Source: Asticcacaulis tiandongensis
GTDB lineage: Bacteria; Pseudomonadota; Alphaproteobacteria; Caulobacterales; Caulobacteraceae
Reading direction: 5' to 3'
Assembly (NCBI RefSeq): GCF_006475605.1
Contig: NZ_SSBC01000010.1
Coordinates: 1,302,001-1,366,000, forward strand
Length of the DNA stretch: 64,000 nt
Part shown: piece by piece, positions 1 to 64,000 of the stretch
Layout of the letters: each line of letters opens with the position of its first letter
Position numbering within the stretch: the first letter of the stretch is position 1
Position numbers and translations under genes: made by a program
The notes under the pieces: generated by a model
What the model was told of the DNA's origin: nothing
The model's database searches: none
The model's input: the letters and a program-made list of their open reading frames with translations, nothing else

Positions 1-214
1 AAGGCGCAATGACGTGCTCAGACCAGGCCCGCGCCGTATCAACCGCCGCTTCAGACAGGTCTTCGTTCAGCACATAGCCCTGCGCTTCGGTCCACAGACC
101 GAACAACAAAAGCGGCACACACTGGTCATGGGTATCCTGTAGCTCAAGGCAGGCTTCGGCCACCGCAGGCGTGGCATAGACTCTGACTGCCCAGTCCCAG
201 AAATTTTCAGTCAT
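1..214 (-). CDS. DUF2390 / TIGR02444 family protein (N-terminal part)
   Basis: The 5' part of a minus-strand gene that runs off the left edge. It opens with MTENFWDWAVRVYA and continues with VAEACLELQDTHDQCVPLLL and LFGLWTEAQG. This tryptophan-rich start followed by a short helical segment with a conserved QD...N/D-V-LL-L-L pattern is typical of the small alphaproteobacterial TIGR02444/DUF2390 proteins, whose function is unknown. The ATG at 214 overlaps the stop of ubiX by 8 bases, so the two are probably co-transcribed. About 71 residues are visible; the family is usually 150-170 residues long. Recognition is from memory of the family's N-terminus. Confidence 0.7.
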   Translation of the reverse strand, partial: MTENFWDWAVRVYATPAVAEACLELQDTHDQCVPLLLFGLWTEAQGYVLNEDLSEAAVDTARAWSEHVIAP

Positions 215-791
215 CGGCGTTCATGCCGCCCCAGCGTTGCACGGGGGCCTCAAGGCCAAACAGGTCAAGCGCACGACCGACGCTCTGAGCGACCATATCC
301 TGAAGGGTTTGCGGGCGGGTATAGAAGGCGGGAACGGGCGGAGCCACAATCGCTCCCATCTCCGTCACCGCCGCCATGGTCTTCAGATGCCCCAGATGCA
401 GCGGGCTTTCGCGCACCATCAGCACCAGCCGCCTACGTTCCTTAAGCGTCACGTCACCGGACCGGCTAATGAGATTTGACGTCACCCCCGTGGCAATTTC
501 GCTTAGGGTCTTGATTGAACAGGGTGCAATCAACATACCCAGTGTACGGAACGATCCCGAGGCTATGGTTGCGCCAATATCCCCCACCCGATAGACTTGA
601 TCCGCCAGTGCATTTACCTCCGAAAGGCTCCGGTCTGTCTCGGCCGAAAGCGACAGTGCCGCCGCTTTTGAGATCACCAGATGGCTTTCAACCCCTAGTG
701 AATTCAACATCTTAAGGGCGGTTATGCCATAGATCGCCCCTGACGCGCCGCTTATGGCGACAATGAGCCGTGAGGGAGTTTGGGGCGACAT
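207..791 (-). CDS. ubiX: Flavin prenyltransferase UbiX
   Basis: A 194-residue protein of the UbiX/Pad1 family. UbiX prenylates FMN to make the prenyl-FMN cofactor used by the UbiD decarboxylase in ubiquinone synthesis. The sequence shows the flavin-binding N-terminus (SGASGAIYG, residues 14-22), the central LIAPCSIKTLSEIATG stretch with conserved serine and lysine, and the RRLVLMVRESPLHLGHL motif where an arginine and a glutamate help bind dimethylallyl phosphate. Length matches the family. It is upstream of, and overlaps, the DUF2390 gene. The 217-bp gap on its other side separates it from a divergent DUF465 gene and must hold both promoters; I could not pick out clear -35/-10 boxes there. 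Confidence 0.93.
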   Translation of the reverse strand: MSPQTPSRLIVAISGASGAIYGITALKMLNSLGVESHLVISKAAALSLSAETDRSLSEVNALADQVYRVGDIGATIASGSFRTLGMLIAPCSIKTLSEIATGVTSNLISRSGDVTLKERRRLVLMVRESPLHLGHLKTMAAVTEMGAIVAPPVPAFYTRPQTLQDMVAQSVGRALDLFGLEAPVQRWGGMNADD

Positions 792-1008
792 TTTTTCTCC
801 TTAACGGGGAAACAGGGTTAAGCACACGCTTACTCTGAATCTCTCAATAGCGTGATCGAATGTAACCGATCGTGATTCTACAGTCCACGCTTTACAGTGT
901 TCCATGGTGGGGTTCAAACATGGGGTTTGGACATAGTTCTTTCAGACACATTTTTTATGGATCCGGGCAACAGGCCCGCAGACGTCCGTATTGTGAAGGA
1001 GACTACCA

Positions 1009-1200
1009 ATGAGCATAGAAGCCAGAGTCCGTGAGCTAGATAATCGTCATCAGTCCCTCAAGGCCACCATCGCGCGTGAGGAACGCTCCCCCTCTGTGGA
1101 CTCACTCTATCTCAAGGAACTGAAGCGTAAGAAGCTTAAGCTCAAAGAGGAAATCGACCGAATACGCGCCGATATGCAGCCTGAGACGACCTTGCAATAG
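1009..1200 (+). CDS. DUF465 (YdcH-like) small helical protein
   Basis: A 63-residue, highly charged protein (MSIEARVRELDNRHQSL..., then SLYLKELKRKKLKLKEEI) with the heptad pattern of a short antiparallel helical hairpin. This is the signature of DUF465/YdcH proteins, which are common in proteobacteria and have no assigned function. An AAGGAG ribosome binding site lies 7-8 bases before the ATG, and a strong intrinsic terminator follows about 30 bases after the stop, so it is probably a single-gene transcript. Confidence 0.8.
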   Translation: MSIEARVRELDNRHQSLKATIAREERSPSVDSLYLKELKRKKLKLKEEIDRIRADMQPETTLQ

Positions 1201-1229
1201 GTCGGGCTGCAAAAAGCGCAGGTCAAACA

Positions 1230-1267
1230 AAAAAGCCCCCCTGAAAAACTTCAGGGGGGCTTTTTTT
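1230..1267 (+). terminator. Strong intrinsic terminator after the DUF465 gene
   Basis: AGCCCCCCTGAA and TTCAGGGGGGCT form a perfect 12-bp stem around a four-base loop, followed by seven T. The A-run on the other side makes it usable from both strands, so it may also stop transcripts of the minus-strand GH3 gene. Confidence 0.92.
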
Positions 1268-1320
1268 ACCTGATTAAGGACGCTTTAAAAGGGTTGGAGT
1301 CTTAGCCGAAAAGACGTGTC

Positions 1321-1400
1321 TTCGAGAACCGAAGCGCAGTGTACTTGGGTACATGAGCATCGGAAGCGCAGAAGAGGCGCCTTTGCAGGCCAGAAAACAG
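1321..1400. repeat. Possible dispersed intergenic element with a GTAC dyad
   Basis: Between the terminator and the 3' end of the GH3 gene is a structured stretch. GAAGCGCAG occurs twice (1331-1339 and 1363-1371), and between the copies is TGTAC-TTGG-GTACA (1340-1353). The general pattern of GAACCGGAGCG, a GTAC dyad and GGAAGCGCAG resembles intergenic elements I have seen in other proteobacteria, but I cannot name the family, and no second copy is present in this window. Confidence 0.35.
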
Positions 1401-1405
1401 CCCTT

Positions 1406-3979
1406 TTACGGGCACTGGCCTTCGCCTTCGATGGTCGCCAACTGTACGGTGTTATAGGTGATCTTCAGCGGTTGCGCCGAAGACAGACCAAACGGAATAC
1501 CGACCTGCTTCATGTCGAGACCAATAGCGCCGAAGCAGTTCAGCTTGACCTTAAGCGTGTGGAACTTGCCATCGGCCTTGAGAAGCCGCGAAATATCACG
1601 TTGCTGGCCGACAAAGCGGTCACGGCCAAGGAACAGATTAACCGGGCCGGTCGGGGCCTGATCCAGCTTATAGCTGAAGGAAATGGCCAGTTCACCCGTG
1701 GCCTGACGGCTCAGATCAACCAGAGGGCCTTCAAAATAGGCGCGCGATTCCTGTCCGGTGAAGGTCAGGATACGACCTGATTCCTGTGCTCCGGCGTCGG
1801 TAATGGTTTGGGTGATGAAACCTTGCGGTGACGCCAGATTGCCCGCCCCCTCAGCGGCCCCTTGCGCATCGGCCAGATAGAATTTCCATGGTTCGCGCAC
1901 GCGACCCGCCGTGAAATAGTTGTCCACGTTCACCAGTTGCACATCCTTGAGGCCGGAATCTTCGGACAATGGAGCAAGGTTTGTTTTATTGGCGTAGGTC
2001 AAGCCAAACCCATAGGCAAACAACGGATCATAGTTTGCCTGCTGATAGTTCAGAGGCTGCTGATCCGCACGCTTTGGCCAGCTGAAGCTGAGTTTGCCTT
2101 TGAAATCATGGCGCGGCTTACCCGCCTTGTCGCCGATGATGATATCAGCCACACCTGCGCCCTCGGTACCGGGCAACCAGGCCGCGACAAAGGCCTCAGA
2201 GGCGTTGATTTCAGGATTGACCCACATCGGACGCCCCGAAAGGAACACGGTTACCACCGGAATCCCCTGATCCTTCAGCTTTTTGATCAGCGCCAGATCG
2301 GCCTTTTCACCGGACTGATAGTCGAGATTCGGGCGGTCACCCTGAAACTCGGCGTAAGGGTCTTCGCCCACCACAACAATGGCCACATCAGGCTTCTGGC
2401 CGGAGAACGAGCCATCGACGCTTAAAGTCGCCTTACCACCGGCAGCCTCAGCCGCTTCCTTAATGCCTCCGAAGATCGACTGACCATGCGGGAAGTCGGC
2501 ATTCGTATTGCCCGTACCCTGCCAGCTGATCGTCCAGCCGCCGGATTGCTTGCCGATATCGTCTGCGCCGTCACCGGCGACCAGAATATTGGCGCTACCC
2601 TTGATCGGCAGGATTGAACCGTTGTTTTTCAGAAGTACCAGAGACTCACGCACGGCCTGACGGGCAATGGCGCGGTGTTCGGGCTTGGACAGGTTTTCAA
2701 AGTGACCCGCCAGCGGGCGGTCCTTAGGCGCGCCGAGTGTGAACAGGCCGCCCTTGATCTTGACGCGCAGGATACGACGCACAGCATCATCCAGACGCGC
2801 TTCGGTAATTTCACCGGATTTCACCTGAGCCAGTGTGTTTTCATAGATACCCTTCCAGGAGTCAGGCGCCATGAACATGTCGATACCGGCATTGAACGCC
2901 TGCGGACAGGAAACCGTCGTGCAACCTGGCACCTGCCCCTGTGCGTTCCAGTCAGACACCACAAAGCCGTCAAAGCCCATGCGCTCCTTAAGGACGTGCG
3001 TCAGCAGATACTTGTCACCGGTGATTTTCTTGCCGTTCCAGCTTGAGAACGAGGCCATAACCGTCAGGGCACCGGCCTCAATAGACGGCGGATAACCGGC
3101 ATTATGTATGTTGGCGAAATCTTCTTCAGTCATGGTCGCATCGCCCTGATCGCGACCACCATCGGTGCCGCCATCGCCCAGAAAATGCTTGGCCGAGGAG
3201 ATGATACGACCGGGCTTCACACCCTTATCGCCACCATCGGCCCCCTGAAGGCCCTCAACGACCTTACCGGCATAGGCGGCCACATCGGCAGGGTTTTCCG
3301 AATAGGATTCGTAAGCACGGCCCCAGCGCTTATCGCGCGCCACAGCCACAGTCGGAGCAAACGTCCAGTCGACACCGGCCAGCGTCATTTCATAGGCCGT
3401 AACCTCGGCAATCTGCTTCATCAGTTCAGGATTGCGCGTCGCCCCCAGACCGACATTGTGCGGGAAAATAATCGCGCCCACGAGGTTCGAGTGCCCGTGC
3501 ACGGCATCAATACCGAACAGCAAGGGTATCTTGGTTTGTGACGGATATTCCAGAGAGGCGCGCCAGAAATCATCGGCCAGATCAAGCCATTCCTGCGGCG
3601 TGGCGCGCTCATTGCCGTTCGGCGAAGACGAACCACCGGCAAGAATCGATCCCAGTGGATATTTGCGCAGATCCTCGGGCTTAATGGAGGCGATATCAGC
3701 CTGCACAACCTGACCGACCTTTTCTTCAAGCGTCATCCCCGCCATCAGCTGATCGATCTGGGCCTCAACATCGGCATCAATCAGACCGGCATCTTTCAGT
3801 TCAGGCCAAACCGGATTTACTGTAACCGCAGCAGCTTCCGCGACAGGTGTCGACGGTGTTGCAGGCGTTGCGTCCACACTGCCGGTCGTCGCGCAGGCCG
3901 ACAGCCCCCAGCCAAGCAACAGTCCCGCAGAAGCTCCGCTTTTCAGCCAACGCTTAAATGCCGTTGTATTATTGCGCAT
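1406..3979 (-). CDS. Periplasmic GH3 exo-beta-glucosidase, lipoprotein
   Basis: An 857-residue glycoside hydrolase family 3 enzyme, probably releasing glucose from beta-glucosides or cello-oligosaccharides outside the inner membrane. The N-terminus has a basic segment, a hydrophobic stretch and a lipobox LSAC with Cys29. The GH3 barrel includes GIDAVHGHSN (156-165), KHFLGDGG (264-271) and GFVVSDW with the expected nucleophile Asp343. The second domain runs from about residue 430 (ESLVLLKNNGSILP). A C-terminal beta-sandwich (about 680-857), as in ExoP-type glucan glucohydrolases, completes it. The length is right for that subgroup. A LacI-type operator sits inside the likely promoter at 4113-4141, which suggests induction by sugar. 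Exact substrate cannot be read from sequence. Confidence 0.92.
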   Translation of the reverse strand: MRNNTTAFKRWLKSGASAGLLLGWGLSACATTGSVDATPATPSTPVAEAAAVTVNPVWPELKDAGLIDADVEAQIDQLMAGMTLEEKVGQVVQADIASIKPEDLRKYPLGSILAGGSSSPNGNERATPQEWLDLADDFWRASLEYPSQTKIPLLFGIDAVHGHSNLVGAIIFPHNVGLGATRNPELMKQIAEVTAYEMTLAGVDWTFAPTVAVARDKRWGRAYESYSENPADVAAYAGKVVEGLQGADGGDKGVKPGRIISSAKHFLGDGGTDGGRDQGDATMTEEDFANIHNAGYPPSIEAGALTVMASFSSWNGKKITGDKYLLTHVLKERMGFDGFVVSDWNAQGQVPGCTTVSCPQAFNAGIDMFMAPDSWKGIYENTLAQVKSGEITEARLDDAVRRILRVKIKGGLFTLGAPKDRPLAGHFENLSKPEHRAIARQAVRESLVLLKNNGSILPIKGSANILVAGDGADDIGKQSGGWTISWQGTGNTNADFPHGQSIFGGIKEAAEAAGGKATLSVDGSFSGQKPDVAIVVVGEDPYAEFQGDRPNLDYQSGEKADLALIKKLKDQGIPVVTVFLSGRPMWVNPEINASEAFVAAWLPGTEGAGVADIIIGDKAGKPRHDFKGKLSFSWPKRADQQPLNYQQANYDPLFAYGFGLTYANKTNLAPLSEDSGLKDVQLVNVDNYFTAGRVREPWKFYLADAQGAAEGAGNLASPQGFITQTITDAGAQESGRILTFTGQESRAYFEGPLVDLSRQATGELAISFSYKLDQAPTGPVNLFLGRDRFVGQQRDISRLLKADGKFHTLKVKLNCFGAIGLDMKQVGIPFGLSSAQPLKITYNTVQLATIEGEGQCP

Positions 3980-4112
3980 GTTCGTCCGTCCTTCTCTGCC
4001 TTCATCCCTTATAACGGGAATATTGTTTTATGGGGCGCCGGTTTTGAGGCGAAAGTCAACCGTCAGCCTCCGGCAAGCGCTGACCGTAGAGGCGCGCTAC
4101 ATCTTTCAAACC

Positions 4113-4141
4113 TTAATGACAGCGCTATCAAAAGGCGTCAA
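4113..4141 (-). promoter_or_regulatory. Probable promoter of the GH3 gene with LacI-type operator in the spacer
   Basis: On the minus strand, TTGACG (4141-4136) is followed after 17 bases by CATTAA (4118-4113), a plausible -35/-10 pair. TGATAGCGCTGTCA (4130-4117), one mismatch from the palindrome TGACAGCGCTGTCA, lies in the spacer and touches the -10 box. That is the classical position for repression by a LacI-family protein. Confidence 0.6.
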
Positions 4142-4314
4142 CCCCGTAAAACCCTGCAAACCAAGGGTTTTGACAAAAGGGACAGTAAAATAATGAAATT
4201 AAATGCTATTATTTTTATTCAATATATACAGCAATTTAATTCTAAATTTTGCCCCGCTCATGCTTATTTTTTATTCCTTGACGTCAAAAAATGAAGGAAA
4301 AATCAAAAACGCAT

Positions 4315-4330
4315 TTGACAGCGCTGTCAG
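4315..4330. promoter_or_regulatory. LacI-type operator, perfect palindrome
   Basis: TGACAGCGCTGTCA at 4316-4329 is a perfect 14-bp palindrome with the central CG usual for LacI-family sites. Its left edge also makes a consensus TTGACA -35 box on the plus strand (4315-4320). It is about 337 bp upstream of the GH3 start and about 186 bp from the other site, a spacing that could allow looping. Confidence 0.7.
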
Positions 4331-4332
4331 AA

Positions 4333-4539
4333 ATGACTACCGTAAATTTACCCGTTGGTGCTTATCTCCGCTCGCCAGACGCCGGATGCCTTTTTCAAGA
4401 CACCTGCCGACAGCATCGGAGCTTTGACTTTAGAACCATGGCTGAGCGCGACTTCTTTCCCTTTTTCACGGTCGCGCGTCCGTGTGGTTTTAAGCGGCCT
4501 TTTAAATTTGGCATTATTTAAAAGGTTAAATGGCCTCAT
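4333..4539 (+). other. Gene-poor stretch; possible small RNA or 62-codon ORF
   Basis: The 614 bp between the GH3 start and the next gene hold no convincing protein gene. The left half (about 4190-4310) is AT-rich. After the 4315 operator there is a plus-strand ORF of 62 codons from ATG 4333 (MTTVNLPVGAYLRSPDAG...), with no clear ribosome binding site and no family I recognise. A plus-strand intrinsic terminator follows at 4540. The order TTGACA/operator, about 220 nt, terminator would fit a sugar-controlled small RNA. This is inference only; the -10 region (TACCGT) is weak. Confidence 0.3.
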
Positions 4540-4588
4540 GCCCCGACCCTGCCGGTTTACCGGATCTGGCGTCGGGGTTTTTTTTGCC
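4540..4588 (+). terminator. Plus-strand intrinsic terminator without an assigned gene
   Basis: CCCCGAC (4541-4547) pairs with GTCGGGG (4571-4577), with an inner CCGG-TTTA-CCGG hairpin, and eight T follow. On the minus strand no T-run follows the hairpin, so it does not look like the terminator of the minus-strand gene that ends at 4594. It implies a plus-strand transcript coming from the left. Confidence 0.75.
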
Positions 4589-4593
4589 TCAAT

Positions 4594-5163
4594 TTATAGT
4601 GACGCAGCCTGTCGGGCGTCCTTAGGGGCTTCCACCGTATCGTTTTCGATCAGACGACGCAGTTGTTCGGCACGACGGGCAATTTGAATCACCCCGTCCG
4701 GCATATCGTCTGCATCATGGCTTGATAACTCAACCAGTGTCTTCATCAGCTTGAGCATACGAGGCGCCGCCGCAATCAGACGGGCCTGCATCTCAATCAG
4801 GGCCGGATCGCGATCATATTCTGCCGCCGGTACGCGCCAGCCGCCCCAATCATTCTGGTCTGTGACGACCACCGGATAGGTGCCGGGAAACGGATGATGA
4901 CCGCTGCTGTCAGGCGCGTGCCATTTATTCTTGGCCCGCATCAGACGCCAATGGGTGACATCGCCGTCACGACGCGTCTCCGCCTCCCCCTCAGCCACCA
5001 GTTCATCCGCACGGAAATCACGACCCAGACCGCAATCATAGGTCACCCGGACCGGCTCATCAAAGCCCTTGGCCCAGACCGGATTCACCTTATCGATGAC
5101 CGCCCAGGTGCCGACCGGCTCGACATAAACCCTCTGATGCCGATGAAATACTGCCTTAGCCAT
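4594..5163 (-). CDS. Conserved hypothetical protein, 189 residues
   Basis: I do not recognise a named family. The start is placed at MAKAVFHRHQRVYVEPVG, because the 16 codons above it in frame look unlike the rest. The N-terminal half reads like a small beta-rich domain (GTWAVIDKVNPVWAKGFDEP, then VRVTYDCGLGRDFRADEL), followed by a segment with WHAPDSSGHHPFPGTYPVVV and DQNDWGGWRVPAAEYDRDP, and a C-terminal helical part rich in Arg and Leu. No signal peptide or membrane segment is visible, so it is probably cytoplasmic. It stands alone on this strand. An ATGGTTAA sequence at 5270-5277 upstream (TTAACCAT on the coding strand) matches a CtrA half-site. Confidence 0.65.
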   Translation of the reverse strand: MAKAVFHRHQRVYVEPVGTWAVIDKVNPVWAKGFDEPVRVTYDCGLGRDFRADELVAEGEAETRRDGDVTHWRLMRAKNKWHAPDSSGHHPFPGTYPVVVTDQNDWGGWRVPAAEYDRDPALIEMQARLIAAAPRMLKLMKTLVELSSHDADDMPDGVIQIARRAEQLRRLIENDTVEAPKDARQAASL

Positions 5164-5559
5164 TCTGCTTTCCCATTCTGCGCGCCCGTGACCGGCTCCT
5201 GACTCCGGCACACAGATACGCGCGTGAAAGGTAGCTTAAAGCGCAGGATTTAGGATTTGATGAGCGGGCATGGTTAACGAAAAATTTGCGACCTCACACC
5301 CTGCACGACCTCACGCAACCCCTTATTAAGTCAGACATTTTGAAGATAGTTAAAAAATAAACAGTCTCCGCATCGCTCAAGCCCTTGTATTATTTCGTCT
5401 TAGGTTCCGCCTGCACCGTGCCGCCTCAGCTTTTTCTTGCGGCGCACAAATTTTGCGCTAGTTTGGAGAAAATCCCGCTTGACGGATGTGTCCGCACCGC
5501 GCCCACAAACCACATTCAAGCCAGAATAAAAGTACGAGTTCTTAGGGGACTAAAAGTTG
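5164..5559. other. Divergent regulatory region between the hypothetical gene and ppc
   Basis: About 395 bp without a credible gene. It must contain promoters for the minus-strand hypothetical gene and for ppc. I see the TTAACCAT-type site at 5270-5277, an AT-rich stretch at about 5335-5362 and a CTTGACGG sequence at about 5478, but no sugar operator of the TGACAGCGCTGTCA type and no clear riboswitch. Confidence 0.5.
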
Positions 5560-8241
5560 ATGACGGATACGACGATCGATCACGTCCGGCAGAATATAGC
5601 CATGCTTGAAGGCTTTCTGACCGAGGCGGTACATGAATTTGGCAAGGTGCATGTCCTGTCAAAAATTGACGGCCTGAAAAGTCAGGTTCTGACCCTTAAG
5701 GGCCTAAGTGAATCCGAAGCCGCCCACGCCGCGCGTCTTCTGACCTGCCTGTCGGCCCTGACGGTTATTTCAGAAGACGTTGCCAATCTGGCCCGCATTG
5801 AAACCTTCGAAGATGCCGAAGGCAATCCGCAACCGATCAGCCTCGTCAATGCCGTGACCTCGGCGCGTCTGGATGGCTACACCCAGACCGAAATCGAAGA
5901 CACCCTGCGTGGCATTCTGGCGTCACCGGTGTTTACGGCACACCCGACCGAGATGCGTCGCGCCAGTATCGTTGAGCGTGAATATGAGATCACCTCACTT
6001 CTGGCGAAATACGAAACCGCTAATCGTCCTATCGATCGCAAATATCTTGAGGAAGACCTGTATCGGGCCGTGGCGCTTCTGTTCAACACGCGCCTGAACC
6101 GTCCCGAACGCATCAGCGTGGCCGACGAGGTACAGAACTCGCTGAGCGTAGTGAAACGCTCGATCCTGCCAGCCCTGACCGAACTCTATACTCAGTGGGG
6201 CAAGGAGATCGAACTCGAAGGCCCGCTGCCAAATATCCTTAAGCTTGGCTCATGGATCGGTGGCGACCGCGATGGTCACCCGCATGTCGATGATACAACG
6301 CTGAAATATGCCTTTGAACAACAGTCCAAGCTGATCCTGAGCTTCTATTTCGAGCAACTGGAAAAACTCGATATTGAACTGACCCTGTCTCAGGAACTGG
6401 CGAAGGTTTCGGACGGTCTTCTGGAACTGGCGCGGAAATCCGCCGACACCAATGTCCACCGCGTTGATGAACCTTACCGGCGCGCCATCTCCTATATTCG
6501 CGCCCGTCTGGCGGCGACATCTGAGTCGATCCTCAACCTGCCGCACACCCTGACCAATCCACTGATTCCGGCCTATGAGACCGCCGAAGCCTTCGTGCTC
6601 GACCTCAAGGTTATTCGTGACAGCCTGAAGGATTTTGGTGGCAAGCGTCTGGTGGGGCGCACCCTGAAATCGATGATCCAGATTGCCCGCTCCTGTGGTT
6701 TCCACCTTCTGTCACTCGACCTGCGCCAGAACTCAAGTGTGCATGAACGGGTAGTGGCCGAATTGTTTGCCCAGTCGTCCGAGCTTCTGGACTACACCTC
6801 ACTTTCGGAAAACGAGCGCGTATCGGCACTGGTGGCGGAACTGACCAATGACCGCCTGCTGCGCTGGCCGTTTGCACGCTATTCGGCTGAGACCCAGCGC
6901 GAACTGAAAATCATCGATGCTGCCGCCGAAGTCGTACGCGTCTTTGGCCCTGATGCCATCGGTTCCTATATCATCTCCATGGCCAAGTCGGTGTCCGACA
7001 TTCTTGAGCCGCTGGTGCTGCTGAAACAGGCCGGCCTCGTTTATGGTGGCCCGTCGCCGCACACCATGATCCGTACCGCGCCTCTGTTTGAGACCATCGA
7101 AGACCTTGAGGCCGCACCGGAAATCATGAAGCGCTGGCTCGGGCTTCCGGCCATGCGTTCGCTGCTTGGCCGCCCGGCCATTCAGGAAGTCATGCTCGGC
7201 TATTCCGATTCCAACAAGGACGGCGGCTATACGGCCTCACGCTGGTCGCTGCACAAGGCGTCTTCGGCCATCAAGGCCGTCTGTACCGAACGCGGCGTCA
7301 AGCTGCGCCTGTTCCACGGTCGCGGCGGTTCGGTCGGTCGCGGCGGGGGCCCGGCCTTTGCCGCTATCCGTGCACAGCCCGAAGGCACGGTTGACGGGCA
7401 AATCCGCGTCACCGAACAGGGCGAAATGATCGCCCGCAAATTCGGCAATGCCATCACCGCGCAAAAAACCCTTGATGCCTTTTCGGCCGCCGTCTTCCTC
7501 GCCTCCCTGCCGTCGCGCGAAGACGTTAAGGGCCAGAGCCACGAAAAGCTGGCTCAGGCCAAATATGCCGACCTGATGGAAAGCCTTAGCGAAGCCTCCT
7601 TTAAGGCTTATCGCGGTCTGGTCTATGACGACCCGCACTTCCTGGCCTTCTTCCGCTCGATCACGCCGATTTCTGAGATCAGCGACCTGAAGATTGGTTC
7701 GCGTCCGGCCTCACGCACCAAATCCGGCAAGATCGAGGATCTGCGCGCCATTCCGTGGGTCTTCTCATGGTCGCAGTCGCGTTTCGTTCTGCCCGGCTGG
7801 TACGGCTTTGCCTCGGCAGTGAAAGCGGTCGGCACCGACGACGACACCCTGATCCGTATGGCCAACGAATGGGAGTTCTTCGACGTTTTCCTCGCCAATA
7901 TGGAAATGGCTCTGGCCAAGTCAGACCTGAAAATCGCTGAACTCTATGCCGGTCTGGCCAGCGATCCGGTTGAGGCCAAACGCATCTTTGCCCGTATTCG
8001 TGACGAATATGATGAGACCGTCGCCCTGTGCCTGCGTATCCGCAATTCAAAAACCCTGCTGCCGGATCAGGAAGCTCTGAGAGCCTCCATCGAACGTTCT
8101 GCGCCGCTGCTGGATACGCTTAATCACATGCAGGTCGAGCTTCTACGTCTGCGCCGCGACGGCAACACGCATAAGCTGGTTGAACTGGCCATGCAACTGA
8201 CGGTCAATGGTATAGCCAGCGCCCTGCGCAATACAGGTTAA
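5560..8241 (+). CDS. ppc: Phosphoenolpyruvate carboxylase
   Basis: Makes oxaloacetate from PEP and bicarbonate, the refilling step for the TCA cycle. At 893 residues it matches bacterial PEPC. The catalytic histidine motif VFTAHPTE is near residue 128, the glycine-rich GYSDSNKDGG near 547, the phosphate-binding FHGRGGSVGRGGGP near 585, and QGEMIARKFG just after. The C-terminus ends RNTG, as in the family. AGGGGA at 5544-5549 serves either ATG 5560 or an in-frame TTG at 5557; the ATG is chosen. The gene is directly upstream of the Entner-Doudoroff operon, which produces the pyruvate that this anaplerotic step complements, but a hairpin and an operator-bearing gap separate them. Confidence 0.96.
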   Translation: MTDTTIDHVRQNIAMLEGFLTEAVHEFGKVHVLSKIDGLKSQVLTLKGLSESEAAHAARLLTCLSALTVISEDVANLARIETFEDAEGNPQPISLVNAVTSARLDGYTQTEIEDTLRGILASPVFTAHPTEMRRASIVEREYEITSLLAKYETANRPIDRKYLEEDLYRAVALLFNTRLNRPERISVADEVQNSLSVVKRSILPALTELYTQWGKEIELEGPLPNILKLGSWIGGDRDGHPHVDDTTLKYAFEQQSKLILSFYFEQLEKLDIELTLSQELAKVSDGLLELARKSADTNVHRVDEPYRRAISYIRARLAATSESILNLPHTLTNPLIPAYETAEAFVLDLKVIRDSLKDFGGKRLVGRTLKSMIQIARSCGFHLLSLDLRQNSSVHERVVAELFAQSSELLDYTSLSENERVSALVAELTNDRLLRWPFARYSAETQRELKIIDAAAEVVRVFGPDAIGSYIISMAKSVSDILEPLVLLKQAGLVYGGPSPHTMIRTAPLFETIEDLEAAPEIMKRWLGLPAMRSLLGRPAIQEVMLGYSDSNKDGGYTASRWSLHKASSAIKAVCTERGVKLRLFHGRGGSVGRGGGPAFAAIRAQPEGTVDGQIRVTEQGEMIARKFGNAITAQKTLDAFSAAVFLASLPSREDVKGQSHEKLAQAKYADLMESLSEASFKAYRGLVYDDPHFLAFFRSITPISEISDLKIGSRPASRTKSGKIEDLRAIPWVFSWSQSRFVLPGWYGFASAVKAVGTDDDTLIRMANEWEFFDVFLANMEMALAKSDLKIAELYAGLASDPVEAKRIFARIRDEYDETVALCLRIRNSKTLLPDQEALRASIERSAPLLDTLNHMQVELLRLRRDGNTHKLVELAMQLTVNGIASALRNTG

Positions 8242-8282
8242 CACCAATAAAAAGCCAATAAAATACCAGTCAACATTCTTGC

Positions 8283-8323
8283 AGAGGCCCGTTTTAACGC
8301 TTATATCGTCTAAACGGGCCTTA
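8283..8323 (+). terminator. Hairpin after ppc, possible terminator
   Basis: AGGCCCGTTT and AAACGGGCCT form a 10-bp stem with a 16-base loop. Only a weak T-tract follows (TTAATCATATTTAG), so termination may be partial. Confidence 0.55.
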
Positions 8324-8368
8324 ATCATATTTAGTCTATATCGGGCTTGACCCTGCGCCGAAGGACAT

Positions 8369-8388
8369 GTATGACAGCGCTGTCATAC
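8369..8388. promoter_or_regulatory. 20-bp perfect palindromic operator upstream of zwf
   Basis: GTATGACAGCGCTGTCATAC is a perfect palindrome about 70 bp before the zwf start. It shares the core TGACAGCGCTGTCA with the two sites at the GH3 gene, and its central CG and two-fold symmetry are typical of LacI-family operators. The LacI-type gene at 14471, at the end of this cluster, is the natural candidate to bind it. Confidence 0.75.
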
Positions 8389-8457
8389 GGTATCTGTATG
8401 ACCATCCAAAGCCCTTCACAAAAGAAAAGGGCTTCATAGGCCCCGGGAAAAGCAAAA

Positions 8458-9972
8458 GTGTCCGATCGTTCCGTTACCGAGTCTAAATCAGCCGAATCGA
8501 GATCAACCGGCCGCCGTCAGCCTGTCTTTGTGCTCGTAGGCGGCACAGGCGATCTGGCCCTGCGCATGCTATGGCCGTCATTGGCTATGCTTGATCAGGA
8601 TGGCTTTCTGGCCGAGGACCTCAGGCTTATCTCCATTGCCCGCGAAGCCATAACCCATGACGCCTTCATTGAACGCGTCAGTGCGGCGGTTACCAAACGT
8701 TCCGGCGACGCCCTCGAAGACGGCACCCTCAAGACCTTTACCGACCGCCTGACCCACCTGCCGCTTGATGCCTACGACACCGAATGGGGCGCAAAGCTCA
8801 AGGCTGAGATCGGTGAGCCTGAAAACCTCGACATCGTCTTTTTCCTGTCCACCTCGCCCAGCCTGTTCAAGCCGCTGTGTGAGCGTATCCTTGAGGCGGG
8901 CCTGAACGCGGCCCCTAACCGCGTGATCATCGAAAAACCGCTGGGCCGTGATCTGGCCACCTCAAAGGTGATCAACGATTCGGTCGCCGTCGCTTTCGAC
9001 GAATCGCGCGTGTTCCGCATCGACCACTATCTCGGCAAGGAAACGGTGCAGAACCTGATTGCGCTGCGTTTCGCCAATACGGTGTTTGAACCCCTGTGGA
9101 ATGCCCAGAGCATCGATCACGTTCAGATTACGGTTTCCGAAACCGTCGGCACCGGTGATCGCCTGGGTTACTACGACGAATATGGCGCGCTGCGCGACAT
9201 GTTACAGAACCACCTGCTCCAGCTTCTGTGCCTGCTGGCCATGGAGCCGCCTGCCGGTCTGTCCGCCGATTCCCTGCGTGACGAAAAGGTGAAGGTGCTC
9301 AAAAGCCTTAAGCCAATCAACGCGTCTAACGTCCTGCAAAACACGGCCCGTGGTCAGTATGGCCCGGGCTACGCCGGTGACGAAAAGATTGCCGGTTACG
9401 AGGCTGAAAAAGGCTCACCGTCGAACACCGAAACCTTCGTGGCCCTTAAGGCAGAGATTGCCAATTGGCGCTGGAGCGGCACGGCCTTTTATCTGCGCAC
9501 CGGCAAATGCCTGCCGACCCGCACGACCGAAGTGGTCATTCAGTTCCGGCCCGTGCCTCATGCCCTTTTTGGCACCGAGGCCACACCGAACCGTCTGGTG
9601 ATCCGTCTGCAACCGGATGAAGATATTTCCCTGACCGTGATGAACAAGGCCCCGGGCCTCAGCGCCGATGGCCAGCAACAGTTGCAACCTCTGGCTCTGT
9701 CCCTGTCGCTCATCAACGCCTTTAACGGCAATGGCAATAAACCGCCGCGCCGCCGCATCGCCTATGAGCGCCTGATCCTTGATGCCCTCAATGGCAACAA
9801 TGCTGCCTTTGTCCGCCGTGATGAGGTTGAGGCCGCCTGGGCGTGGGTCGATGGCATTGCCGAAGGCTGGGAAAAGGCCTATCCGAAGCCGCAAATCTAT
9901 CCGGCGGGCACCAATGGCCCGACCAGCGCCTATACCCTGCTGGATCGTGACGGGCGAGTGTGGAATGACTGA
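8458..9972 (+). CDS. zwf: Glucose-6-phosphate 1-dehydrogenase
   Basis: Oxidises glucose 6-phosphate to 6-phosphogluconolactone with NAD(P)+, the entry to the Entner-Doudoroff route. 504 residues from a GTG start. The dinucleotide-binding loop is VGGTGDLA (about 27-34, a GGTGDLA variant of the usual GxSGDLA), EKPLGRD is at about 159-165, and the active-site signature RIDHYLGKE is at about 187-195. First gene of the zwf-pgl-edd-glk cluster; its stop overlaps the pgl start by 8 bases. The upstream palindromic operator suggests sugar-responsive control by a LacI-family protein. Confidence 0.97.
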   Translation: MSDRSVTESKSAESRSTGRRQPVFVLVGGTGDLALRMLWPSLAMLDQDGFLAEDLRLISIAREAITHDAFIERVSAAVTKRSGDALEDGTLKTFTDRLTHLPLDAYDTEWGAKLKAEIGEPENLDIVFFLSTSPSLFKPLCERILEAGLNAAPNRVIIEKPLGRDLATSKVINDSVAVAFDESRVFRIDHYLGKETVQNLIALRFANTVFEPLWNAQSIDHVQITVSETVGTGDRLGYYDEYGALRDMLQNHLLQLLCLLAMEPPAGLSADSLRDEKVKVLKSLKPINASNVLQNTARGQYGPGYAGDEKIAGYEAEKGSPSNTETFVALKAEIANWRWSGTAFYLRTGKCLPTRTTEVVIQFRPVPHALFGTEATPNRLVIRLQPDEDISLTVMNKAPGLSADGQQQLQPLALSLSLINAFNGNGNKPPRRRIAYERLILDALNGNNAAFVRRDEVEAAWAWVDGIAEGWEKAYPKPQIYPAGTNGPTSAYTLLDRDGRVWND

Positions 9973-10705
9973 TACCCTTATTCTGGAAGGGACCGCCGGT
10001 CGCTTTGAGGTTCAGGTTTTCGCCACGGCCCACGAAGCCGAAACCGCTGTCCTGAACCTGATCGGTGACGCTGTGGCCACCGCTATCACTGCTGAAGACA
10101 AGGCTGTGATCTGTGGCGCGGGCGGTTCGACCCCTAAGCCAGTCTACGAACGTCTGCATACGCTTGATGTGGCGTGGGACAAGGTCACCCTCACTCAGGT
10201 CGATGAGCGCTTTGTGCTGGTCGATGACCCAAGCTCCAACACCCGCATGATGCGTGAGGCGACCTCCGGCATCGAAGGCCTGACCTTCCTCAGCCTCATT
10301 CAGGATGCCGATCAGGCCTTAAGCGCTGAAAAAGCCGAGGCCGCCTTACGCGCGCTGAATGACGGTGAGGCACCGGTGTTCGATGTGACCCTGCTCGGGA
10401 TGGGGGGCGACAAGCACTATGCGTCGATCTTCCCGCAGCACCCGCTCAATGCCAGCATCTATGACACCGAAACACTGGTTGTGCCGGTTGCGGCCACCGA
10501 CGGATCGCTTGAGCCCAAACTTCCTCGCCTCACATTAAGCGTGAACGCCCTTAACCGGTCGCGCCGCATTGTGCTATACATAACCGGCAAGGCGAAACTT
10601 GAGGCCCTCCGAGAGGCCATCGCCAACCCCGATAAGGACACCGCGCCCATCGGGGCCTTCCTGAAACAGCTTGCGCAACCCGTCGATATTATCTGGGTCG
10701 CATAG
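9965..10705 (+). CDS. pgl: 6-phosphogluconolactonase
   Basis: Hydrolyses 6-phosphogluconolactone to 6-phosphogluconate. The start is ATG 9965, giving 246 residues and an 8-bp overlap with zwf; a longer in-frame extension upstream lies inside zwf and is not real. Visible family features are the N-terminal CGAGGSTPKPVYE (phosphate-binding SGGSTP type, with Ala for Ser), the WDKVTLTQVDERFVLVDDPSSN block, and FDVTLLGMGGDKHYASIFP. In the last motif the usual DGHTAS is DKHYAS, a small deviation near the active site. C-terminal LYITGKAKLEALREA also matches the family. Confidence 0.94.
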   Translation: MTDTLILEGTAGRFEVQVFATAHEAETAVLNLIGDAVATAITAEDKAVICGAGGSTPKPVYERLHTLDVAWDKVTLTQVDERFVLVDDPSSNTRMMREATSGIEGLTFLSLIQDADQALSAEKAEAALRALNDGEAPVFDVTLLGMGGDKHYASIFPQHPLNASIYDTETLVVPVAATDGSLEPKLPRLTLSVNALNRSRRIVLYITGKAKLEALREAIANPDKDTAPIGAFLKQLAQPVDIIWVA

Positions 10706-10742
10706 GCTGATTTAAGACACCGAGGGGGAAGGATATAAAAAT

Positions 10743-12557
10743 ATGACCGAGTTGAATCCTGTTGTTAAAGCCGTCACCGAGCGCCTGATTGCCCGCAGCC
10801 GTGACAGCCGTGCCGAATATATGGCCCGCATCGCGCGTTATAAAACTCATGAGCCGCGCCGCAAGAAATTAAGCTGCGCCAACTATGCCCACGTGGTCGC
10901 CGCCAGCGACACAGACGACAAACTGGCTGCCGCGCTCGATAATGTCCCCAATATCGGCATTGTCACCGCCTATAATGACATGCTGTCGGCGCATCAGCCC
11001 TATTATCGCTACCCTGAAAAAATCCTCGACTATGCCCGCAAATCCGGTGCCACGTCTCAGGTCGCCGGTGGCGTGCCCGCCATGTGCGACGGCGTGACCC
11101 AAGGCCGTCCGGGCATGGAACTCAGCCTGTTTTCGCGCGACGTCATTGCCATGTCGACGGCCATTGCCCTGACCCATGATGCCTTTGATGCCGCCCTGTG
11201 TCTGGGGATCTGTGACAAGATCGTTCCCGGTCTGGTGATGGGGGCATTGGCCTTCGGTCACCTGCCGGTGATCTTTGTCCCGTCCGGGCCTATGCCGTCC
11301 GGCCTGCCCAATCCCGAAAAGGCAAAAGTCCGTACCCAGTATGCCAAGGGCGAAGTCGGTCGCGATGCGCTTCTGGCCGCCGAAATGGCTTCCTACCATT
11401 CCGCCGGTACCTGCACCTTCTATGGCACGGCCAATTCCAACCAGATGCTGATGGAAGTCATGGGCCTGCATGTACCGGGCGCGGCCTTTGTGCCGCCGCA
11501 TGGTGACCTGCGTGACGCCCTGACCCGCGCCGCCGTGCAACAGGCGGTAAAGACCGCCGCCAACCGCGATGCGCCGATCTATATGGCCGATGTGATTGAC
11601 GAACGCGCTATTATCAACGGCGTTGTCGGCCTGCTGGCCACGGGCGGTTCGACTAATCACGCCCTGCACCTTCCGGCCATGGCGCGCGCCGCAGGCATCC
11701 AGCTTCTGCCCGAAGACCTGAACGACCTGAGCCACGCCGTGCCGCTTCTGGCGCGCGTCTATCCTAACGGGGCCGCCGACGTAAACCATTTCCATGCCGC
11801 CGGTGGCATCGGTTTTGTGATTCGCGAATTACTGAGTGCGGGCCTACTGCACGAAGACGTCACCACCGTCTGGGGCAAGGGCTTAAGCGCCTATGGCAAA
11901 GAGCCGATCCTGAACAATGGCGAACTGGTGTGGCGCGATGCACCTGCCCAAAGCCTTGATGAGAATATTCTTCGTCCGGTCACCAATCCGTTCTCAGCCG
12001 AAGGCGGATTACGTGAATTAAAGGGGAATCTGGGGGCTGCGGTCACCAAGATTTCCGCCGTCAAACCTGAGCACCGCTTTATCGAAGGCCCTGCGGCGGT
12101 ATTTGACGATCAGGACGATTTTCTGGCTGCTTTTAAAGCCGGAAACCTGCCGGAAGGCGATTTCATTTGCGTTGTGCGCTTTCAGGGGCCAAAAGCAAAT
12201 GGCATGCCGGAGCTGCACAGCCTGACTCCCTCACTGTCGGCCATGCTGGATCAGGGGCGTAAAGTCGCCCTGGTCAGCGATGGCCGCATGTCGGGAGCAT
12301 CAGGAAAGGTCGCAGCCGCCATACACCTTACTCCAGAAGCCGTTGACGGCGGACCGATCTCAAAATTACGGTCAGGAGACAAGGTAAGAGTAGATTGTGA
12401 AAACGGGAACCTGAGCTTCATAGGTGATGAAGCGGAATTTGCGGCGCGACCTGCTGCCCAGAGACCTCCGGAAGCGGACGGTCTGGGGCGGGAGCTGTTC
12501 GCACCGTTCAGGCGTCTGGTCGGGGCATCCGATACAGGCGGCTCCGTTTTCTGGTAG
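10743..12557 (+). CDS. edd: 6-phosphogluconate dehydratase
   Basis: Dehydrates 6-phosphogluconate to KDPG, the first committed Entner-Doudoroff step. 604 residues, standard for Edd of the IlvD/Edd iron-sulfur dehydratases. Cysteines expected to bind the cluster are in [14 protein letters not shown] (Cys115), GICDKIVPG (Cys157) and [31 protein letters not shown] and the C-terminal [17 protein letters not shown] complete the signature. A GAGGGGGAAGG ribosome binding region precedes the ATG. It follows pgl by 37 bp and precedes glk by 5 bp in one apparent operon. Confidence 0.97.
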
Positions 12558-12562
12558 GTATA

Positions 12563-13576
12563 ATGACGGTTATTGACAACCAAGCGACGTTTACAGGCAC
12601 TTCTCAGCTTTTCAGCGGCCTTGTCGGCGACATAGGCGGCACCAATGCGCGCTTCGCCATCGCCGAGCGCAAGGGCGACACCTATGGCCTTGATCACTTC
12701 AAATCCTATGAGACCGAGGATTATCCCGATCTCTATGCGGTGATTGCTGACTATTTCAATGAGATTGGCGGCAAGCCGTCGCTTGATTTTGCCGCCTGCG
12801 CCGTCGCAGGACCTGTGGTCGAAGGGGCTATCAAGTTCACCAATCTGGACTGGCTGGTGACCGAATCCGAGCTTAAGGCCCGCACGGGTGTCCGTAAGGC
12901 GCGGCTTCTCAATGACTATGCCGCACTGGCTTTTTCCCTGCCGCACCTCAACGCCAATGATTGCAAAACCATAGGCCCGGTCACCCGTGGCAAGGGCAAT
13001 GTCCATGCCGTTATGGGCGCAGGCACAGGCTTTGGTGCATCGGTGCTGGTGGGCGGGGCGTTTGGCCCCTACTGCCTGTCCACCGAAAGCGGCCACGCCT
13101 CATGGGCTCCGGTTAATGATTTCGAAGTCGAGATCCACAAGATCCTGCGCAAGAAATATGGTCGCGTGACCATTGAAATGCTGTTGTCCGGCCCCGGTCT
13201 GGTCAATCTCTATCAGGCCATTACCACCGCCCGTGGTGAGCCGACCCTGAACCTGACCCCTGCCGAAATCACCCACCTTGAGGGCGAAGACGCGCAAGGC
13301 TCACGTTACACGGTTGAGGTCTTCCTCGATATTCTGGCCTCTGTGGCCGGTGATCTGGCGCTCTATCAGGGGGCGACCTCAGGCATCTTCATTGCCGGTG
13401 GCATTGCGCCGCGCCTGATCCCGCACATTGACGAATCACGCTTCCGCGCTCGCCTTGAATCCAAGGCGCCTATGACGGCGCTGGTTGAAACCATACCCTC
13501 GCACATCATCACTCATAAATGCGCCGCACTTGTGGGGGCGGCAAACGCCTTGACGGATGCGGAGATAACCGCCTGA
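12563..13576 (+). CDS. glk: Glucokinase
   Basis: Phosphorylates glucose with ATP, feeding zwf. 337 residues of the bacterial Glk family (not ROK). The ATP phosphate-binding motif LVGDIGGTNARFAIAE is at about 20-35, AVAGPV in the sugar-binding region at about 76, LLNDYAALAFSLP with the catalytic Asp near 117, and GAGTGFGASVLV at about 155. The C-terminal FIAGGIAPRLIP is also typical. It starts 5 bp after edd. Pairing glk with the dehydrogenase cluster implies that glucose enters as free sugar, consistent with a non-PTS route and with the nearby GH3 glucosidase. Confidence 0.95.
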   Translation: MTVIDNQATFTGTSQLFSGLVGDIGGTNARFAIAERKGDTYGLDHFKSYETEDYPDLYAVIADYFNEIGGKPSLDFAACAVAGPVVEGAIKFTNLDWLVTESELKARTGVRKARLLNDYAALAFSLPHLNANDCKTIGPVTRGKGNVHAVMGAGTGFGASVLVGGAFGPYCLSTESGHASWAPVNDFEVEIHKILRKKYGRVTIEMLLSGPGLVNLYQAITTARGEPTLNLTPAEITHLEGEDAQGSRYTVEVFLDILASVAGDLALYQGATSGIFIAGGIAPRLIPHIDESRFRARLESKAPMTALVETIPSHIITHKCAALVGAANALTDAEITA

Positions 13577-13577
13577 T

Positions 13578-13679
13578 CACGAAAAAGTCCTTCGCGCCTC
13601 GCGCTCAGTATACTTTTTCGTGGGTTTAAGGTAGTCAGGCTTTCCCTTGAGGCGGCTCCGCGCTCAAGCCTGTCTTTTT
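13578..13679 (+). terminator. Two hairpins between glk and eda, second with T-run
   Basis: First, CACGAAAAAGT (13578-13588) and ACTTTTTCGTG (13612-13622) form a perfect 11-bp inverted repeat that begins at the glk stop. Second, CAGGCTT...CTTGAG (13636-13651) pairs with CTCAAGCCTG (13663-13672), followed by TCTTTTT. The second hairpin has the form of an intrinsic terminator. The 147-bp gap therefore looks like a partial terminator or attenuator separating eda from the upstream operon. Confidence 0.6.
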
Positions 13680-13723
13680 CCCATGCCGCTTACGCGACAA
13701 AGATATAAATATAGAGGCCCACC

Positions 13724-14350
13724 ATGACCACGCATCCCGATATCCCGAAGTTCATGACCACTGGGCCAGTACTGCCGGTTATGGTCATCCCGTCTCTGGA
13801 TCAGGCCCTGCCTCTGGCGGATGCGCTTATGGCGGGCGGTATCCGTGTGCTGGAAATCACCCTGCGCACCGATTGTGCGCTGGACGCCATCGCCCTGATT
13901 GCCAAGGAACGCCCTGACGCCATCGTCGGTGCCGGCACAGTCATTACCCCTAAGGACGCCGAAAAGGCCGCCAAGGCCGGTGCAAAATTCGCCGTATCGC
14001 CGGGCCTGACCAAGACTCTGGCCAAGCAGGACGCCCTGCCGCTGCTGCCGGGCGTCGCTACCTCGTCAGAGGTCATGCGCGCGCTTGAGTGGGGCTTTAC
14101 CCATCTGAAGTTCTTCCCCGCCGTTCCCGCCGGTGGCGTTGGCGCGCTCAAAGGCATCGGCGGCCCGCTGCCTCAGGCCAAGTTCTGCCCGACCGGTGGC
14201 ATCAGCCTGTCTAATGCTGCTGATTTTCTGGCGCTTGATAACGTCCTGTGCGTTGGCGGCTCGTGGGTTGCGCCTGAAAAGGCCATGAAAGACGGCAACT
14301 GGGCGGAAATTTCGCGCCTGTCTGCCGAAGCCGTCCAGAAGTTCTCCTGA
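13724..14350 (+). CDS. eda: KDPG aldolase (2-dehydro-3-deoxy-phosphogluconate aldolase)
   Basis: Splits KDPG into pyruvate and glyceraldehyde 3-phosphate, completing the pathway. 208 residues, class I aldolase of the KHG/KDPG family. The general acid/base Glu44 is in LEITLRTDCAL, GAGTVI is at about 67-72, and the Schiff-base Lys129 is in HLKFFPAVPAGGVG. CPTGGIS follows. It is set apart from glk by a 147-bp gap with hairpins, so its level could differ from the rest of the cluster. Confidence 0.96.
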   Translation: MTTHPDIPKFMTTGPVLPVMVIPSLDQALPLADALMAGGIRVLEITLRTDCALDAIALIAKERPDAIVGAGTVITPKDAEKAAKAGAKFAVSPGLTKTLAKQDALPLLPGVATSSEVMRALEWGFTHLKFFPAVPAGGVGALKGIGGPLPQAKFCPTGGISLSNAADFLALDNVLCVGGSWVAPEKAMKDGNWAEISRLSAEAVQKFS

Positions 14351-14384
14351 GACTAATCCCCTGCCGTCGCTTTTGATTTCACTC

Positions 14385-14400
14385 TGTCCGCAAGCGGACA
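14385..14400. promoter_or_regulatory. Inverted repeat upstream of the LacI-type gene
   Basis: TGTCCGC-AA-GCGGACA is a perfect 7-bp inverted repeat directly before a TTGACA box at 14402-14407. It is not related in sequence to the TGACAGCGCTGTCA sites. It may be the end of eda transcription or an operator for the regulator gene. No T-run follows. Confidence 0.4.
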
Positions 14401-14470
14401 ATTGACAAAAGCGGCGGTTAGGCCATTGTGCGATCTGATAACTTACACATAACGGCAAATCCTACCGTCC

Positions 14471-15538
14471 ATGAAACCGCCCAGTCAGATAAAAGCCCCT
14501 TTGAGCGGCGGTGGCACGACGACCTCAACCATCAATGACGTGGCGCGTCTGGCGGGTGTGTCGATCAAGACGGTGTCGCGCGTTATCAACAAAGAACCTA
14601 ATGTGCGTGAGGAAACCCGCCAAAAGGTTCAGGAGGCGGCGACGCTTCTGCATTACCGGCCAAACCTTCTGGCCCGTTCACTGGCCGGTTCCCGCAGTTT
14701 CCTTATTGGCCTGTTTTACGACAACCCTGTCCCGCACTATATCGACGCCATGCAGCGTGGCGTTATCCGCCGCGCCCGCGAAGATAACCACCACCTGCTG
14801 ATTGAGCCTCAGGACAGCCATTCACCGGACCTTGAGCGTTCCATCTCTTCACTGCTGGCCACGGTGCGTCTGGATGGTGTCATCCTGACCCCGCCCCTCT
14901 GTGACATGGCCGTTGTCCTGCACGCCATTGAAACGGCGGGTGTGCCCTATGTGCGGGTATCGCCCTTCCTCAATCCCGGTCGCTCGCCCAGTGTGCGCAT
15001 CGATGATGTGACCGCCGCTTATGAAATGACCCTGCATCTGATTGCTCAGGGCCACAGGGATATCGGCTTCATCCTTGGCCATCCGGAACATGGCGCCAGT
15101 CACCTGCGTTACGAAGGTTTCGTCAAGGCCCTGCGTGAAAATAACCTTGAACCTCGCGCCGAATGGGTCAAGCAGGGCTTCTTCTCGTATGAATCCGGCA
15201 TTGATGCCGCCCGTTCGCTGTTTGCCGCGGGTGCACCGCGCCCTACGGCTATCTTCTCATCCAATGACTACATGGCATTTGGCCTGATGGCCTATGCTCA
15301 GCAGATTGGGGTGCGGATCCCCGAAGACATTTCCGTTGTCGGATTCGATGACGTCCCCGGCGCTATTCTGGTCTGGCCACATGTTACCACCATCCGTCAA
15401 CCGGTCGAGGAAATGGCCTATGCGGCAACCGATCTGTTGCTTAATCGCGCCACCGAAGACGAAAACGGCAAGCCGATTGAGACCACCCGTTCCCTGCCCT
15501 TTGGTCTGATCGTTCGGGAATCGGCGCGACAGGTCTGA
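14471..15538 (+). CDS. LacI-family transcriptional regulator
   Basis: 355 residues. The N-terminal helix-turn-helix is clear (STINDVARLAGVSIKTVSRV, about 19-38), followed by the hinge helix region YRPNLLARSLAG (about 62-73) and a periplasmic-binding-protein-like sensor domain with IGLFYDNP, DGVILTPP, AIFSSNDYMAFGLMAYAQQ and ISVVGFDDVPGA. It ends the Entner-Doudoroff cluster. By position it is the best candidate to bind the palindromes at 8369 and 4117/4316; the effector would be a sugar or pathway intermediate, which cannot be told from sequence. No copy of that palindrome lies before its own start, so it may not regulate itself through it. Confidence 0.92.
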   Translation: MKPPSQIKAPLSGGGTTTSTINDVARLAGVSIKTVSRVINKEPNVREETRQKVQEAATLLHYRPNLLARSLAGSRSFLIGLFYDNPVPHYIDAMQRGVIRRAREDNHHLLIEPQDSHSPDLERSISSLLATVRLDGVILTPPLCDMAVVLHAIETAGVPYVRVSPFLNPGRSPSVRIDDVTAAYEMTLHLIAQGHRDIGFILGHPEHGASHLRYEGFVKALRENNLEPRAEWVKQGFFSYESGIDAARSLFAAGAPRPTAIFSSNDYMAFGLMAYAQQIGVRIPEDISVVGFDDVPGAILVWPHVTTIRQPVEEMAYAATDLLLNRATEDENGKPIETTRSLPFGLIVRESARQV

Positions 15539-15674
15539 GGCGACCCGTCTTCAGGGTGTACCTTGCCCCTTGGCGCATTTTTTTAGCCGCACATCCTATG
15601 TCGAAAAGCATTGCGCCTTTCAGGATGCGCACTATTCTAAAATCCTTTATTTCTTTCAGACCGATTGTATTTTC

Positions 15675-18311
15675 ATGCGCACAGATATTGCCCGCCCCGT
15701 CCGTCTTTCCGACTATAAGGCACCGGATTTCCGTATCCTTGAGACGCATCTCAGCTTTGACCTCATCCCTGAGGCTACGCGCGTTACAGCACGCCTTGAG
15801 ATCGAGCGCATTGGTGCCAGTGATGCCCCTCTGGTGCTGCTGGGTGAGCGCCTGAAACTGATCTCTCTGACGCTCGATGGTGCACCACAAACGGCGGACA
15901 TCACGCCGGAGACCCTGACGCTTCCGGACGTGCCTGACCGGTTCACTCTGGAGACCGAAGTCGAGATCAACCCGAAAGACAACAAGACCCTTGAAGGGCT
16001 TTATATGTCCTCGGGCCGCTTCTGTACGCAGTGCGAGGCCGAAGGCTTCCGCAAGATCACCTATTTCCCTGACCGCCCCGATGTCCTGTCGAAATATACC
16101 GTGCGCATCGAAGCGCCAAAGGCCGGTTTCCCGCACCTGTTGTCCAACGGCAATCTCATCGACAGCGGTGATCTTCCCGAAGGTCGTCACTTTGCCCTGT
16201 GGGAAGACCCGTTCTTTAAGCCTGCCTATCTGTTTGCGCTGGTGGCCGGTGAGTTGGATGTCCTTGAGGATGATTTCACCACCGCCTCAGGCCGTAAGGT
16301 TGATCTGAAAATCTATGTCGATACCGGCATGAAGGATCGCGCGACCTATGCCATGGATGCCTTGAAACGCTCAATGAAGTGGGACGAAGACACCTATGGC
16401 CGCGAATATGACCTTGACCTGTTCATGATCGTCGCCGTGCGTGATTTCAACTTTGGGGCCATGGAAAACAAGGGCCTGAATATATTCAACGCCTCCTTGC
16501 TGCTGGCCGATCCCGACACAGCCACCGACCTTGATTATGAGCGCATCGAAAGCGTTATCGCCCACGAATATTTCCATAACTGGTCGGGCAATCGCGTCAC
16601 CTGCCGCGACTGGTTCCAGCTCTGCCTCAAGGAAGGCCTGACCGTTTTCCGCGATCAGGGCTTTTCCGGCGATATGCGCGGCACGGCGGTCGCCCGTATT
16701 AAGGACGTGAAGATGCTGCGTGCGCGGCAATTCCCCGAAGATGCCGGTCCCCTCGCCCATCCCGTGCGTCCGTCATCCTATTTCAAGATCGACAATTTCT
16801 ATACCGCTACCATCTATGAAAAGGGTGCGGAGATTGTCGGCATGCTGAAAACCGTGGTTGGCCCCGCAACCTACCGTAAGGCGCTGGATCATTATTTTGA
16901 AACCAATGACGGTACCGCCGCAACGCTTGAGGATTTCCTCAAAAGCTTCGAAGTCGTGACCGGCGAGGATTTCTCGCCCTGGCTCAAATGGTACACGCAG
17001 GCTGGTACGCCAGCCTTAAGCATAGACTCCCATTACGATGCCGCAAATCAGCGACTGACCCTGACCTTCACGCAACACACCGCGCCCACACCGTCGCAGC
17101 CCCAGAAATCCGCCCTACCCCTTCCGGTGCGGCTCGGCCTGCTGACCGAAAACGGTGCCCCATTAGGCTTCACCGTCGATGGCGTTGCGCATACGGATTA
17201 TCTCTATGTTCTGACCGGCGACAAGGCCGAACTCGTTCTTGAAAACGTCAGCGCCGAGCCGGTGATCTCCGCTCTGCGTCATTTCACTGCACCGGTTAAG
17301 CTTAGCCTTACCGAACCGGATAGCCACAAGTTCGCCCGTTTCAAAGGCGACAGCGATCCCTTCAACCGTTGGGAAGCCGCGCAGGTACTGGCCCGCACCC
17401 TTATCCTTGATGCTCAGGGCGACGCCAGCGCTTACGCCACCGCCCTGCGCGCCACCCTCAAGGACAGCACACTGGATCAGGCCTTCAAAGCCCTGATAAT
17501 CGGCCTGCCGACGGAAACCGATCTGGCTCAGGCCATGTCACCGGTTGATCCTCAGTTCATCCACAGCCGCCGCAAAGCCTTTAAATCAGCCCTGTCCCAT
17601 AGCCTCTATGACGACCTGATTGCACTTTACGAAAGCCTTGATGACGCGGGCGACCGCATGGACAATCCGCAACCTTTCAGCCCCGACGCGGCATCGGCGG
17701 GCCGTCGCGCCTTACGCAACGCCTTGCTTGACCTGCTGCTCGCCGGGCATGCTCAGGCCGATGCTGATCGTCAGGCGCATCTGGAAGGGCGTCTGCAATA
17801 TCATTATCAACTCTCGCACAACATGACCGATGCCATGGCCGCCTTGAACGGCTTCACCTATATTCATGGGGAAACCTATGATCAGGCGCTGGCGCATTTC
17901 TATGAGATGGAAAAGACAGAGCCTCTGGTGATCGACAAATGGTTTGCCGTTCAGGCCGCCTGTGCGCATCCTGAAACCCTTGACCGGGTCGAACGACTGA
18001 TCAGCCATCCCGACTTTGATGCCCGCACCCCTAACCGCTGGCGCGCCGTGGTTCAGGCCTTCGCCAGCAATAACCCCGCTACCTTCCATCATCCGTCAGG
18101 TAGGGGTTATGACTTTGTGGTCAATCAGATCCTCAGCGTCGATAGATTCAATCCGATGACAGCGGCGCGTCTGGTGGACGTCTTCAGTGCTCATAAACGC
18201 TATGCGGCCCCTTATGGCGATCTGATGCGTGCGGCCCTTGAACGCATAGCCAAAAGCGAAAACCTGTCGAAAAACGTCGCTGAACTGACCGAAAAAGCGC
18301 TGAGAGGCTGA
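15675..18311 (+). CDS. pepN: Aminopeptidase N (M1 family)
   Basis: Cytoplasmic zinc aminopeptidase. The start is ATG 15675 (MRTDIARPVRLSDYKAPDF), as in PepN proteins; 35 in-frame codons above it do not resemble the family. That gives 878 residues, close to E. coli PepN. The substrate-anchoring GAMEN is at residues 261-265 and the zinc motif HEYFH at 297-301, the same numbering as the E. coli enzyme, with the third zinc ligand Glu in LKEGLTVFRDQ. The C-terminal DUF3458-type helical region is present (NPFNRWEAAQ-like FNRWEAAQVLARTL and RYAAPYGDLM). Confidence 0.96.
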   Translation: MRTDIARPVRLSDYKAPDFRILETHLSFDLIPEATRVTARLEIERIGASDAPLVLLGERLKLISLTLDGAPQTADITPETLTLPDVPDRFTLETEVEINPKDNKTLEGLYMSSGRFCTQCEAEGFRKITYFPDRPDVLSKYTVRIEAPKAGFPHLLSNGNLIDSGDLPEGRHFALWEDPFFKPAYLFALVAGELDVLEDDFTTASGRKVDLKIYVDTGMKDRATYAMDALKRSMKWDEDTYGREYDLDLFMIVAVRDFNFGAMENKGLNIFNASLLLADPDTATDLDYERIESVIAHEYFHNWSGNRVTCRDWFQLCLKEGLTVFRDQGFSGDMRGTAVARIKDVKMLRARQFPEDAGPLAHPVRPSSYFKIDNFYTATIYEKGAEIVGMLKTVVGPATYRKALDHYFETNDGTAATLEDFLKSFEVVTGEDFSPWLKWYTQAGTPALSIDSHYDAANQRLTLTFTQHTAPTPSQPQKSALPLPVRLGLLTENGAPLGFTVDGVAHTDYLYVLTGDKAELVLENVSAEPVISALRHFTAPVKLSLTEPDSHKFARFKGDSDPFNRWEAAQVLARTLILDAQGDASAYATALRATLKDSTLDQAFKALIIGLPTETDLAQAMSPVDPQFIHSRRKAFKSALSHSLYDDLIALYESLDDAGDRMDNPQPFSPDAASAGRRALRNALLDLLLAGHAQADADRQAHLEGRLQYHYQLSHNMTDAMAALNGFTYIHGETYDQALAHFYEMEKTEPLVIDKWFAVQAACAHPETLDRVERLISHPDFDARTPNRWRAVVQAFASNNPATFHHPSGRGYDFVVNQILSVDRFNPMTAARLVDVFSAHKRYAAPYGDLMRAALERIAKSENLSKNVAELTEKALRG

Positions 18312-18322
18312 CAGGCGCACAG

Positions 18323-18347
18323 GCCGTTAACACAACCCGTTAACGGC
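18323..18347. promoter_or_regulatory. Hairpin/dyad between pepN and the response regulator
   Basis: GCCGTTAAC (18323-18331) and GTTAACGGC (18339-18347) form a perfect 9-bp inverted repeat with a 7-base loop. There is no T-run, so it may be a weak terminator or a binding site containing two GTTAAC blocks. Confidence 0.4.
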
Positions 18348-18400
18348 TTACCAAACCCTTGTGGATATATTGCCCTGAAAGACTTTAAGGAGTGGCCGCT

Positions 18401-18895
18401 GTGGCGGGACTTGAGCGTGTCAGATTTCTTGTGGTTGACGACAACAGTCACATGCTCAACATCGTCAAAACCATCCTGCGCGGGTTTGGTGCGGTCTTTA
18501 TCTTCGAAGCCCGCGACGCTTCTGACGCCTTCTCACGCCTGAAAAACGATTCAATTGATATCGTCATTGTTGACTTCATGATGGAGGTGCTTGATGGCGT
18601 CGAATTCGTGCATATGGTGCGCAATTCCTCCGATAGCCCGAACCGCTACGTGCCGGTCATTATGCTGACCGCCCATTCCGAACGCTCACGCGTAACTCAG
18701 GCCCGCGATGCCGGAGTCAATGAGTTCTGCACCAAGCCGGTAACGGCGCTGGAACTGTTTCGCAAGATCACTGCCATCATTGAACACCCGCGTCCCTTCA
18801 TTAAGACCGACACCTATTTCGGCCCGGATCGCCGTCGTCGTCAGAAGGCTGATTACAATGGCCCCGAAAGGCGGAAAAACAAAAGAGACATATAA
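18401..18895 (+). CDS. Single-domain response regulator with basic tail
   Basis: A CheY-like receiver of 164 residues. The start is the GTG at 18401, which has an AAGGAG sequence 8 bases before it; an in-frame GTG at 18392 overlaps that site. Acidic pocket VVDDN (about 11-15), phosphoacceptor Asp58 in VIVDFMM, Thr in IMLTAHS and Lys in CTKPV are all present. After the receiver there is a roughly 35-residue tail, very rich in Arg and Lys (GPDRRRRQKADYNGPERRKN), with no output domain. It lies just upstream of a PleC-like kinase on the same strand, so it is a possible partner, though the 128-bp gap makes this uncertain. Confidence 0.9.
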   Translation: MAGLERVRFLVVDDNSHMLNIVKTILRGFGAVFIFEARDASDAFSRLKNDSIDIVIVDFMMEVLDGVEFVHMVRNSSDSPNRYVPVIMLTAHSERSRVTQARDAGVNEFCTKPVTALELFRKITAIIEHPRPFIKTDTYFGPDRRRRQKADYNGPERRKNKRDI

Positions 18896-18965
18896 TCCGC
18901 CCACGGCATCCACAGCTTATTTGGCGATCAGCATTCATTAATTCTTAAGACATCTCGACATTAGG

Positions 18966-18980
18966 TTAACGAAGCATTTA
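18966..18980 (+). promoter_or_regulatory. Possible CtrA-binding site upstream of the PleC-like gene
   Basis: TTAA-CGAAGCA-TTTA differs by one base from the CtrA consensus TTAA-N7-TTAA and lies about 45 bp before the kinase start. Inference from consensus only. Confidence 0.4.
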
Positions 18981-19023
18981 CCCTGTTTATTAACGCGAAT
19001 CGGCCCGGGACCTCTTAACGGTA

Positions 19024-21603
19024 ATGAAACACCACAGGGAAAATGCGGCAGCGTTACGGGACACACTTAACCCCGAGCGTGACAAGGCTTCCGGCTTTGG
19101 CCTTCTGACGCAAATCGCGCCGAATATTCCCGCCTGGATGCGTATCAGCGGCCTATCGCTGTGCCTGCTGCTAGTCTGTGTCGTCACCCTGTCCACGGCC
19201 AAACTTTCGGGTGACCTGCCAACCGATCAGGCCTTGCGCGACACCCAGACCCTGCAACAGGCCCGCCTCAATGCCGCGCGTCTTGATGGCCGCCTGAGCG
19301 TTCTCCACAGCCTGATGCAGACAATTCCTACGGGAGCGGACAGCGGCCAAACCCTTGCGGCGCTTGAAAATATCGTCAAACAATCCAATGGCGCCATCAC
19401 CGGTCTGGCCATTATTCGCCCCGATGGCGAAGTGCTGGTGCGCACCGGTGACGACGACCAGCCTCTGTTGCAACAGGCCGCCCGTGCAACCGACAAAAGC
19501 TTTGACCTTGTCCCCGTCACGTCCCGCCTGTCACCAACCCCTCAGGCCTATGCCGTTCTTACCCCCGGCCCCGGTCGCCCGAAAATTGTCGCCCGCCTGT
19601 CGGCGCGTCTGATGAATGGGGAAAACGGCCGCGAGCGCCTGACGGCCCTGCTGAACAACGAAGGCGTCATCGTCCTGTCCTCAGATGAACGTCTGAACGG
19701 GCAGGATGTCAAAAAGGCGCTGGCGCTCAGCCCTCAGCAAATCCATAATAATGCCGGTTCCGGCACAGTCGCACAGGGCGCATTGACCGAAGGCGGGTTT
19801 GTGCGGGTCGCCAGCGCTACCGGCGATATGCTGGGCTTTACCACCTTACAGGCCGTCCCCGCCGGTCGTATCAGCACGCCCCTGAGCGGCTGGATCAAGG
19901 GCGGATTACTGGTCGGCGGGCCGTTGCTCATTGGCCTGATCAGCGCCTGGCTCCTGTATCTGCAAGGACGCGGCAGCGCGCAGGCAAAACGCAGGCATAT
20001 CGAAAACGAAGAACGCTACCGTCTGGCGGTCGAAGCGGCGCATTGTGGCATATGGGACTGGGACCTTGAGCAGGATCTGGTCAATATGTCCGATGTCACC
20101 GGCGTCATGTTCGGCTGGGGTGGCGGCGGCGTGGCCAGCACCGAAGAAATCCTCTCACGCATTGCTCCGGAACATCGCGACCTGTTCCGTCAGGCGCTGC
20201 ACACGGCCCGCTCTACCGGCGCGCTGGATGTCTCTTTCCGCGTGCCTAACGACACGGCACGCGCCCTGTGGATCGACGCACGCGGTCAGGCGACCGGCAG
20301 TCGGGGTGCCAACGGGTTTACGCGCTTTAGCGGCGTTGCGCTTGATGTGTCGCGCGAACGCATGGCCCAGTCCCGCGCCCAAAGGGCCGAGACCCGCCTG
20401 ACCGACGCCATCAACAGCGTGTCCGACGCCTTTGTCCTGTGGGATCGCAAGGGTCGCCTTCTGATGTGGAACGCCACTTTCGGCCGGACGTTCAGCATTG
20501 ATGAGCGCTTCCTGCGTCAGGGAACGCCACGCGACCTGATCGAACAGGTCATGCAGATATCTATCCGCCGCAGCCAGCCCGCCGCGGATAACCGCGAAGG
20601 CATTGTCGAAACCGAACTGAATGACGGGCGCTGGATACAAATCTCCGAAAGTCGCACCGCCGAAGGTGGGCGCGTCGTATCAGGCACGGACATCACCGCC
20701 GTCAAGCTTCAAGAAGAGATGAGCCGTCGTGGCGAAGAACAGCTTCAGGGCATGGTCGATAAGCTGGAGCAAAGCCGCCGCAAGGAGGCCGATCTGGCAC
20801 GTAAATACGAGCTGGAAAAACTGCGCGCCGAGGCCGCCAATCAAGCCAAGAGCGCGTTTCTCGCCAATATGAGCCATGAGTTGCGCACGCCGCTGAACGC
20901 CATTAACGGCTTCTCTGAGATCATGGCCTCTGAGATGTTCGGTCCGCTCGGGCATAACCGTTACAAGGAATATTCCGCAGATATCCTCAGTTCCGGCCAG
21001 CACCTTCTGGCGCTGATCAATGATATTCTCGATATGTCAAAGATCGAGGCCGGTAAGTTCAACCTTAATTTCGAGCCGCTGGCCATCGATGAGGTCGTCG
21101 AGGACACCTTGCGCCTGATCCGTCAGCGGGCGGAAAAGGCAGGCCTGAAACTGCGTGTTCACCTGCCGCAATTGCCGGAAATCGAGGCCGATTTCCGCGC
21201 CCTGAAACAGGTACTGCTCAATATCCTGACCAATGCCGTCAAGTTCACCCCCTCCGGCGGTTCGGTGACCATCTCAGCGGTTTCGACCGACAATAATGTG
21301 CATCTCTATATCGCCGATACCGGTATTGGCATCGAGGCAGAAAATCTGAACCGGCTGGCCAAGCCCTTTGAGCAGATTGAAAACCAGTTTTCCAAGACGC
21401 GTGAAGGCACCGGTCTGGGGCTGGCCCTCACCAAGTCTCTGATTGAGTTACATGACGGCTCTCTGGAAGTGGATTCCAACGTCGGTCAGGGCACAACCGT
21501 CAGCATCATCCTGCCGATCACCCGCAAGCCGGACACAGACCTCAGCCACACAGACGACGGCTCACAGGAACCCACGCCCCCTGCGTCAGCTCTGGCCTCC
21601 TAA
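19024..21603 (+). CDS. pleC: PleC-like hybrid-free sensor histidine kinase
   Basis: 859 residues. A membrane segment (about 41-60), a periplasmic region, a second membrane segment (about 292-313), one or two PAS-like domains (ERYRLAVEAAHCGIWDWDLE, then AINSVSDAFVLWDRKGRLLM), a coiled region, then HisKA with SHELRTPLNAINGFSEIM (His618) and a HATPase domain (NAVKFTPSGG, IADTGIGIEAEN, GTGLGLALTKSLIE). The HisKA stretch through EMFGPLG and SSGQHLLALINDILDMSK is what I recall for Caulobacter PleC, the kinase/phosphatase that acts on DivK and PleD at the new pole; its histidine is at a nearly identical residue number. Related PleC/DivJ-group kinases are the alternative. Confidence 0.78.
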   Translation: MKHHRENAAALRDTLNPERDKASGFGLLTQIAPNIPAWMRISGLSLCLLLVCVVTLSTAKLSGDLPTDQALRDTQTLQQARLNAARLDGRLSVLHSLMQTIPTGADSGQTLAALENIVKQSNGAITGLAIIRPDGEVLVRTGDDDQPLLQQAARATDKSFDLVPVTSRLSPTPQAYAVLTPGPGRPKIVARLSARLMNGENGRERLTALLNNEGVIVLSSDERLNGQDVKKALALSPQQIHNNAGSGTVAQGALTEGGFVRVASATGDMLGFTTLQAVPAGRISTPLSGWIKGGLLVGGPLLIGLISAWLLYLQGRGSAQAKRRHIENEERYRLAVEAAHCGIWDWDLEQDLVNMSDVTGVMFGWGGGGVASTEEILSRIAPEHRDLFRQALHTARSTGALDVSFRVPNDTARALWIDARGQATGSRGANGFTRFSGVALDVSRERMAQSRAQRAETRLTDAINSVSDAFVLWDRKGRLLMWNATFGRTFSIDERFLRQGTPRDLIEQVMQISIRRSQPAADNREGIVETELNDGRWIQISESRTAEGGRVVSGTDITAVKLQEEMSRRGEEQLQGMVDKLEQSRRKEADLARKYELEKLRAEAANQAKSAFLANMSHELRTPLNAINGFSEIMASEMFGPLGHNRYKEYSADILSSGQHLLALINDILDMSKIEAGKFNLNFEPLAIDEVVEDTLRLIRQRAEKAGLKLRVHLPQLPEIEADFRALKQVLLNILTNAVKFTPSGGSVTISAVSTDNNVHLYIADTGIGIEAENLNRLAKPFEQIENQFSKTREGTGLGLALTKSLIELHDGSLEVDSNVGQGTTVSIILPITRKPDTDLSHTDDGSQEPTPPASALAS

Positions 21604-21607
21604 CGGT

Positions 21608-22165
21608 TTATTTCGCGCTGGCCTTGCTCTGCGCCACCGCTGATGTCCCTTGGGCCGCCGCCTCTTCCGCCTTCTTAAGGTCATGCAGAGCCTTATGACG
21701 GGCACGGAACGGTGTGCGCACCAGATGCTCGGTAACAATGGCCCGATCCGCTGCCGGCAAATCGATCAGCAGCCCCACCACAGCGGTTTCAATCTTGTCC
21801 TTGGCACGGCTTTCAGCCGCACGGGCCTTGCTGATTTCGGCCTGAGCGGCCACGGCATCGGGTGTGTCACTCAGAAGGATTTTCACCGCCGCATTGCGAT
21901 GGTCACGTCCGGCCTGCATGTCCGATTCACCATCAAGCGCCGCCGCCGTCACGATCTTACGCACCTTTTCGCTGCTGTCCGGCGAAAGCCCGTCTGTCAG
22001 ATAGTGCATGGCCGGTTTCTTCTGGTGATTGGCAGGCAATATCTTGCACTTGTCATTGGCAATATAGCCAAGCCCTACCCCTGCCCCGATCAGGAACAGA
22101 TTGAGCGCTATGGAGGCCCCAAGCCAGACCTTCAGCGATTTCGGTTTTACAGGCTGTGTCGTCAT
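21608..22165 (-). CDS. Periplasmic heavy-metal-sensor-like (Spy/CpxP fold) protein
   Basis: 185 residues with one N-terminal membrane anchor (LKVWLGASIALNLFLIGAGV, about 11-30), followed by a helical periplasmic region with repeated Arg/Lys/Glu patterns and the LSPDSSEKVRKIV and LLIDLPAADRAIVTEHL blocks. This is the layout of Metal_resist-type membrane-anchored proteins (DUF2391/CnrX-like group). Its start overlaps the stop of the upstream putative anti-sigma gene by one base (TAATG), and the ECF sigma gene lies above that, so the three form one operon that probably senses an envelope signal. Metal binding itself is not proven by sequence. Confidence 0.72.
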   Translation of the reverse strand: MTTQPVKPKSLKVWLGASIALNLFLIGAGVGLGYIANDKCKILPANHQKKPAMHYLTDGLSPDSSEKVRKIVTAAALDGESDMQAGRDHRNAAVKILLSDTPDAVAAQAEISKARAAESRAKDKIETAVVGLLIDLPAADRAIVTEHLVRTPFRARHKALHDLKKAEEAAAQGTSAVAQSKASAK

Positions 22166-22611
22166 TACCAGTTTTCCAGATCAATCATGCTGGAGGCGGC
22201 AAGCACCTCCTCAACGCGCATGTCAGTTGCACTCATCAAGCCGATATTAATGCCCACGATCATACCGGCGGCACAGGCCGCCATCAGGCCCAGCCCCGTC
22301 GCCAGCAGAAAGCCGGGGCTGGGTCGCACCGGACGGGCAAAGGCCAGTATCTCCGCCGAACTTTGCAAGCCCGGCATCAAACGCGCCAAGGTCTCCCAAT
22401 GCAGGGTCTCAGAGGGCTGAAGCGGACGCGACATATCCAGAAACATATCTGTTTCGCGCGCCGCTCCCATCAGGGCCTGCGCTTTTTTGGGCTGGCGCTC
22501 CATAAAGTCGATGGCCGCCTGACGCTCATGGTCGGGCCAGGATTGCGGGCGCACCCCATAGGCTTCGACAATCGCCCTAAAGCGGTCTGAACGCATTGTT
22601 TTTCGCATCAT
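22165..22611 (-). CDS. Putative anti-sigma factor (single membrane span)
   Basis: 148 residues. A soluble N-terminal part (SDRFRAIVEAYGVRPQSWPD, then ERQAAIDFMERQPKKAQ) is followed by one membrane segment (LLATGLGLMAACAAGMIVGI, about 101-120) and a short periplasmic tail. No zinc-binding HxxxCxxC motif is visible, so it is not a ZAS-type anti-sigma. The role is inferred from size, topology and position directly after an ECF sigma gene (20-bp gap) and overlapping the sensor-like gene. The real start could be the MRSDRF methionine, five codons in. Confidence 0.6.
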   Translation of the reverse strand: MMRKTMRSDRFRAIVEAYGVRPQSWPDHERQAAIDFMERQPKKAQALMGAARETDMFLDMSRPLQPSETLHWETLARLMPGLQSSAEILAFARPVRPSPGFLLATGLGLMAACAAGMIVGINIGLMSATDMRVEEVLAASSMIDLENW

Positions 22612-22631
22612 TTCGGGGCTCCTTTCTTTCC

Positions 22632-23378
22632 TTAAGCGGTGCGTTGGGTTGTTTTTGAAATGGCCTTAAAGGCGGTACCGTCAGATGAGGCGACAGCGTC
22701 ATGCCCCAAAAGATTCTGCTGCTGCCCCGCCAGAAGTGCCCTTAGTTGTCTGCGTCCTCGCGACAAGAGGCTTTCCAGCGCATCAACGGATATATCCATC
22801 AGGCTGGCCGCTTCGATGTTCGATAATTCCTGATAATAACACAGCACAATGGCCAGTTTTTGCCGCTCCGGCAGGGCGTTCAATGCGGCCTCAACCTGTG
22901 CGCTGACCTCGACCTGATCCAGACGTTTTGCGGGATCAGCCTGTTCATCGACCAGTTCAATATCCGCCGCATCGACCATATCCCGACGCTTGCGCAGACG
23001 ATCATAGCAAAGATTGACAGCGACCTTATGCAGCCAGGTATCAAGCTTGGCCCGTCCGGGAACCCAGTGTCCGGCTTGTTTCCACAAACGCAAAAGCGCT
23101 TCCTGCGCCACGTCTTCGGCCTCAGCCGCATCGCCCAGCAACCGGCGCGCAAGCGCCAGCATGCGCGGTAATTTGCGCGTCACAAGGGTCTGGGTCGCGG
23201 CGATATCGCCCTGACCCACCCTGTTTATCAGTTCCTCATCCGGATCCAAATGCGCTGTCATTGTGTCACGTGCGGCCCGTCCTGCCTCCGCAGGCTGTTC
23301 CCTGTCCGCAGCTTGCCCCCCCTTTATGAGCGTCAGATGCTGTCTGGTCAAATCTTGTCTGGTCATAACCGTTATCAT
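22632..23378 (-). CDS. ECF-type RNA polymerase sigma factor
   Basis: 248 residues. Region 2 is clear (LVTRKLPRMLALARRLLGDA, then EAEDVAQEALLRLWKQAGHW and LDTWLHKVAVNLCYDRLRKR), and region 4 follows (ALNALPERQKLAIVLCYYQE, LSNIEAASLMDISVDALESL, LSRGRRQLRALL). There is a roughly 40-residue N-terminal extension before region 2 and a tail after region 4. The start is uncertain: ATG 23378 and ATG 23366 are both in frame and neither has a strong ribosome binding site. A palindromic ATAAC-C-GTTAT lies across the start. Heads an operon with the putative anti-sigma and the metal-sensor-like gene, and probably controls itself. Confidence 0.92.
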   Translation of the reverse strand: MITVMTRQDLTRQHLTLIKGGQAADREQPAEAGRAARDTMTAHLDPDEELINRVGQGDIAATQTLVTRKLPRMLALARRLLGDAAEAEDVAQEALLRLWKQAGHWVPGRAKLDTWLHKVAVNLCYDRLRKRRDMVDAADIELVDEQADPAKRLDQVEVSAQVEAALNALPERQKLAIVLCYYQELSNIEAASLMDISVDALESLLSRGRRQLRALLAGQQQNLLGHDAVASSDGTAFKAISKTTQRTA

Positions 23379-23524
23379 GAACCGTTATGAAAACGGCCCT
23401 AATGCCTGTTTGCCCGATCACCCGTGACGGACCTGATAGTTCTTTTTACGTAAGATTTATTCGTTTCCGTCGAAAATCAGGAAAAACTGTGCCTGTACAC
23501 CACATGCCCAAGGCCATAACCCAC

Positions 23525-24538
23525 TCACTTCTCGTGCGACAGGCCCTTCGCGTGCGCCAGATTGGCCGGTAAATAGCTGGAATCCCTTTCTTTCTGGTAA
23601 TGCCAGACATAGGGCCAGCCCGCGCTGGTATCCTGAAACTCCCACAGCTTCAGCTCAACACCCTCCATCACCAGACCATAGACGGCGTGCTCCACCGCCT
23701 GCTGCAATACCATCAGGCGCGGCTCATTCAGTGTCATACCGGCCTCGGCCTCAAGCAGCTTCTTGAAACCGACATAGCGAAAAGCCCCGCCCCCCAGCGC
23801 ATAGGATGAAATGGTCTGGCTTGAGGTAATAGTCGTCAGAACCTCGCCCGTGCGCACCGAAACGGCCCGCAGATAGACCGTAACCACATCCTGACGGTAC
23901 TGGGTACGTGCGCTGATGCCCAGGTAACCGGCCCCTATGCCGCCGGTGACCGTATTTGAGTCATATCCGATAATTCCGCCCTCAAGCAGGACACCGGCAA
24001 ACAATAATGACGGCAGCACTTGCGGGTCATAGCCTTTTTCCCCCAGATACATCTCGCGCATATTATGGATAACACGCCGCTCCTGCATCAGGCGGCCAAC
24101 CTGTTCCCGCTCGACAATGGTGAACCAGCGCGACTTGCCGGCATCCTCCAGCGCCCTGACCAGCACTGATGTGCTGCCTTGGGTGACCGCGCTGGAAAAG
24201 CTCTGTCCGACGGATGACTGACGAAACTGTCCGGTCTGATCCGTAAAGCCATATACGGCCACAGCTACGGGGCGATTTGGCGGCGGCAGATCAAAAAGCG
24301 CACGACGGGTGGGGGCAATTTCCTGCAAGGTCGGCGCTAGTGACAGGCCATTCGACCCCTTGAGTGGCGCGCCATTCTGCACGGGCGATGAAGCGCACCC
24401 GACCATTGCGCAGGCCGCCAGAATAAGCGACAGCGCTCTGCCTGATCGCTTCCGATCCTGTGTCCTGGCCCTTGAAATGATGCGCCCCCTTTTGTGCCCC
24501 GCATAAATGCAAGAGATCACAAGCCGTAAAAATAACAC
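23525..24538 (-). CDS. CsgG/HfaB-like outer-membrane lipoprotein
   Basis: 337 residues at the longest. A lipobox is visible in LAACAMVGCASS, followed by a linker and a CsgG domain (RPVAVAVYGFTDQTGQFR, SFSSAVTQGSTSVLVRALED, WFTIVEREQVGRLMQERRVI, PSLLFAGVLLEGGIIGYDSN, YRQDVVTVYLRAVSVRTGEV). CsgG proteins form nonameric secretion pores for curli. In Caulobacterales the homologue HfaB helps anchor the holdfast, and the YDSNT...TGGIGAGYLGI stretch fits that branch. The start is doubtful: the GTG at 24538 leaves a long basic leader before the lipobox. No hfaA or hfaD gene is adjacent here. Confidence 0.85.
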   Translation of the reverse strand: MLFLRLVISCIYAGHKRGRIISRARTQDRKRSGRALSLILAACAMVGCASSPVQNGAPLKGSNGLSLAPTLQEIAPTRRALFDLPPPNRPVAVAVYGFTDQTGQFRQSSVGQSFSSAVTQGSTSVLVRALEDAGKSRWFTIVEREQVGRLMQERRVIHNMREMYLGEKGYDPQVLPSLLFAGVLLEGGIIGYDSNTVTGGIGAGYLGISARTQYRQDVVTVYLRAVSVRTGEVLTTITSSQTISSYALGGGAFRYVGFKKLLEAEAGMTLNEPRLMVLQQAVEHAVYGLVMEGVELKLWEFQDTSAGWPYVWHYQKERDSSYLPANLAHAKGLSHEK

Positions 24539-24603
24539 CGTTTCACAATAGATTCAATCGGTGTCACCACATTTCCCCTTTCTGGAGAAGGACTTAGAGA
24601 CGG

Positions 24604-27543
24604 TCAGGGGATTACCACGGCCTCAAAAGCGTCACGGGCGCGTTTTCTGATCTCTTTCAGCTTGTTTTCAAGCGTATCAAGGCGACGCGTGTGTACCGCC
24701 CGGGCCAGTTTACGCTGAAACGCCTCGGATTCGCTGCGCGGATCGTGATCGGCCTCAAGCGATATGCGCATGATCTGGGCCAGAGCCTGCTGCACCTTCC
24801 AGGCACTCGAGAGGGCTTCGATATGCTCAGCTGGCGCCAGCCCCGCCCGCTGCATGGCCGACAGCGCTGCCAGCGTCGAAACGCGCAACGGTCCGCCATT
24901 GGCCGCATGGATCAGTTGCAGATACTGGGCGGCAAACTCGCAATCAACCTGACCACCGACCGACAGCTTGAAATCCCAGAAACTTTTGGCGGGGCGCTCA
25001 CGTTCCATGAGCGCACGCATGTCCAGTACATCCTGAGCGGTTTTTGACGCCGACCGGCTTGAGCGCAGCACGGTTTCAATCTTCAGGCGCACCAGATCGG
25101 CAAAGTCCTCATCCGACGCCCAGACCACCCGCGCACGGGTCATGGCCTGAAACTCCCAGGTATCGGCATCCTTGGTATAATAGTTTTCAAATGCCGCCAG
25201 AGACACCGCCACCGGCCCCTTCGCCCCTGTAGGCCGCAGTTTCATGTCAATTTCGTACAGCAACCCTTCGTGGGTCGGTGCCGATAGTCCGGCAATCAGG
25301 CGCTGGGTAAAGCGGGCAAAGAAAGTCTCCGAACCCCATTGCTTCAGGCTTGACACCTCAGACGGATCATCCGGCAAATAGATGATCATCAGATCAAGGT
25401 CAGACCGCGCGGTCATTTCCTGCGACCCGAGTTTCCCCAGAGCCACAACCGCCACATGGCCCGACAGATCGCCCCCCTGACGATGCACTTCCTCAAGGCT
25501 TAAGGGCGCCAGATGGTTGATACAGGCGTCCGCCAGACGGGCATAGGCCGCGCCTGCCGCCTCGGTCGTCAGGCGGGCATTGAGCACCTGCATGCCGATA
25601 CGGAACTGCTGTTCACGGCACACACGACGCAAAGCGTTCATGACGCTTTCGAGGTCCTGTGGTTCGCGCGCCACCTCATCGGCAATCAGGCGATCGACAT
25701 CTTCACCCAGCGGATCAAAGAATCCGGCGTCAAGCATAGCGTCGAAAATGGTAGGATAGCGCGACAGAAAGGTCGCCAGACGCGGGCTGAAGCCCATGAT
25801 CTCGACGATGGTATTAAACAGCTTGGGATTGGCGAGAAACAGCGACTGTATCTGCACCCCGGCCGTCAGATTGGAGAAAAAGGCCGCAAAACGCGTAAAG
25901 GCCTGATTGGGCGAACCGGTCTCATTGACGGCATCAAGCAACTTTGGCACCAGACGCGTAAACAGCTCACGACCGCGTTCGGTACGCGTGGCCGGAATAC
26001 GCCCATGGTGCCATGAACGGATAGTCGCACTGATCTGTGACGGATTATCAAATCCCATCCGCTCCAGCGTTTTCAGGGTCTCTGGGTCATCGTCAACACC
26101 GGTGAACACCAGACTGCCGAACGAAGACGACAGGTCTTCGGATTCCGAGAACAGTTCGCCATAATGGCTATTGACCAGCTTCAGGGTGCGCGACACCGCC
26201 AGATCGTAGCGACTGAGGTTCGAGAAACCCGACAGGGCCCCGACATTCAGCCGCTCTTCTTCGGATTGCGGCAGGGTGTGGGTCTGCTCGTCATGGATCA
26301 TCTGCACGCGATGTTCCCAGTCGCGCAGACGGATATAGGCGGCCTTAAGTTCCTTGGCCACCGCCGGCGCCAGATGTCCGGCCCGACGCAGGGCATCCAG
26401 CGCATCAAGTGTGCGGCGTGATCGCAGGGACGGGTCACGCCCGCCAAGGATCAGTTGCTGCGTCTGAACGAAGAACTCGATCTCGCGAATCCCGCCTACC
26501 CCAAGCTTGAGGTTCGCGCCCGCCGGATCAAGACGATCCGTGACCTTGTGAACATGGATTTGGCGTTTGATGGAGTGAATATCGGCAATCGCCGGATAGT
26601 CGAGACTGCGTCGCCAGATAAACGGCGATAGTGACTGCATGAACAGCTTCGCCTCGACCGGATCTCCGGCCATGGCGCGTGCCTTAATAAAGGCTGCCCG
26701 TTCCCAGTTTTGCCCGACGGTCTCATAGTAATTCAGCGCGAACGGCACGGAAACGACCGTCGGTGTCGAAGACGGGTCAGGCCTCAGGCGCAGATCGACA
26801 CGGAACACATAACCGTCGCCGGTACGATCAGAGAGAATATTGGACACCCGCCGCGCCAGACGGTCAACAAACGGCTGCGGCTCAAGGCCGTCATTGAGCG
26901 GCAGTTCCTCCAACTCACAGAAAAAAGTGATGTCGATGTCCGAGGAATAGTTAAGCTCGCCCGCCCCGTGCTTACCCATGGCCAGCACAAAAAGGCCCGG
27001 CAAGACACCGCGTTCACCGGCGGGATCATAGGCCTTAAGCCGCCCGCGATCGCGTTCTTCACGCACCGCCAGCGCAATCGCCGCTTCGGTCACCGCATCA
27101 GCAAAGCGCGTCAGGGCCGCCGTCACATGATCGAGATTCCACACATCTCCCAGATCGGCCAGCGCCGTCAGAAGATGGGTATCGGCCTTGAGCTGACGCA
27201 GCTTTTTCTTGGCCGCATCCGTATCCGGCGGTGTTTCGGCATTAAGCGCATCGTGCGTCAGGGCCTCAGTGGCCAGCAATATGGCCTTAAGGCGCGCTTC
27301 GGGTGCCGACACAAGGGTTTCATGCAGACGCTTCGGATCACGGCGCATGAGAGACGCCAGATAAGGTGACGAAGACACCACCGGTGCCAGAGCCGGTTTG
27401 GCGCGCTCAAAAACATCTGTCCAGCCGTCTGTGTCCGCATCCTCAGCAATAGCTTCGAAATTATGCGCTACCGCCCCTTCGTTCAGCACGGGGCCGCAGG
27501 GTTGCAGGCGATCAATCAGCGGGGCGAACAGTATATCTTTCAT
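24604..27543 (-). CDS. glnE: Bifunctional glutamine synthetase adenylyltransferase/removase
   Basis: 979 residues, controls glutamine synthetase by adding or removing AMP in response to PII and glutamine. Two nucleotidyltransferase domains are visible. The N-terminal (removing) one has LAMGKHGAGELNYSSDIDIT near residue 210; the C-terminal (adding) one has VALGKLGSQEMTARSDLDLM near 715. Both keep the paired aspartates. The GGIREIEFFVQTQQLILGG block and the C-terminal KLSVGGQVDCEFAAQYLQL helical region match the family. ATG 27543 is preferred to a TTG one codon upstream. It starts 28 bp after the kinase gene above it. Confidence 0.96.
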   Translation of the reverse strand: MKDILFAPLIDRLQPCGPVLNEGAVAHNFEAIAEDADTDGWTDVFERAKPALAPVVSSSPYLASLMRRDPKRLHETLVSAPEARLKAILLATEALTHDALNAETPPDTDAAKKKLRQLKADTHLLTALADLGDVWNLDHVTAALTRFADAVTEAAIALAVREERDRGRLKAYDPAGERGVLPGLFVLAMGKHGAGELNYSSDIDITFFCELEELPLNDGLEPQPFVDRLARRVSNILSDRTGDGYVFRVDLRLRPDPSSTPTVVSVPFALNYYETVGQNWERAAFIKARAMAGDPVEAKLFMQSLSPFIWRRSLDYPAIADIHSIKRQIHVHKVTDRLDPAGANLKLGVGGIREIEFFVQTQQLILGGRDPSLRSRRTLDALDALRRAGHLAPAVAKELKAAYIRLRDWEHRVQMIHDEQTHTLPQSEEERLNVGALSGFSNLSRYDLAVSRTLKLVNSHYGELFSESEDLSSSFGSLVFTGVDDDPETLKTLERMGFDNPSQISATIRSWHHGRIPATRTERGRELFTRLVPKLLDAVNETGSPNQAFTRFAAFFSNLTAGVQIQSLFLANPKLFNTIVEIMGFSPRLATFLSRYPTIFDAMLDAGFFDPLGEDVDRLIADEVAREPQDLESVMNALRRVCREQQFRIGMQVLNARLTTEAAGAAYARLADACINHLAPLSLEEVHRQGGDLSGHVAVVALGKLGSQEMTARSDLDLMIIYLPDDPSEVSSLKQWGSETFFARFTQRLIAGLSAPTHEGLLYEIDMKLRPTGAKGPVAVSLAAFENYYTKDADTWEFQAMTRARVVWASDEDFADLVRLKIETVLRSSRSASKTAQDVLDMRALMERERPAKSFWDFKLSVGGQVDCEFAAQYLQLIHAANGGPLRVSTLAALSAMQRAGLAPAEHIEALSSAWKVQQALAQIMRISLEADHDPRSESEAFQRKLARAVHTRRLDTLENKLKEIRKRARDAFEAVVIP

Positions 27544-27571
27544 CAACTCGCTAGGTCTGGAACGGATGTTT

Positions 27572-29074
27572 TTACACAGGCGGCAAGACCAGAGCCGTTC
27601 TCAAGCCCGGCCCCCTGTTTACATATATACCCTTTTTATAGATTCCCGGGCCTTCGTCTATGGCTAATCGCCCGCCATGTGCACGGGCCACAGCTTCAAC
27701 AAGGGATAAACCGAGCCCCACCCCCGGTAAGGAGCGGCTGCTTTCCAGCCTGACAAAGCGCCCGATGATGCGTAACCGATCGGCTTCCGGCACCCCCTGC
27801 CCCGTATCGGTCACGGAAAATTCAACGTCTCCGCCTGAGGTTTGCCGCAACCGGAAGGTAATACCGCCGTTTTCGGTATATTTAATGGCATTATCCAGAA
27901 GATTGGACAGCGCCTGCGCCAGAAAATCGCGGTTGCCATACACCTTAAGATTACTTGCAAATTCCGTATCAAACGCGAGGCCCTTGTCCTGCGCCAGAGG
28001 CTCGAACAGTTCCGCCATATCACAGGCCAGTGCCTGCGCATCGAAGAGCTGCGGATCAGGGGCCTTGCCCTGCGCCTCCAGACGCGACATAGCAAACACG
28101 GTCTGAAAGGTGCGCAGCAACTGATCGGTGTCGGCCAGCGCCCGCTCAAGCACATCCGGTGCCTGTGCGGCATCGGTTTCCACCTCATAAAGCGCCACCT
28201 CCAGCCGGGTTCGCAGGCGTGATAATGGCGTCCTCAGGTCGTGCGCAATAGCATCACCGGCATATTTCAGGTTACCAATAGTGCCTTCCATCCGGTCCAG
28301 CGTGTCATTAATCCGCTCGGCCAGCGCATCAAATTCGTCACCGGACTCCCGCAATACCACCCGCGCCTTGAGATCCCCCTCCTTGACGGCATCAAGCACC
28401 TTCATCAGGTCATGCACCGATCGGGAGACTTCGCGGTTAATCAGCAAACCGGCCATCAGCCCCAGCACGATCAAAAGCCCCGCGCCACCCCAGATCGCCT
28501 TAACCCCCATGTGCCAGCCGCGATCCGCCCATGAGGTATCCATGGCCACATAGAGACGCGTGTCCGGCCCGAGGCGCACCACCTGACCGCGCAGATAAAA
28601 GGACTTGCTGCCCGGCGGGTCTATCCGCTGCTGAACGGGTTCAGAATCCTGCGCCCCAACCGCTGACATAGGGACCGCATCAGCCAAACCGCCCTGCGAC
28701 ACCAGATCCGTCGCCCGCCGGTTTTGCGCCGTGACCTGCCCCTGATCATTATGCACCTGCTCGACCATAAACCAGTCAGGACTGTCGTCATGTGCAATTA
28801 TACGCCGCAGGGCCTCAGGGCCCTGAACCTCATAGATATCGCGAAAATGCTCAACCCGCATCCTGACCCGCATATCGGTCAGGGCACGGGTTTCCGCAGC
28901 ATTGGCAAAATAGAAATAGCCGAAGATCATGCCCGCCACAAAGGCATAGACGACAATAAACAACAGCGTCAGGCGGAACGGCGTCTGCCGCAGAAAGCTG
29001 CGCCAGGACATAGGTTTGACTTGCAGAGGCGGTTTGGGCTGGAGAGGCCTCGGTTGGGGCGTGGGGGATGCCAT
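27572..29074 (-). CDS. Sensor histidine kinase (HAMP, HisKA, HATPase)
   Basis: 500 residues. Membrane segments at about 33-57 and 192-213 bracket a periplasmic sensor region. A HAMP domain follows (NREVSRSVHDLMKVLDAVKE), then the dimerisation box AIAHDLRTPLSRLRTRLEVA (His278), and the ATP-binding boxes NLLDNAIKYTENGG, VTDTGQGVPE and GVGLGLSLVEAVARAHGG. Its gene starts two bases after the stop of the OmpR-type regulator, so the pair is translated together. Odd: the last strand region reads EGPGIYKKGIYVNRGPGL, where related kinases have about a dozen fewer residues; the encoding DNA there is AT-rich and flanked by GC-rich GGCCCGGG / GGGCCGGG blocks. Confidence 0.93.
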   Translation of the reverse strand: MASPTPQPRPLQPKPPLQVKPMSWRSFLRQTPFRLTLLFIVVYAFVAGMIFGYFYFANAAETRALTDMRVRMRVEHFRDIYEVQGPEALRRIIAHDDSPDWFMVEQVHNDQGQVTAQNRRATDLVSQGGLADAVPMSAVGAQDSEPVQQRIDPPGSKSFYLRGQVVRLGPDTRLYVAMDTSWADRGWHMGVKAIWGGAGLLIVLGLMAGLLINREVSRSVHDLMKVLDAVKEGDLKARVVLRESGDEFDALAERINDTLDRMEGTIGNLKYAGDAIAHDLRTPLSRLRTRLEVALYEVETDAAQAPDVLERALADTDQLLRTFQTVFAMSRLEAQGKAPDPQLFDAQALACDMAELFEPLAQDKGLAFDTEFASNLKVYGNRDFLAQALSNLLDNAIKYTENGGITFRLRQTSGGDVEFSVTDTGQGVPEADRLRIIGRFVRLESSRSLPGVGLGLSLVEAVARAHGGRLAIDEGPGIYKKGIYVNRGPGLRTALVLPPV

Positions 29075-29076
29075 GC

Positions 29077-29757
29077 TTAAGGCAACAACTGATAGCCTTC
29101 ACCGCGCACCGTATGCAGCATCGCGCGGTCAAAACCCTTATCCAGCTTAGCCCTCAGGCGCGACACATGCACGTCGATGACATTGGTTTGCGGATCGAAA
29201 TGGTAGGCCCAGACCTTCTCAAGCAGCATGGTGCGCGTCACGCTGCGACCGGCATTGCGCATGAGGAACTCAAGCAACTGAAATTCGCGCGGCTGAAGGT
29301 CAATTTCCTGATCGCCGCGCCTGACAATACGCGTAATCAGGTTCATCTCCAGCGCGCCGACCTTCAGCACAGCCTCAAGCCCGCCCGTGCCATTATCCTT
29401 GCGCCGCGCCAGCGCTTCGACACGCGCCACCAGTTCGACAATAGCATAGGGTTTGGTCAGGTAATCGTCAGCACCGGCCTTAAGGCCATAGACACGATCC
29501 TCAAGCTCACCCAACGCGCTTAAAAACAGGACCGGAATATCGATGCCTTCCTGCCGCGCCCGCTCAAGCAGGGCAATCCCGTCAAGCCCCGGCATCATGC
29601 GATCCAGTATGACCACATCAAACGCACCGGCGCGTAAGGCTCTCAGGCCCGTTTCCCCATCATGCGTCAGGGTGGCGTGAATGTTAGCCTCACGCAGGCC
29701 TTTCTGCATGGTCAGGGCCGCGTCCACGTCATCTTCAACAATCAGAACCTGCGTCAT
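29077..29757 (-). CDS. OmpR-family response regulator
   Basis: 226 residues from ATG 29757, which has a strong AGGGGAGG site upstream; an in-frame extension above it is not needed. Receiver: VEDD (7-10), phosphoacceptor Asp52 in VILDRMMPG, LSALGE, and Lys in YLTKPY. C-terminal winged helix: LQPREFQLLEFLMRNAGRSV and TNVIDVHVSRLRAKLD, ending in LHTVRGEGYQL. It is followed by its kinase gene and preceded by the terminator of the DegP-type gene, so the pair starts a new transcript just above it. Confidence 0.95.
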   Translation of the reverse strand: MTQVLIVEDDVDAALTMQKGLREANIHATLTHDGETGLRALRAGAFDVVILDRMMPGLDGIALLERARQEGIDIPVLFLSALGELEDRVYGLKAGADDYLTKPYAIVELVARVEALARRKDNGTGGLEAVLKVGALEMNLITRIVRRGDQEIDLQPREFQLLEFLMRNAGRSVTRTMLLEKVWAYHFDPQTNVIDVHVSRLRAKLDKGFDRAMLHTVRGEGYQLLP

Positions 29758-29786
29758 GCGACCTCCCCTTTTTCTTCGCATAATAA

Positions 29787-29822
29787 GAAAAAAAGCGGCC
29801 CCGTAAACCTGCGGAGCCGCTT
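29787..29822 (-). terminator. Intrinsic terminator after the DegP-type gene
   Basis: On the minus strand AAGCGGCTCCG and CGGGGCCGCTT pair (one mismatch) around a short loop and are followed by a run of T. It separates the protease gene from the downstream regulator. Confidence 0.88.
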
Positions 29823-29847
29823 ATCTTTCTTACATTTTTGCAATCAT

Positions 29848-31350
29848 CTATTTCAGGCTGAGCGGCAGCGGAATATTGCTTCCGTTACGGTTCACCAGAA
29901 GCAGAATGCTTGGGCGTCCCTCAGCCTTAAGATCGGTAACGATCTTGTTGAGGGCTTCACGGCTGGTCACCGCCTGATTATTGGCCCGCACGATCACGTC
30001 ACCGGCCCGAAGGCCCTTCTTACCCGCGTCACTGGTGCCCTCAACCTCAAGCACCACCAGACCATTCACCGTGTCGCTGAGGCTGAAATTGCGACGTGCC
30101 GCCGGATCAATCGGGGCCACCTTGATACCCAGAACCGGCTCAAGCCCCTTGGCGTCAGGTGCCACCGGATTGTTGCCCAGCCCCTTGGCCAGCTCATCCT
30201 CGGACGGACGCAGGGCAGCGGTAATGGTCACATTGACCAGCTTGTTGTTACGCAACACCTCAAGCGTCAGCTTTTCGCCCGGACGGACATCGGCGACGCG
30301 GCGCGTCAGATCCGTAGAGGTCTTGATCGCCTCACCATTGACCTTCTTGACGATATCGCCAACCTGCACACCGGCCTTTTCCGAAGGGCCACCCCGTGCC
30401 ATATCGGCAATATAGGCGCCATCCTTGTCCTTAAGCGCCAGGCTCTCGGCAATATCATCGGTGACGGCCTGAATGGACACGCCAATATAGCCGCGATCGA
30501 TCTTGCCACCGGCAATCAGCTTGGAGGTAATGGCCTCAGCCGTATTGGCAGGAATAGCAAAACCGACACCGGCATTGGCACCGGAAGGCGTAATAATAGC
30601 CGAATTGACGCCAATCACGCGGCCATTGAGATCAAAGGTCGGGCCGCCGGAGTTGCCGCGATTGATCGCCGCATCGATCTGCATATATTCAACATAGCCC
30701 TGCGCCCCGTCAGGACGACCAAAGGCCGAAACGATACCCGCGGTCGCCGTCCCCGACAGACCAAACGGGTTACCCACGGCGACAACCCAGTCACCGACAC
30801 GCGGGCGGGTTTCGGTTTCAAAGCTCACATAAGGGAAATTCTGGCCATCCACCTTGATGACCGCCAGATCGGTCGCCGGATCACGCCCGATGACCGTTGC
30901 CTTAAGCTTGGTTTTATTGGTCAGCTCAACCGTAATCTCATCGGCATTTTCGATGACGTGATTATTGGTGACAATATAGCCATCTGCCGAAATGAAGAAG
31001 CCCGAACCGGCACCACGCACTTCGGGGGCTTCGGATTGTTCCGGCAGGCGGAAATCAAAGCCCGGAATAGACGGAATACCTTGCGGCAACTGTGCCTTGC
31101 CCTTGGTTTCGATCGATACCACGGCAGGCGACACGCGCTCGATGATGTCGGCAAAGGACATGGGCGCACCGGCAGGCGGGGCCACGGGCTTGACCTCGGC
31201 GGTCTTGAGCAGGGTCGCACCGTCATAGCCATTGCTGCCGAAACCCGACACCGCCGCACCGGCAACTGCGGCCCCAAGCATCAGTCCGCCAACGACACCG
31301 GCTGCCGTACCCTTATGCTTGAACACCGTATTCAGGAACCTGTTCCCCAT
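29848..31350 (-). CDS. degP: DegP/HtrA-type periplasmic serine protease
   Basis: 500 residues. An N-terminal membrane/signal segment (about 16-36) is followed by a trypsin-like domain with the complete triad: His131 in TNNHVIENADE, Asp161 in DPATDLAVIKV and Ser234 in INRGNSGGPTFD. Two PDZ domains follow (GYIGVSIQAV from about 292, and VLGIKVAPIDPA from about 395). Handles misfolded envelope proteins as protease or chaperone. Alphaproteobacterial genomes often hold several such Do-family proteases, so DegP, DegQ or MucD naming is approximate. Single-gene transcript ending at the hairpin just downstream. Confidence 0.93.
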   Translation of the reverse strand: MGNRFLNTVFKHKGTAAGVVGGLMLGAAVAGAAVSGFGSNGYDGATLLKTAEVKPVAPPAGAPMSFADIIERVSPAVVSIETKGKAQLPQGIPSIPGFDFRLPEQSEAPEVRGAGSGFFISADGYIVTNNHVIENADEITVELTNKTKLKATVIGRDPATDLAVIKVDGQNFPYVSFETETRPRVGDWVVAVGNPFGLSGTATAGIVSAFGRPDGAQGYVEYMQIDAAINRGNSGGPTFDLNGRVIGVNSAIITPSGANAGVGFAIPANTAEAITSKLIAGGKIDRGYIGVSIQAVTDDIAESLALKDKDGAYIADMARGGPSEKAGVQVGDIVKKVNGEAIKTSTDLTRRVADVRPGEKLTLEVLRNNKLVNVTITAALRPSEDELAKGLGNNPVAPDAKGLEPVLGIKVAPIDPAARRNFSLSDTVNGLVVLEVEGTSDAGKKGLRAGDVIVRANNQAVTSREALNKIVTDLKAEGRPSILLLVNRNGSNIPLPLSLK

Positions 31351-31513
31351 TATCGATCCTATTTCATCACTTCTGTGTAAGCGCCTTTAGACAGCACCCT
31401 GACGGATAACATAAGCGCTTTTCGGCCTTAGACCAGAGGTTAATCCGGTTTTCAGATGCTTTTTAGTACGCCCGTTCACGAGTTAAGGCTTCTGATACGG
31501 CGAAATGATGACG

Positions 31514-31999
31514 TCAGGATGACCGGTTATTGTCGTCTTCAAGCAGCTTATTAAGCCGCGCACGTTCTTCGGCGGACAGTTCCGCCACGTCTACCGCCCC
31601 CTCAGTCTCTGCCGCCTTTCGCGGCAGGCGCAGAAAAATAACCCCGCCAATGATCAGGACAATGACCGGCAAAAACCACAGGGCCAGGGTCGCCGGATTA
31701 AGCGCCGGACGAAACAGCACATAGTCGCCATAACGGTCACGCAGGGTCTGACGAATATCAGCATCGCTCAGGCCCTCACGGATGTGCAGGCGAATATCGC
31801 GGCGCATGTCGGCGGCAATATCGGCACTGGAACCGGCGATATTTTCGTTCTGACAGACCACGCAGCGCACTTCGCGATAAAGCATCCGCGCACGGGCATC
31901 CTGATCGGGGTCGCGCATCACCTCGGACGGCAGAACCGCCGAAGCGATCTGTGTCAACCCGAAGATCATGGCCAGAATGATCAGGATTTTGCGGCTCAT
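31514..31999 (-). CDS. ccmH: Cytochrome c maturation protein CcmH (CycL)
   Basis: 161 residues: a signal peptide (MSRKILIILAMIFGLTQIAS), the thiol motif RCVVCQN (Cys46, Cys49), a helical bundle (EGLSDADIRQTLRDRYGDYV), then one membrane span (LALWFLPVIVLIIGGVIFL) and an acidic cytoplasmic tail. CcmH handles reduced apocytochrome for heme attachment in the periplasm. It overlaps the ccmF stop by ATGA, and is last in a ccmI-ccmE-ccmF-ccmH operon, the alphaproteobacterial cycHJKL order. No ccmG thioredoxin gene is inside the operon. Confidence 0.95.
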   Translation of the reverse strand: MSRKILIILAMIFGLTQIASAVLPSEVMRDPDQDARARMLYREVRCVVCQNENIAGSSADIAADMRRDIRLHIREGLSDADIRQTLRDRYGDYVLFRPALNPATLALWFLPVIVLIIGGVIFLRLPRKAAETEGAVDVAELSAEERARLNKLLEDDNNRSS

Positions 32000-33978
32000 A
32001 CCTTTTTACCCTTCGCCGCCACGCCCAAACGCAGGCGTCGGTCAAACAAGGACAATGTGCCGCCAAGTGCCATCAGTAAAGGCCCAAAGAAAACCAGGCG
32101 CGCCAAAGGATGATACAAGGCCCTGACCTGCCATCTGGCCCCCTCAGGGGTCATGACCGGCTCGCCAAGCACAAAGTAAAGATCATCGACAGGGCGGAAA
32201 CACAGGGCCACTTCGGTGGTCACACTTGAAGACGCCGCATAAAACCGGCGCTCGGGCCGCGCTTCGCAGACCTGACCACGGGCATTGCGTACCGTAATCA
32301 CCGCCTGATCGGCATCATAGTTTGGCCCCGGCACCTGATTAACATCCTTAAGCGTGACCTGATAACCGGCCACCGTAATCTGCTCGCCAATTCTCAGATT
32401 ATCGACTGCACTCAGTCGGGTATTGGTTTCCACCACGGCCCCAAGGACAAACACCCCAAGTCCGATATGGGCCAGCACCATGCCATGTGTCGCCAGTGGC
32501 AGGGCCTTAAACCGCTTCCAGGCATCTTTCGCGGGAACCTTAAAGACCTGCGTGCGCTCCATAAGCATCTGCACACTGCCGAATATCACCCATCCCCCAA
32601 GCAGGAATCCGATGCCGAGGCTTAAGCCCTTAAGCGCTGTCAGATCACGCGTCAGCGCCAGACCAATAACCGCCAGCAGTACACTTAAGCCCGCCGCCCC
32701 GACAAGCTGCTTCCAGACCACCTTAAGGTTCCCGCGCTTCCAGGCCATAAGTCCGGCAAACGGCAGCAGAAGCATGGCTACACCCATCGCGGGCACGAAA
32801 CTTAAGACATAATAGGGCTCACCCACGGAAATCGCCTGCCCCGTCACTGCCTCCATCAACAACGGGTAAAGCGTCCCCAGACACACCGTCGTCAGGGCGA
32901 CAAAGATCAGCAGATTGTTCAGCACCAGCGTCGATTCACGACTGACATTGGCAAAGACGCCGCCGGAATTGAGCGATCCGGCTCTCAGAGCATAGAGCGT
33001 AAATCCTGCACCGGCGGTAATAAACAGGATGATCAGCAGCAAAATCCCGCGTTGCGGATCAACGGCAAAGGCGTGCACCGAGGTCAGCACGCCCGAGCGC
33101 ACCAGAAACGCGCCCATCATCGAGAAGGTAAAGGCCAGAAGCGCCAGAAACACCGTCCATGACTTCAGGGCGTCGCGCTTTTCCATAACAATGGCGCTAT
33201 GCAACAGTGCTGTCGCCGCTAACCACGGCATGAACGAGGCATTTTCCACGGGGTCCCAGAACCACCAGCCGCCCCAGCCCAGTTCGTAATAGGCCCAGAA
33301 CGACCCCAACGCGATCCCGAGCGTCAGAAACACCCATGCCGCCAGTGTCCACGGCCTGACCCAACGCGCCCATGAGCGATCCAGCCGCCCCTCAATCAGC
33401 GCGGCCACGGCAAAGGAAAATACCACCGACAGACCGACATAGCCGAGATACAAAAGCGGCGGATGGAAAGCCAGTGCGGGGTCCTGCAACATCGGATTGA
33501 GCGAACGGCCCTCAAAGGGGGCCGGATCAATCCGCGCCAGAGGATTGGACGAAAACAGTGTAAAACCGGCAAACAAGGCCCCCAGAAGCGCCTGAACCCC
33601 CAGCACCTTGTGCTTGAGGCTTTCCGGTAATCCGCGCCCGAACAGGGTAATCAACGCCCCATAGGCCAGCAGGATCACACACCACAAAAGCATTGAGCCT
33701 TCATGGCTGCCCCACGCGCCGGACACCTTATAGAGCATCGGTTTCAGGGTATGCGAATTGTGCGCCACATTGGCGACGGAAAAATCCGAGACGACAAACG
33801 CATACAACAGCGCCGCAAAGGCCAGCGCCGCCGCCAGTGCCGCACTTAAGGACAGGCCTTCGCTAAAACGCTCAACGCCGCGACAGACTTTAAACTGTCC
33901 GGCCAGCACCAGAAGCACCTGCGCCACACACAGCACAAAGGCCAGCCCCAGACAAAAGGTGCCGAGTTCCGCAATCAT
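31996..33978 (-). CDS. ccmF: Heme lyase subunit CcmF (CycK)
   Basis: 660 residues from ATG 33978 (MIAELGTFCLGLAFVLC); codons above it lie inside ccmE. A protein with many membrane spans carrying the tryptophan-rich heme-handling signature WGGWWFWDPVENASFMPW (about 232-249) and conserved periplasmic histidines (for example GSHEGSMLLW). Together with CcmH it ligates heme delivered by CcmE to apocytochrome c. Overlaps ccmE and ccmH by 4 bases each, so translation is coupled. Confidence 0.96.
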   Translation of the reverse strand: MIAELGTFCLGLAFVLCVAQVLLVLAGQFKVCRGVERFSEGLSLSAALAAALAFAALLYAFVVSDFSVANVAHNSHTLKPMLYKVSGAWGSHEGSMLLWCVILLAYGALITLFGRGLPESLKHKVLGVQALLGALFAGFTLFSSNPLARIDPAPFEGRSLNPMLQDPALAFHPPLLYLGYVGLSVVFSFAVAALIEGRLDRSWARWVRPWTLAAWVFLTLGIALGSFWAYYELGWGGWWFWDPVENASFMPWLAATALLHSAIVMEKRDALKSWTVFLALLAFTFSMMGAFLVRSGVLTSVHAFAVDPQRGILLLIILFITAGAGFTLYALRAGSLNSGGVFANVSRESTLVLNNLLIFVALTTVCLGTLYPLLMEAVTGQAISVGEPYYVLSFVPAMGVAMLLLPFAGLMAWKRGNLKVVWKQLVGAAGLSVLLAVIGLALTRDLTALKGLSLGIGFLLGGWVIFGSVQMLMERTQVFKVPAKDAWKRFKALPLATHGMVLAHIGLGVFVLGAVVETNTRLSAVDNLRIGEQITVAGYQVTLKDVNQVPGPNYDADQAVITVRNARGQVCEARPERRFYAASSSVTTEVALCFRPVDDLYFVLGEPVMTPEGARWQVRALYHPLARLVFFGPLLMALGGTLSLFDRRLRLGVAAKGKKV

Positions 33979-34484
33979 TGCATACCCTCGGATGTCGCGC
34001 CAAATGGCTTGGGCGCTTCCTTGTATTTCTCGGCATCGGGACGCCATTCGCCCTGTTCCTCAAGGGCTTTTTGCACGTCCTTCGGCATATAGGTTTCATC
34101 ATGCTTGGCCAGAACCGTCCGCGCTTCAAACGCCGTTTCCGACACAAGCTGCCCTTCGCAGACCACGCCCTGCCCTTCACGGAACAGATCAGGCAAATCG
34201 CCCTTGAAACTGACGGTCATTTCCGCCTTCTGATCCATGACCACGAAATGCACGACACCGTTTTCGGCCTTGCGCACACTGCCGTCCTTCACCAGCCCCC
34301 CAAGACGCATGTTTTTATGCAGGGGGGCATTGGCTTCAATGGCCTGAGCGGGCGTATAGAAATAGACGACCTGATCCTTCATGACGAACAGGGCCAGCAC
34401 CACACCGGCAATAAGCACGGGGGCGGCGATCAGAAATATCTTCAGGCGGCGACGTGCCCGCGCTGACTTCGGCCAGAAACCCAT
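33975..34484 (-). CDS. ccmE: Heme chaperone CcmE (CycJ)
   Basis: 169 residues with an N-terminal signal anchor (LKIFLIAAPVLIAGVVLALF, about 14-33) and an OB-fold periplasmic domain. His128 in VLAKHDETYMP is the residue that binds heme covalently, and the nearby Tyr132 matches the heme-ligand position. CcmE receives heme from CcmC and passes it to CcmF. The usual tail is extended by about 30 residues. Confidence 0.96.
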   Translation of the reverse strand: MGFWPKSARARRRLKIFLIAAPVLIAGVVLALFVMKDQVVYFYTPAQAIEANAPLHKNMRLGGLVKDGSVRKAENGVVHFVVMDQKAEMTVSFKGDLPDLFREGQGVVCEGQLVSETAFEARTVLAKHDETYMPKDVQKALEEQGEWRPDAEKYKEAPKPFGATSEGMQ

Positions 34485-34503
34485 TTTTCCTACGCTCTCG
34501 ATC

Positions 34504-35574
34504 CTACTGACTACCTACGGGGCGATTTGCTTTTTCGATTATACTGGCCTTTATCTCAGGCCTTTTTTGATAGACGCGTTCAATGTCCGCCAGCACCCGC
34601 GCCTCGGACGCCACATCCCCCAGCACACGGTAAGAGCGCAACAGTCGCGCCCAGCCGTCAGGGTTTTCCTGATTGTCCGCCAGACGCGCCTCAAGACCAG
34701 CGACCATGCCCGCAATCTGCCCCCGCGTCTGCGCATCCACAGTCTGTGCCTGCTCTAAGGCTGCCAGTTCAGTTTCCACCGCCTGACGCCTTGGGTCACC
34801 CACCGGCAATTGCTCACGCAAGCCCCCAAGCATGGCACGCGCCGCCTCAAAGCGCCCCTCGGCAATCAGAACCTTGCCCATATAATACTGCCCCGAAAGG
34901 TCATTGGGGTCACGCTTCAGGGCTTCCTCAAACGCGGTCCGCGCATCCGGCCCGCTCTTACCCTCGTTCATCAGGGTCAGGGCCTCGCCCATATTCGACC
35001 AGGCTTCGGCATTGTCAGGCGCTTTGGTCACTGCCACACGGAACGACTTCGCCCCGTCATAATAGTCACCGGACATGACCTGAAGCCGCCCAAGAAACAT
35101 CCAGTATTGCGGGTCTTCGGTATTTTCGGCCGCCTTGCGTTTCAATACTTCTGACAAAGGTTTTGAGGCCATGGTTTCCGGCTGCGTCTCCGCCTGCGCC
35201 ATCCACGCGTCAAGCCGCTGCTGATAGGGCTGATCCGGCAGTTCCGGCTTACCCGTCACCAGATAAAGCCCCAGCGCACCGCCCGCGATCACAAAAGCCC
35301 CGATTAGCCCCAGAAGCGGCGACACAGACCGGCGTGCCCCTTCACCGGCGGCATCCGCCTTGAGCAAGGCACGGGCGGCCTCAAGCTTTTCTTCGTGTGC
35401 AAGCGACGCCTCAATAACCCCGTTCGCGACCCGACGATCCATCTCGGCGACAAAGCGGGCATAGTCTTCACGCGCCGTTTGCCGTTCGTCGTCCGGCTGG
35501 CGTCGCGTCCACAGCAAGGCCGCCCCCAGCAGGCCTGCGGTCACGATGGCGGAGAGTATGGAAAACAGCAGCAT
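34504..35574 (-). CDS. ccmI: Cytochrome c biogenesis protein CcmI (CycH)
   Basis: 356 residues. Two membrane segments (about 2-22 and 91-108) enclose a cytoplasmic leucine-zipper-like part, followed by a periplasmic TPR region (PEDPQYWMFLGRLQ-like NTEDPQYWMFLGRLQVMSGD, NAEAWSNMGEALTLMNEGKS, DPNDLSGQYYMGKVLIAEGR). CcmI binds the C-terminus of apocytochrome c and presents it to the CcmF/H lyase. First gene of the operon. Confidence 0.93.
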   Translation of the reverse strand: MLLFSILSAIVTAGLLGAALLWTRRQPDDERQTAREDYARFVAEMDRRVANGVIEASLAHEEKLEAARALLKADAAGEGARRSVSPLLGLIGAFVIAGGALGLYLVTGKPELPDQPYQQRLDAWMAQAETQPETMASKPLSEVLKRKAAENTEDPQYWMFLGRLQVMSGDYYDGAKSFRVAVTKAPDNAEAWSNMGEALTLMNEGKSGPDARTAFEEALKRDPNDLSGQYYMGKVLIAEGRFEAARAMLGGLREQLPVGDPRRQAVETELAALEQAQTVDAQTRGQIAGMVAGLEARLADNQENPDGWARLLRSYRVLGDVASEARVLADIERVYQKRPEIKASIIEKANRPVGSQ

Positions 35575-35652
35575 GAGATACGTCAGGGATTTTCGTCTGA
35601 AGGTTAAACGAGAGCGTGGCGTTAAACGAGGGTTAAGGCAGGGTTTAACCGC

Positions 35653-37029
35653 TTAGGCAACCGTTTTCGACCGTTCCCCGCTCCCCAGAGACGCGACACG
35701 TCGTCGCGCAAGGTTGGCCTTCGGCGTTCCGCACAAGGCGCCGGTGAGGCAAATCAGGGCCTCAAGCTGGGCACTGATCACCGCTTGCTGATCGGCGTCG
35801 GCATCGGCATAAAGCGCCAGCGCCGCCTCAAGATAGGCCTCCAGATAGGCTTCCCCCGCCTCAATGCACTGATTGAGCCGCACGGCATATCCGCCCTGTG
35901 CCGCCCCTGCGCCTATATGATGGCAGAACCCGGTCACACCCAAAACCTCGGCCATGGCCGGTTCGGACACAGCCCCCACTATCGGCGTTGCCCCCACCAC
36001 ACGTCCGTGGTGGCGCTCGGCCTTGGTGGGCAAGGCCCGTTCTATCGCTGGCTGCAAGCGTTCGATCTGGCTTTCCACCTGAGCCGCGACCGCCTGACGG
36101 ATGCGGGCCACCCTTTGCCCCCACGGGCCATCACGGGTCAGTTCAATCGCCGTTTCCATAGTCTGCGTCAGATGCAGGGCCTGCAAGGCCATCTCTGCCG
36201 CCTCCGCCAGACGATCGGGTGTCCGTATCAGAGGCATCAGCCGTCTCTGCGCCCCCTCTGCCGCCTCCAGCACACGCTCACCAAACACAGCCAGTTCCGA
36301 CTGGCTCAAGAACCGGTCATTGGCCCGATCCGAGGCAATACCGACAAAGGCCATAATGTCTGCACCATCTTCGAGATTGGCAAACACCACCTCAAGCCAC
36401 CGCAGGCCACCGTCCTCCGCCAGACGTCCGGCATCCTTGAATAATATGCGGATCGCCACCGCCTTATCCGCCGTTAGCCGCCCCAGCCATTCCGGCATCT
36501 TGCGTATGGCTTCGCGGGCGGTGTGATAGATATCGAGATAGGCGGCAAACTCCGCAATCAGCGCCTGATCATCCGCATCATGGCCTTCAGGCAGCATTAA
36601 CTCTGGCCGCTGGCGCAGCATCTGCGCTGAGGCGTCAACCAGTTCGGTAAACACCGGCGGCACCGGATCAGACTGGCTGAACCCGCGCATGGTTATGTGC
36701 AGACGGGCAAACAGCGCGGTTTGGTGTCTCTCAAGCGCTTTCCACAGATTATCCAGCACCCAGACAGGGAAATGGACACCCGACAAGCCGTCTTCACGCC
36801 GTTCAAACATCGGCATGAACGGACGGAAAATCATCGCCTTGATGTCATGGCTCTCCAGTTCCAGGCTGACGATATCATGAACATCCCCCAGCAGGGCATC
36901 CTCGGTCAGACCAAGCGCCCGCTCAAGCGACAGCAAGACCTGCACCGGCATGGCCTTCACTACCTGCCGGATCAGGACACGCTTATGCTCCGGCAGTTTT
37001 CCTGCGCGCTTTCCTTGGGAGTCTGTCAT
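35653..37029 (-). CDS. Unknown protein, 458 residues, helical
   Basis: I recognise no named family. The start is placed at MTDSQGKRAGKLPEHKRVLI; 16 codons above it look like a leader rather than protein. The sequence has no signal peptide or membrane segments and reads as mostly helical, with regular Ala/Leu/Glu patterns (AEAAEMALQALHLTQTMETA, AVAAQVESQIERLQPAIERA, EAYLEAYLEAALALYADADA). A glycine-rich loop GRVVGATPIVGAVSEP interrupts it near 370. It lies 62 bp downstream of a sensor-kinase gene on the same strand and could be co-transcribed with that signalling operon, but nothing else points to its job. Confidence 0.75.
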   Translation of the reverse strand: MTDSQGKRAGKLPEHKRVLIRQVVKAMPVQVLLSLERALGLTEDALLGDVHDIVSLELESHDIKAMIFRPFMPMFERREDGLSGVHFPVWVLDNLWKALERHQTALFARLHITMRGFSQSDPVPPVFTELVDASAQMLRQRPELMLPEGHDADDQALIAEFAAYLDIYHTAREAIRKMPEWLGRLTADKAVAIRILFKDAGRLAEDGGLRWLEVVFANLEDGADIMAFVGIASDRANDRFLSQSELAVFGERVLEAAEGAQRRLMPLIRTPDRLAEAAEMALQALHLTQTMETAIELTRDGPWGQRVARIRQAVAAQVESQIERLQPAIERALPTKAERHHGRVVGATPIVGAVSEPAMAEVLGVTGFCHHIGAGAAQGGYAVRLNQCIEAGEAYLEAYLEAALALYADADADQQAVISAQLEALICLTGALCGTPKANLARRRVASLGSGERSKTVA

Positions 37030-37091
37030 AGAAAAGCATCCATAAGGACCGCAGTATGCCGCCGTCACGGTTAACAAACCCTGATACCCTT

Positions 37092-38495
37092 TCAGGTGAT
37101 GAAATTGGCTGGCAGATTGACCACGGCCTTAAGCCCGCCCAGCGCCGAACGCTCAAAGTGCAGTCGCCCGCCATAGGCACGCACCAGTTCATCGACAATC
37201 GACAGACCAAGACCCGAACCGGGCGCACTTTCATCCAGACGCGCCCCGCGTTTCAGCACCTCATCATAGCGGCTTTCCGGCATACCGGGGCCATCATCCT
37301 CAATGAGCAACGTCATGCCCTCGGCTTCATTCCCAAGCGAAGCCGTGACCCGAATACGTTTCTGGCACCAGATACAGGCATTCTCCAGAAGGTTACCGGC
37401 AATCTCCTGAAAGTCCTGCTTCTCACCCCGAAACGCCAGATTCTCCGGTGCGCGCCAGTCGATAACCACGCCCTTGTCACGGAACACCTGCTCCAGCATC
37501 ACCGCCAGTTCATCGAGCACCGGCTCCACCGGCGTGCGCTCCCCCATATGCTGGGCGCGGGCAGCGGCACGGGCACGGCGCAGGTGATGATCGACCTGTT
37601 CCTTCATCAGCGCCGACTGTTTGCGAATAGCGTCGGCCAAAGGTTCAGGACTATCTCCCGCACTGGTCAGAAGCACCGACAAGGGTGTTTTCAACGCGTG
37701 CGCCAGATTGCCAACATGGGTGCGCTGACGTTCCACCACCTCCTGACCGTAACTCAGAAGCGCGTTGATCTGCTCGGTCACGGGCGTGATTTCCATCGGA
37801 TACTGCCCCTCAAGCCGCGATTTCTGACCCTCTCGCACCTTCCCCAGTTCATCGGTCAGATCAAACAGCGGCCTCAGACCGATACGCACCTGAAGGAAGA
37901 TGGCAATCAGCGACCCTAAGGCCAGCACCACCAGAGTCGATCCGGTAATCAGGGCAAACTGGCCGACATTGCGGTCGACTTCCGAGCGGTCTTCACCGGC
38001 TATAAACAGAAGCGGACGATCCTGAATGCGCAGATAGATGGCCACCTGCCTTAAGGGCTGATCACGTGGCCCTTCGGCGTTATAATAGACCGGCTCCCCA
38101 CTGGTCTTATCAAGCTTTTCCGGCCCCGTAAGCGTGCGCTCGGCCAGAGACGCCGACTTATGCACTTTCACGACCTTATCCGTCGCATCCAGTTCACTGA
38201 TCTGCCAGTAAAGCCCCGAATAGATATCGTCGGTGCGGATATTATAAAGCTCAGGTATATCGATACGGCCCTGCGCATCGAACTCCGTATGCGTATAGAG
38301 ATTGCGCACAATATCGGAAATACCCGCCTGAAAGCGGGTCACGGTCGAATAGTTGAAAAAGGCCGTCAAACCGGCGCTGATCAGTATAAGCGCAAAGATG
38401 AACCAGATCGCCGCCAACCGGATCAGCCGCCCGACCAAAGATCCACGCCCCCACAGAGGCGGAATCCGGTCAGGGAGTATCCTGCTTTCAGCCAT
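37092..38495 (-). CDS. PhoQ-like sensor histidine kinase
   Basis: 467 residues. Membrane segments at about 26-47 and 180-202 flank a periplasmic sensor domain with several acidic stretches. HAMP region follows, then NLAHALKTPLSVLLTSAG (His266; the H-A-L-K-T-P form is typical of the PhoQ branch), and ATP-binding boxes NLLENACIWCQKR, IEDDGPGMPE and GSGLGLSIVDELVRAYGG. It follows the OmpR-type regulator by two bases and a PepSY-like periplasmic gene, an arrangement common in envelope or cation-sensing systems. Confidence 0.93.
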   Translation of the reverse strand: MAESRILPDRIPPLWGRGSLVGRLIRLAAIWFIFALILISAGLTAFFNYSTVTRFQAGISDIVRNLYTHTEFDAQGRIDIPELYNIRTDDIYSGLYWQISELDATDKVVKVHKSASLAERTLTGPEKLDKTSGEPVYYNAEGPRDQPLRQVAIYLRIQDRPLLFIAGEDRSEVDRNVGQFALITGSTLVVLALGSLIAIFLQVRIGLRPLFDLTDELGKVREGQKSRLEGQYPMEITPVTEQINALLSYGQEVVERQRTHVGNLAHALKTPLSVLLTSAGDSPEPLADAIRKQSALMKEQVDHHLRRARAAARAQHMGERTPVEPVLDELAVMLEQVFRDKGVVIDWRAPENLAFRGEKQDFQEIAGNLLENACIWCQKRIRVTASLGNEAEGMTLLIEDDGPGMPESRYDEVLKRGARLDESAPGSGLGLSIVDELVRAYGGRLHFERSALGGLKAVVNLPANFIT

Positions 38496-38497
38496 GC

Positions 38498-39178
38498 TCA
38501 GATATCTGACACTTCGTCGTGCAGCGGTTTCAGCCGGTAACCCAGCCCCCGCACCGTCTCAATGCGCTCGGTACCAATTTTCTTGCGCAGACGCCCCATA
38601 AACACTTCGATGGTGTTGGAATCGCGATCAAAGTCCTGATCATAAAGATGTTCCACCAGTTCGGTGCGTGAGATCACCCGCTCATTGTGCAGCATCATGT
38701 AATGCAGCAAACGATATTCGAGCGAAGTCAGCCTCAAAGGCTCGCCATTAACCGACGCCCGCGCCGCGCGCGGATCAAGGCGCAAACCGCCACAGACCAG
38801 CAAGGGCTGCGCATGACCGGCAGCGCGTCGCACCAAAGCCCGCAAACGCGCCAGCAATTCCTCGGTATGGAACGGTTTAGTCAGATAATCATCGGCACCG
38901 GCATCAAAGCCCGACACCTTGTCCGACCAGGCCCCACGCGCCGTCAGGATAAGCACCGGCGTTGTCTTGCCGTCACGCCGCCAGCGCTCAAGCACCGACA
39001 CACCGTCAATCTTCGGCAGGCCCAGATCAAGGATGACACAGTCATAGGGTTCCGTGTCACCGAGAAAATGGGCTTCTTCACCATCAGGGGCATGATCAAC
39101 GACGTAACCGGCATCCGACAACGAAGACTTCAGTTGGCGCGACAGATCAGGATCATCTTCAGCCAGCAATATACGCAT
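38498..39178 (-). CDS. OmpR-family response regulator (PhoP-like)
   Basis: 226 residues. Receiver with AEDD (6-9), phosphoacceptor Asp51 in VILDLGLPKIDG, LTARG and Lys in YLTKPF. Winged-helix output domain with LTSLEYRLLHYMMLHNERVI and DSNTIEVFMGRLRKKIG, ending ETVRGLGYRL. Three bases separate it from the PepSY-like gene above and two from its kinase below, so the three are one operon. Confidence 0.95.
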   Translation of the reverse strand: MRILLAEDDPDLSRQLKSSLSDAGYVVDHAPDGEEAHFLGDTEPYDCVILDLGLPKIDGVSVLERWRRDGKTTPVLILTARGAWSDKVSGFDAGADDYLTKPFHTEELLARLRALVRRAAGHAQPLLVCGGLRLDPRAARASVNGEPLRLTSLEYRLLHYMMLHNERVISRTELVEHLYDQDFDRDSNTIEVFMGRLRKKIGTERIETVRGLGYRLKPLHDEVSDI

Positions 39179-39181
39179 GAA

Positions 39182-39580
39182 TTACATCCGGTTTAGTGAG
39201 CGGTTGGCCAGATCGACCCGATAGGAGACTATGTTCGGGCCAACCTGCACCTTGATAACAAAGGTCGAAGGCCCGGCCCGATTACCGGAAACATAGCGCC
39301 CGCCGGTGCGTGATTCCACCAGATTAATGGCCTCATCGATCGAATAGGTGCGCTGGGGTTGCTGTTCGTTGCCGCGACGCTGATCATTGCCGCGATTATC
39401 GCGGTTATCACGGCCATCCCCTTGACGCCCGCCGCGCTCACGGCGGTCATACTGCGCCTTAACCCATTGGGCATCGTGCACCTGCGCGTCCAGAGGCGCG
39501 GGTACGGCGATATGGGCAGAGGTCTGCGTAGCCGCCAGACCCAACACCATCACACTCAAAAGGGGCATAATCCGTTTCAT
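39182..39580 (-). CDS. PepSY-like periplasmic protein
   Basis: 132 residues with a cleavable signal peptide (MKRIMPLLSVMVLGLAATQTSA). A low-complexity charged linker rich in Arg, Asn, Asp, Gln and Gly (about 45-75) leads to a C-terminal module (TYSIDEAINLVESRTGGRYV, then STFVIKVQVGPNIVSYRVDL) that fits a PepSY fold. PepSY proteins beside PhoPQ-like pairs are thought to modulate signalling or inhibit proteases. The function here is inferred from position. Confidence 0.72.
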   Translation of the reverse strand: MKRIMPLLSVMVLGLAATQTSAHIAVPAPLDAQVHDAQWVKAQYDRRERGGRQGDGRDNRDNRGNDQRRGNEQQPQRTYSIDEAINLVESRTGGRYVSGNRAGPSTFVIKVQVGPNIVSYRVDLANRSLNRM

Positions 39581-39639
39581 GTCATCCGGTTTACAGCATC
39601 AGACCTGAACCATATCTGAACAGAACCCTCAGGAAAGTA

Positions 39640-40608
39640 TTATTTCTTCTTTTGCGACGGATGCACCGGCGCATAGGGCGCGGATTTGCGCAAGGCTTCG
39701 GCAAAGGCCGTCACATCAGCATCCGGCATATCGGGTAAGGTCACCACAATATGGGCAAACAAATCACCCCGCGCCCCCTTGCCGACAAGGCCGCCCTTGC
39801 CCTTAAGGCGCAGCACGGCACCCGAATTTGAGCCCTTGGCAATGGTAACATTGACCGGCCCGTCAGGCGTCGGTGCCTGCACCTTTCCCCCCAGCACCGC
39901 ATCGGGCACCGAGACATAAAGGTCCATATGCAGGTCACTACCTTCCTGCCGGAAGATCGGATGCGGTTTGATCCTAAGCTCGACCAGCGCATCGCCATAG
40001 GCCCCGCGCCCCCCTGCCGGTGCCGCCCCCTGCCCTTTCAGGCGCAGGGTCTGACCGTCTTTCGCCCCTTTGGGGATGGTGACATCCACCGTGCGGCCAT
40101 CGGTGAACTGCACGCGGCGGCTGTTGCCATTGAGGGCATCCAGAAGATCGATATCCAGCTTGACCTTCAGGTCGCTGCCCTTGCTCGGAGCCCCGAAGCC
40201 CCCACCGCCAAAGCCACCAAAACCGCCACCACCGGCGCCCTGACCGCGCTTTTGACCACCACCGAAAATATCGAATATGTCATCCAGATCGACACCATCA
40301 AAACGCCCGCCAGCCCCACCGCCATAGGCCCCATAACCCTGAGACGCACCCGCCCCGCCCCCGCCATAGCCTCTGAAGGTTTCGCGGCCATCCGCATCAA
40401 TCTCGCCACGGTCGAATTTCTTGCGCTTCTCAGGGTCTTTGAGCAGGTCAAACGCGCCCGACACCCGCTTGAAACGGTCTTCCGCTGCCGCGTTACCGGG
40501 GTTGCGATCGGGATGCAGTTCCTTAGCCAGCTTGCGAAACGCCTTCTGGATATCCTCCGCACTGGCGTCACGTTTTACGCCCAGTTCGCTATAGGGATCG
40601 CCCGCCAC
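39640..40608 (-). CDS. CbpA-like J-domain co-chaperone
   Basis: 322 residues from GTG 40608, chosen because a GGAGG site lies 9 bases before it; an ATG 8 codons upstream has no such site. The J domain holds HPD in LAKELHPDRNPGN (about 30-42). A Gly/Phe-rich region follows (GGFGGFGGGGFGAPSKG), then the two beta domains of the DnaJ C-terminus (VTIPKGAKDGQTLRLKGQG; ILRQEGSDLHMDLYVSVPDA-like FRQEGSDLHMDLYVSVPDAV; GGKVQAPTPDGPVNVTI). No zinc-finger CxxCxGxG repeats, so type II (CbpA/DjlA-like curved-DNA-binding type) rather than true DnaJ. Works with DnaK. Confidence 0.92.
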   Translation of the reverse strand: MAGDPYSELGVKRDASAEDIQKAFRKLAKELHPDRNPGNAAAEDRFKRVSGAFDLLKDPEKRKKFDRGEIDADGRETFRGYGGGGAGASQGYGAYGGGAGGRFDGVDLDDIFDIFGGGQKRGQGAGGGGFGGFGGGGFGAPSKGSDLKVKLDIDLLDALNGNSRRVQFTDGRTVDVTIPKGAKDGQTLRLKGQGAAPAGGRGAYGDALVELRIKPHPIFRQEGSDLHMDLYVSVPDAVLGGKVQAPTPDGPVNVTIAKGSNSGAVLRLKGKGGLVGKGARGDLFAHIVVTLPDMPDADVTAFAEALRKSAPYAPVHPSQKKK

Positions 40609-40681
40609 TGATAAACCTCCGTCAAACTCCATATGCAGTTGGCGCAGGATAGGGACTTAGTCAACGCCTGATACAGATAAA

Positions 40682-43600
40682 TCAGGCCACAAGCCTTACC
40701 TCCAACGCCAGACCGTAGTGAGATGTGGTCGATTTCTGCGCAATTTCAAGACGGGCCTGCGCATTGAATCCACTGACAAAATCTTCCGATTGCCAGCTCA
40801 CCGGATAGACCCACGTCCGCCCGTTGACCTCAAATTCACGCCTCAGGCTCTCTCCTGCATAAATCCTTAAGCGGAATATCTCGAACGCCTCATCCAGCGG
40901 CGGCTCGACCTCAGGATTATCCCCGCCGTACCGCGCACAGCGCTGCCAGCCTATGGCCATATCCTGCCCGTAACGCCCCCTGATGCGGGCATGCGCCGGT
41001 GCGCGCGGCCTGAGCGCGAGCCCTGTCCAGCTGGCCTCAACCTCTAACGCCTCTCCTGCCGCCGCGCCAAATCCGGCAGGCCCCGCCCGCCATAGCCGCG
41101 GCAGACCTATCTCTGCCGTCGCCATATCGGCCCGCACCGGATCAGCCGGCAACAGGATCACCTCTGCCCCCGCATCAACGCCCGCGACCATAGCCCCGAT
41201 GGTCCCCGACTGCCCCCTGATAAGCCCGCTCAGGCGATAGGCCTCGCCCCCCAATGCCTGCACATTAAGGAAGCTGATCATCTCCCATTCCCCATTTCGC
41301 GCCTTCACACAGACCATATTCTGCCCGCTCAGAATCTCGGCCTCAGTCCGTGACACCGGCGCTGGCCCCTCCAGATGAATATCGAGATAAGCCGCCCTCA
41401 GCCACACCCCCGCCTGTCCGTCCGGCAACCCCGTAAGCACATGCCCCAGCGATACCGGATGCGTCACGCGCCCACGCAAACGTAAATCGGACACGCCCGC
41501 ACCCGCATAGATATCAATGTCCGAAAACGGATCAGCCGTCGCTACCAGCAGCGGCCGGACATCGGTTTCATTGCTCCCGAAACAGGGCAGTTCCAAAAGC
41601 CTGAAGCCTGTGACCACCAAACGCCCCGCAAAGTCGCCGCCGCCGGTTTCCGGTTCTACCGACAGCAAAGCCCGCCTGTCCATAAGCGGCACAAGCTGCA
41701 CCGAAGGCGTTTCCGCACGCTCAATCCCGCTCACCTGATATAACGCGCCGTCACTCTCAAGCTGCACCACATCACCGCCCTCAAGCGTCAGCGCGGCCTG
41801 CGGGCCGATATCGACCGTCAGGCTTTCGCGCACGCTACGTGCCCGCCCCAGACAATACCGGGCATAATCGCGCGCCTGCGCCCCCGTCAGGCACAGGCTC
41901 AAATCGACCCCCAGCGTATCACCGCCCGAGGCCGCTTCATGGCGCACATAGACCGCCTGCAACTGATAATCGCGATCGAGATCGTAGCATCTGAGCGTCA
42001 GGCCTGACGGTACGGTCACCAGATCACGCCGTGACAATACCGGCGCACGTGCCTCGCAGGCCATATCCCCCGCCGTCAGCCGCGAAACAGCCTCCGGCTT
42101 GCCGATAAATCTAAGCCCGTCACCGCGCTCGGCAATGCTCAGCCCGAGATAATCGAGCACCGGCTCAATCGCCTGCGCCACACTCATCGGCTGCTCAATG
42201 ACATAGCCGTCAATCAGTCCCACCACCCCTGAAACATCAAGGTCCGTCACCCCGACCTGCGCCACCAGCTGCCCCAGCAGATTTCTGGCCTCCCCCGACC
42301 CCAGCCGCCCGTTCAGCCAGTGACCGGTACGCCAGTTATCGCCGTCGCCCCACACGTCACGCTTAAGCGGAAAATAGGGATAGGGCCGCGCGTCCCAGCA
42401 CCAGACATCCATGCCCTGAAGCATAGACCCGCCATAGACCGGACTGACCGGATTATTCGCCGCCTGCCGGTAATGATCGACCAGCGCCTTCAGATAGGTT
42501 TTCTGCGCCCGATCATCGCGCTCACCGGTCGAAAACGGCGGTACAAAGCTCTCCGAAGACTTCGGATCTAAAAACAGGTTCGGCGCATTCGGCCCCTTAT
42601 CGATGGCCCCGCAGCCATACTCAATAAACCGGATCGGCTTTGACTTCGCCACCCATGCCGTAGGCATCAATGCCCGCACACCGTCTGGCCGGTCATGGTG
42701 ATTACGCCCCCACCAGTTGACGATGTCCTTGGGTCGGTAAATCCACGGCTCATCATGCGCGCCATCGGTGATGGGGGTGCGCACCTGCGCCTGCCGATCG
42801 CCTTCTGACGCATAGTACCAGTCAAAGCCTTCCCCGCCACAAACCCGCGACCTGAGATAGGCGTCCTCATAGATCGACGCCGCCTCAGACGCATCCCGAT
42901 GGCCGTCCCCGTCGCGCCAGTCGGTCAGCGGCGCATACCAGTCTATACCGATGAAATCGATATTGGCATCAGCCCATAGCGGATCAAGATGAAAGGCCAC
43001 ATGCCCGCCTGCAGGCTGATGGCCGAAATATTCGCTCCAGTCGGCGGCATAGGAAATCTGCGTCCCGCCACCCACAAGACTACGTACCTCCGCCGCCAGC
43101 CCCTTAAGCTGCGCCACCGCCGGATAGGTATTGACCGCCGATCTGAGCGTCGTCAGGCCGCGCATCTCCGACCCCAGCAGCACGCAGGCCACACCGCCCG
43201 CCGCCTGCCCCAGCGCCGCCAGATGCAGCACAAACCGCCGCATCCCCCACTCGTCAGGCCCGCTATAGGTCACACGCCCGCCGGACACAGAAAAATGTCC
43301 CGCCTGCGCTGCGCCGAAAAACGCCGCCACATCCGCCGCAATCACCGACGTCTTGTCCGCCGTACCCACACGATCCGGCGCAATGTCACAGGTAATGCGC
43401 CCCCGCCACGGATAGGCCGCCTGACGTGTTCCGCCATAGGGATCGGGCTTCGTATTATCCGCCGCAATATCCATCAGGATAAACGGAATAAGCGTCACCT
43501 CATAACCACGGCTTTTCAGCGCCTGAATGGCCGAAATCACCGTCTGGTCAGAGGGTGTACCACCATAGACCGGACGCCCCTCATAGGTGCCAATCAGATG

Positions 43601-44509
43601 TGCCGTATCGCGCCCGACACCAGCCACCGTCCAGCTTAAGGGCCGCGTGCGCTTATATCGCTGCTCGACGCCGGGCCTGATCCGGCAATGACCCGCCCTG
43701 AGGTCGTCGCCAAACCAGCTGACCACCAGATTGACCCGCTTCAGATTGGGTAACTGCGCCTCAAGCTGATCGAGTGCCACCAGAAAATCCGGCTGCCCCT
43801 CAGCCGTATTCTGCGTCTCGTACCGCGCCTTGGTCAGGCCCGTCAGCACGACATTATGCGCCGTAGCATAGACAAATTCGCCCGCCCCCGGAATCAGACA
43901 CACCCCGTCAATCAGGTTCTCAAGGTCGTCCGCCTTTGCCCCGCGCCGGAACACCTCAACCGACAGGTTCGGCGGACGATTACCAAAGGCCGCCAGAGGC
44001 ATGTCCTCAAACACCATATAGGCCAGCCCGCGATAGGCCGGTGCTGAACCTTCAATCGCCATGATCAGGCTGTCGGGCATCTGGTCTTCACCGCCCTTAT
44101 ACAGCCTGAAGGCAATCTGCGACATATCCAGTACCTGCCCATCGGCCCAGATGCGCCCGATACCGTCAATCGGCCCCTCACACAGACCCACGGCAAACGA
44201 CAGGCTGTAGCCAAAACTCTCCGTGCGCGGCCCGTTCTTCGACGCCCGCGTCGACTCACGGCTTTCCTTAAGCCGCGCCGTCCAGATGACCGAAGCCGCC
44301 ACGCGCCCGCGCCCGAATACCTGCTTGATGGGTGATCCTTGCGCCGATGCCGACACCCGAAGCCCCTCAAGCCGCGCCCCCAGTTGCCGCACCGGCTGAA
44401 GCGTATTGATCAGGGTCTTGTCAACAAGCCCCCCAAGCGCCGCACCAATGACACCGCCCACCGGCCCGCCAATCGCAGACCCCACCGCACTTAAAACAAC
44501 CTGCGCCAT
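40682..44509 (-). CDS. GTA baseplate/host-range multidomain protein (orfg15-like)
   Basis: 1275 residues, the largest GTA gene. The hydrophobic N-terminus (VVLSAVGSAIGGPVGGVIGA) is followed by tail-hub-like segments, then a GTA TIM-barrel domain (about 430-730: TQISYAADWSEYFGHQPAGG, DANIDFIGIDWYAPLTDWRD, IRFIEYGCGAID, MDVWCWDARPYPYFP) and a C-terminal phage-tail region (about 730-1275). This is the RcGTA orfg15 product (rcc01698 type), forming the tip structure that contacts the recipient cell. Last gene of the GTA cluster in the direction of transcription. It is intact. A two-part palindromic repeat separates it from the peptidase gene upstream. Confidence 0.93.
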   Translation of the reverse strand: MAQVVLSAVGSAIGGPVGGVIGAALGGLVDKTLINTLQPVRQLGARLEGLRVSASAQGSPIKQVFGRGRVAASVIWTARLKESRESTRASKNGPRTESFGYSLSFAVGLCEGPIDGIGRIWADGQVLDMSQIAFRLYKGGEDQMPDSLIMAIEGSAPAYRGLAYMVFEDMPLAAFGNRPPNLSVEVFRRGAKADDLENLIDGVCLIPGAGEFVYATAHNVVLTGLTKARYETQNTAEGQPDFLVALDQLEAQLPNLKRVNLVVSWFGDDLRAGHCRIRPGVEQRYKRTRPLSWTVAGVGRDTAHLIGTYEGRPVYGGTPSDQTVISAIQALKSRGYEVTLIPFILMDIAADNTKPDPYGGTRQAAYPWRGRITCDIAPDRVGTADKTSVIAADVAAFFGAAQAGHFSVSGGRVTYSGPDEWGMRRFVLHLAALGQAAGGVACVLLGSEMRGLTTLRSAVNTYPAVAQLKGLAAEVRSLVGGGTQISYAADWSEYFGHQPAGGHVAFHLDPLWADANIDFIGIDWYAPLTDWRDGDGHRDASEAASIYEDAYLRSRVCGGEGFDWYYASEGDRQAQVRTPITDGAHDEPWIYRPKDIVNWWGRNHHDRPDGVRALMPTAWVAKSKPIRFIEYGCGAIDKGPNAPNLFLDPKSSESFVPPFSTGERDDRAQKTYLKALVDHYRQAANNPVSPVYGGSMLQGMDVWCWDARPYPYFPLKRDVWGDGDNWRTGHWLNGRLGSGEARNLLGQLVAQVGVTDLDVSGVVGLIDGYVIEQPMSVAQAIEPVLDYLGLSIAERGDGLRFIGKPEAVSRLTAGDMACEARAPVLSRRDLVTVPSGLTLRCYDLDRDYQLQAVYVRHEAASGGDTLGVDLSLCLTGAQARDYARYCLGRARSVRESLTVDIGPQAALTLEGGDVVQLESDGALYQVSGIERAETPSVQLVPLMDRRALLSVEPETGGGDFAGRLVVTGFRLLELPCFGSNETDVRPLLVATADPFSDIDIYAGAGVSDLRLRGRVTHPVSLGHVLTGLPDGQAGVWLRAAYLDIHLEGPAPVSRTEAEILSGQNMVCVKARNGEWEMISFLNVQALGGEAYRLSGLIRGQSGTIGAMVAGVDAGAEVILLPADPVRADMATAEIGLPRLWRAGPAGFGAAAGEALEVEASWTGLALRPRAPAHARIRGRYGQDMAIGWQRCARYGGDNPEVEPPLDEAFEIFRLRIYAGESLRREFEVNGRTWVYPVSWQSEDFVSGFNAQARLEIAQKSTTSHYGLALEVRLVA

Positions 44510-44538
44510 AACCTAACCTCTGCCTCTCTACTTCATTT

Positions 44539-44597
44539 CTCCCTATCTTTGATGGGGAGGGGGACCGCCGCGATTTATCGCGGGGGTGGCGGGGTAT
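44539..44597 (+). repeat. Palindromic repeat, family A
   Basis: CTCCCTATC...GATGGGGAGGGGGACCG, then an inner CGCGATTTATCGCG dyad and GGTGGCGGGGTAT. Two adjoining hairpins in C-rich to G-rich order, as in the other family A copies. Confidence 0.85.
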
Positions 44598-44601
44598 ATT
44601 C

Positions 44602-44644
44602 TCCCTCTCCCCTCAGGGGAGAGGGTCGGGGTGAGGGGCCTCTT
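44602..44644 (+). repeat. Palindromic repeat, family B
   Basis: CCCTCTCCCC-TCA-GGGGAGAGGG followed by TCGGGGTGAGGGGCC. Nearly identical to the copies at 45790 and 50290. It directly follows a family A copy in the gap between orfg14 and orfg15. Confidence 0.88.
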
Positions 44645-44654
44645 CATCCACACC

Positions 44655-45116
44655 TCACCCCATCTCCGGAAACGCAAATGCCGCCACGACATGCCTGCGC
44701 CACCAGGTCCCAAGCCATGAGGCCACCACCGCCTGCCCCCAATAGGCATGGATGATTTCTGCCCTCTGATCGGCCATATCGCCCGCACTGAGGATGGCCG
44801 CATGTTTGGCCACCGCCACCGCCTTCATGCGAAACAGCAACACATCCCCTGCCCGTGCCTCGTCAATCCGCACAGGCCGCATCCACTGCCCAAGCGCCGC
44901 TGCCAAAACCTCCTGTCCCCCGACCTCCGCCCAGTCGCCGCTATAGACCGGTAATTCCCACGGCTCTGTGCCATAAAGCCCGCGCCACACCCCGCGTATC
45001 AACCCGAGGCAATCACACCCCTCGCCCCTAAAGCTCATGCGATGCTGATAAGGCGTACCGATCCATGACCGGGCCTCATCGACCACCGCCGCCCGTCGCA
45101 TATCCTCAAAGGTCAT
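44655..45116 (-). CDS. GTA NlpC/P60 cell-wall peptidase (orfg14-like)
   Basis: 153 residues. The NlpC/P60 catalytic cysteine is in GCDCLGLIRGVW (Cys36), with the histidine in VAKHAAILSAGD and a downstream polar residue in IIHAYWGQAV. The N-terminal VVDEARSWIGTPYQHR matches phage tail peptidases of this family. In RcGTA this enzyme sits at the tail tip and cuts peptidoglycan during DNA entry. Its start overlaps the DUF2163 stop by 4 bases. Confidence 0.93.
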   Translation of the reverse strand: MTFEDMRRAAVVDEARSWIGTPYQHRMSFRGEGCDCLGLIRGVWRGLYGTEPWELPVYSGDWAEVGGQEVLAAALGQWMRPVRIDEARAGDVLLFRMKAVAVAKHAAILSAGDMADQRAEIIHAYWGQAVVASWLGTWWRRHVVAAFAFPEMG

Positions 45117-45772
45117 ACCCGGTGACCACTCGACCGCCCATTCATCAGGTCACCGGCCCTTGGATAGAGACTGATAAAATCCTCGCCCGGCATATCGGGA
45201 AAGCCGCGGAAATTAATCTCATTGCCAAACACACCGCGACAGGTGGCGTAGCGCTTGTCGCAGACCACCCCGACCTCAGCGGCCACACCACAACGCATAT
45301 CTCCCAAAGCCGCCTCACACAGGGGCGTAAACCTGCGGCCCACTATCTGCCTCAGCCTTGCCGCAGGCCCTTCAACATGGGCAATGAACGACGCCTGCCC
45401 CCGACACTCGAGCCGCGCCAGCGTACCCGAAGCCAGATGCAAATAATCCTCTGTCTGCACCCAGCTGACCACATAGGTGTCAAGCCGCGCGCCGTCATAA
45501 AGGCCCGCCTCGATGTCCTCCGCCCTTAAGGCTTCAGCCGTCAGCACACCCGACACCGAACTATCCGACGCCTCAGACCCCAGCGCCTCAGACGCCGCCC
45601 CTTGCGTCAGACCGCTGGCGGCCAGACAGTCCACGCCCAGAAACCTGACCGCCGCGTCATGATCGGTAAACCCCAGCCGCTGCGCATCCTTACGCGTCAT
45701 GATCCACACATGACACAACCCCGCCGCCCCCCGCCCTAGGGCAGCGGCTATCCGCTCCGGTATCTGTCTCAT
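45113..45772 (-). CDS. GTA DUF2163 tail-hub protein (orfg13-like)
   Basis: 219 residues. An N-terminal DUF2163 domain (CHVWIMTRKDAQRLGFTDHD; GLYDGARLDTYVVSWVQTED) and a C-terminal phage_BR0599-type part with paired cysteines (CEAALGDMRCGV; CDKRYATCRGVFGNEINFRG). This is the hub protein of RcGTA tails, whose C-terminal cysteines bind an iron-sulfur cluster in the characterised particle. Four-base overlap with the peptidase gene. Confidence 0.93.
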   Translation of the reverse strand: MRQIPERIAAALGRGAAGLCHVWIMTRKDAQRLGFTDHDAAVRFLGVDCLAASGLTQGAASEALGSEASDSSVSGVLTAEALRAEDIEAGLYDGARLDTYVVSWVQTEDYLHLASGTLARLECRGQASFIAHVEGPAARLRQIVGRRFTPLCEAALGDMRCGVAAEVGVVCDKRYATCRGVFGNEINFRGFPDMPGEDFISLYPRAGDLMNGRSSGHRV

Positions 45773-45789
45773 AGATTTCCTTTCATCCT

Positions 45790-45834
45790 CCCCCCTCTCC
45801 CCTCAGGGGAGAGGGTCGGGGTGAGGGGCCTCTT
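45790..45834 (+). repeat. Palindromic repeat, family B
   Basis: CCCCTCTCCCC-TCA-GGGGAGAGGG plus TCGGGGTGAGGGGCCTC. It fills the gap between orfg12 and orfg13 and touches the orfg12 stop codon. Confidence 0.88.
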
Positions 45835-46447
45835 AAACCCGCACCTCAATCAAAGGGACCGCAGCCACACGCCCCGCCTCAAACCCTTCAAGCGTCATAT
45901 CCAGCCGGTCAGAATCAAAGCGCACCGGTGTGTCGAACTCGAACCCCGCCGTGACCTGTGCGCCCACCTCCGGTGCCGCATCAAACGTCACAAGACCTGT
46001 CGTATGATCAACGCTGAACCCGCCGGTTACCGCCACGCCCCCGACTGCGACCACCACCGTCGCTTCAACCGGCTTGTGCACAGGCCGCACCACGGCCCCA
46101 TACTGTTTCACCAGCTGAAACTCAGTCTTCTGCCCGTCGCCCTCCCCGATCACCTGATCCAACGCCGTAACAGCGGCCTTAAGCGCCCCACTGCGACAAT
46201 CAGCAAAATCCCTGAAGCGAAAGCCATAAAGCGGCCCCTGCCGTGCCTCGAAAAAGCTCAGCAATGCCGCTGCATCGGTCAGCGACCTGACCCCGGCCCC
46301 GATCAGATAACGCCTGCGCCCCAGCGCCCACGGACTGATCCGCTGCTCAAAGCCGGACGCCAGCGACACGATCTGCGTTTTGCGTTCGATCCCTGCCCCC
46401 GACCCAAAGGCGAGTCGCGCCGGAAAAGACACCTCATGAAAGCCCAT
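45833..46447 (-). CDS. GTA DUF2460 distal tail protein (orfg12-like)
   Basis: 204 residues of the DUF2460/TIGR02217 family: MGFHEVSFPARLAFGSGAG at the start, ISPWALGRRRYLIGAGVRSL, ARQGPLYGFRFRDFADCRS and DRLDMTLEGFEAGRVAAVPL near the end. This is the distal tail (Dit-like) component in GTA and phage tails. The gene starts immediately after the stop of the tape-measure gene. Confidence 0.93.
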   Translation of the reverse strand: MGFHEVSFPARLAFGSGAGIERKTQIVSLASGFEQRISPWALGRRRYLIGAGVRSLTDAAALLSFFEARQGPLYGFRFRDFADCRSGALKAAVTALDQVIGEGDGQKTEFQLVKQYGAVVRPVHKPVEATVVVAVGGVAVTGGFSVDHTTGLVTFDAAPEVGAQVTAGFEFDTPVRFDSDRLDMTLEGFEAGRVAAVPLIEVRV

Positions 46448-46996
46448 CTATCGCCCTCCCAACCGCGCCGCGCGATGCAACATGGCCGCAATCTGCGCCT
46501 CAGAGCGCACAAGACCCGCCGCCCCGCCCTCCATATTAAGCGTCAGATTAACCACCGGCCCGCCCACGCCTGCCGGTTCGATGACACCCGACCCCGAAGG
46601 CCTGAACCATTCCGGCCCGCGCTCCCCCACCAGATAGGCCCCGCCCGCCGTCACCGGCCCGCCATCGGCTCTTGCGCCAGCAAAAGATCCGGCAAACGAC
46701 TTTGACGCCCCCGAAAAAATCTCCCCCAGCACAGCCCCCAGCGACCCCGCCCCGCGCGTCTGACCCGACGCGGCATTGACCGCCGCAATCACCGCCGCCG
46801 CCAGTTCGGCCATAGTGATCTTGCCATCCGAGGCCGCCCGCCCGAGCGAGCGCACCACCGAGGCTCCGGCACGGGCAAAGGCCTGATCTATGGCCTCCGC
46901 ACTCTCTCTGGCCGGAGCCTCCAGCGCCTTTAAGGCCTCGGACGCCGCCTCAACCTGCGCCCGCAACCCCTCGACGCCCTGCCATTCGTTTTCCAT
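46448..46996 (-). CDS. GTA tape-measure protein, short (orfg11-like)
   Basis: 182 residues, helical N-terminus (LRAQVEAASEALKALEAPAR) and a central hydrophobic-small-residue helix (ITMAELAAAVIAAVNAASGQ), then glycine-rich segments ending in a region resembling the C-terminus of phage tape measures (GGPVTAGGAYLVGERGPEWF, RPSGSGVIEPAG). A short tape measure is normal for GTAs, whose tails are short; it is slightly shorter than I recall for RcGTA. Its start shares one base with the stop of the gene above. Confidence 0.85.
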   Translation of the reverse strand: MENEWQGVEGLRAQVEAASEALKALEAPARESAEAIDQAFARAGASVVRSLGRAASDGKITMAELAAAVIAAVNAASGQTRGAGSLGAVLGEIFSGASKSFAGSFAGARADGGPVTAGGAYLVGERGPEWFRPSGSGVIEPAGVGGPVVNLTLNMEGGAAGLVRSEAQIAAMLHRAARLGGR

Positions 46997-47178
46997 TAGT
47001 CCGCCTCATCCGGAAATTGCGCCATCATGGCCCTAAGCCCTGCCTTCTCAAGCCGCGCCGCTGCCTCGGTTTGCGTAAGCCAAACCCACTCACGCCAACT
47101 CAAACTCCAAAAGACTTGCGGCGACAGGCCCCAGCCGATCACCGCCTGCCGCAGCATCGCACCCCAGGTCTCGGTCAT
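46996..47178 (-). CDS. GTA tail assembly chaperone, second frame (orfg10.1-like)
   Basis: 60 residues: WGAMLRQAVIGWGLSPQVFW, then SLSWREWVWLTQTEAAARLE and KAGLRAMMAQFPDE. Matches the small DUF2376/rcc01693-type protein found between the tail assembly chaperone and the tape measure in GTA clusters. Overlaps both neighbours by a few bases. Confidence 0.88.
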   Translation of the reverse strand: MTETWGAMLRQAVIGWGLSPQVFWSLSWREWVWLTQTEAAARLEKAGLRAMMAQFPDEAD

Positions 47179-47450
47179 GCATTCATCGCCGCAAACGCCG
47201 CTACAATCGCCGCCAGAGCCTCTTTAAATCCAACGGCCTCCGGCTCGATCTCATCAAGCACCAGTGCCCTGAGCACGACCTGCACATCCGACGCGCCCAT
47301 GCCCCCAAGCCGCGCCCCCAGCGCCTCAAAGCCCGTCACCCCGAAATGCGCCTCAAGCGCCGCCAGCGCCCGTAAGGTCACACACAGCCTGACCTCACGC
47401 CCTCCAAGGGTCGCCAGCACCTCGCCTCTGGCCGGATTAAAGGGCGACAA
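47175..47450 (-). CDS. GTA tail assembly chaperone (orfg10-like, Phage_TAC_11)
   Basis: 91 residues: NPARGEVLATLGGREVRLCV, TLRALAALEAHFGVTGFEAL and VQVVLRALVLDEIEPEAVGF. Corresponds to the gene-transfer-agent TAC family (DUF3356), which coats the tape measure before the tail tube polymerises. Overlaps the orfg9 stop by 14 bases and orfg10.1 by 4. Confidence 0.88.
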   Translation of the reverse strand: MSPFNPARGEVLATLGGREVRLCVTLRALAALEAHFGVTGFEALGARLGGMGASDVQVVLRALVLDEIEPEAVGFKEALAAIVAAFAAMNA

Positions 47451-47853
47451 AACTCACCTCCCCCGCCGACGCCAGAGTCACCGCAAAGGTCGCCTCCCCG
47501 TCATGCTCACCGGCATAGTCAAGCGACGCAATCAGGAACGGCCCCTGAAACTGCCCAAAATGCGGCACAACGATTTGCCACTGCCGCGCAACCTGCGCGA
47601 AAAACACCTCCCGCATCTGCGCGTCCGAAGCCTCATCACGAAACACACCCGCCCCCGATACCGAAAGCGACTTAACGCCCGCGCCCGCCAGCAATTCCCG
47701 CCAGCCACCGGCACTGTCTGAGTCCGTCACGTCAATGGTGCGCGCATTCAGCGATACCGTCCGCGCCCGTAATCCCGCCACCGTGACAAACACCGCAGGC
47801 GTCGCGCCATTGGCTATTTTGAGCAACATGTCGCGGCCCTTTTGCAAAGCCAT
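47437..47853 (-). CDS. GTA major tail tube protein (orfg9-like)
   Basis: 138 residues of the TP901-1/Phage_tail_2 group: MALQKGRDMLLKIANG, TVAGLRARTVSLNARTIDVT, DSDSAGGWRELLAGAGVKSL and FLIASLDYAGEHDGEATFAV-like FQGPFLIASLDYAGEHDGEA. It forms the tail tube. A palindromic repeat precedes it in the gap to orfg8, the only gap in the connector-to-tail gene run. Confidence 0.92.
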   Translation of the reverse strand: MALQKGRDMLLKIANGATPAVFVTVAGLRARTVSLNARTIDVTDSDSAGGWRELLAGAGVKSLSVSGAGVFRDEASDAQMREVFFAQVARQWQIVVPHFGQFQGPFLIASLDYAGEHDGEATFAVTLASAGEVSFVAL

Positions 47854-47875
47854 ATCTTTTCTCCTTCTGTTTCAT

Positions 47876-47930
47876 CCCTCCCTGTTTACGGGGAGGGGGG
47901 ACCGCGAAGCGGTGGGTGGGGCAAATCCCC
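47876..47930 (+). repeat. Palindromic repeat, family A variant
   Basis: CCCTCCCTG-TTTA-CGGGGAGGGGGGACCGCGAAGCGGTGGGTGGGG: two adjoining hairpins, with the inner ACCGC-GAA-GCGGT. Ends at the stop codon of the DUF3168 gene. Confidence 0.82.
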
Positions 47931-48343
47931 TACACTGCTTCACTCACCACCCTGAGCCGCACCAGCCCGTGCACCGAATAGCGATCACTTGATCTGAACA
48001 CATCGACATAGGTGACCCGCACACTGACCACATGCTGCCCCTCAAGGTTCAAACTCGCCTGATCGAGCAACAGCCTCAGCTCTGCCGCAATAGCCCGCGC
48101 CTCCTCGGTACCGGCAAAGCGCGACACCACCGTCAGGGTCACGACCTGTTCGGTCACCTCAGGCCCTAAGCCGCCAATTGATCGCGCCTCGGCACGCCCC
48201 AACCGCACATAGGGATAGACCGGTTCCGGCGGCACCTCGTCATAGATCCTGACTGCCGCCCCCAGCCAGACCTGCAACGAGGCCTGCGCTTTCAGAAACG
48301 CCAACAAGCCTTTCTGTAAGCCCCGCAACGGATCGACACTCAT
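47930..48343 (-). CDS. GTA DUF3168 tail terminator (orfg8-like)
   Basis: 137 residues, with LRGLQKGLLAFLKAQASLQV, WLGAAVRIYDEVPPEPVYPY and VRLGRAEARSIGGLGPEVTE. This is the DUF3168 family, the tail terminator that caps the tube in phage and GTA particles. Overlaps the adaptor gene above by 4 bases. Confidence 0.92.
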   Translation of the reverse strand: MSVDPLRGLQKGLLAFLKAQASLQVWLGAAVRIYDEVPPEPVYPYVRLGRAEARSIGGLGPEVTEQVVTLTVVSRFAGTEEARAIAAELRLLLDQASLNLEGQHVVSVRVTYVDVFRSSDRYSVHGLVRLRVVSEAV

Positions 48344-48669
48344 GGCTGCACCCGCTCGATGCGCACCCGCACCGCCTTGTCCTGAGCGATGTCAAAGGCC
48401 TGAATGGCCCAGTCATTACCGTCGATAACCAGACGCCCGCCAACACTCAGGCCTTCCGCTGACCGACAGGTAAATACCGCCTGCTGCCGCACCAGCACTT
48501 CCCCTTCGGGCGTCAGACCCGATACCGGCTTTTCGGGGTCAAAATCCCCCCACACCGTCCCCACCCATTCCGGCGTCCGCACAAACCCGCCGAATTCGGT
48601 CGGCGTGCGCGCGATCCGATAAAGTTTCGCAGGCGTCTTCAACCGCGCGGCTTGTAAGGGCGCACTCAT
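48340..48669 (-). CDS. GTA head-tail adaptor (orfg7-like)
   Basis: 109 residues from MSAPLQAARLKTPAKLYRIA, whose ATG overlaps the stop of the upstream connector gene (ATGA). Features EFGGFVRTPEWVGTVWGDFD, TCRSAEGLSVGGRLVIDGND and WAIQAFDIAQDKAVRVRIER fit the phage head-tail joining (SPP1 gp16-like/Phage_H_T_join) family. Confidence 0.9.
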   Translation of the reverse strand: MSAPLQAARLKTPAKLYRIARTPTEFGGFVRTPEWVGTVWGDFDPEKPVSGLTPEGEVLVRQQAVFTCRSAEGLSVGGRLVIDGNDWAIQAFDIAQDKAVRVRIERVQP

Positions 48670-48935
48670 AACCGCACCTGCCGGTAAGGTGCGATCCACG
48701 GCTCAAGCCCCTCAAGGGACACCTCGCCCTCACCGCGCACCCCATAGGCCCGCGCAATAAGATCAAGCAGCGCCAGCCGTAACGGCGCAGGTGACGCCTC
48801 GGTCAGTTCAATGCCCAAAGCCGTCTCCAGCCGGTCTTTTGCCGCGTCGATCAGGGTCGCAATCAGCGCATCCTCATCCTCATGAGACACACGCAGAAAC
48901 AGCTTCGCCTCACTGAGCGAAACAGGATCAGCCAT
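48666..48935 (-). CDS. GTA head-tail connector, gp6-like (orfg6-like)
   Basis: 89 residues from MADPVSLSEAKLFLRVSHED, with an AAGGA site 8-9 bases upstream; an in-frame extension above lies partly in the repeat. The pattern SLSEAKLFLRV, DEDALIATLIDAAKDRLETA and APLRLALLDLIARAYGVRGE is the standard of the phage gp6-like connector family. Confidence 0.9.
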   Translation of the reverse strand: MADPVSLSEAKLFLRVSHEDEDALIATLIDAAKDRLETALGIELTEASPAPLRLALLDLIARAYGVRGEGEVSLEGLEPWIAPYRQVRL

Positions 48936-48956
48936 CTTCATTTTCCTTGTCTCTTC

Positions 48957-49020
48957 ATACCTCCCCAACTTGCTGGGGAGGGGGACCGCCGCGATTTACG
49001 CGGGGGTGGTGGGGTATCTT
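48957..49020 (+). repeat. Palindromic repeat, family A
   Basis: CATACCTCCCCA-ACTTGC-TGGGGAGGGGGACCGC, then CGCGATTTACGCG and GGTGGTGGGGTATCTT. A typical full copy, in the gap between capsid and connector genes. Confidence 0.88.
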
Positions 49021-49022
49021 TC

Positions 49023-49056
49023 ACCTTCTCCCCTGCACACAGAGGAGAAGGGTCAG
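49023..49056 (+). repeat. Degenerate palindromic repeat, family B-like
   Basis: CCTTCTCCCCT-GCACACAG-AGGAGAAGGGTCAG: same arm logic as family B (CTTCTCC/GGAGAAG) but with a changed loop and no GTGAGGGGCC tail. Confidence 0.6.
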
Positions 49057-49066
49057 AACGCGATTT

Positions 49067-50272
49067 TTAACTGGCCGCGAACTTCAGCACCTTGATGGCA
49101 TCAAAATTCTGCACCCCGCCGCCGACACGCTTGGTCGTATAGAACAGCACATAGGGCTTGGCCGAATACGGGTCGCGCAGCACACTCAGGCCCGCCCGAT
49201 CGACAATCAGATAGCCCTTGGCAAAGTCACCAAACGCCACCGACAAAGACCCTGCCGCCACATCCGGCATGTCCTCAAGCTCCTGCACCGGATAGCCCAG
49301 CACCTGTGGCAAGGCTCCGGCCTGAGACGCCGGCGACCAGATATAGTTGCCATCGGCATCCTTGAACTTGCGAATAATCGCCGCCGTCTTGCGATTGAGC
49401 ACAAAATGCGCGTTTGGACGATACTGGGCCTTAAGCGCATAGATCAGGTCAATCAGAATATCGACCGGATTGCTGGATGGAAACGCCGCTGACGTACCGG
49501 TAGCCACATGACCGATCTGCCCCCAGACAGGTGCCGCCGCCGTCGTATAGCTTAAGAAACCCCTGGGCTTATTGGTGCCATTACCATTAACAAAGGCCGC
49601 GGTTTCCTGCGCCGCAAAGCTGTCTTCGATCTCCGACGCCAGCCACTCATCAAGATTGATGAAACTGTCATCCAGAAGCGCCTGCGTCGCCGCCGGTGAG
49701 GCATAAAGATCAGCCGCCGGAAACTCCAGCAAAGCCAAAGTCGCCGGATCAGTTTCCGGACGCGCCGCAGTTTCCGCCACCCAACCGGCCACGACACCGG
49801 CGGTCGACACAGGCTTACGGAACACGCCCGCCCCTACGGTGCGCACAGTTGCCAGTGAACGCATGGGCGATACCTGCGCCAGACGACGCTCGACAAACCG
49901 CTCGGTCTCAAACGGGGCCAAAGCCCCCGAACCCGACGCGCTCGACAGACCGGCCTTAAGCTCCATCGTCACTCGACCGGAACGCAGATAACCGTCCCAG
50001 GCGGCCTTAGATTCTTCCGGCATAGCCTTAACCGGCGCGCCAATATCAGGGCGCGACTTCTGGCTCAGAATACGATCAAGCCGTGCCTGCGCCGACTGAA
50101 GCCCGTCCTCGATACGCGCGACCTTGTCATCCAGCAGACCATCGCCCTGCTTTTTCTCCAGCGCACTCAATCGCTGATCATTGGCATCCTTGAACGCCTC
50201 AAACGCTCCCAGAACCTCATGCAGGGCCGCCTTCACCTCGGTGGACGCCACCGCGTGTTTCACTTCTTTCAT
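49067..50272 (-). CDS. GTA major capsid protein, HK97 fold (orfg5-like)
   Basis: 401 residues. An N-terminal coiled delta domain (about 1-110: ALHEVLGAFEAFKDANDQRL, KVARIEDGLQSAQARLDRIL) is followed by the HK97 coat fold (LAPFETERFVERRLAQVSPM, RSLATVRTVGAGVFRKPVST, NGNGTNKPRGFLSYTTAAAP, HFVLNRKTAAIIRKFKDADG, VAFGDFAKGYLIVDRAGLSV). The delta domain is removed by the protease encoded upstream during head maturation. Palindromic repeats lie on both sides of the gene. Confidence 0.95.
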   Translation of the reverse strand: MKEVKHAVASTEVKAALHEVLGAFEAFKDANDQRLSALEKKQGDGLLDDKVARIEDGLQSAQARLDRILSQKSRPDIGAPVKAMPEESKAAWDGYLRSGRVTMELKAGLSSASGSGALAPFETERFVERRLAQVSPMRSLATVRTVGAGVFRKPVSTAGVVAGWVAETAARPETDPATLALLEFPAADLYASPAATQALLDDSFINLDEWLASEIEDSFAAQETAAFVNGNGTNKPRGFLSYTTAAAPVWGQIGHVATGTSAAFPSSNPVDILIDLIYALKAQYRPNAHFVLNRKTAAIIRKFKDADGNYIWSPASQAGALPQVLGYPVQELEDMPDVAAGSLSVAFGDFAKGYLIVDRAGLSVLRDPYSAKPYVLFYTTKRVGGGVQNFDAIKVLKFAAS

Positions 50273-50289
50273 CCATTTTCTCCTGAAAT

Positions 50290-50332
50290 TCCCTCTCCCC
50301 TCAGGGGAGAGGGTTAGGGTGAGGGGCCTCCC
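50290..50332 (+). repeat. Palindromic repeat, family B
   Basis: CCCTCTCCCC-TCA-GGGGAGAGGG then TTAGGGTGAGGGGCCTC. Paired with a family A copy in the same gap. Confidence 0.88.
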
Positions 50333-50349
50333 CCCACACCGCTATTCTT

Positions 50350-50415
50350 CATACCTCCCCAACCTGTTGGGGAGGGGGACCGCAAAGGCTTGCCTTTGTG
50401 GTGGTGGGGTATCTT
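50350..50415 (+). repeat. Palindromic repeat, family A
   Basis: CATACCTCCCCAAC-CTGT-TGGGGAGGGGGACCGC, inner AAAGG-CTTG-CCTTT dyad and GGTGGTGGGGTATCTT. Lies between protease and capsid genes. Confidence 0.88.
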
Positions 50416-50417
50416 CC

Positions 50418-50849
50418 CTACGCCGCCGCCCGCGCCGCTTCAGCTATCCGAAACCGCGCCGTTGGCAACATGGGAAAGGTCACCAGCGACACCTCCCAAA
50501 GCGCCACGCCCGCCAGCACCCTGAGCCTGCCTGTTTCATCAAACCGGCTCTTTTCCGTGCGAAAACCAATCGACAAACCGTCAATCACCCCCGCCCGTAT
50601 CAACGCACAGACCATCCGCGCTTCCGGCGTGACCTCAAACACCCGCCCGCGCACAAATAATCCGTCCGCATCTTCATAAACCTCATCCCAGATCCCGACC
50701 GGCGCTTCGGCCTTGTGCTGATAAAGCATCCGCACTCCCTCTGGCCCCGTCCGCGTCAGGCTGTCACGAAACGCCCCCGGCACCACGACATCGTCATTGA
50801 GATCACGCTGATAAAACCGCGACGCATAACCCTCGATCACCACCGTCAT
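50418..50849 (-). CDS. GTA prohead protease (orfg4-like)
   Basis: 143 residues of the HK97-type prohead protease family: IEGYASRFYQRDLNDDVVVP near the start, VRMLYQHKAEAPVGIWDEVY with the catalytic-type His, and ALIRAGVIDGLSIGFRTEKS with the serine-containing DGLSIGF motif. Cuts the capsid protein during assembly. Overlaps the orfg3.5-like gene by 4 bases. Confidence 0.93.
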   Translation of the reverse strand: MTVVIEGYASRFYQRDLNDDVVVPGAFRDSLTRTGPEGVRMLYQHKAEAPVGIWDEVYEDADGLFVRGRVFEVTPEARMVCALIRAGVIDGLSIGFRTEKSRFDETGRLRVLAGVALWEVSLVTFPMLPTARFRIAEAARAAA

Positions 50850-51073
50850 GTGCGCCGCTCCTCATCCAGCTTATGCTCAATCCGCCCCAGCGCTGCCCGC
50901 GTGGCAATGGCCTGTTCCTCAAGCCGCGCCAGACGTTCCGCCACACCGGCCTGCTGCTCCAGACGCCGCTCAACCCCCTCTAATCGCGCACCCGCCCGAC
51001 CGGTCCACATCAGCGCCGCAGCGGTCTGCAGGATGATGGCCGTCACGACCCCGCCACTAAACCACTCACCCAT
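50846..51073 (-). CDS. GTA orfg3.5-like small membrane/coiled protein
   Basis: 75 residues from MGEWFSGGVVTAIILQTAAA (ATG 51073, overlapping the portal stop by 8 bases); nine in-frame codons above it are inside the portal gene. One hydrophobic segment is followed by a coiled-coil-like stretch (LEGVERRLEQQAGVAERLAR, LEEQAIATRAALGRIEHKLD). Small proteins of this form sit between portal and protease in GTA clusters; their role is unclear. Confidence 0.82.
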   Translation of the reverse strand: MGEWFSGGVVTAIILQTAAALMWTGRAGARLEGVERRLEQQAGVAERLARLEEQAIATRAALGRIEHKLDEERRT

Positions 51074-52235
51074 GCGCCCCTCCGCAATCCGCGACCTCAC
51101 TTAAGCCCGCCAGACGCCGCTTCTCGGCCACCTCAAGAAAACTCGCCCCCTCAAGCCGCGCCCACAGCGCTTCCCGTTCCGCCGACAGGGCCGGTAAGGT
51201 CTCGACATCGGCAATGATCCGCGCGCCCTGAAACCTTGGCTCCAGCCAGTTCGACAAGGACCGCGTCGTCTTCTCGACCAGAGGCAAAACCGTGTGCCGC
51301 CAGAAGGCCGCATTGGCCTCACGATAATTGCTGTAGGCATTATCGCCCGGTATCCCCAGAAGCTGCGCCGGCACCCCGAAGGCCAGCGCAATATCCCGCG
51401 CCGCCGCGTGCTTGCCCTCGATGAAATCCATATCGGCGGGCGAAAGTGACATGGGCTTCCAGTCAAGCCCGCCCTCAAGCAATAATGGCCGTCCGGCATT
51501 ATCCGCCCCCGCATGGGCCTCGCTAAGTTCCGCCTTCAACCGGCTGAACTGCTCCTCAGACAACCGCTCCGATGCCTTCGCCCCATAGACCAAAGCCCCC
51601 GAAGGCCGCGCCGCATTATCAAGCAAGGCTTTATTCCAGGCCCCTGACGCATTATGCACATCGATGGAAAAGGCCGCCGCCTCCAGCGGTGAAAACCCGT
51701 ACCAGTCATCGAGCGGATGCCACAGCTTGAGATGCAGCGCCTTCAACCAGCCCTGAGGGTCGCGCCCGATATGCGCCGTATGCGCGCCGACCTTGTATTC
51801 ATAGGCTTCCGGCCAGCCCTTGGCATTGGGCAGCACCCTGACCCGATCAGCCCGCAGCACCCATAATTCCAACGGGCCATCATCCCCGCCTGCCGCCTCG
51901 ACATAGGCATTACCCGCCGTCTGCAAGGACGCATAAAGCGCCTCCCTGAGATCAGCCCCGCCCTGCTCGGCATTGGGCCGCTCCAAAAGCTTTGCCATAG
52001 GGTGCGCGCTTTCATGACGCCCGTCACAATCAACCCGTAACGGCACCGAAGCCGCCGCCTCGGCAATCATGCGCACACAGCGATAGGCAATGGCATTTTT
52101 GGCAAAACCCTCACGCGCCAGATGCTGGTAATCGCGCGGTGTCCACTGCGCCCGCCCCTGCCCGGTCAAGGCCACCAGAGCGCGCCCCTGCGATTGCTTC
52201 TGCTCCCGCCACTTCTTAAACACATCAACCATCAT
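51066..52235 (-). CDS. GTA portal protein (orfg3-like)
   Basis: 389 residues of the HK97-type portal family: ARQPMW-like NAIAYRCVRMIAEAAASVPL, RPNAEQGGADLREALYASLQ, DWYGFSPLEAAAFSIDVHNA, FGVPAQLLGIPGDNAYSNYR and LPALSAEREALWARLEGASF. Forms the DNA gateway of the capsid. Starts with a double ATG. A family A and a family C repeat fill the 185-bp gap to the large terminase. Confidence 0.95.
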   Translation of the reverse strand: MMVDVFKKWREQKQSQGRALVALTGQGRAQWTPRDYQHLAREGFAKNAIAYRCVRMIAEAAASVPLRVDCDGRHESAHPMAKLLERPNAEQGGADLREALYASLQTAGNAYVEAAGGDDGPLELWVLRADRVRVLPNAKGWPEAYEYKVGAHTAHIGRDPQGWLKALHLKLWHPLDDWYGFSPLEAAAFSIDVHNASGAWNKALLDNAARPSGALVYGAKASERLSEEQFSRLKAELSEAHAGADNAGRPLLLEGGLDWKPMSLSPADMDFIEGKHAAARDIALAFGVPAQLLGIPGDNAYSNYREANAAFWRHTVLPLVEKTTRSLSNWLEPRFQGARIIADVETLPALSAEREALWARLEGASFLEVAEKRRLAGLSEVADCGGAHG

Positions 52236-52246
52236 TCTTCCCTTTC

Positions 52247-52313
52247 ATACCTCCCCATCTGTGATGGGGAGGGGGACCACAAAGGCCCGCCTTTGTGGTG
52301 GTGGGGTCTCTTC
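52247..52313 (+). repeat. Palindromic repeat, family A
   Basis: CATACCTCCCCATC-TGT-GATGGGGAGGGGGACCAC, inner AAAGGC-CC-GCCTTT dyad and GGTGGTGGGGTCTCTT. Lies between large terminase and portal genes. Confidence 0.88.
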
Positions 52314-52353
52314 CTCTTCCCCCTTCGAGGCATAAGATCGCGGGGCCTGCCTT

Positions 52354-52411
52354 TCATCCTCCCCTGCCTGCGGGGGAGGTGTCGCGGCGAAGTCCGCGAC
52401 GGAGGGGGCAA
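52354..52411 (+). repeat. Palindromic repeat, family C
   Basis: ATCCTCCCCTG-CCTG-CGGGGGAGGTG, then TCGCGG-CGAAGT-CCGCGA and CGGAGGGGGCAAAA. Two adjoining hairpins; the same plan as the copies at 56678 and 62798. Confidence 0.87.
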
Positions 52412-52420
52412 AACCCTGCC

Positions 52421-53755
52421 CTACAACCGGCTCAACCTCGGCTCACTGCGCCCCGTAATCATTAGTGCCGTCACCGCCCACACCAGCGCATCCGCCCGAT
52501 CCGGCGACTTGCCGCCTTCCGTTCCCAGCGCCATCAACTCCTCCTCCAGCGCCACAAACCGCCCCTCAAGCGGCGCATGAACCACGCGCCCCTGCTCATA
52601 CAAAGCCGCCACCGGCTCGGCCCGCGCCCGCTTACCGACCCGTGCGTGCACCAGTTCTACCGGCACGTCACAACCCGCCATGACCAGCAGCGAACGGATC
52701 ATCTCCCCGCCCTGATTAGCCTCTGCCACTACGCGCAAAGCCCCGTAATCGGCCACCAGCCCGGCCACCCGCTTGGCCCAGCCCAGCGGCGACAGCCCCG
52801 AAACGCTTGCGTCCTCCAGCACAAAGGCTTGCGTCCCCGCCTTAGCCGCCACCACGATACCGCAGGCATCGCCATGTGACGTCGCAGGCGGATCAACCGC
52901 CACCAGCACCTGATCAAACGCCACCGGCCGCGCGCCATAACGGCGCCCGAGATCAGCCGCCCGCCACAAGGCCTGCGCATCCCCATCGACCACAAGCCCC
53001 TCAAGCTCCTGCGCCGCCAGCCGTGTGCCGCCATAGAGCGCATTGAGGCTCTCGACAAAACTGTCCGACAACCCGGCTGCATTCTCACGGGTCGAAGACC
53101 GCGTCAGCACCACACCCGCCTCCCCCATCAGCACCTTCAGGGCCATCAGAGGTTTGGGCGTTGTCGTCACGCATAATCTCGGAGCACTTCCCAACCGCAG
53201 CCCCATGCGCAACATCGCCAGAGTCTCCGCCGGTGCGCGCCAGGCGCAGAACTCATCCGCCCAGGCATAATGAAACTGCGGCCCGCGCAAACTCTCAGGA
53301 TCTTCCGCCGAAAAAGCATAGGCCACCGCCCCGTTAGGCCAGCGCAACCTGCGCCGTGACACCTCGTAATGCGGCCGGTTGCCGCGTTGCGCCACAGCCC
53401 GTAACCCCGAAGGCCCTTCGATCATCACCTCACGCACATCATGCAGGCTTGCGCCCACCAGCGCGAAGCGCAAACCCTTATCGATCAGCGCCTGCACCCA
53501 CTCGGCACCCGCCCGCGTCTTGCCCGCCCCGCGCCCGCCAAGGAACAACCATGTCCCCCAGTCGCCCTCAGGCGGCATCTGCGCCGGTCTGGCCCAGAAC
53601 CGCCAGTCATTCAGTATCCCCCTGACGATCGCCGGGCTCGTTATCTCGTCCATCCACGCCTGACGCGCTTCGCGCCCCAGCGAGACGATCGAGCTTGCGT
53701 TCCAGCCTGAGTTTCCAGGCTTCAAGCGTGTCGGCTGTGTCCTGTTCGTCGTCAT
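52421..53755 (-). CDS. GTA large terminase (orfg2-like)
   Basis: 444 residues. ATPase domain with Walker A GGRGAGKT (73-80), Walker B region FHYAWADEFCAW, and a C-terminal RNase H-like nuclease with LVAVDPPATSHGD, RVVAEANQGGEMIRSL and DRADALVWAVTALM. This motor packages host DNA in GTA particles. The ATG at 53755 has a GGAG 12 bases upstream and makes a 149-bp overlap with the small terminase gene; a second ATG at 53653 would cut the overlap to 47 bp. Which is used cannot be settled by eye. Confidence 0.94.
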   Translation of the reverse strand: MTTNRTQPTRLKPGNSGWNASSIVSLGREARQAWMDEITSPAIVRGILNDWRFWARPAQMPPEGDWGTWLFLGGRGAGKTRAGAEWVQALIDKGLRFALVGASLHDVREVMIEGPSGLRAVAQRGNRPHYEVSRRRLRWPNGAVAYAFSAEDPESLRGPQFHYAWADEFCAWRAPAETLAMLRMGLRLGSAPRLCVTTTPKPLMALKVLMGEAGVVLTRSSTRENAAGLSDSFVESLNALYGGTRLAAQELEGLVVDGDAQALWRAADLGRRYGARPVAFDQVLVAVDPPATSHGDACGIVVAAKAGTQAFVLEDASVSGLSPLGWAKRVAGLVADYGALRVVAEANQGGEMIRSLLVMAGCDVPVELVHARVGKRARAEPVAALYEQGRVVHAPLEGRFVALEEELMALGTEGGKSPDRADALVWAVTALMITGRSEPRLSRL

Positions 53756-53978
53756 GCATACCCGTCTCTCCGCCTTCGGATTCTTTCGTGTAAACCTCTT
53801 TCAGGGTCCGCCTGACCGCGCTCAGCGCCTTGGCCCGCTTCTCGACCGCCGCAAACTGGGCGGGTGTCAGCATGGCCTCGCAATCCGCCATCAGCCTGCC
53901 AAACAGCGCCATAAGCCGTTGTTCGTGCATCACTTTTCTTTTCGATATTGTTTTGTCGGAAAGTGTCGTGCGTCCCAT
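53607..53978 (-). CDS. GTA small terminase-like protein (orfg1-like)
   Basis: 123 residues from MGRTTLSDKTISKRKVMHEQ; MHEQRLMALF at 53930 is an alternative start. Helical N-terminus (LMALFGRLMADCEAMLTPAQ, FAAVEKRAKALSAVRRTLKE), then an acidic linker and a basic helix (TLEAWKLRLERKLDRLAGAR). Position directly before the large terminase, size and layout match orfg1 of RcGTA (small terminase). Sequence similarity in this family is low, so the call relies on context. Confidence 0.72.
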   Translation of the reverse strand: MGRTTLSDKTISKRKVMHEQRLMALFGRLMADCEAMLTPAQFAAVEKRAKALSAVRRTLKEVYTKESEGGETGMHDDEQDTADTLEAWKLRLERKLDRLAGARSASGVDGRDNEPGDRQGDTE

Positions 53979-54251
53979 GCCCTTAGTTATAAACGGGCTG
54001 GAGAGACGGGGCATAAGACCTCAGGCACTAAATGTAACCTTAAGAATTGCCTTATGTTTTTTTTACATTAAGCGGGTAAACGCCTATCTCACTTTTATGC
54101 TCGCAGGTGCAAAACAACTGTCACAAAGTCAGGTTATGTGAATAGTCAGGCTTCAGTACGGTGCGCCCCCGCATAAAGGCACCCCTATTTTCTATTAGAT
54201 CTTTTTTTGATCATTGAGCGCAGGCCACGGTTAACCCCGTGGCCTTTTCCT
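53979..54251. other. GTA upstream region, no gene seen; likely promoter
   Basis: About 270 bp between the small terminase start and the ycgN-type gene. It is AT-richer than its surroundings and must hold the promoter of the minus-strand GTA operon. I see an eight-T run at about 54055, a GGTGC...GGCACC dyad at 54160-54184 and GATC-TTTTTTT-GATC at 54199-54213, then the plus-strand terminator. No credible ORF. Confidence 0.45.
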
Positions 54252-54252
54252 T
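54223..54252 (+). terminator. Plus-strand intrinsic terminator without an assigned gene
   Basis: GGCCACGG-TTAACC-CCGTGGCC is a perfect 8-bp stem followed by TTTTCCTTT on the plus strand. On the minus strand it directly follows the ycgN-type stop but has no T-run, so its clear direction is plus. Confidence 0.7.
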
Positions 54253-54713
54253 TACAGGTCGCTCTTGTCGGCCAGCAGATCAAACGCCGCATAATCCAGC
54301 GCATCGTCTTCGTATTCCAGCTCGGTTTCCGAAATCGTCTGCCCGCGCACCGATACCCCTGCCTGATGCACCGTTTCACGATCCCCGCTGATCAGATGAT
54401 GCCAGCGTGGCAAATCTTTGCCTTCATAGATGCGGCGATAGGCGCAACTGAGCGGCATCCACTCCAGCGCCTCGATATTATGCGGCGTCAGCTTGATGCA
54501 GTCCGGCACATATTTTTTGCGGTTTGGATAATCACTGCACCGGCACGACTGGTTGTCGAACAGCTTGCAATGCACCCGCGTGGGTATGATCTCGCCCGAG
54601 TCTTCGTCCTCAAGCCTTATCAGACAGCAAAGCCCGCACCCGTCACAGAGGCTTTCCCACTCTGTCACGTTCATCTGCTCTAAGGTCTTGGTCTGCCAAA
54701 AAGGTCTGGTCAT
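54252..54713 (-). CDS. YcgN/UPF0260 family cysteine-cluster protein
   Basis: 153 residues. The cysteine pattern [20 protein letters not shown] (C-x2-C-x2-CC), then [20 protein letters not shown] and [10 protein letters not shown] is that of UPF0260/YcgN in the zinc- or iron-chelating CxxCxxCC family. The middle block [20 protein letters not shown] is also conserved in the family. Function is not established; a metal-binding role is inferred from the cysteines. A family A repeat lies upstream, between it and the divergent ABC-F gene. Confidence 0.9.
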
Positions 54714-54745
54714 GCCTCGCCATACTCCAAAACCCTCACCTTATC

Positions 54746-54806
54746 CATACCTCCCCATTTTAATGGGGAGGGGGACCGCCGTGCGCAGCGCGGGGGGGCT
54801 TACTTT
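54746..54806 (+). repeat. Palindromic repeat, family A
   Basis: CATACCTCCCCATT-TT-AATGGGGAGGGGGACCGCC with the inner GCGC dyad and CGGGGGGGCTTACTT. Right end differs from the consensus GGTGGTGGGGTATC. Lies in the divergent gap before the ABC-F gene. Confidence 0.82.
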
Positions 54807-54866
54807 ACCTCCCCTACCTCACACACCCTATTCACAAAACCGGCCCCAGCCTGTACAGGCAAGCCC

Positions 54867-56675
54867 ATGAACACCAAGGCCCCCCTGCTCGCACTCAAAG
54901 ACGTCCGCCTGATGGACGGCATGAACCCCCTGTTTGACGGCGTGGACATCGCGCTTGAACCCGGCGTTCGCGCCTGTCTGGTCGGTAAGAACGGCGCGGG
55001 CAAATCGACCCTGATGCGCCTGATGGCAGGCCTGATCGAGGCCGATTCCGGCGAACGCACCCTCATGCAGGGCCTACGCTACGCCTATGTGCTTCAGGAA
55101 CCGCAACCCGACGGGGACACCGTACTCGACTGGGCGATCTCGGATGGTGCCGAATCCTATCTGGCCGAGGCCGAGCTTTTTGAATTTGGCCTTGATCCGC
55201 AAACCTCCGCCGCCTCGCTTTCGGGCGGTGAAAAGCGCCGCGCCGCGCTTGCCAAGGCTTTTGCCGAAGAACCCGACCTTATCTTCCTCGATGAGCCGAC
55301 CAACCACCTTGATATCTTCGCCATCGAAGCCCTGGAAGAACGCCTGAAATCTTTCCGGGGCGCAGCCCTGATCGTCAGCCACGACCGCACCTTCCTTGAA
55401 CGCGTCACCCAGCGCTGCTACTGGCTTTATGACCGTAAGATCATGCGCCTTGACGCCGGTTACGCGACGTTCGAAGGCTGGTCAGAAAAAATCGTCGAAG
55501 AACAGGCCGAATCCCTGCGCCGCCTCGAAAAGGCCATCGAGCGCGAAACCAAAACCTTCTACAGTTCCATTACTGCGCGGCGCACCCGCAACGAAGGCCG
55601 CGCCGCCCGCCTTCAGGCCATGCGCGCCGACGCCGCCGAACGCGTAAAAAACCTCGGCAAGACCATGGAAATGAGCATCGATTCCGGTGGCACCTCCGGT
55701 AAGCTTGTGGCCGAGCTCAAAGGCGTCTCCAAAGGCTTCGGCGACAAGACCCTGCTCAACAACTTTTCGACCCGCATCATGCGCGGCGACCGTCTGGCCA
55801 TTGTCGGCCCGAACGGGGCGGGCAAATCGACGCTGGTCAAGCTGCTGATCGGTCAGATTAACGCCGATTCCGGTGAAATCAAACTCGGCACCAATCTGGA
55901 AACCGCCTATCTCGATCAGGGCCGCGACACCCTCAAAGGTGAGGAAACCCTGTGGGACGCGCTGGCCAATTCCGGCTCGGATCAGATCATGGTGCAGGGC
56001 CAGCCGAAGCACGTCGCTGGCTACGCCAAAGAATTCCTGTTCCGTGAAAACCAGTTGCGCCAGCCGGTCAAATCCCTGTCCGGCGGGGAACGTAACCGCC
56101 TGCAACTGGCCCGCGCCCTGGCCAAATCGACCAATCTTCTGGTGCTGGATGAGCCGACCAACGACCTCGACATGGATACGCTCGACCTGCTTGAAGACAT
56201 GCTGGCCGACTATGACGGCACCTTGATCCTCGTCAGCCACGACCGTGACTTTATTGACCGTCTCGCCACCTCGACCCTCGCCCTGAACGGCAAGGGCAAG
56301 ACCGTCGAAACGCCTGGCGGCTGGCAGGATTTCCTGCGTCAGAATCCGGAATTTTTCACCGAACTCAGCCACCGCACCCCGACGGTTTCAAAACCCGCCG
56401 CAAAGGCTCCGGCACCTAAACCGGCCCCTAAGCCCGCCACCAAAAAACTCAGCTACAAAGACCAGAAGCGCCTCGAAGACCTCAACGCCCTGATGCCCAA
56501 ATGGCAGGCGGAAATCAAAAACACCGAAGCGGCCCTCTCCGATCCCGACCTCTATGCCAGATCACCGGCCAAGTTTGACGCCCTGATGAAAACGCTGGAA
56601 AAGTTAAAAACCGACCTCGAAAACGGCGAACTTGAATGGCTCGAACTCGAGGAAAAACGCGAAGCCCTCACCTAA
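54867..56675 (+). CDS. ABC-F family ATPase (Uup-like)
   Basis: 602 residues, two ABC domains and no membrane part. First Walker A GKNGAGKST (about 52-60), signature SLSGGEKRRAALAKAFAEEP and Walker B LIFLDEPTNHLDI; second Walker A GPNGAGKST (about 317-325), signature SLSGGERNRLQLARALAKST and LLVLDEPTNDLDM. Linker between domains is rich in Arg/Glu. The C-terminus after about 520 is a Pro/Ala/Lys linker followed by a coiled coil (KLSYKDQKRLEDLNALMPKW), as in Uup. ABC-F proteins act at the ribosome; the precise branch is uncertain. Confidence 0.93.
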   Translation: MNTKAPLLALKDVRLMDGMNPLFDGVDIALEPGVRACLVGKNGAGKSTLMRLMAGLIEADSGERTLMQGLRYAYVLQEPQPDGDTVLDWAISDGAESYLAEAELFEFGLDPQTSAASLSGGEKRRAALAKAFAEEPDLIFLDEPTNHLDIFAIEALEERLKSFRGAALIVSHDRTFLERVTQRCYWLYDRKIMRLDAGYATFEGWSEKIVEEQAESLRRLEKAIERETKTFYSSITARRTRNEGRAARLQAMRADAAERVKNLGKTMEMSIDSGGTSGKLVAELKGVSKGFGDKTLLNNFSTRIMRGDRLAIVGPNGAGKSTLVKLLIGQINADSGEIKLGTNLETAYLDQGRDTLKGEETLWDALANSGSDQIMVQGQPKHVAGYAKEFLFRENQLRQPVKSLSGGERNRLQLARALAKSTNLLVLDEPTNDLDMDTLDLLEDMLADYDGTLILVSHDRDFIDRLATSTLALNGKGKTVETPGGWQDFLRQNPEFFTELSHRTPTVSKPAAKAPAPKPAPKPATKKLSYKDQKRLEDLNALMPKWQAEIKNTEAALSDPDLYARSPAKFDALMKTLEKLKTDLENGELEWLELEEKREALT

Positions 56676-56677
56676 TC

Positions 56678-56734
56678 ATCCTCCCCTGCGAAGCGGGGGA
56701 GGTGTCAGCGCGAAGTCGCTGACGGAGGGGGCAT
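56678..56734 (+). repeat. Palindromic repeat, family C
   Basis: ATCCTCCCCTGC-GAA-GCGGGGGAGGTG, then TCAGCG-CGAAGT-CGCTGA and CGGAGGGGGCA. Starts three bases after the ABC-F stop. Confidence 0.88.
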
Positions 56735-56797
56735 TCTACAACGTAGGGGATATTTCATATCTTTTCCTTACGCGCTCAACATGCCATAGCGAACCTC

Positions 56798-57391
56798 ATG
56801 GCCCGTTACCCGCTCAAAGACGAAGACAAACGCCTGTGGTCGCTGGTAGCGGCGACTGTGCGACCGCATACGGCCAAAACGAAACTCAAGACAACAACCA
56901 CCCCGACTCCGGAACCGGAAACCGTAACCCTGAAGGGCCTGCCTGCCGGTAAAAACACCATGACGGCCCCAAAGCTGCCCCCTCTGCCCATGGCCCCTTT
57001 TCGGGTGGGTGAGGCCGTCAAACCCCAGACGGGCTATAAGCTTTATAGCGACAGTCCCAAATCCGATCCCTATCCCATTGAGCCGAAACGCAAGCGCCGC
57101 CTGAGCCGCGAACGCGACCCCATCGAAGCCCGCCTCGACCTGCACGGCCTGACGCAGATTCAGGCTGAATCGCGCCTCAAAGCCTTCGTCCATCAGGCCT
57201 ATGCCAACGACTATCGCGCCATTTTGGTCATTACGGGCAAAGGTCTGGCTGAAAACGGCATACTCAAACGCCATGCGCCGGAATGGCTGGCCGATCCGGC
57301 GCTGTCACATATGATTGCCGGTGTCTCGCAGGCTCACGCCCGCCACGGCGGCTCCGGCGCGCTCTACATCGCCCTCAAACGCCGCGTTTAA
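56798..57391 (+). CDS. Smr-domain protein
   Basis: 197 residues. A variable N-terminal half (basic and Pro-rich) leads to a C-terminal Smr domain: IEARLDLHGLTQIQAESRLK with the DLHG motif, ILVITGKGLAENGILKRHAP with TGKG, and HARHGGSGALYIALKR at the end. Stand-alone Smr proteins may nick nucleic acids or act on collided ribosomes; which one applies here is unknown. Lies downstream of the ABC-F gene with a family C repeat in between. Confidence 0.92.
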   Translation: MARYPLKDEDKRLWSLVAATVRPHTAKTKLKTTTTPTPEPETVTLKGLPAGKNTMTAPKLPPLPMAPFRVGEAVKPQTGYKLYSDSPKSDPYPIEPKRKRRLSRERDPIEARLDLHGLTQIQAESRLKAFVHQAYANDYRAILVITGKGLAENGILKRHAPEWLADPALSHMIAGVSQAHARHGGSGALYIALKRRV

Positions 57392-57392
57392 T

Positions 57393-57460
57393 ACATACTC
57401 CCCAGCTTGCTGGGGAGGGGGACCGCGCCGGTTTGACCTACGGGGTGGTGGGGCATCTTG
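57393..57460 (+). repeat. Palindromic repeat, family A
   Basis: CATACTCCCCAGC-TT-GCTGGGGAGGGGGACCGC, inner CGCCGGTTTGACC stretch (poor pairing) and GGGTGGTGGGGCATCTT. Fills the gap between the convergent Smr and sugar-kinase genes. Confidence 0.86.
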
Positions 57461-57461
57461 C

Positions 57462-58466
57462 TTACCCTAACAACCCCCGCGCCTTCGCCAGTTCCCCATA
57501 ATTCACCTGCGGACGCGGGCCATAGTGGCCGATCACTTCCGCCGCCGCCAGCGACCCCAGCCGCCCGCTCTCAACAACCGACAGGCCCTGAGTCAGACCA
57601 TAAAGCACCCCCGCCGCATATTGGTCACCGGCACCGGTGGTATCGACCACCTCTGCCGCGCACACCTCAACCGGCAAAACCTGATCATAGGTCACCGCCA
57701 CAGAGCCTTTATCCGAGCGCGTCACAAACGACAGATCAGCCTTGGTCCCAAGAAACTTCACTGCTTCATCAAAATTATCCGTCTGGAAAAAGGACAGGAC
57801 TTCGCTCTCATTGGCAAAGACCACATCAATGTGCCGCTCGATAAAGGCCAGCAGATCGGTACGCCAGCGATCGACAACAAAGCTGTCCGACAGCGTAATC
57901 GCCGTCTGACGCCCTGCGGCACGGGCAATTTCACAAGCCTTGGCAAAAGCCGCCCGTCCTGACGGCGTATCAAACAGATAGCCCTCCAGATAGGTTACCT
58001 TCGACGCCTCAATAATCGCCGCATCAACGTCCTGAGGCCCGACAAGCGCCGCCGCACCCAGATAGGTCGCCATGGTGCGCTGCCCGTCCGGTGTCACATT
58101 AATCAGGCACCGCGCCGTGGCCGTCGGATCATCATGCAGAAACGGCGTACCGAACGTCACGCCCAGACGCTTGAGGTCGCGTGAAAACACCTCCCCCAAA
58201 GCGTCATGTGCCACCTTGCCAATATAGGCTGCCTTGCCACCAAACGAAGCGACACCGGCAATCGTATTACCTGCCGACCCGCCGGATTCCTGCGTCACAT
58301 CCCCACGCGCCGTCATCTTCTCATAGAGATTCAGCGCCCTGTGCTGATCAATCAGCGTCATCGACCCCGCAGGCAGGTTTTCCGCCGCCAGAAACGCAGG
58401 TTCCGCGGGCGCAATAACATCGACAATGGCATGACCGACGGCAACAACATCATAATCAGAAAACAT
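57462..58466 (-). CDS. PfkB-family sugar kinase, adenosine kinase-like
   Basis: 334 residues of the ribokinase/PfkB family. N-terminal VAVGHAIVDVIAP and GGSAGNTIAGVASFGGKAAY match the substrate-binding half; VVDTTGAGDQYAAGVLYGL near residue 275-293 carries the catalytic Asp and anion hole. The alphaproteobacterial adenosine kinase-like group has this length and the FANESEVLSFFQTDNFDEAV stretch. It probably phosphorylates a nucleoside, but sugar specificity cannot be fixed from sequence. Divergent from the ATP-grasp gene, with about 50 bp between starts. Confidence 0.9.
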   Translation of the reverse strand: MFSDYDVVAVGHAIVDVIAPAEPAFLAAENLPAGSMTLIDQHRALNLYEKMTARGDVTQESGGSAGNTIAGVASFGGKAAYIGKVAHDALGEVFSRDLKRLGVTFGTPFLHDDPTATARCLINVTPDGQRTMATYLGAAALVGPQDVDAAIIEASKVTYLEGYLFDTPSGRAAFAKACEIARAAGRQTAITLSDSFVVDRWRTDLLAFIERHIDVVFANESEVLSFFQTDNFDEAVKFLGTKADLSFVTRSDKGSVAVTYDQVLPVEVCAAEVVDTTGAGDQYAAGVLYGLTQGLSVVESGRLGSLAAAEVIGHYGPRPQVNYGELAKARGLLG

Positions 58467-58516
58467 AGGGATTTATCCGGTTGATTTTATCCCCCTCTGT
58501 TGCGCATAAAGCCAGC

Positions 58517-59428
58517 ATGCGCAAGTCCCTCCTGATCCTGACCCCCGATCCCGACTATAAAACCCACAGCCGCTGGCCCGCCGTCGTCGACGCCTACCGC
58601 GCCGCCCTCTCCGACCTTCCCGTCGATATCTTTACCCAGCCCTGGTCAGCGCCCCTGACGCGTGACTATGATCTGGTGTGTCCGCTGGTGGTCTGGGGCT
58701 ATCACAATGCGCCCGATGACTTCCGTAAAAGCCTCGCCTACATCAAAGCCAAGGGCCACAGACTGATGAACCCCACCGGCATTCTGGCATGGAACATCGA
58801 CAAGCATTATTTGCGTGACCTGTCACAATCCGGCATCCGCACCGTACCTACCCTGTTTGCCGCCAGCCTGACCCCCAGAGTGATCGCCAATGCCCGCGCT
58901 GATTTCAATCAGCAAAAACTGGTCATCAAACCCGTCATATCTGCCGGTTCCAAAAACACTTTTATACTCGACACGGATCATATCCCCCCAATTCATTGGG
59001 GGGAGACCGGCGAAGCCGGAGGGGGGAGTCTTATGCTGCAACCCTTTATGCCCGCCATCCAGTCCGAAGGCGAATGGTCACTTCTGTTCTATAGCGGCCA
59101 GTTCTCCCACGCCGTGCTGAAGACCCCCAAATCCGGTGATTTCCGCTCACAGCCCGATTATGACGCGAACCTGCGCACACTGCCTGTCCCGCCCGAAGCG
59201 CTGGAACTGGCCTACGAAGCGCTTGACTATGCCGGTGGCCCTGACCTGCTCTATGCCCGCGTCGATATGGTCAGAAACGACAGCGGCCAGCCGTGTCTGA
59301 TGGAACTCGAACTGATCGAACCCGACCTCTATCTGACCTACGACCCAGATGCCCCGGCCCGACTGGCCCACGCCTTCAGCCATGTCCTGGGCCTTGGCTG
59401 CACCGGTTCCGGCCATCACCACAACTAA
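58517..59428 (+). CDS. ATP-grasp family protein with in-frame palindromic insert
   Basis: 303 residues from MRKSLLILTPDPDYKTHSRW; a 12-codon extension above is not needed. ATP-grasp features are LVCPLVVWGYHNAPDDFRKS, MNPTGILAWNIDKHYLRDLS, KLVIKPVISAGSKNTFILDT, LMLQPFMPAIQSEGEWSLLF and LYARVDMVRNDSGQPCLMEL, then ELIEPDLYL with the metal-binding acidic residues. This resembles the glutathione-synthetase/RimK-like group; substrate unknown. Odd: residues 156-170 (about PPIHWGETGEAGGGS) are encoded by a two-hairpin palindromic element, in frame and without a stop. The gene is otherwise intact. Confidence 0.85.
   Translation: MRKSLLILTPDPDYKTHSRWPAVVDAYRAALSDLPVDIFTQPWSAPLTRDYDLVCPLVVWGYHNAPDDFRKSLAYIKAKGHRLMNPTGILAWNIDKHYLRDLSQSGIRTVPTLFAASLTPRVIANARADFNQQKLVIKPVISAGSKNTFILDTDHIPPIHWGETGEAGGGSLMLQPFMPAIQSEGEWSLLFYSGQFSHAVLKTPKSGDFRSQPDYDANLRTLPVPPEALELAYEALDYAGGPDLLYARVDMVRNDSGQPCLMELELIEPDLYLTYDPDAPARLAHAFSHVLGLGCTGSGHHHN
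58984..59028 (+). repeat. Palindromic repeat inside a coding sequence
   Basis: CCCCCCAAT-TC-ATTGGGGGG, then ACCGGC-GAA-GCCGG and AGGGGGG. This is the plan of the intergenic families (C-rich arm, G-rich arm, inner ACCGGC dyad, closing G-run), but inside the ATP-grasp gene and read in frame. Confidence 0.8.
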
Positions 59429-59494
59429 CCATACCTCCCCGACTTGTCGGGGAGGGGGACCGCGATCCGCAGGATCGGGGTGGTGGGGTATCTT
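59429..59494 (+). repeat. Palindromic repeat, family A
   Basis: CCATACCTCCCCGAC-TT-GTCGGGGAGGGGGACCGC, inner CGATCC-GCA-GGATCG and GGTGGTGGGGTATCTT. Starts directly after the ATP-grasp stop and precedes the TonB receptor gene. Confidence 0.88.
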
Positions 59495-59535
59495 GCTTTC
59501 CCCGCGCCCCAAAGCAAACCCCGTAAGGAGCCACT

Positions 59536-61512
59536 GTGTCACCATATCTCCTCCCCCTGCTTGCTATTGCTTCACCACAACCGACCACGCCTGAACCCGT
59601 GGAAATCACCGTTACCGGTGAACGCCCGACACCCTCTCCGTCCGAAGCCTTGCGTCAGCGCACCGCCGACGTCGCCGGTGCCACCGCCTTTGTTGACGAA
59701 AGCGCGTGGGCCAACCAGCGCGCCACCACCCTTAAGGACATGGTCGATTTCACCCCCGGTGTTCTGGCCCAACCGAGAAACGGCGCAGAATCCTTACGCC
59801 TATCCATCCGTGGCTCAGGCCTGACCCGAACCTTTCAGGGACGCGGCCTGCTGATTCTTCAGGATGGCGTGCCCGTCAACACCGCCGACGGCAGCTTTGA
59901 GTTCAATACGCTTGATCCGTGGCTCATTCAGCACATGCAAATCCTCAAAGGGGCCAATGCGCTGGAACAGGGTGCGACCCAACTCGGCGGCTCGATCAAC
60001 CTCATCACCCCCACTGGCCGCACGCAACCCTACACCCGCCTGCGCCTTGAGACCGGTTCATTCGGCCACCGCCACGCCCTGATCAGTTCAGGCTTTGCCA
60101 CCCCGACCCATGACGGGTTTATGGCCCTGACCTACCTGTCGCAGGACGGTTTCCGCCACCACAATCAACAAGATTCCCTTCGCCTCGCCGCCAATTTCGG
60201 CTGGCAGGCCTCCGCCCACCTCGAACACCGCCTGTTTGCCTCCCTAAGCCGTGCTGACGCCGAAATCCCCGGCTCCATAAGCCTTGCCGAAATCGCCCGC
60301 GACACCCGCACCGCCAATCCGGCCAATATTACCGGCCGCTTCTATCGCGATGTTGATCTCGGTCGTCTGGCCTATCGCGGAATCTATACGGATGGCCTGT
60401 CGGAATGGTCACTCGCCGCCTACACCAGCCACCGCCGCCTCGACACCCCCGTCACCGTGGCCATCAAAAGCCGCTCCAACGAACACGGCCTGCGCCTGAG
60501 ATACGGTTATGGCCTGCGCCCCAACCGCTTCACCACCGGCCTGAACGCCTATTACGGCAAGGAAAAAGAACGCCGCTTCGTCAATGTCGCTGGCACGCCC
60601 ACCACCCCCATTGTTACCCGCGACCTGACGGCCCTGACCCTTGAGGCCTACGCCCAGTATGAACATCTGATTGCGCCGTTCACCACCGCCATAGCTGGCC
60701 TTCAGGCCACCGCCGTCACCCGCCGCATAGATGAACACTTCCCCTCAACCGAGCGCCGCACGAACCGCTATTCGGCCTTCAGTCCACGCCTCGGCCTGCG
60801 CTATGACGCCCAGACCTATACCCTGTTCACTAATTTCAGCCGCAGCTACGAACCTCCTACTTTGAGCGAGCTATCCGGCGGCAATGGCCCCGGTTTTCGC
60901 TCACTCAACGACCAGAGCGCCACCACGGGCGAAATCGGTGGTCGCGGTCAGTACAAAAACCTGCGCTGGGAGGCCGCCACCTATCTGTCGACCCTAAGCG
61001 GTGAATATATCATCCTGCGTCAGCCTGACGGTTCCTCACAGGCCGTCAATGCCGACCGCACCCATCACGCCGGCCTCGAACTCGGCCTCGGTGGGCAACT
61101 GACCCGCCTCCTGTCGGTCAATACGGCATACACCTACAACCACTTCCGCTTCCGCAACGATCCGGTCTATGGCGACAACCATTTGCCGGGCGTGCCCAGC
61201 CACTATCTGCGCGCCGAACTGAGCTACCATATCGGCCCCGTCACCCTGTCACCCAATGTCGAGTGGTCACCTGTGGCCTATTATATCGACATGAACAACA
61301 GCCTCCAAAGCCCCGCCTATACGGTCTGGAATCTGCGGGCCACATGGTCACCATCGCAAAAACCCATCCGCTTTTATGCCGACCTACGCAACCTGAACGA
61401 CGAAGCCTATGTCGCCACGACCAATGTCATCGCCAATGCCTTTGGCAATGACGGTCGCCACTTCTATCCCGGCGAAGGGCGCGCCCTTTATATCGGGATC
61501 ACTCTGAAATAA
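59536..61512 (+). CDS. TonB-dependent outer-membrane receptor
   Basis: 658 residues from GTG 59536, with AAGGAG 5 bases before it. A short signal-like segment (LLPLLAIAS) is followed by the plug domain (VEITVTGERP as TonB box region, TLKDMVDFTPGVLAQPRNGA, SLRLSIRGSGLTRTFQGRGL, LILQDGVPVNTADGSFEF, LKGANALEQGATQLGGSINL) and a 22-strand type barrel ending GRALYIGITLK. Resembles FecA-like siderophore receptors; the substrate is not readable from sequence. The following exporter gene on the same strand may belong to the same uptake/export function. Confidence 0.93.
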   Translation: MSPYLLPLLAIASPQPTTPEPVEITVTGERPTPSPSEALRQRTADVAGATAFVDESAWANQRATTLKDMVDFTPGVLAQPRNGAESLRLSIRGSGLTRTFQGRGLLILQDGVPVNTADGSFEFNTLDPWLIQHMQILKGANALEQGATQLGGSINLITPTGRTQPYTRLRLETGSFGHRHALISSGFATPTHDGFMALTYLSQDGFRHHNQQDSLRLAANFGWQASAHLEHRLFASLSRADAEIPGSISLAEIARDTRTANPANITGRFYRDVDLGRLAYRGIYTDGLSEWSLAAYTSHRRLDTPVTVAIKSRSNEHGLRLRYGYGLRPNRFTTGLNAYYGKEKERRFVNVAGTPTTPIVTRDLTALTLEAYAQYEHLIAPFTTAIAGLQATAVTRRIDEHFPSTERRTNRYSAFSPRLGLRYDAQTYTLFTNFSRSYEPPTLSELSGGNGPGFRSLNDQSATTGEIGGRGQYKNLRWEAATYLSTLSGEYIILRQPDGSSQAVNADRTHHAGLELGLGGQLTRLLSVNTAYTYNHFRFRNDPVYGDNHLPGVPSHYLRAELSYHIGPVTLSPNVEWSPVAYYIDMNNSLQSPAYTVWNLRATWSPSQKPIRFYADLRNLNDEAYVATTNVIANAFGNDGRHFYPGEGRALYIGITLK

Positions 61513-61579
61513 TCCGTGAAAAAATTTCATTTGAAACTAATTGCCTCCCTTGCCCGAAAGGTCTAAGGCGAAGGCCATT

Positions 61580-62791
61580 ATGTCGACACGCACCATAAAA
61601 GCCCCTTCGTTTCCTGAATTTGTCGGTCTGGCTGCCGCCATCATGGCCATGATGGCGCTGGCTATTGATGCCATTCTGCCTGCCCTGCCGACCATCGGGC
61701 GTGAGTTTCAGATTACCGACCACAATCAGTTGCACGCCATTATCGGGGCCTTTTTCATGGGCGCAGGCGTCGGCCAGCTGGCCTTTGGCCCCTTATCGGA
61801 CTGGCTGGGACGCCGCAATGTGCTTCTGTGGGGCATAGGCGTCTATGTCGTCCTGTCGCTGCTGGCGGCCCTTGTCGACAATATGAGCCTGCTGATCGCC
61901 CTGCGCTTCGCGCAAGGGCTGGTCGCCGCCTGCGCCAGTGTCATTTCCCGCGCCATTGTCCGTGACTATTATTCCGGCGACCGCATGGCAAAGGTCATGT
62001 CGATCGTCCAGATGATCTTCCTCGCCGTGCCTGCGCTGGCGCCCGCTCTGGGGCAGCTGATCCTGCTGATTGCCCCGTGGCGCTTCATCTTCGTCACTCT
62101 GGCCATATATGCCATGTTGCTGCTGGTCTGGGCCCTGTTCCGCCTGCCGGAAACCTTACCCGCCGAAGCCCGCCGCAAGCCCGATATCGGCCATATCCGC
62201 CGCACCAGCATCAGCCTCCTGACCAACCGCGTGTCCCTGACCTATACCCTGGCCAGCACCACCATAGTGGCCATGCTGCTGGTCTATCTGTCTCTGATGC
62301 CTCAGGTGTTTGACGAGGTCTATAACCACCCCGAATGGCTGGCACCGGTCTTTGCCATCTGCGTCGTCGCCATGAGCGTTTGCGCCCTGCTCAATTCGCG
62401 TATCGTCGAAAAAGTCGGTGCCCGCACCGTTTCCCATTATGCCCAGTTAGGCATGCTGGGCTTTGGGGTGCTGCACTTTGCCATTGCCTACAGCTTCAAT
62501 GAACCGCTCTGGCTGTTTGTCACCCTTCAGGCCCTGACGCTCGGCTGCATGAGCCTGTCGACCTCGAATTTCATGTCGATTGCCATGGAAGACTTCGGCC
62601 ATGTCGCCGGCACCGCCGCCTCAGTTCAGGGCTTTATCACCATGATGGGCGGCAGCCTGTTCGGCGGTTTCCTGAGCGGCTTCTGGACCGGCCACCTGTG
62701 GCTGATGCCCTTGTCGGTCGTCATCACTTCCGGACTGGCCATGCTCATCATCTTCGTTGGCGAAAAAGGCCGCCTGTTCCGCAACGCCTGA
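61580..62791 (+). CDS. MFS exporter, Bcr/CflA subfamily
   Basis: 403 residues from ATG 61580 with AAGG 5 bases upstream. About 12 membrane segments; the loop motif GPLSDWLGRRNVLLWGIGVY (motif A) lies between helices 2 and 3, and RFAQGLVAACASVISRAIVR plus DYYSGDRMAKVMSIVQMIFL with APALGQLILL is the Bcr/CflA drug-exporter signature. Probable inner-membrane antiporter. Substrate unknown; the adjacent TonB receptor raises the possibility of siderophore-related traffic, which is speculation. Confidence 0.9.
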   Translation: MSTRTIKAPSFPEFVGLAAAIMAMMALAIDAILPALPTIGREFQITDHNQLHAIIGAFFMGAGVGQLAFGPLSDWLGRRNVLLWGIGVYVVLSLLAALVDNMSLLIALRFAQGLVAACASVISRAIVRDYYSGDRMAKVMSIVQMIFLAVPALAPALGQLILLIAPWRFIFVTLAIYAMLLLVWALFRLPETLPAEARRKPDIGHIRRTSISLLTNRVSLTYTLASTTIVAMLLVYLSLMPQVFDEVYNHPEWLAPVFAICVVAMSVCALLNSRIVEKVGARTVSHYAQLGMLGFGVLHFAIAYSFNEPLWLFVTLQALTLGCMSLSTSNFMSIAMEDFGHVAGTAASVQGFITMMGGSLFGGFLSGFWTGHLWLMPLSVVITSGLAMLIIFVGEKGRLFRNA

Positions 62792-62797
62792 CCCCTA

Positions 62798-62853
62798 AAT
62801 CCTCCCCTGTTTACGGGGGAGGTGGCGCGGCAAGGTCCGCGCCGGAGGGGGCA
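62798..62853 (+). repeat. Palindromic repeat, family C
   Basis: ATCCTCCCCTG-TTTA-CGGGGGAGGTG, then GCGCGG-CAAGGT-CCGCGC and CGGAGGGGGCA. Lies between the convergent exporter and dienelactone hydrolase genes. Confidence 0.88.
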
Positions 62854-62880
62854 CTTCCCGAACGATGTCTCTCAATCCCC

Positions 62881-63543
62881 TCAGATATTATCCCTGAGAA
62901 AATCTATCGTCCGCTCCCACGCCAGTTCTGCGGCTTCCGCATCATAGACCTCAGGCCGTGTACGGTTGAAGAACGCATGATCCGCCTCATAATGATGCAG
63001 CTCCGGCGACCGCCCTGCGGCGGTCATATCGGCCTCAAGCTCCGCAGCGACTTCCGGCGTGATCCAGTCATCCTTTGTGCCGAAGTGCGCCTGAAACGGA
63101 ATGCTGATCTCCGCCGGATCAGCCACATCCTTCGGCGGCACCCCATAAAATGACACCGCCGCCGCAAAGCCCTCAAGCTTCGCCGCCGACACAATACTTA
63201 ACACGCCGCCCATACAAAATCCCATCACCGCCACATGGGCATTGATCCCCTTAAGGTAATCCCGCGCCGCCGCAATATCCTGATGTACCGCGCCCGCGAA
63301 ATCGAGCCCGTTCATCAGGTGGCTCGCCTCATCGGCATCTTTCGTCACCCGCCCGTGATACAGATCAGGGGCCAGCGCATTGAACCCCTCGGCATCAAAA
63401 CGATCGACAATCGCCTTGATGTGGTCATTCAGCCCCCACCATTCCTGCAGGACAATGACACTCGGACGCGCCGGATCGATCCCCGAACACCATGCCGAAA
63501 GCATTTCGCCATCCGGTCGGGTAATCTCGATCATCTGTCCCAT
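62881..63543 (-). CDS. Dienelactone hydrolase family protein
   Basis: 220 residues, alpha/beta hydrolase. The triad is Cys in VAVMGFCMGGVLS (about 118-130), Asp in FGTKDDWITPEV and His in YEADHAFFNRTRP. The N-terminal VIVLQEWWGLNDHIKAIVDR is typical. Dienelactone hydrolases open lactones in catechol breakdown, but many family members have other, unknown substrates; no aromatic-degradation genes are nearby. Confidence 0.92.
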   Translation of the reverse strand: MGQMIEITRPDGEMLSAWCSGIDPARPSVIVLQEWWGLNDHIKAIVDRFDAEGFNALAPDLYHGRVTKDADEASHLMNGLDFAGAVHQDIAAARDYLKGINAHVAVMGFCMGGVLSIVSAAKLEGFAAAVSFYGVPPKDVADPAEISIPFQAHFGTKDDWITPEVAAELEADMTAAGRSPELHHYEADHAFFNRTRPEVYDAEAAELAWERTIDFLRDNI

Positions 63544-63616
63544 AGAATATGTCCTCGGTCATTTAAGTACGTTTGTAACGACTTTAGAAACACAGCCCCG
63601 ACCTGTAAACCTTGGG

Positions 63617-63877
63617 TCAGGTTTTTGGGGCATGTCTTCTGAGCCACGTGGCGGCATAGCCACAGATCGGTATGATCTTAAGCCCCTGCGCCACCGCCAG
63701 TTGCTGAATATCCGCCATCAATCGCCCCGAAGCCCCTGTGCCGCGCAAAGGCACCGGCGCAAAGACATAATCTATATAGAGATCATTTCCCTGCCGCCGG
63801 TAATCGGCATAGACCACATGCGAATCCACATGCAGTTCAAAGCGGCTTTCATCAGCATTATCAATCATATCGCTCAT
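63617..63877 (-). CDS. Small GNAT-type acetyltransferase (YjdJ/Acetyltransf_CG)
   Basis: 86 residues: VYADYRRQGNDLYIDYVFAP, VPLRGTGASGRLMADIQQLA with the acetyl-CoA pyrophosphate loop (RGTGASGRL), and LKIIPICGYAATWLRRHAP at the end. This is the compact GNAT family of about 90 residues with a Cys near the end, as in YjdJ. Ends 8 bases after the stop of the M13 peptidase gene upstream on the same strand, so they are likely co-transcribed. Confidence 0.88.
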   Translation of the reverse strand: MSDMIDNADESRFELHVDSHVVYADYRRQGNDLYIDYVFAPVPLRGTGASGRLMADIQQLAVAQGLKIIPICGYAATWLRRHAPKT

Positions 63878-63885
63878 AGGGCACC

Positions 63886-64000
63886 TACCAGATTTTCACC
63901 CGTTCTTCGGGCTTGAGATAATATGTCCCCGACGTCACCCCAAAGGCCTTATACCAGTCATCTATGTTCCGCATGGGGCCGATCACGCGAAATTGTGGCG
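63886..64000 (-). CDS. M13-family zinc metallopeptidase (C-terminal end)
   Basis: The 3' end of a minus-strand gene that runs off the right edge. The last 37 residues read PQFRVIGPMRNIDDWYKAFG, then TYYLKPEERVKIW and stop. The PxxFRVIGPxxNxxxWYxAF block and the closing RVxIW are the C-terminal signature of M13 (neprilysin/PepO-type) peptidases. The catalytic HExxH region is outside the window. Confidence 0.85.

Follow-up and report, generated by a model that had tools for sequence, protein, structure and literature searches.

A dispersed two-hairpin repeat read in frame within a variable loop of an ATP-grasp gene in Asticcacaulis

Palindromic repeats that are translated in frame within coding sequences are best known from Rickettsia and Wolbachia. 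RPEs, which are about 100-150 bp long, and their Wolbachia counterparts are described, in the available portions of the reports, as palindromic sequences that lie between genes or in frame within conserved protein genes, without disrupting them (PMC2229807, PMC3767692). In the case of RPE-4, RPE-6 and RPE-7, different families occupy about the same site of orthologous genes, and the portion of the report at hand leaves open whether this reflects a hotspot or common ancestry (PMC3767692). The GTAG and CGTC REPs are presented, in the accessible sections of one study, as short palindromes that are mainly intergenic and often arranged in facing pairs, although some fall entirely inside open reading frames; recB of two Xanthomonas species carries different REPs at about the same site, and the CGTC REPs, with stems of 8-9 bp, loops of 4-5 and a CGTC tag at one end, are credited there with no dedicated transposase (PMC3733652). 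Among alphaproteobacterial repeats, the two-armed Caulobacter CIR (about 110 bp) contains a conserved GANTC, the recognition site of CcrM, and is said in the excerpt available to be absent from inside genes and to hold stops in all six frames (PMC2229807). Finally, extracts of further reports describe coding palindromes in Nematomorpha mitochondria, with inverted repeats within the coding sequence (PMC6649704), and template-switch hairpins, whose arms are altered together in one event (PMC8604942, PMC8794818).

The locus compared here with these systems belongs to Asticcacaulis tiandongensis (genome G000) and lies in a stretch of 64,000 nucleotides, referred to as the window (contig C10, positions 1302001-1366000), whose own coordinates are used below. 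An ATP-grasp gene in this window carries a repeat copy, CATATCCCCCCAATTCATTGGGGGGAGACCGGCGAAGCCGGAGGGGGGAGTCTT, whose 18 codons are read in the frame of the gene. The features of the gene are the following:

58517..59428, + strand: ATP-grasp gene, 303 aa (open reading frame; NF058666, 125.6 bits; 6jil by profile)
58979..59032, + strand: in-frame repeat copy, 54 nt, residues 155-172, translated as HIPPIHWGETGEAGGGSL, with type-3 arms and type-1 loop and termini
58983..59004, + strand: hairpin 1, 9 bp, TCCCCCCAA/TTGGGGGGA (RNAfold)
59007..59019, + strand: hairpin 2, 5 bp, loop GAA, CCGGC-GAA-GCCGG (RNAfold)

A first-pass annotation of the window had described 45 bases with two hairpins that keep the frame of this gene, and had taken them for a copy of a dispersed repeat. 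Both the DNA and the frame are as it described, and the full copy reaches beyond the 45 bases to 58979-59032, because the CATA and TCTT that flank this core are also found at the ends of type-1 copies lying between genes. The segment is an in-frame copy of a dispersed two-hairpin family; it quite probably replaced about 11 resident codons in a flexible ATP-grasp loop and is probably tolerated there. The open reading frame is intact and, in a hexamer test, coding-like on both sides of the repeat (0.47 and 0.54), and the protein retains the residues conserved in its family. Its score against NF058666 is far below the cut-off of 360, its sole solved relative in a profile search is 6jil (DcsG), and the protein is, as judged from these matches, a distant relative of the D-cycloserine synthetase DcsG. 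An AlphaFold2 model based on 18 sequences has a mean pLDDT of 81.3, with values below 50 for residues 163-168, between the strands at 149-151 and 172-176, and the repeat-encoded segment is read from this prediction as a flexible connector.

Three subfamilies of the repeat, named type 1, type 2 and type 3 in this analysis, can be distinguished. Type 1 is marked by CATA at its ends, by GGGGGACC and by a tail similar to GGTGGTGGGG; type 2 terminates in CGGAGGGGG; and type 3 has the arms TCCCCCC/GGGGGGA. The ATP-grasp copy shows these last arms instead of CCTCCCC/GGGGAGG, together with a hairpin loop, AATTCATT, that is identical in four intergenic copies of its own genome. A reading of the TCCCCCC arms as a compensatory change private to this one copy was abandoned once the type-3 subfamily had emerged. 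The pattern CCTCCCC(2-14)GGGGAGG occurs at 64 places in the own genome, where its control pattern has none, while the full type-3 pattern occurs at 37 places in nine of 25 genomes, with no control match in any of the 25 and with the ATP-grasp copy as the sole match in the own genome. The profiles comprise 121 type-1, 20 type-2 and 29 type-3 copies; none of the 29 type-3 rows comes from the window or from elsewhere in the own genome. The sets exclude the ATP-grasp copies of G018 and G020 as well as the G020 Smr copy, and the coding copies that remain are one in the type-1 set and two in the type-3 set. Searched against the window, the type-3 profile recovers the ATP-grasp copy at E=3.3e-7 (25.8 bits), and at E=4e-7 once the two coding rows are removed and 27 intergenic rows remain. 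This match, along with the shared termini and loop, bears out the earlier assignment of the segment to a dispersed repeat; the type-1 profile alone gives a weak match (E=0.094). A 151-bp query finds two more places in the own genome, with 86% identity over about 33 bases (E 7.7e-4). A scan of the window with Rfam at the gathering threshold returned no matches, and the element pattern was found in none of 80 genome-contig loci (the central 900 bases, or the entire locus where short), a set in which neither the own species nor G018 or G020 could be recognised. Intergenic copies in the window include the following:

59430..59495, + strand: type-1 copy, the nearest one, directly 3' of the ATP-grasp gene (type-1 profile, E 1.7e-15)
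57398..57460, + strand: type-1 copy in the gap that separates the Smr gene from the pfkB-type gene (type-1 profile, E 1.3e-13)
56675..56737, + strand: type-2 copy (type-2 profile, E 1.2e-17)
62796..62857, + strand: type-2 copy (type-2 profile, E 4.4e-17)
52245..52313, + strand: type-1 copy (type-1 profile, E 9.8e-16)
50349..50416, + strand: type-1 copy (type-1 profile, E 4.5e-17)

From the perspective of translation, any one of the six frames is free of stops in 88-101 of the 121 type-1 copies, and all six are open in 29 of them, compared with 80 among 5000 random 61-mers drawn from the window. Type 3 is almost closed in two of the six frames (open in 1/29 and 3/29 copies), and none of the 170 copies in the three profile sets is closed in all six. 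GANTC is found in 3/121 type-1, 0/20 type-2 and 9/29 type-3 copies, and GACG in the 3' half in 15/121, 10/20 and 0/29, respectively. The own ATP-grasp copy holds one GANTC site, GAGTC at 59026-59030, a motif that is rare among type-1 copies. The abundance of type-1 pattern copies varies about 60-fold across the genus, from two in G010 to 123 in G021, the most among the 25 genomes. Type-3 copies (L306-L333, from several species) usually face a partner with a CCTCCCC/GGGGAGG arm. The resulting pair is about 110-125 nt long, has similar outer ends and is possibly a larger mobile unit; paired units of the genus measure about 110-185 nt and have inverted ends. Additionally, at L161:192-1793 (- strand) of the own genome, one copy lies directly 5' of the point where a lipoprotein-like ABC substrate-binding protein probably begins, and its GGGGAGG arm could, to judge by its letters, serve as a ribosome-binding site.

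Compared with the described systems, the repeat resembles RPEs, as had been proposed at the outset, since it lies in frame within protein genes with functional homologues, namely those for the ATP-grasp protein, an amidohydrolase, an Smr-domain protein and a 5-formyltetrahydrofolate cyclo-ligase. It differs from RPEs, as far as the available portions of the reports describe them, in the length of the own single copy (54 nt against about 100-150 bp), in its host, a free-living member of the Caulobacterales, and in its fold, which consists of two separate hairpins and not of the long stem that RPEs form from terminal inverted repeats. Like REPs, it is short, palindromic, mostly intergenic, sometimes intragenic and also found in facing pairs, but the own copy is two-hairpin and has neither CGTC nor GACG, which separates it from the CGTC REPs, and the own genome gives no match to a Y1 transposase, which separates it from RAYT-mobilised REPs. 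No transposase for the repeat was found; Y1/RAYT (PF01797) was the one family tested, with no match in the own genome, so that mobilisation by RAYT is unsupported there, and with matches in four of the 25 genus genomes. The two-armed plan in an alphaproteobacterium is shared with the Caulobacter CIR, whereas the intragenic position, the mostly open frames and the lack of a conserved GANTC are not. As regards a comparison with MITEs, the paired units have inverted ends, and the filled and empty gene pairs, compared by eye only, show no target-site duplication and have lost codons instead. The Nematomorpha and template-switch cases differ in that, as far as the available parts of those papers go, they describe no dispersed bacterial repeat family. 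By analogy, the Asticcacaulis repeat would work like RPEs and intragenic REPs, which are already in print; it is kept apart from RPEs, CIRs and CGTC REPs because defining features of these were tested for and not found, those of RPEs being the length and the long stem. A search of open-licence papers, in the portions available, returned no report of such in-frame repeats for Asticcacaulis, and a literature search with the repeat sequence strings returned nothing relevant.

The ATP-grasp gene is present in 24 of the 25 Asticcacaulis genomes, which makes it possible to follow the same loop across the genus. With the SAG motif and the QP strand as its limits, the loop has 31 aa in the own protein, 24 aa in 12 of 23 same-genus orthologues and 33-41 aa in the other 11. 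Two of these long-loop orthologues, those of G020 and G018, likewise carry repeats in frame at this loop (E 2.9e-5 and 9.4e-7 by profile, respectively, in a search of 30 genes), while nine of the 23 have loops of 33-37 aa with dissimilar sequence and no profile match; extra loop length therefore needs no repeat. The variable loop of the first-pass annotation is thus recovered in the spread of lengths (24-41 aa) and in the low pLDDT of residues 163-168. Its insert of about 15 residues stands as in-frame repeat codons but not as a clean addition, as the 18 element codons take the place of about 11 residues of the short-loop orthologues, a net gain of seven. It had also named an observation that would speak against an insertion, repeat-free homologues with an equally long, similar loop: nine of the 23 orthologues agree with this in length, but none in similarity.

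In a loop-free tree, the three carriers (G000, G018 and G020) require at least three changes. Their grouping as one clade is rejected (p-AU 4.8e-7), and that of G018 with G020 alone has p 0.026, with G000 on a long branch and weakly placed; rejection of one clade is not by itself exclusion of an ancestral insertion followed by many losses. G018 and its sister G021 are 86% identical in the aligned DNA of the gene and differ through the loop, that of G021 being unrelated. Outside the loop, dN is 0.031 and dS 0.537, and purifying selection on the repeat-bearing orthologue is evident from these alignments. The loop motif DVEDRK/DVEDKK is common to G021, G024, G016 and G022 and absent from G018 and G020. 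Because the sister loop differs and the motif is shared by these four genomes, the G018 state can be concluded to be derived, the repeat there apparently standing for older codons. For the own species we infer the direction of change. Overall, the ATP-grasp loop was probably occupied separately in at least two, and probably three, lineages of the genus.

In-frame copies also occur in other genes. A search with the own ATP-grasp protein gave, as a second match in G011, an allantoate amidohydrolase (NF006775, 537 bits) with two facing repeats in frame, in a loop between GRYE and KSLI. Among the 25 genomes, nine amidohydrolase orthologues were found at E <= 1e-40, five of them filled and four empty. 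These and the remaining cases are listed below:

L336 (G011) and L338-L341 (G001, G005, G010, G019): filled amidohydrolase genes, paired insert of about 45 residues
L337 (G017) and L342-L344 (G015, G006, G007): empty amidohydrolase genes
L325:1157-2038, G011, - strand: 5-formyltetrahydrofolate cyclo-ligase, facing repeat pair in frame (Pfam residues 60-284, profile length 186)
L277:3137-3799, G020, - strand: Smr-domain protein, single in-frame copy in a linker, PPPSGGGGPRSGGGG
56798..57391, + strand, window: own Smr-domain gene, without the copy seen in the G020 orthologue (Pfam Smr, 73 bits)

The empty amidohydrolase of G017 and the filled one of G011 share 92% protein identity, and the distribution of the insert would fit either one gain with losses or two gains. 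Its second hairpin has the arms TCCCCCC/GGGGGGA in G019 and CCTCCCC/GGGGAGG in G001 and G005, with one arm slightly decayed in G010; between G019 and G001 the element is 88.1% identical and the remaining gene 94.1%. Where both arms of a repeat within a gene have changed jointly, the source can be an exchange with another copy or template switching; the latter is able, according to the extract available, to alter both hairpin arms in a single event (PMC8794818). The predicted model of the amidohydrolase is poor (mean pLDDT 51.3). In the Smr-domain protein, the linker repeat has no counterpart in the 12 other orthologues displayed, the own one included. Filled sites have fewer resident codons than the empty sites with which they were compared.

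Coding copies are a small minority. They were sought with a hexamer test, trained on long open reading frames, that asks whether both flanks are coding-like; the test is crude and loses copies close to the ends of reading frames. In the own genome, one of 53 copies examined (out of about 65), that in the ATP-grasp gene, lies within a gene, and the expectation that the element would recur in other coding sequences is therefore borne out in other species but not in the own genome. The corresponding numbers are 1/78 in G018 (ATP-grasp) and 2/43 in G020 (ATP-grasp, and Smr, which scores a weaker 0.19 on one side but has the Pfam Smr match). When 273 copies were pooled and scanned, the three highest coding scores fell to the three ATP-grasp copies. 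Two candidates were rejected: in L236, a third candidate of G020, the element lies about where a BrnA-type domain begins (residue 49), and the true start was judged to be downstream, and L206 is a weak candidate with no Pfam match. The weak candidates L288, L317 and L154 were left out of the counts.

The own copies are clustered, with 12 of 32 among the contig C10 copies listed falling within 36 kb round the locus, a width picked after the data had been seen, against a maximum of eight in 5000 random draws, which suggests local spread. The cluster spans 48955-62857 of the window and 1350960-1386685 of contig C10. The gene neighbourhood is not generally repeat-rich in other species, where 21 loci hold five copies against 1.08 expected (Poisson P 0.005), four of the five in G021, and in G020 proximity is unremarkable, as 18 of its 38 copies lie no more than 2.2 kb from another one.

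The favoured explanation for these observations is that a GC-rich two-hairpin family, mostly intergenic and dispersed through Asticcacaulis, would have placed one copy in the ATP-grasp loop, and that the enzyme would tolerate it owing to the natural length variation of the loop and to the frequent lack of stops in the repeat. Either non-autonomous transposition or template switching during replication, with another copy as the source, would have brought it there; the repeat may be mobile, and the copy would have replaced the loop rather than having been added and then trimmed, with about neutral effect on the enzyme. A more specific account, which can be advanced only tentatively, holds that the repeat overwrites flexible loops. 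A replication fork would switch to a dispersed copy and back, swapping a few resident codons for a hairpin block; a different subfamily might afterwards rewrite this block where it stands, for example in the second hairpin of the amidohydrolase; and the ATP-grasp loop would be a preferred site that is struck repeatedly. At the level of sequence comparison, it seems that protein loops in Asticcacaulis can be rewritten by repeat DNA.

A single insertion in the ancestor of the genus, with the palindrome kept in three lineages and eroded or lost elsewhere, so that the repeat-free long loops would be its decayed remains, is improbable. It agrees with the frequency of long loops in the clade of G018 and G020, and the amidohydrolase pair, found at the same site and with a similar spacer in G011 and in G001, G005, G010 and G019 while G017 and G015 are empty, resembles one gain with losses; however, the loops of the other orthologues bear no profile trace, the DVEDRK/DVEDKK motif is missing from the two carriers of that clade, the gene copies belong to different subfamilies and the tree sets three gains against many losses. 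Still less credit is due to the view that the hairpins are kept for a useful mRNA structure, for example in pausing or message stability, and are not merely tolerated. The three carriers fold well (RNAfold z -1.86, -3.33 and -2.56) and preserve arm pairing despite their subfamily differences, but 21 of 23 same-genus orthologues do without the repeat, and the two of these that were folded show no comparable structure (z +1.07 and +0.11). That a GC-rich loop resembles the repeat by chance, or that the gene is spurious or decaying, is hardly credible. Of 30 genes, 11 do have perfect hairpins with 7-bp arms outside the loop, and four repeat-free orthologues (L018, L020, L025 and L031) have a hairpin with arms of that length in the loop region; the fold of the own copy is just modestly unusual, 8 of 200 shuffles being equally good; and the bare arm pattern CCCCCC(2-14)GGGGGGAG has one place in the own genome against two for its control, so that the arms by themselves prove nothing. 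Against chance stand the intergenic type-3 profile (E=4e-7), the shared termini and loop and the full type-3 pattern with its empty control, and against a spurious gene the intact reading frame, its coding-like flanks and its conserved family residues.

A free-living genus with 25 genomes and pairs of filled and empty genes offers a test of whether coding repeats arise by insertion or by overwriting and of whether they are maintained. The same pairs offer a test of hotspot against common ancestry where different repeats occupy one site of orthologues, as in RPE-4, RPE-6 and RPE-7, and Asticcacaulis provides natural alleles of enzymes that either have or lack a loop encoded by the repeat.
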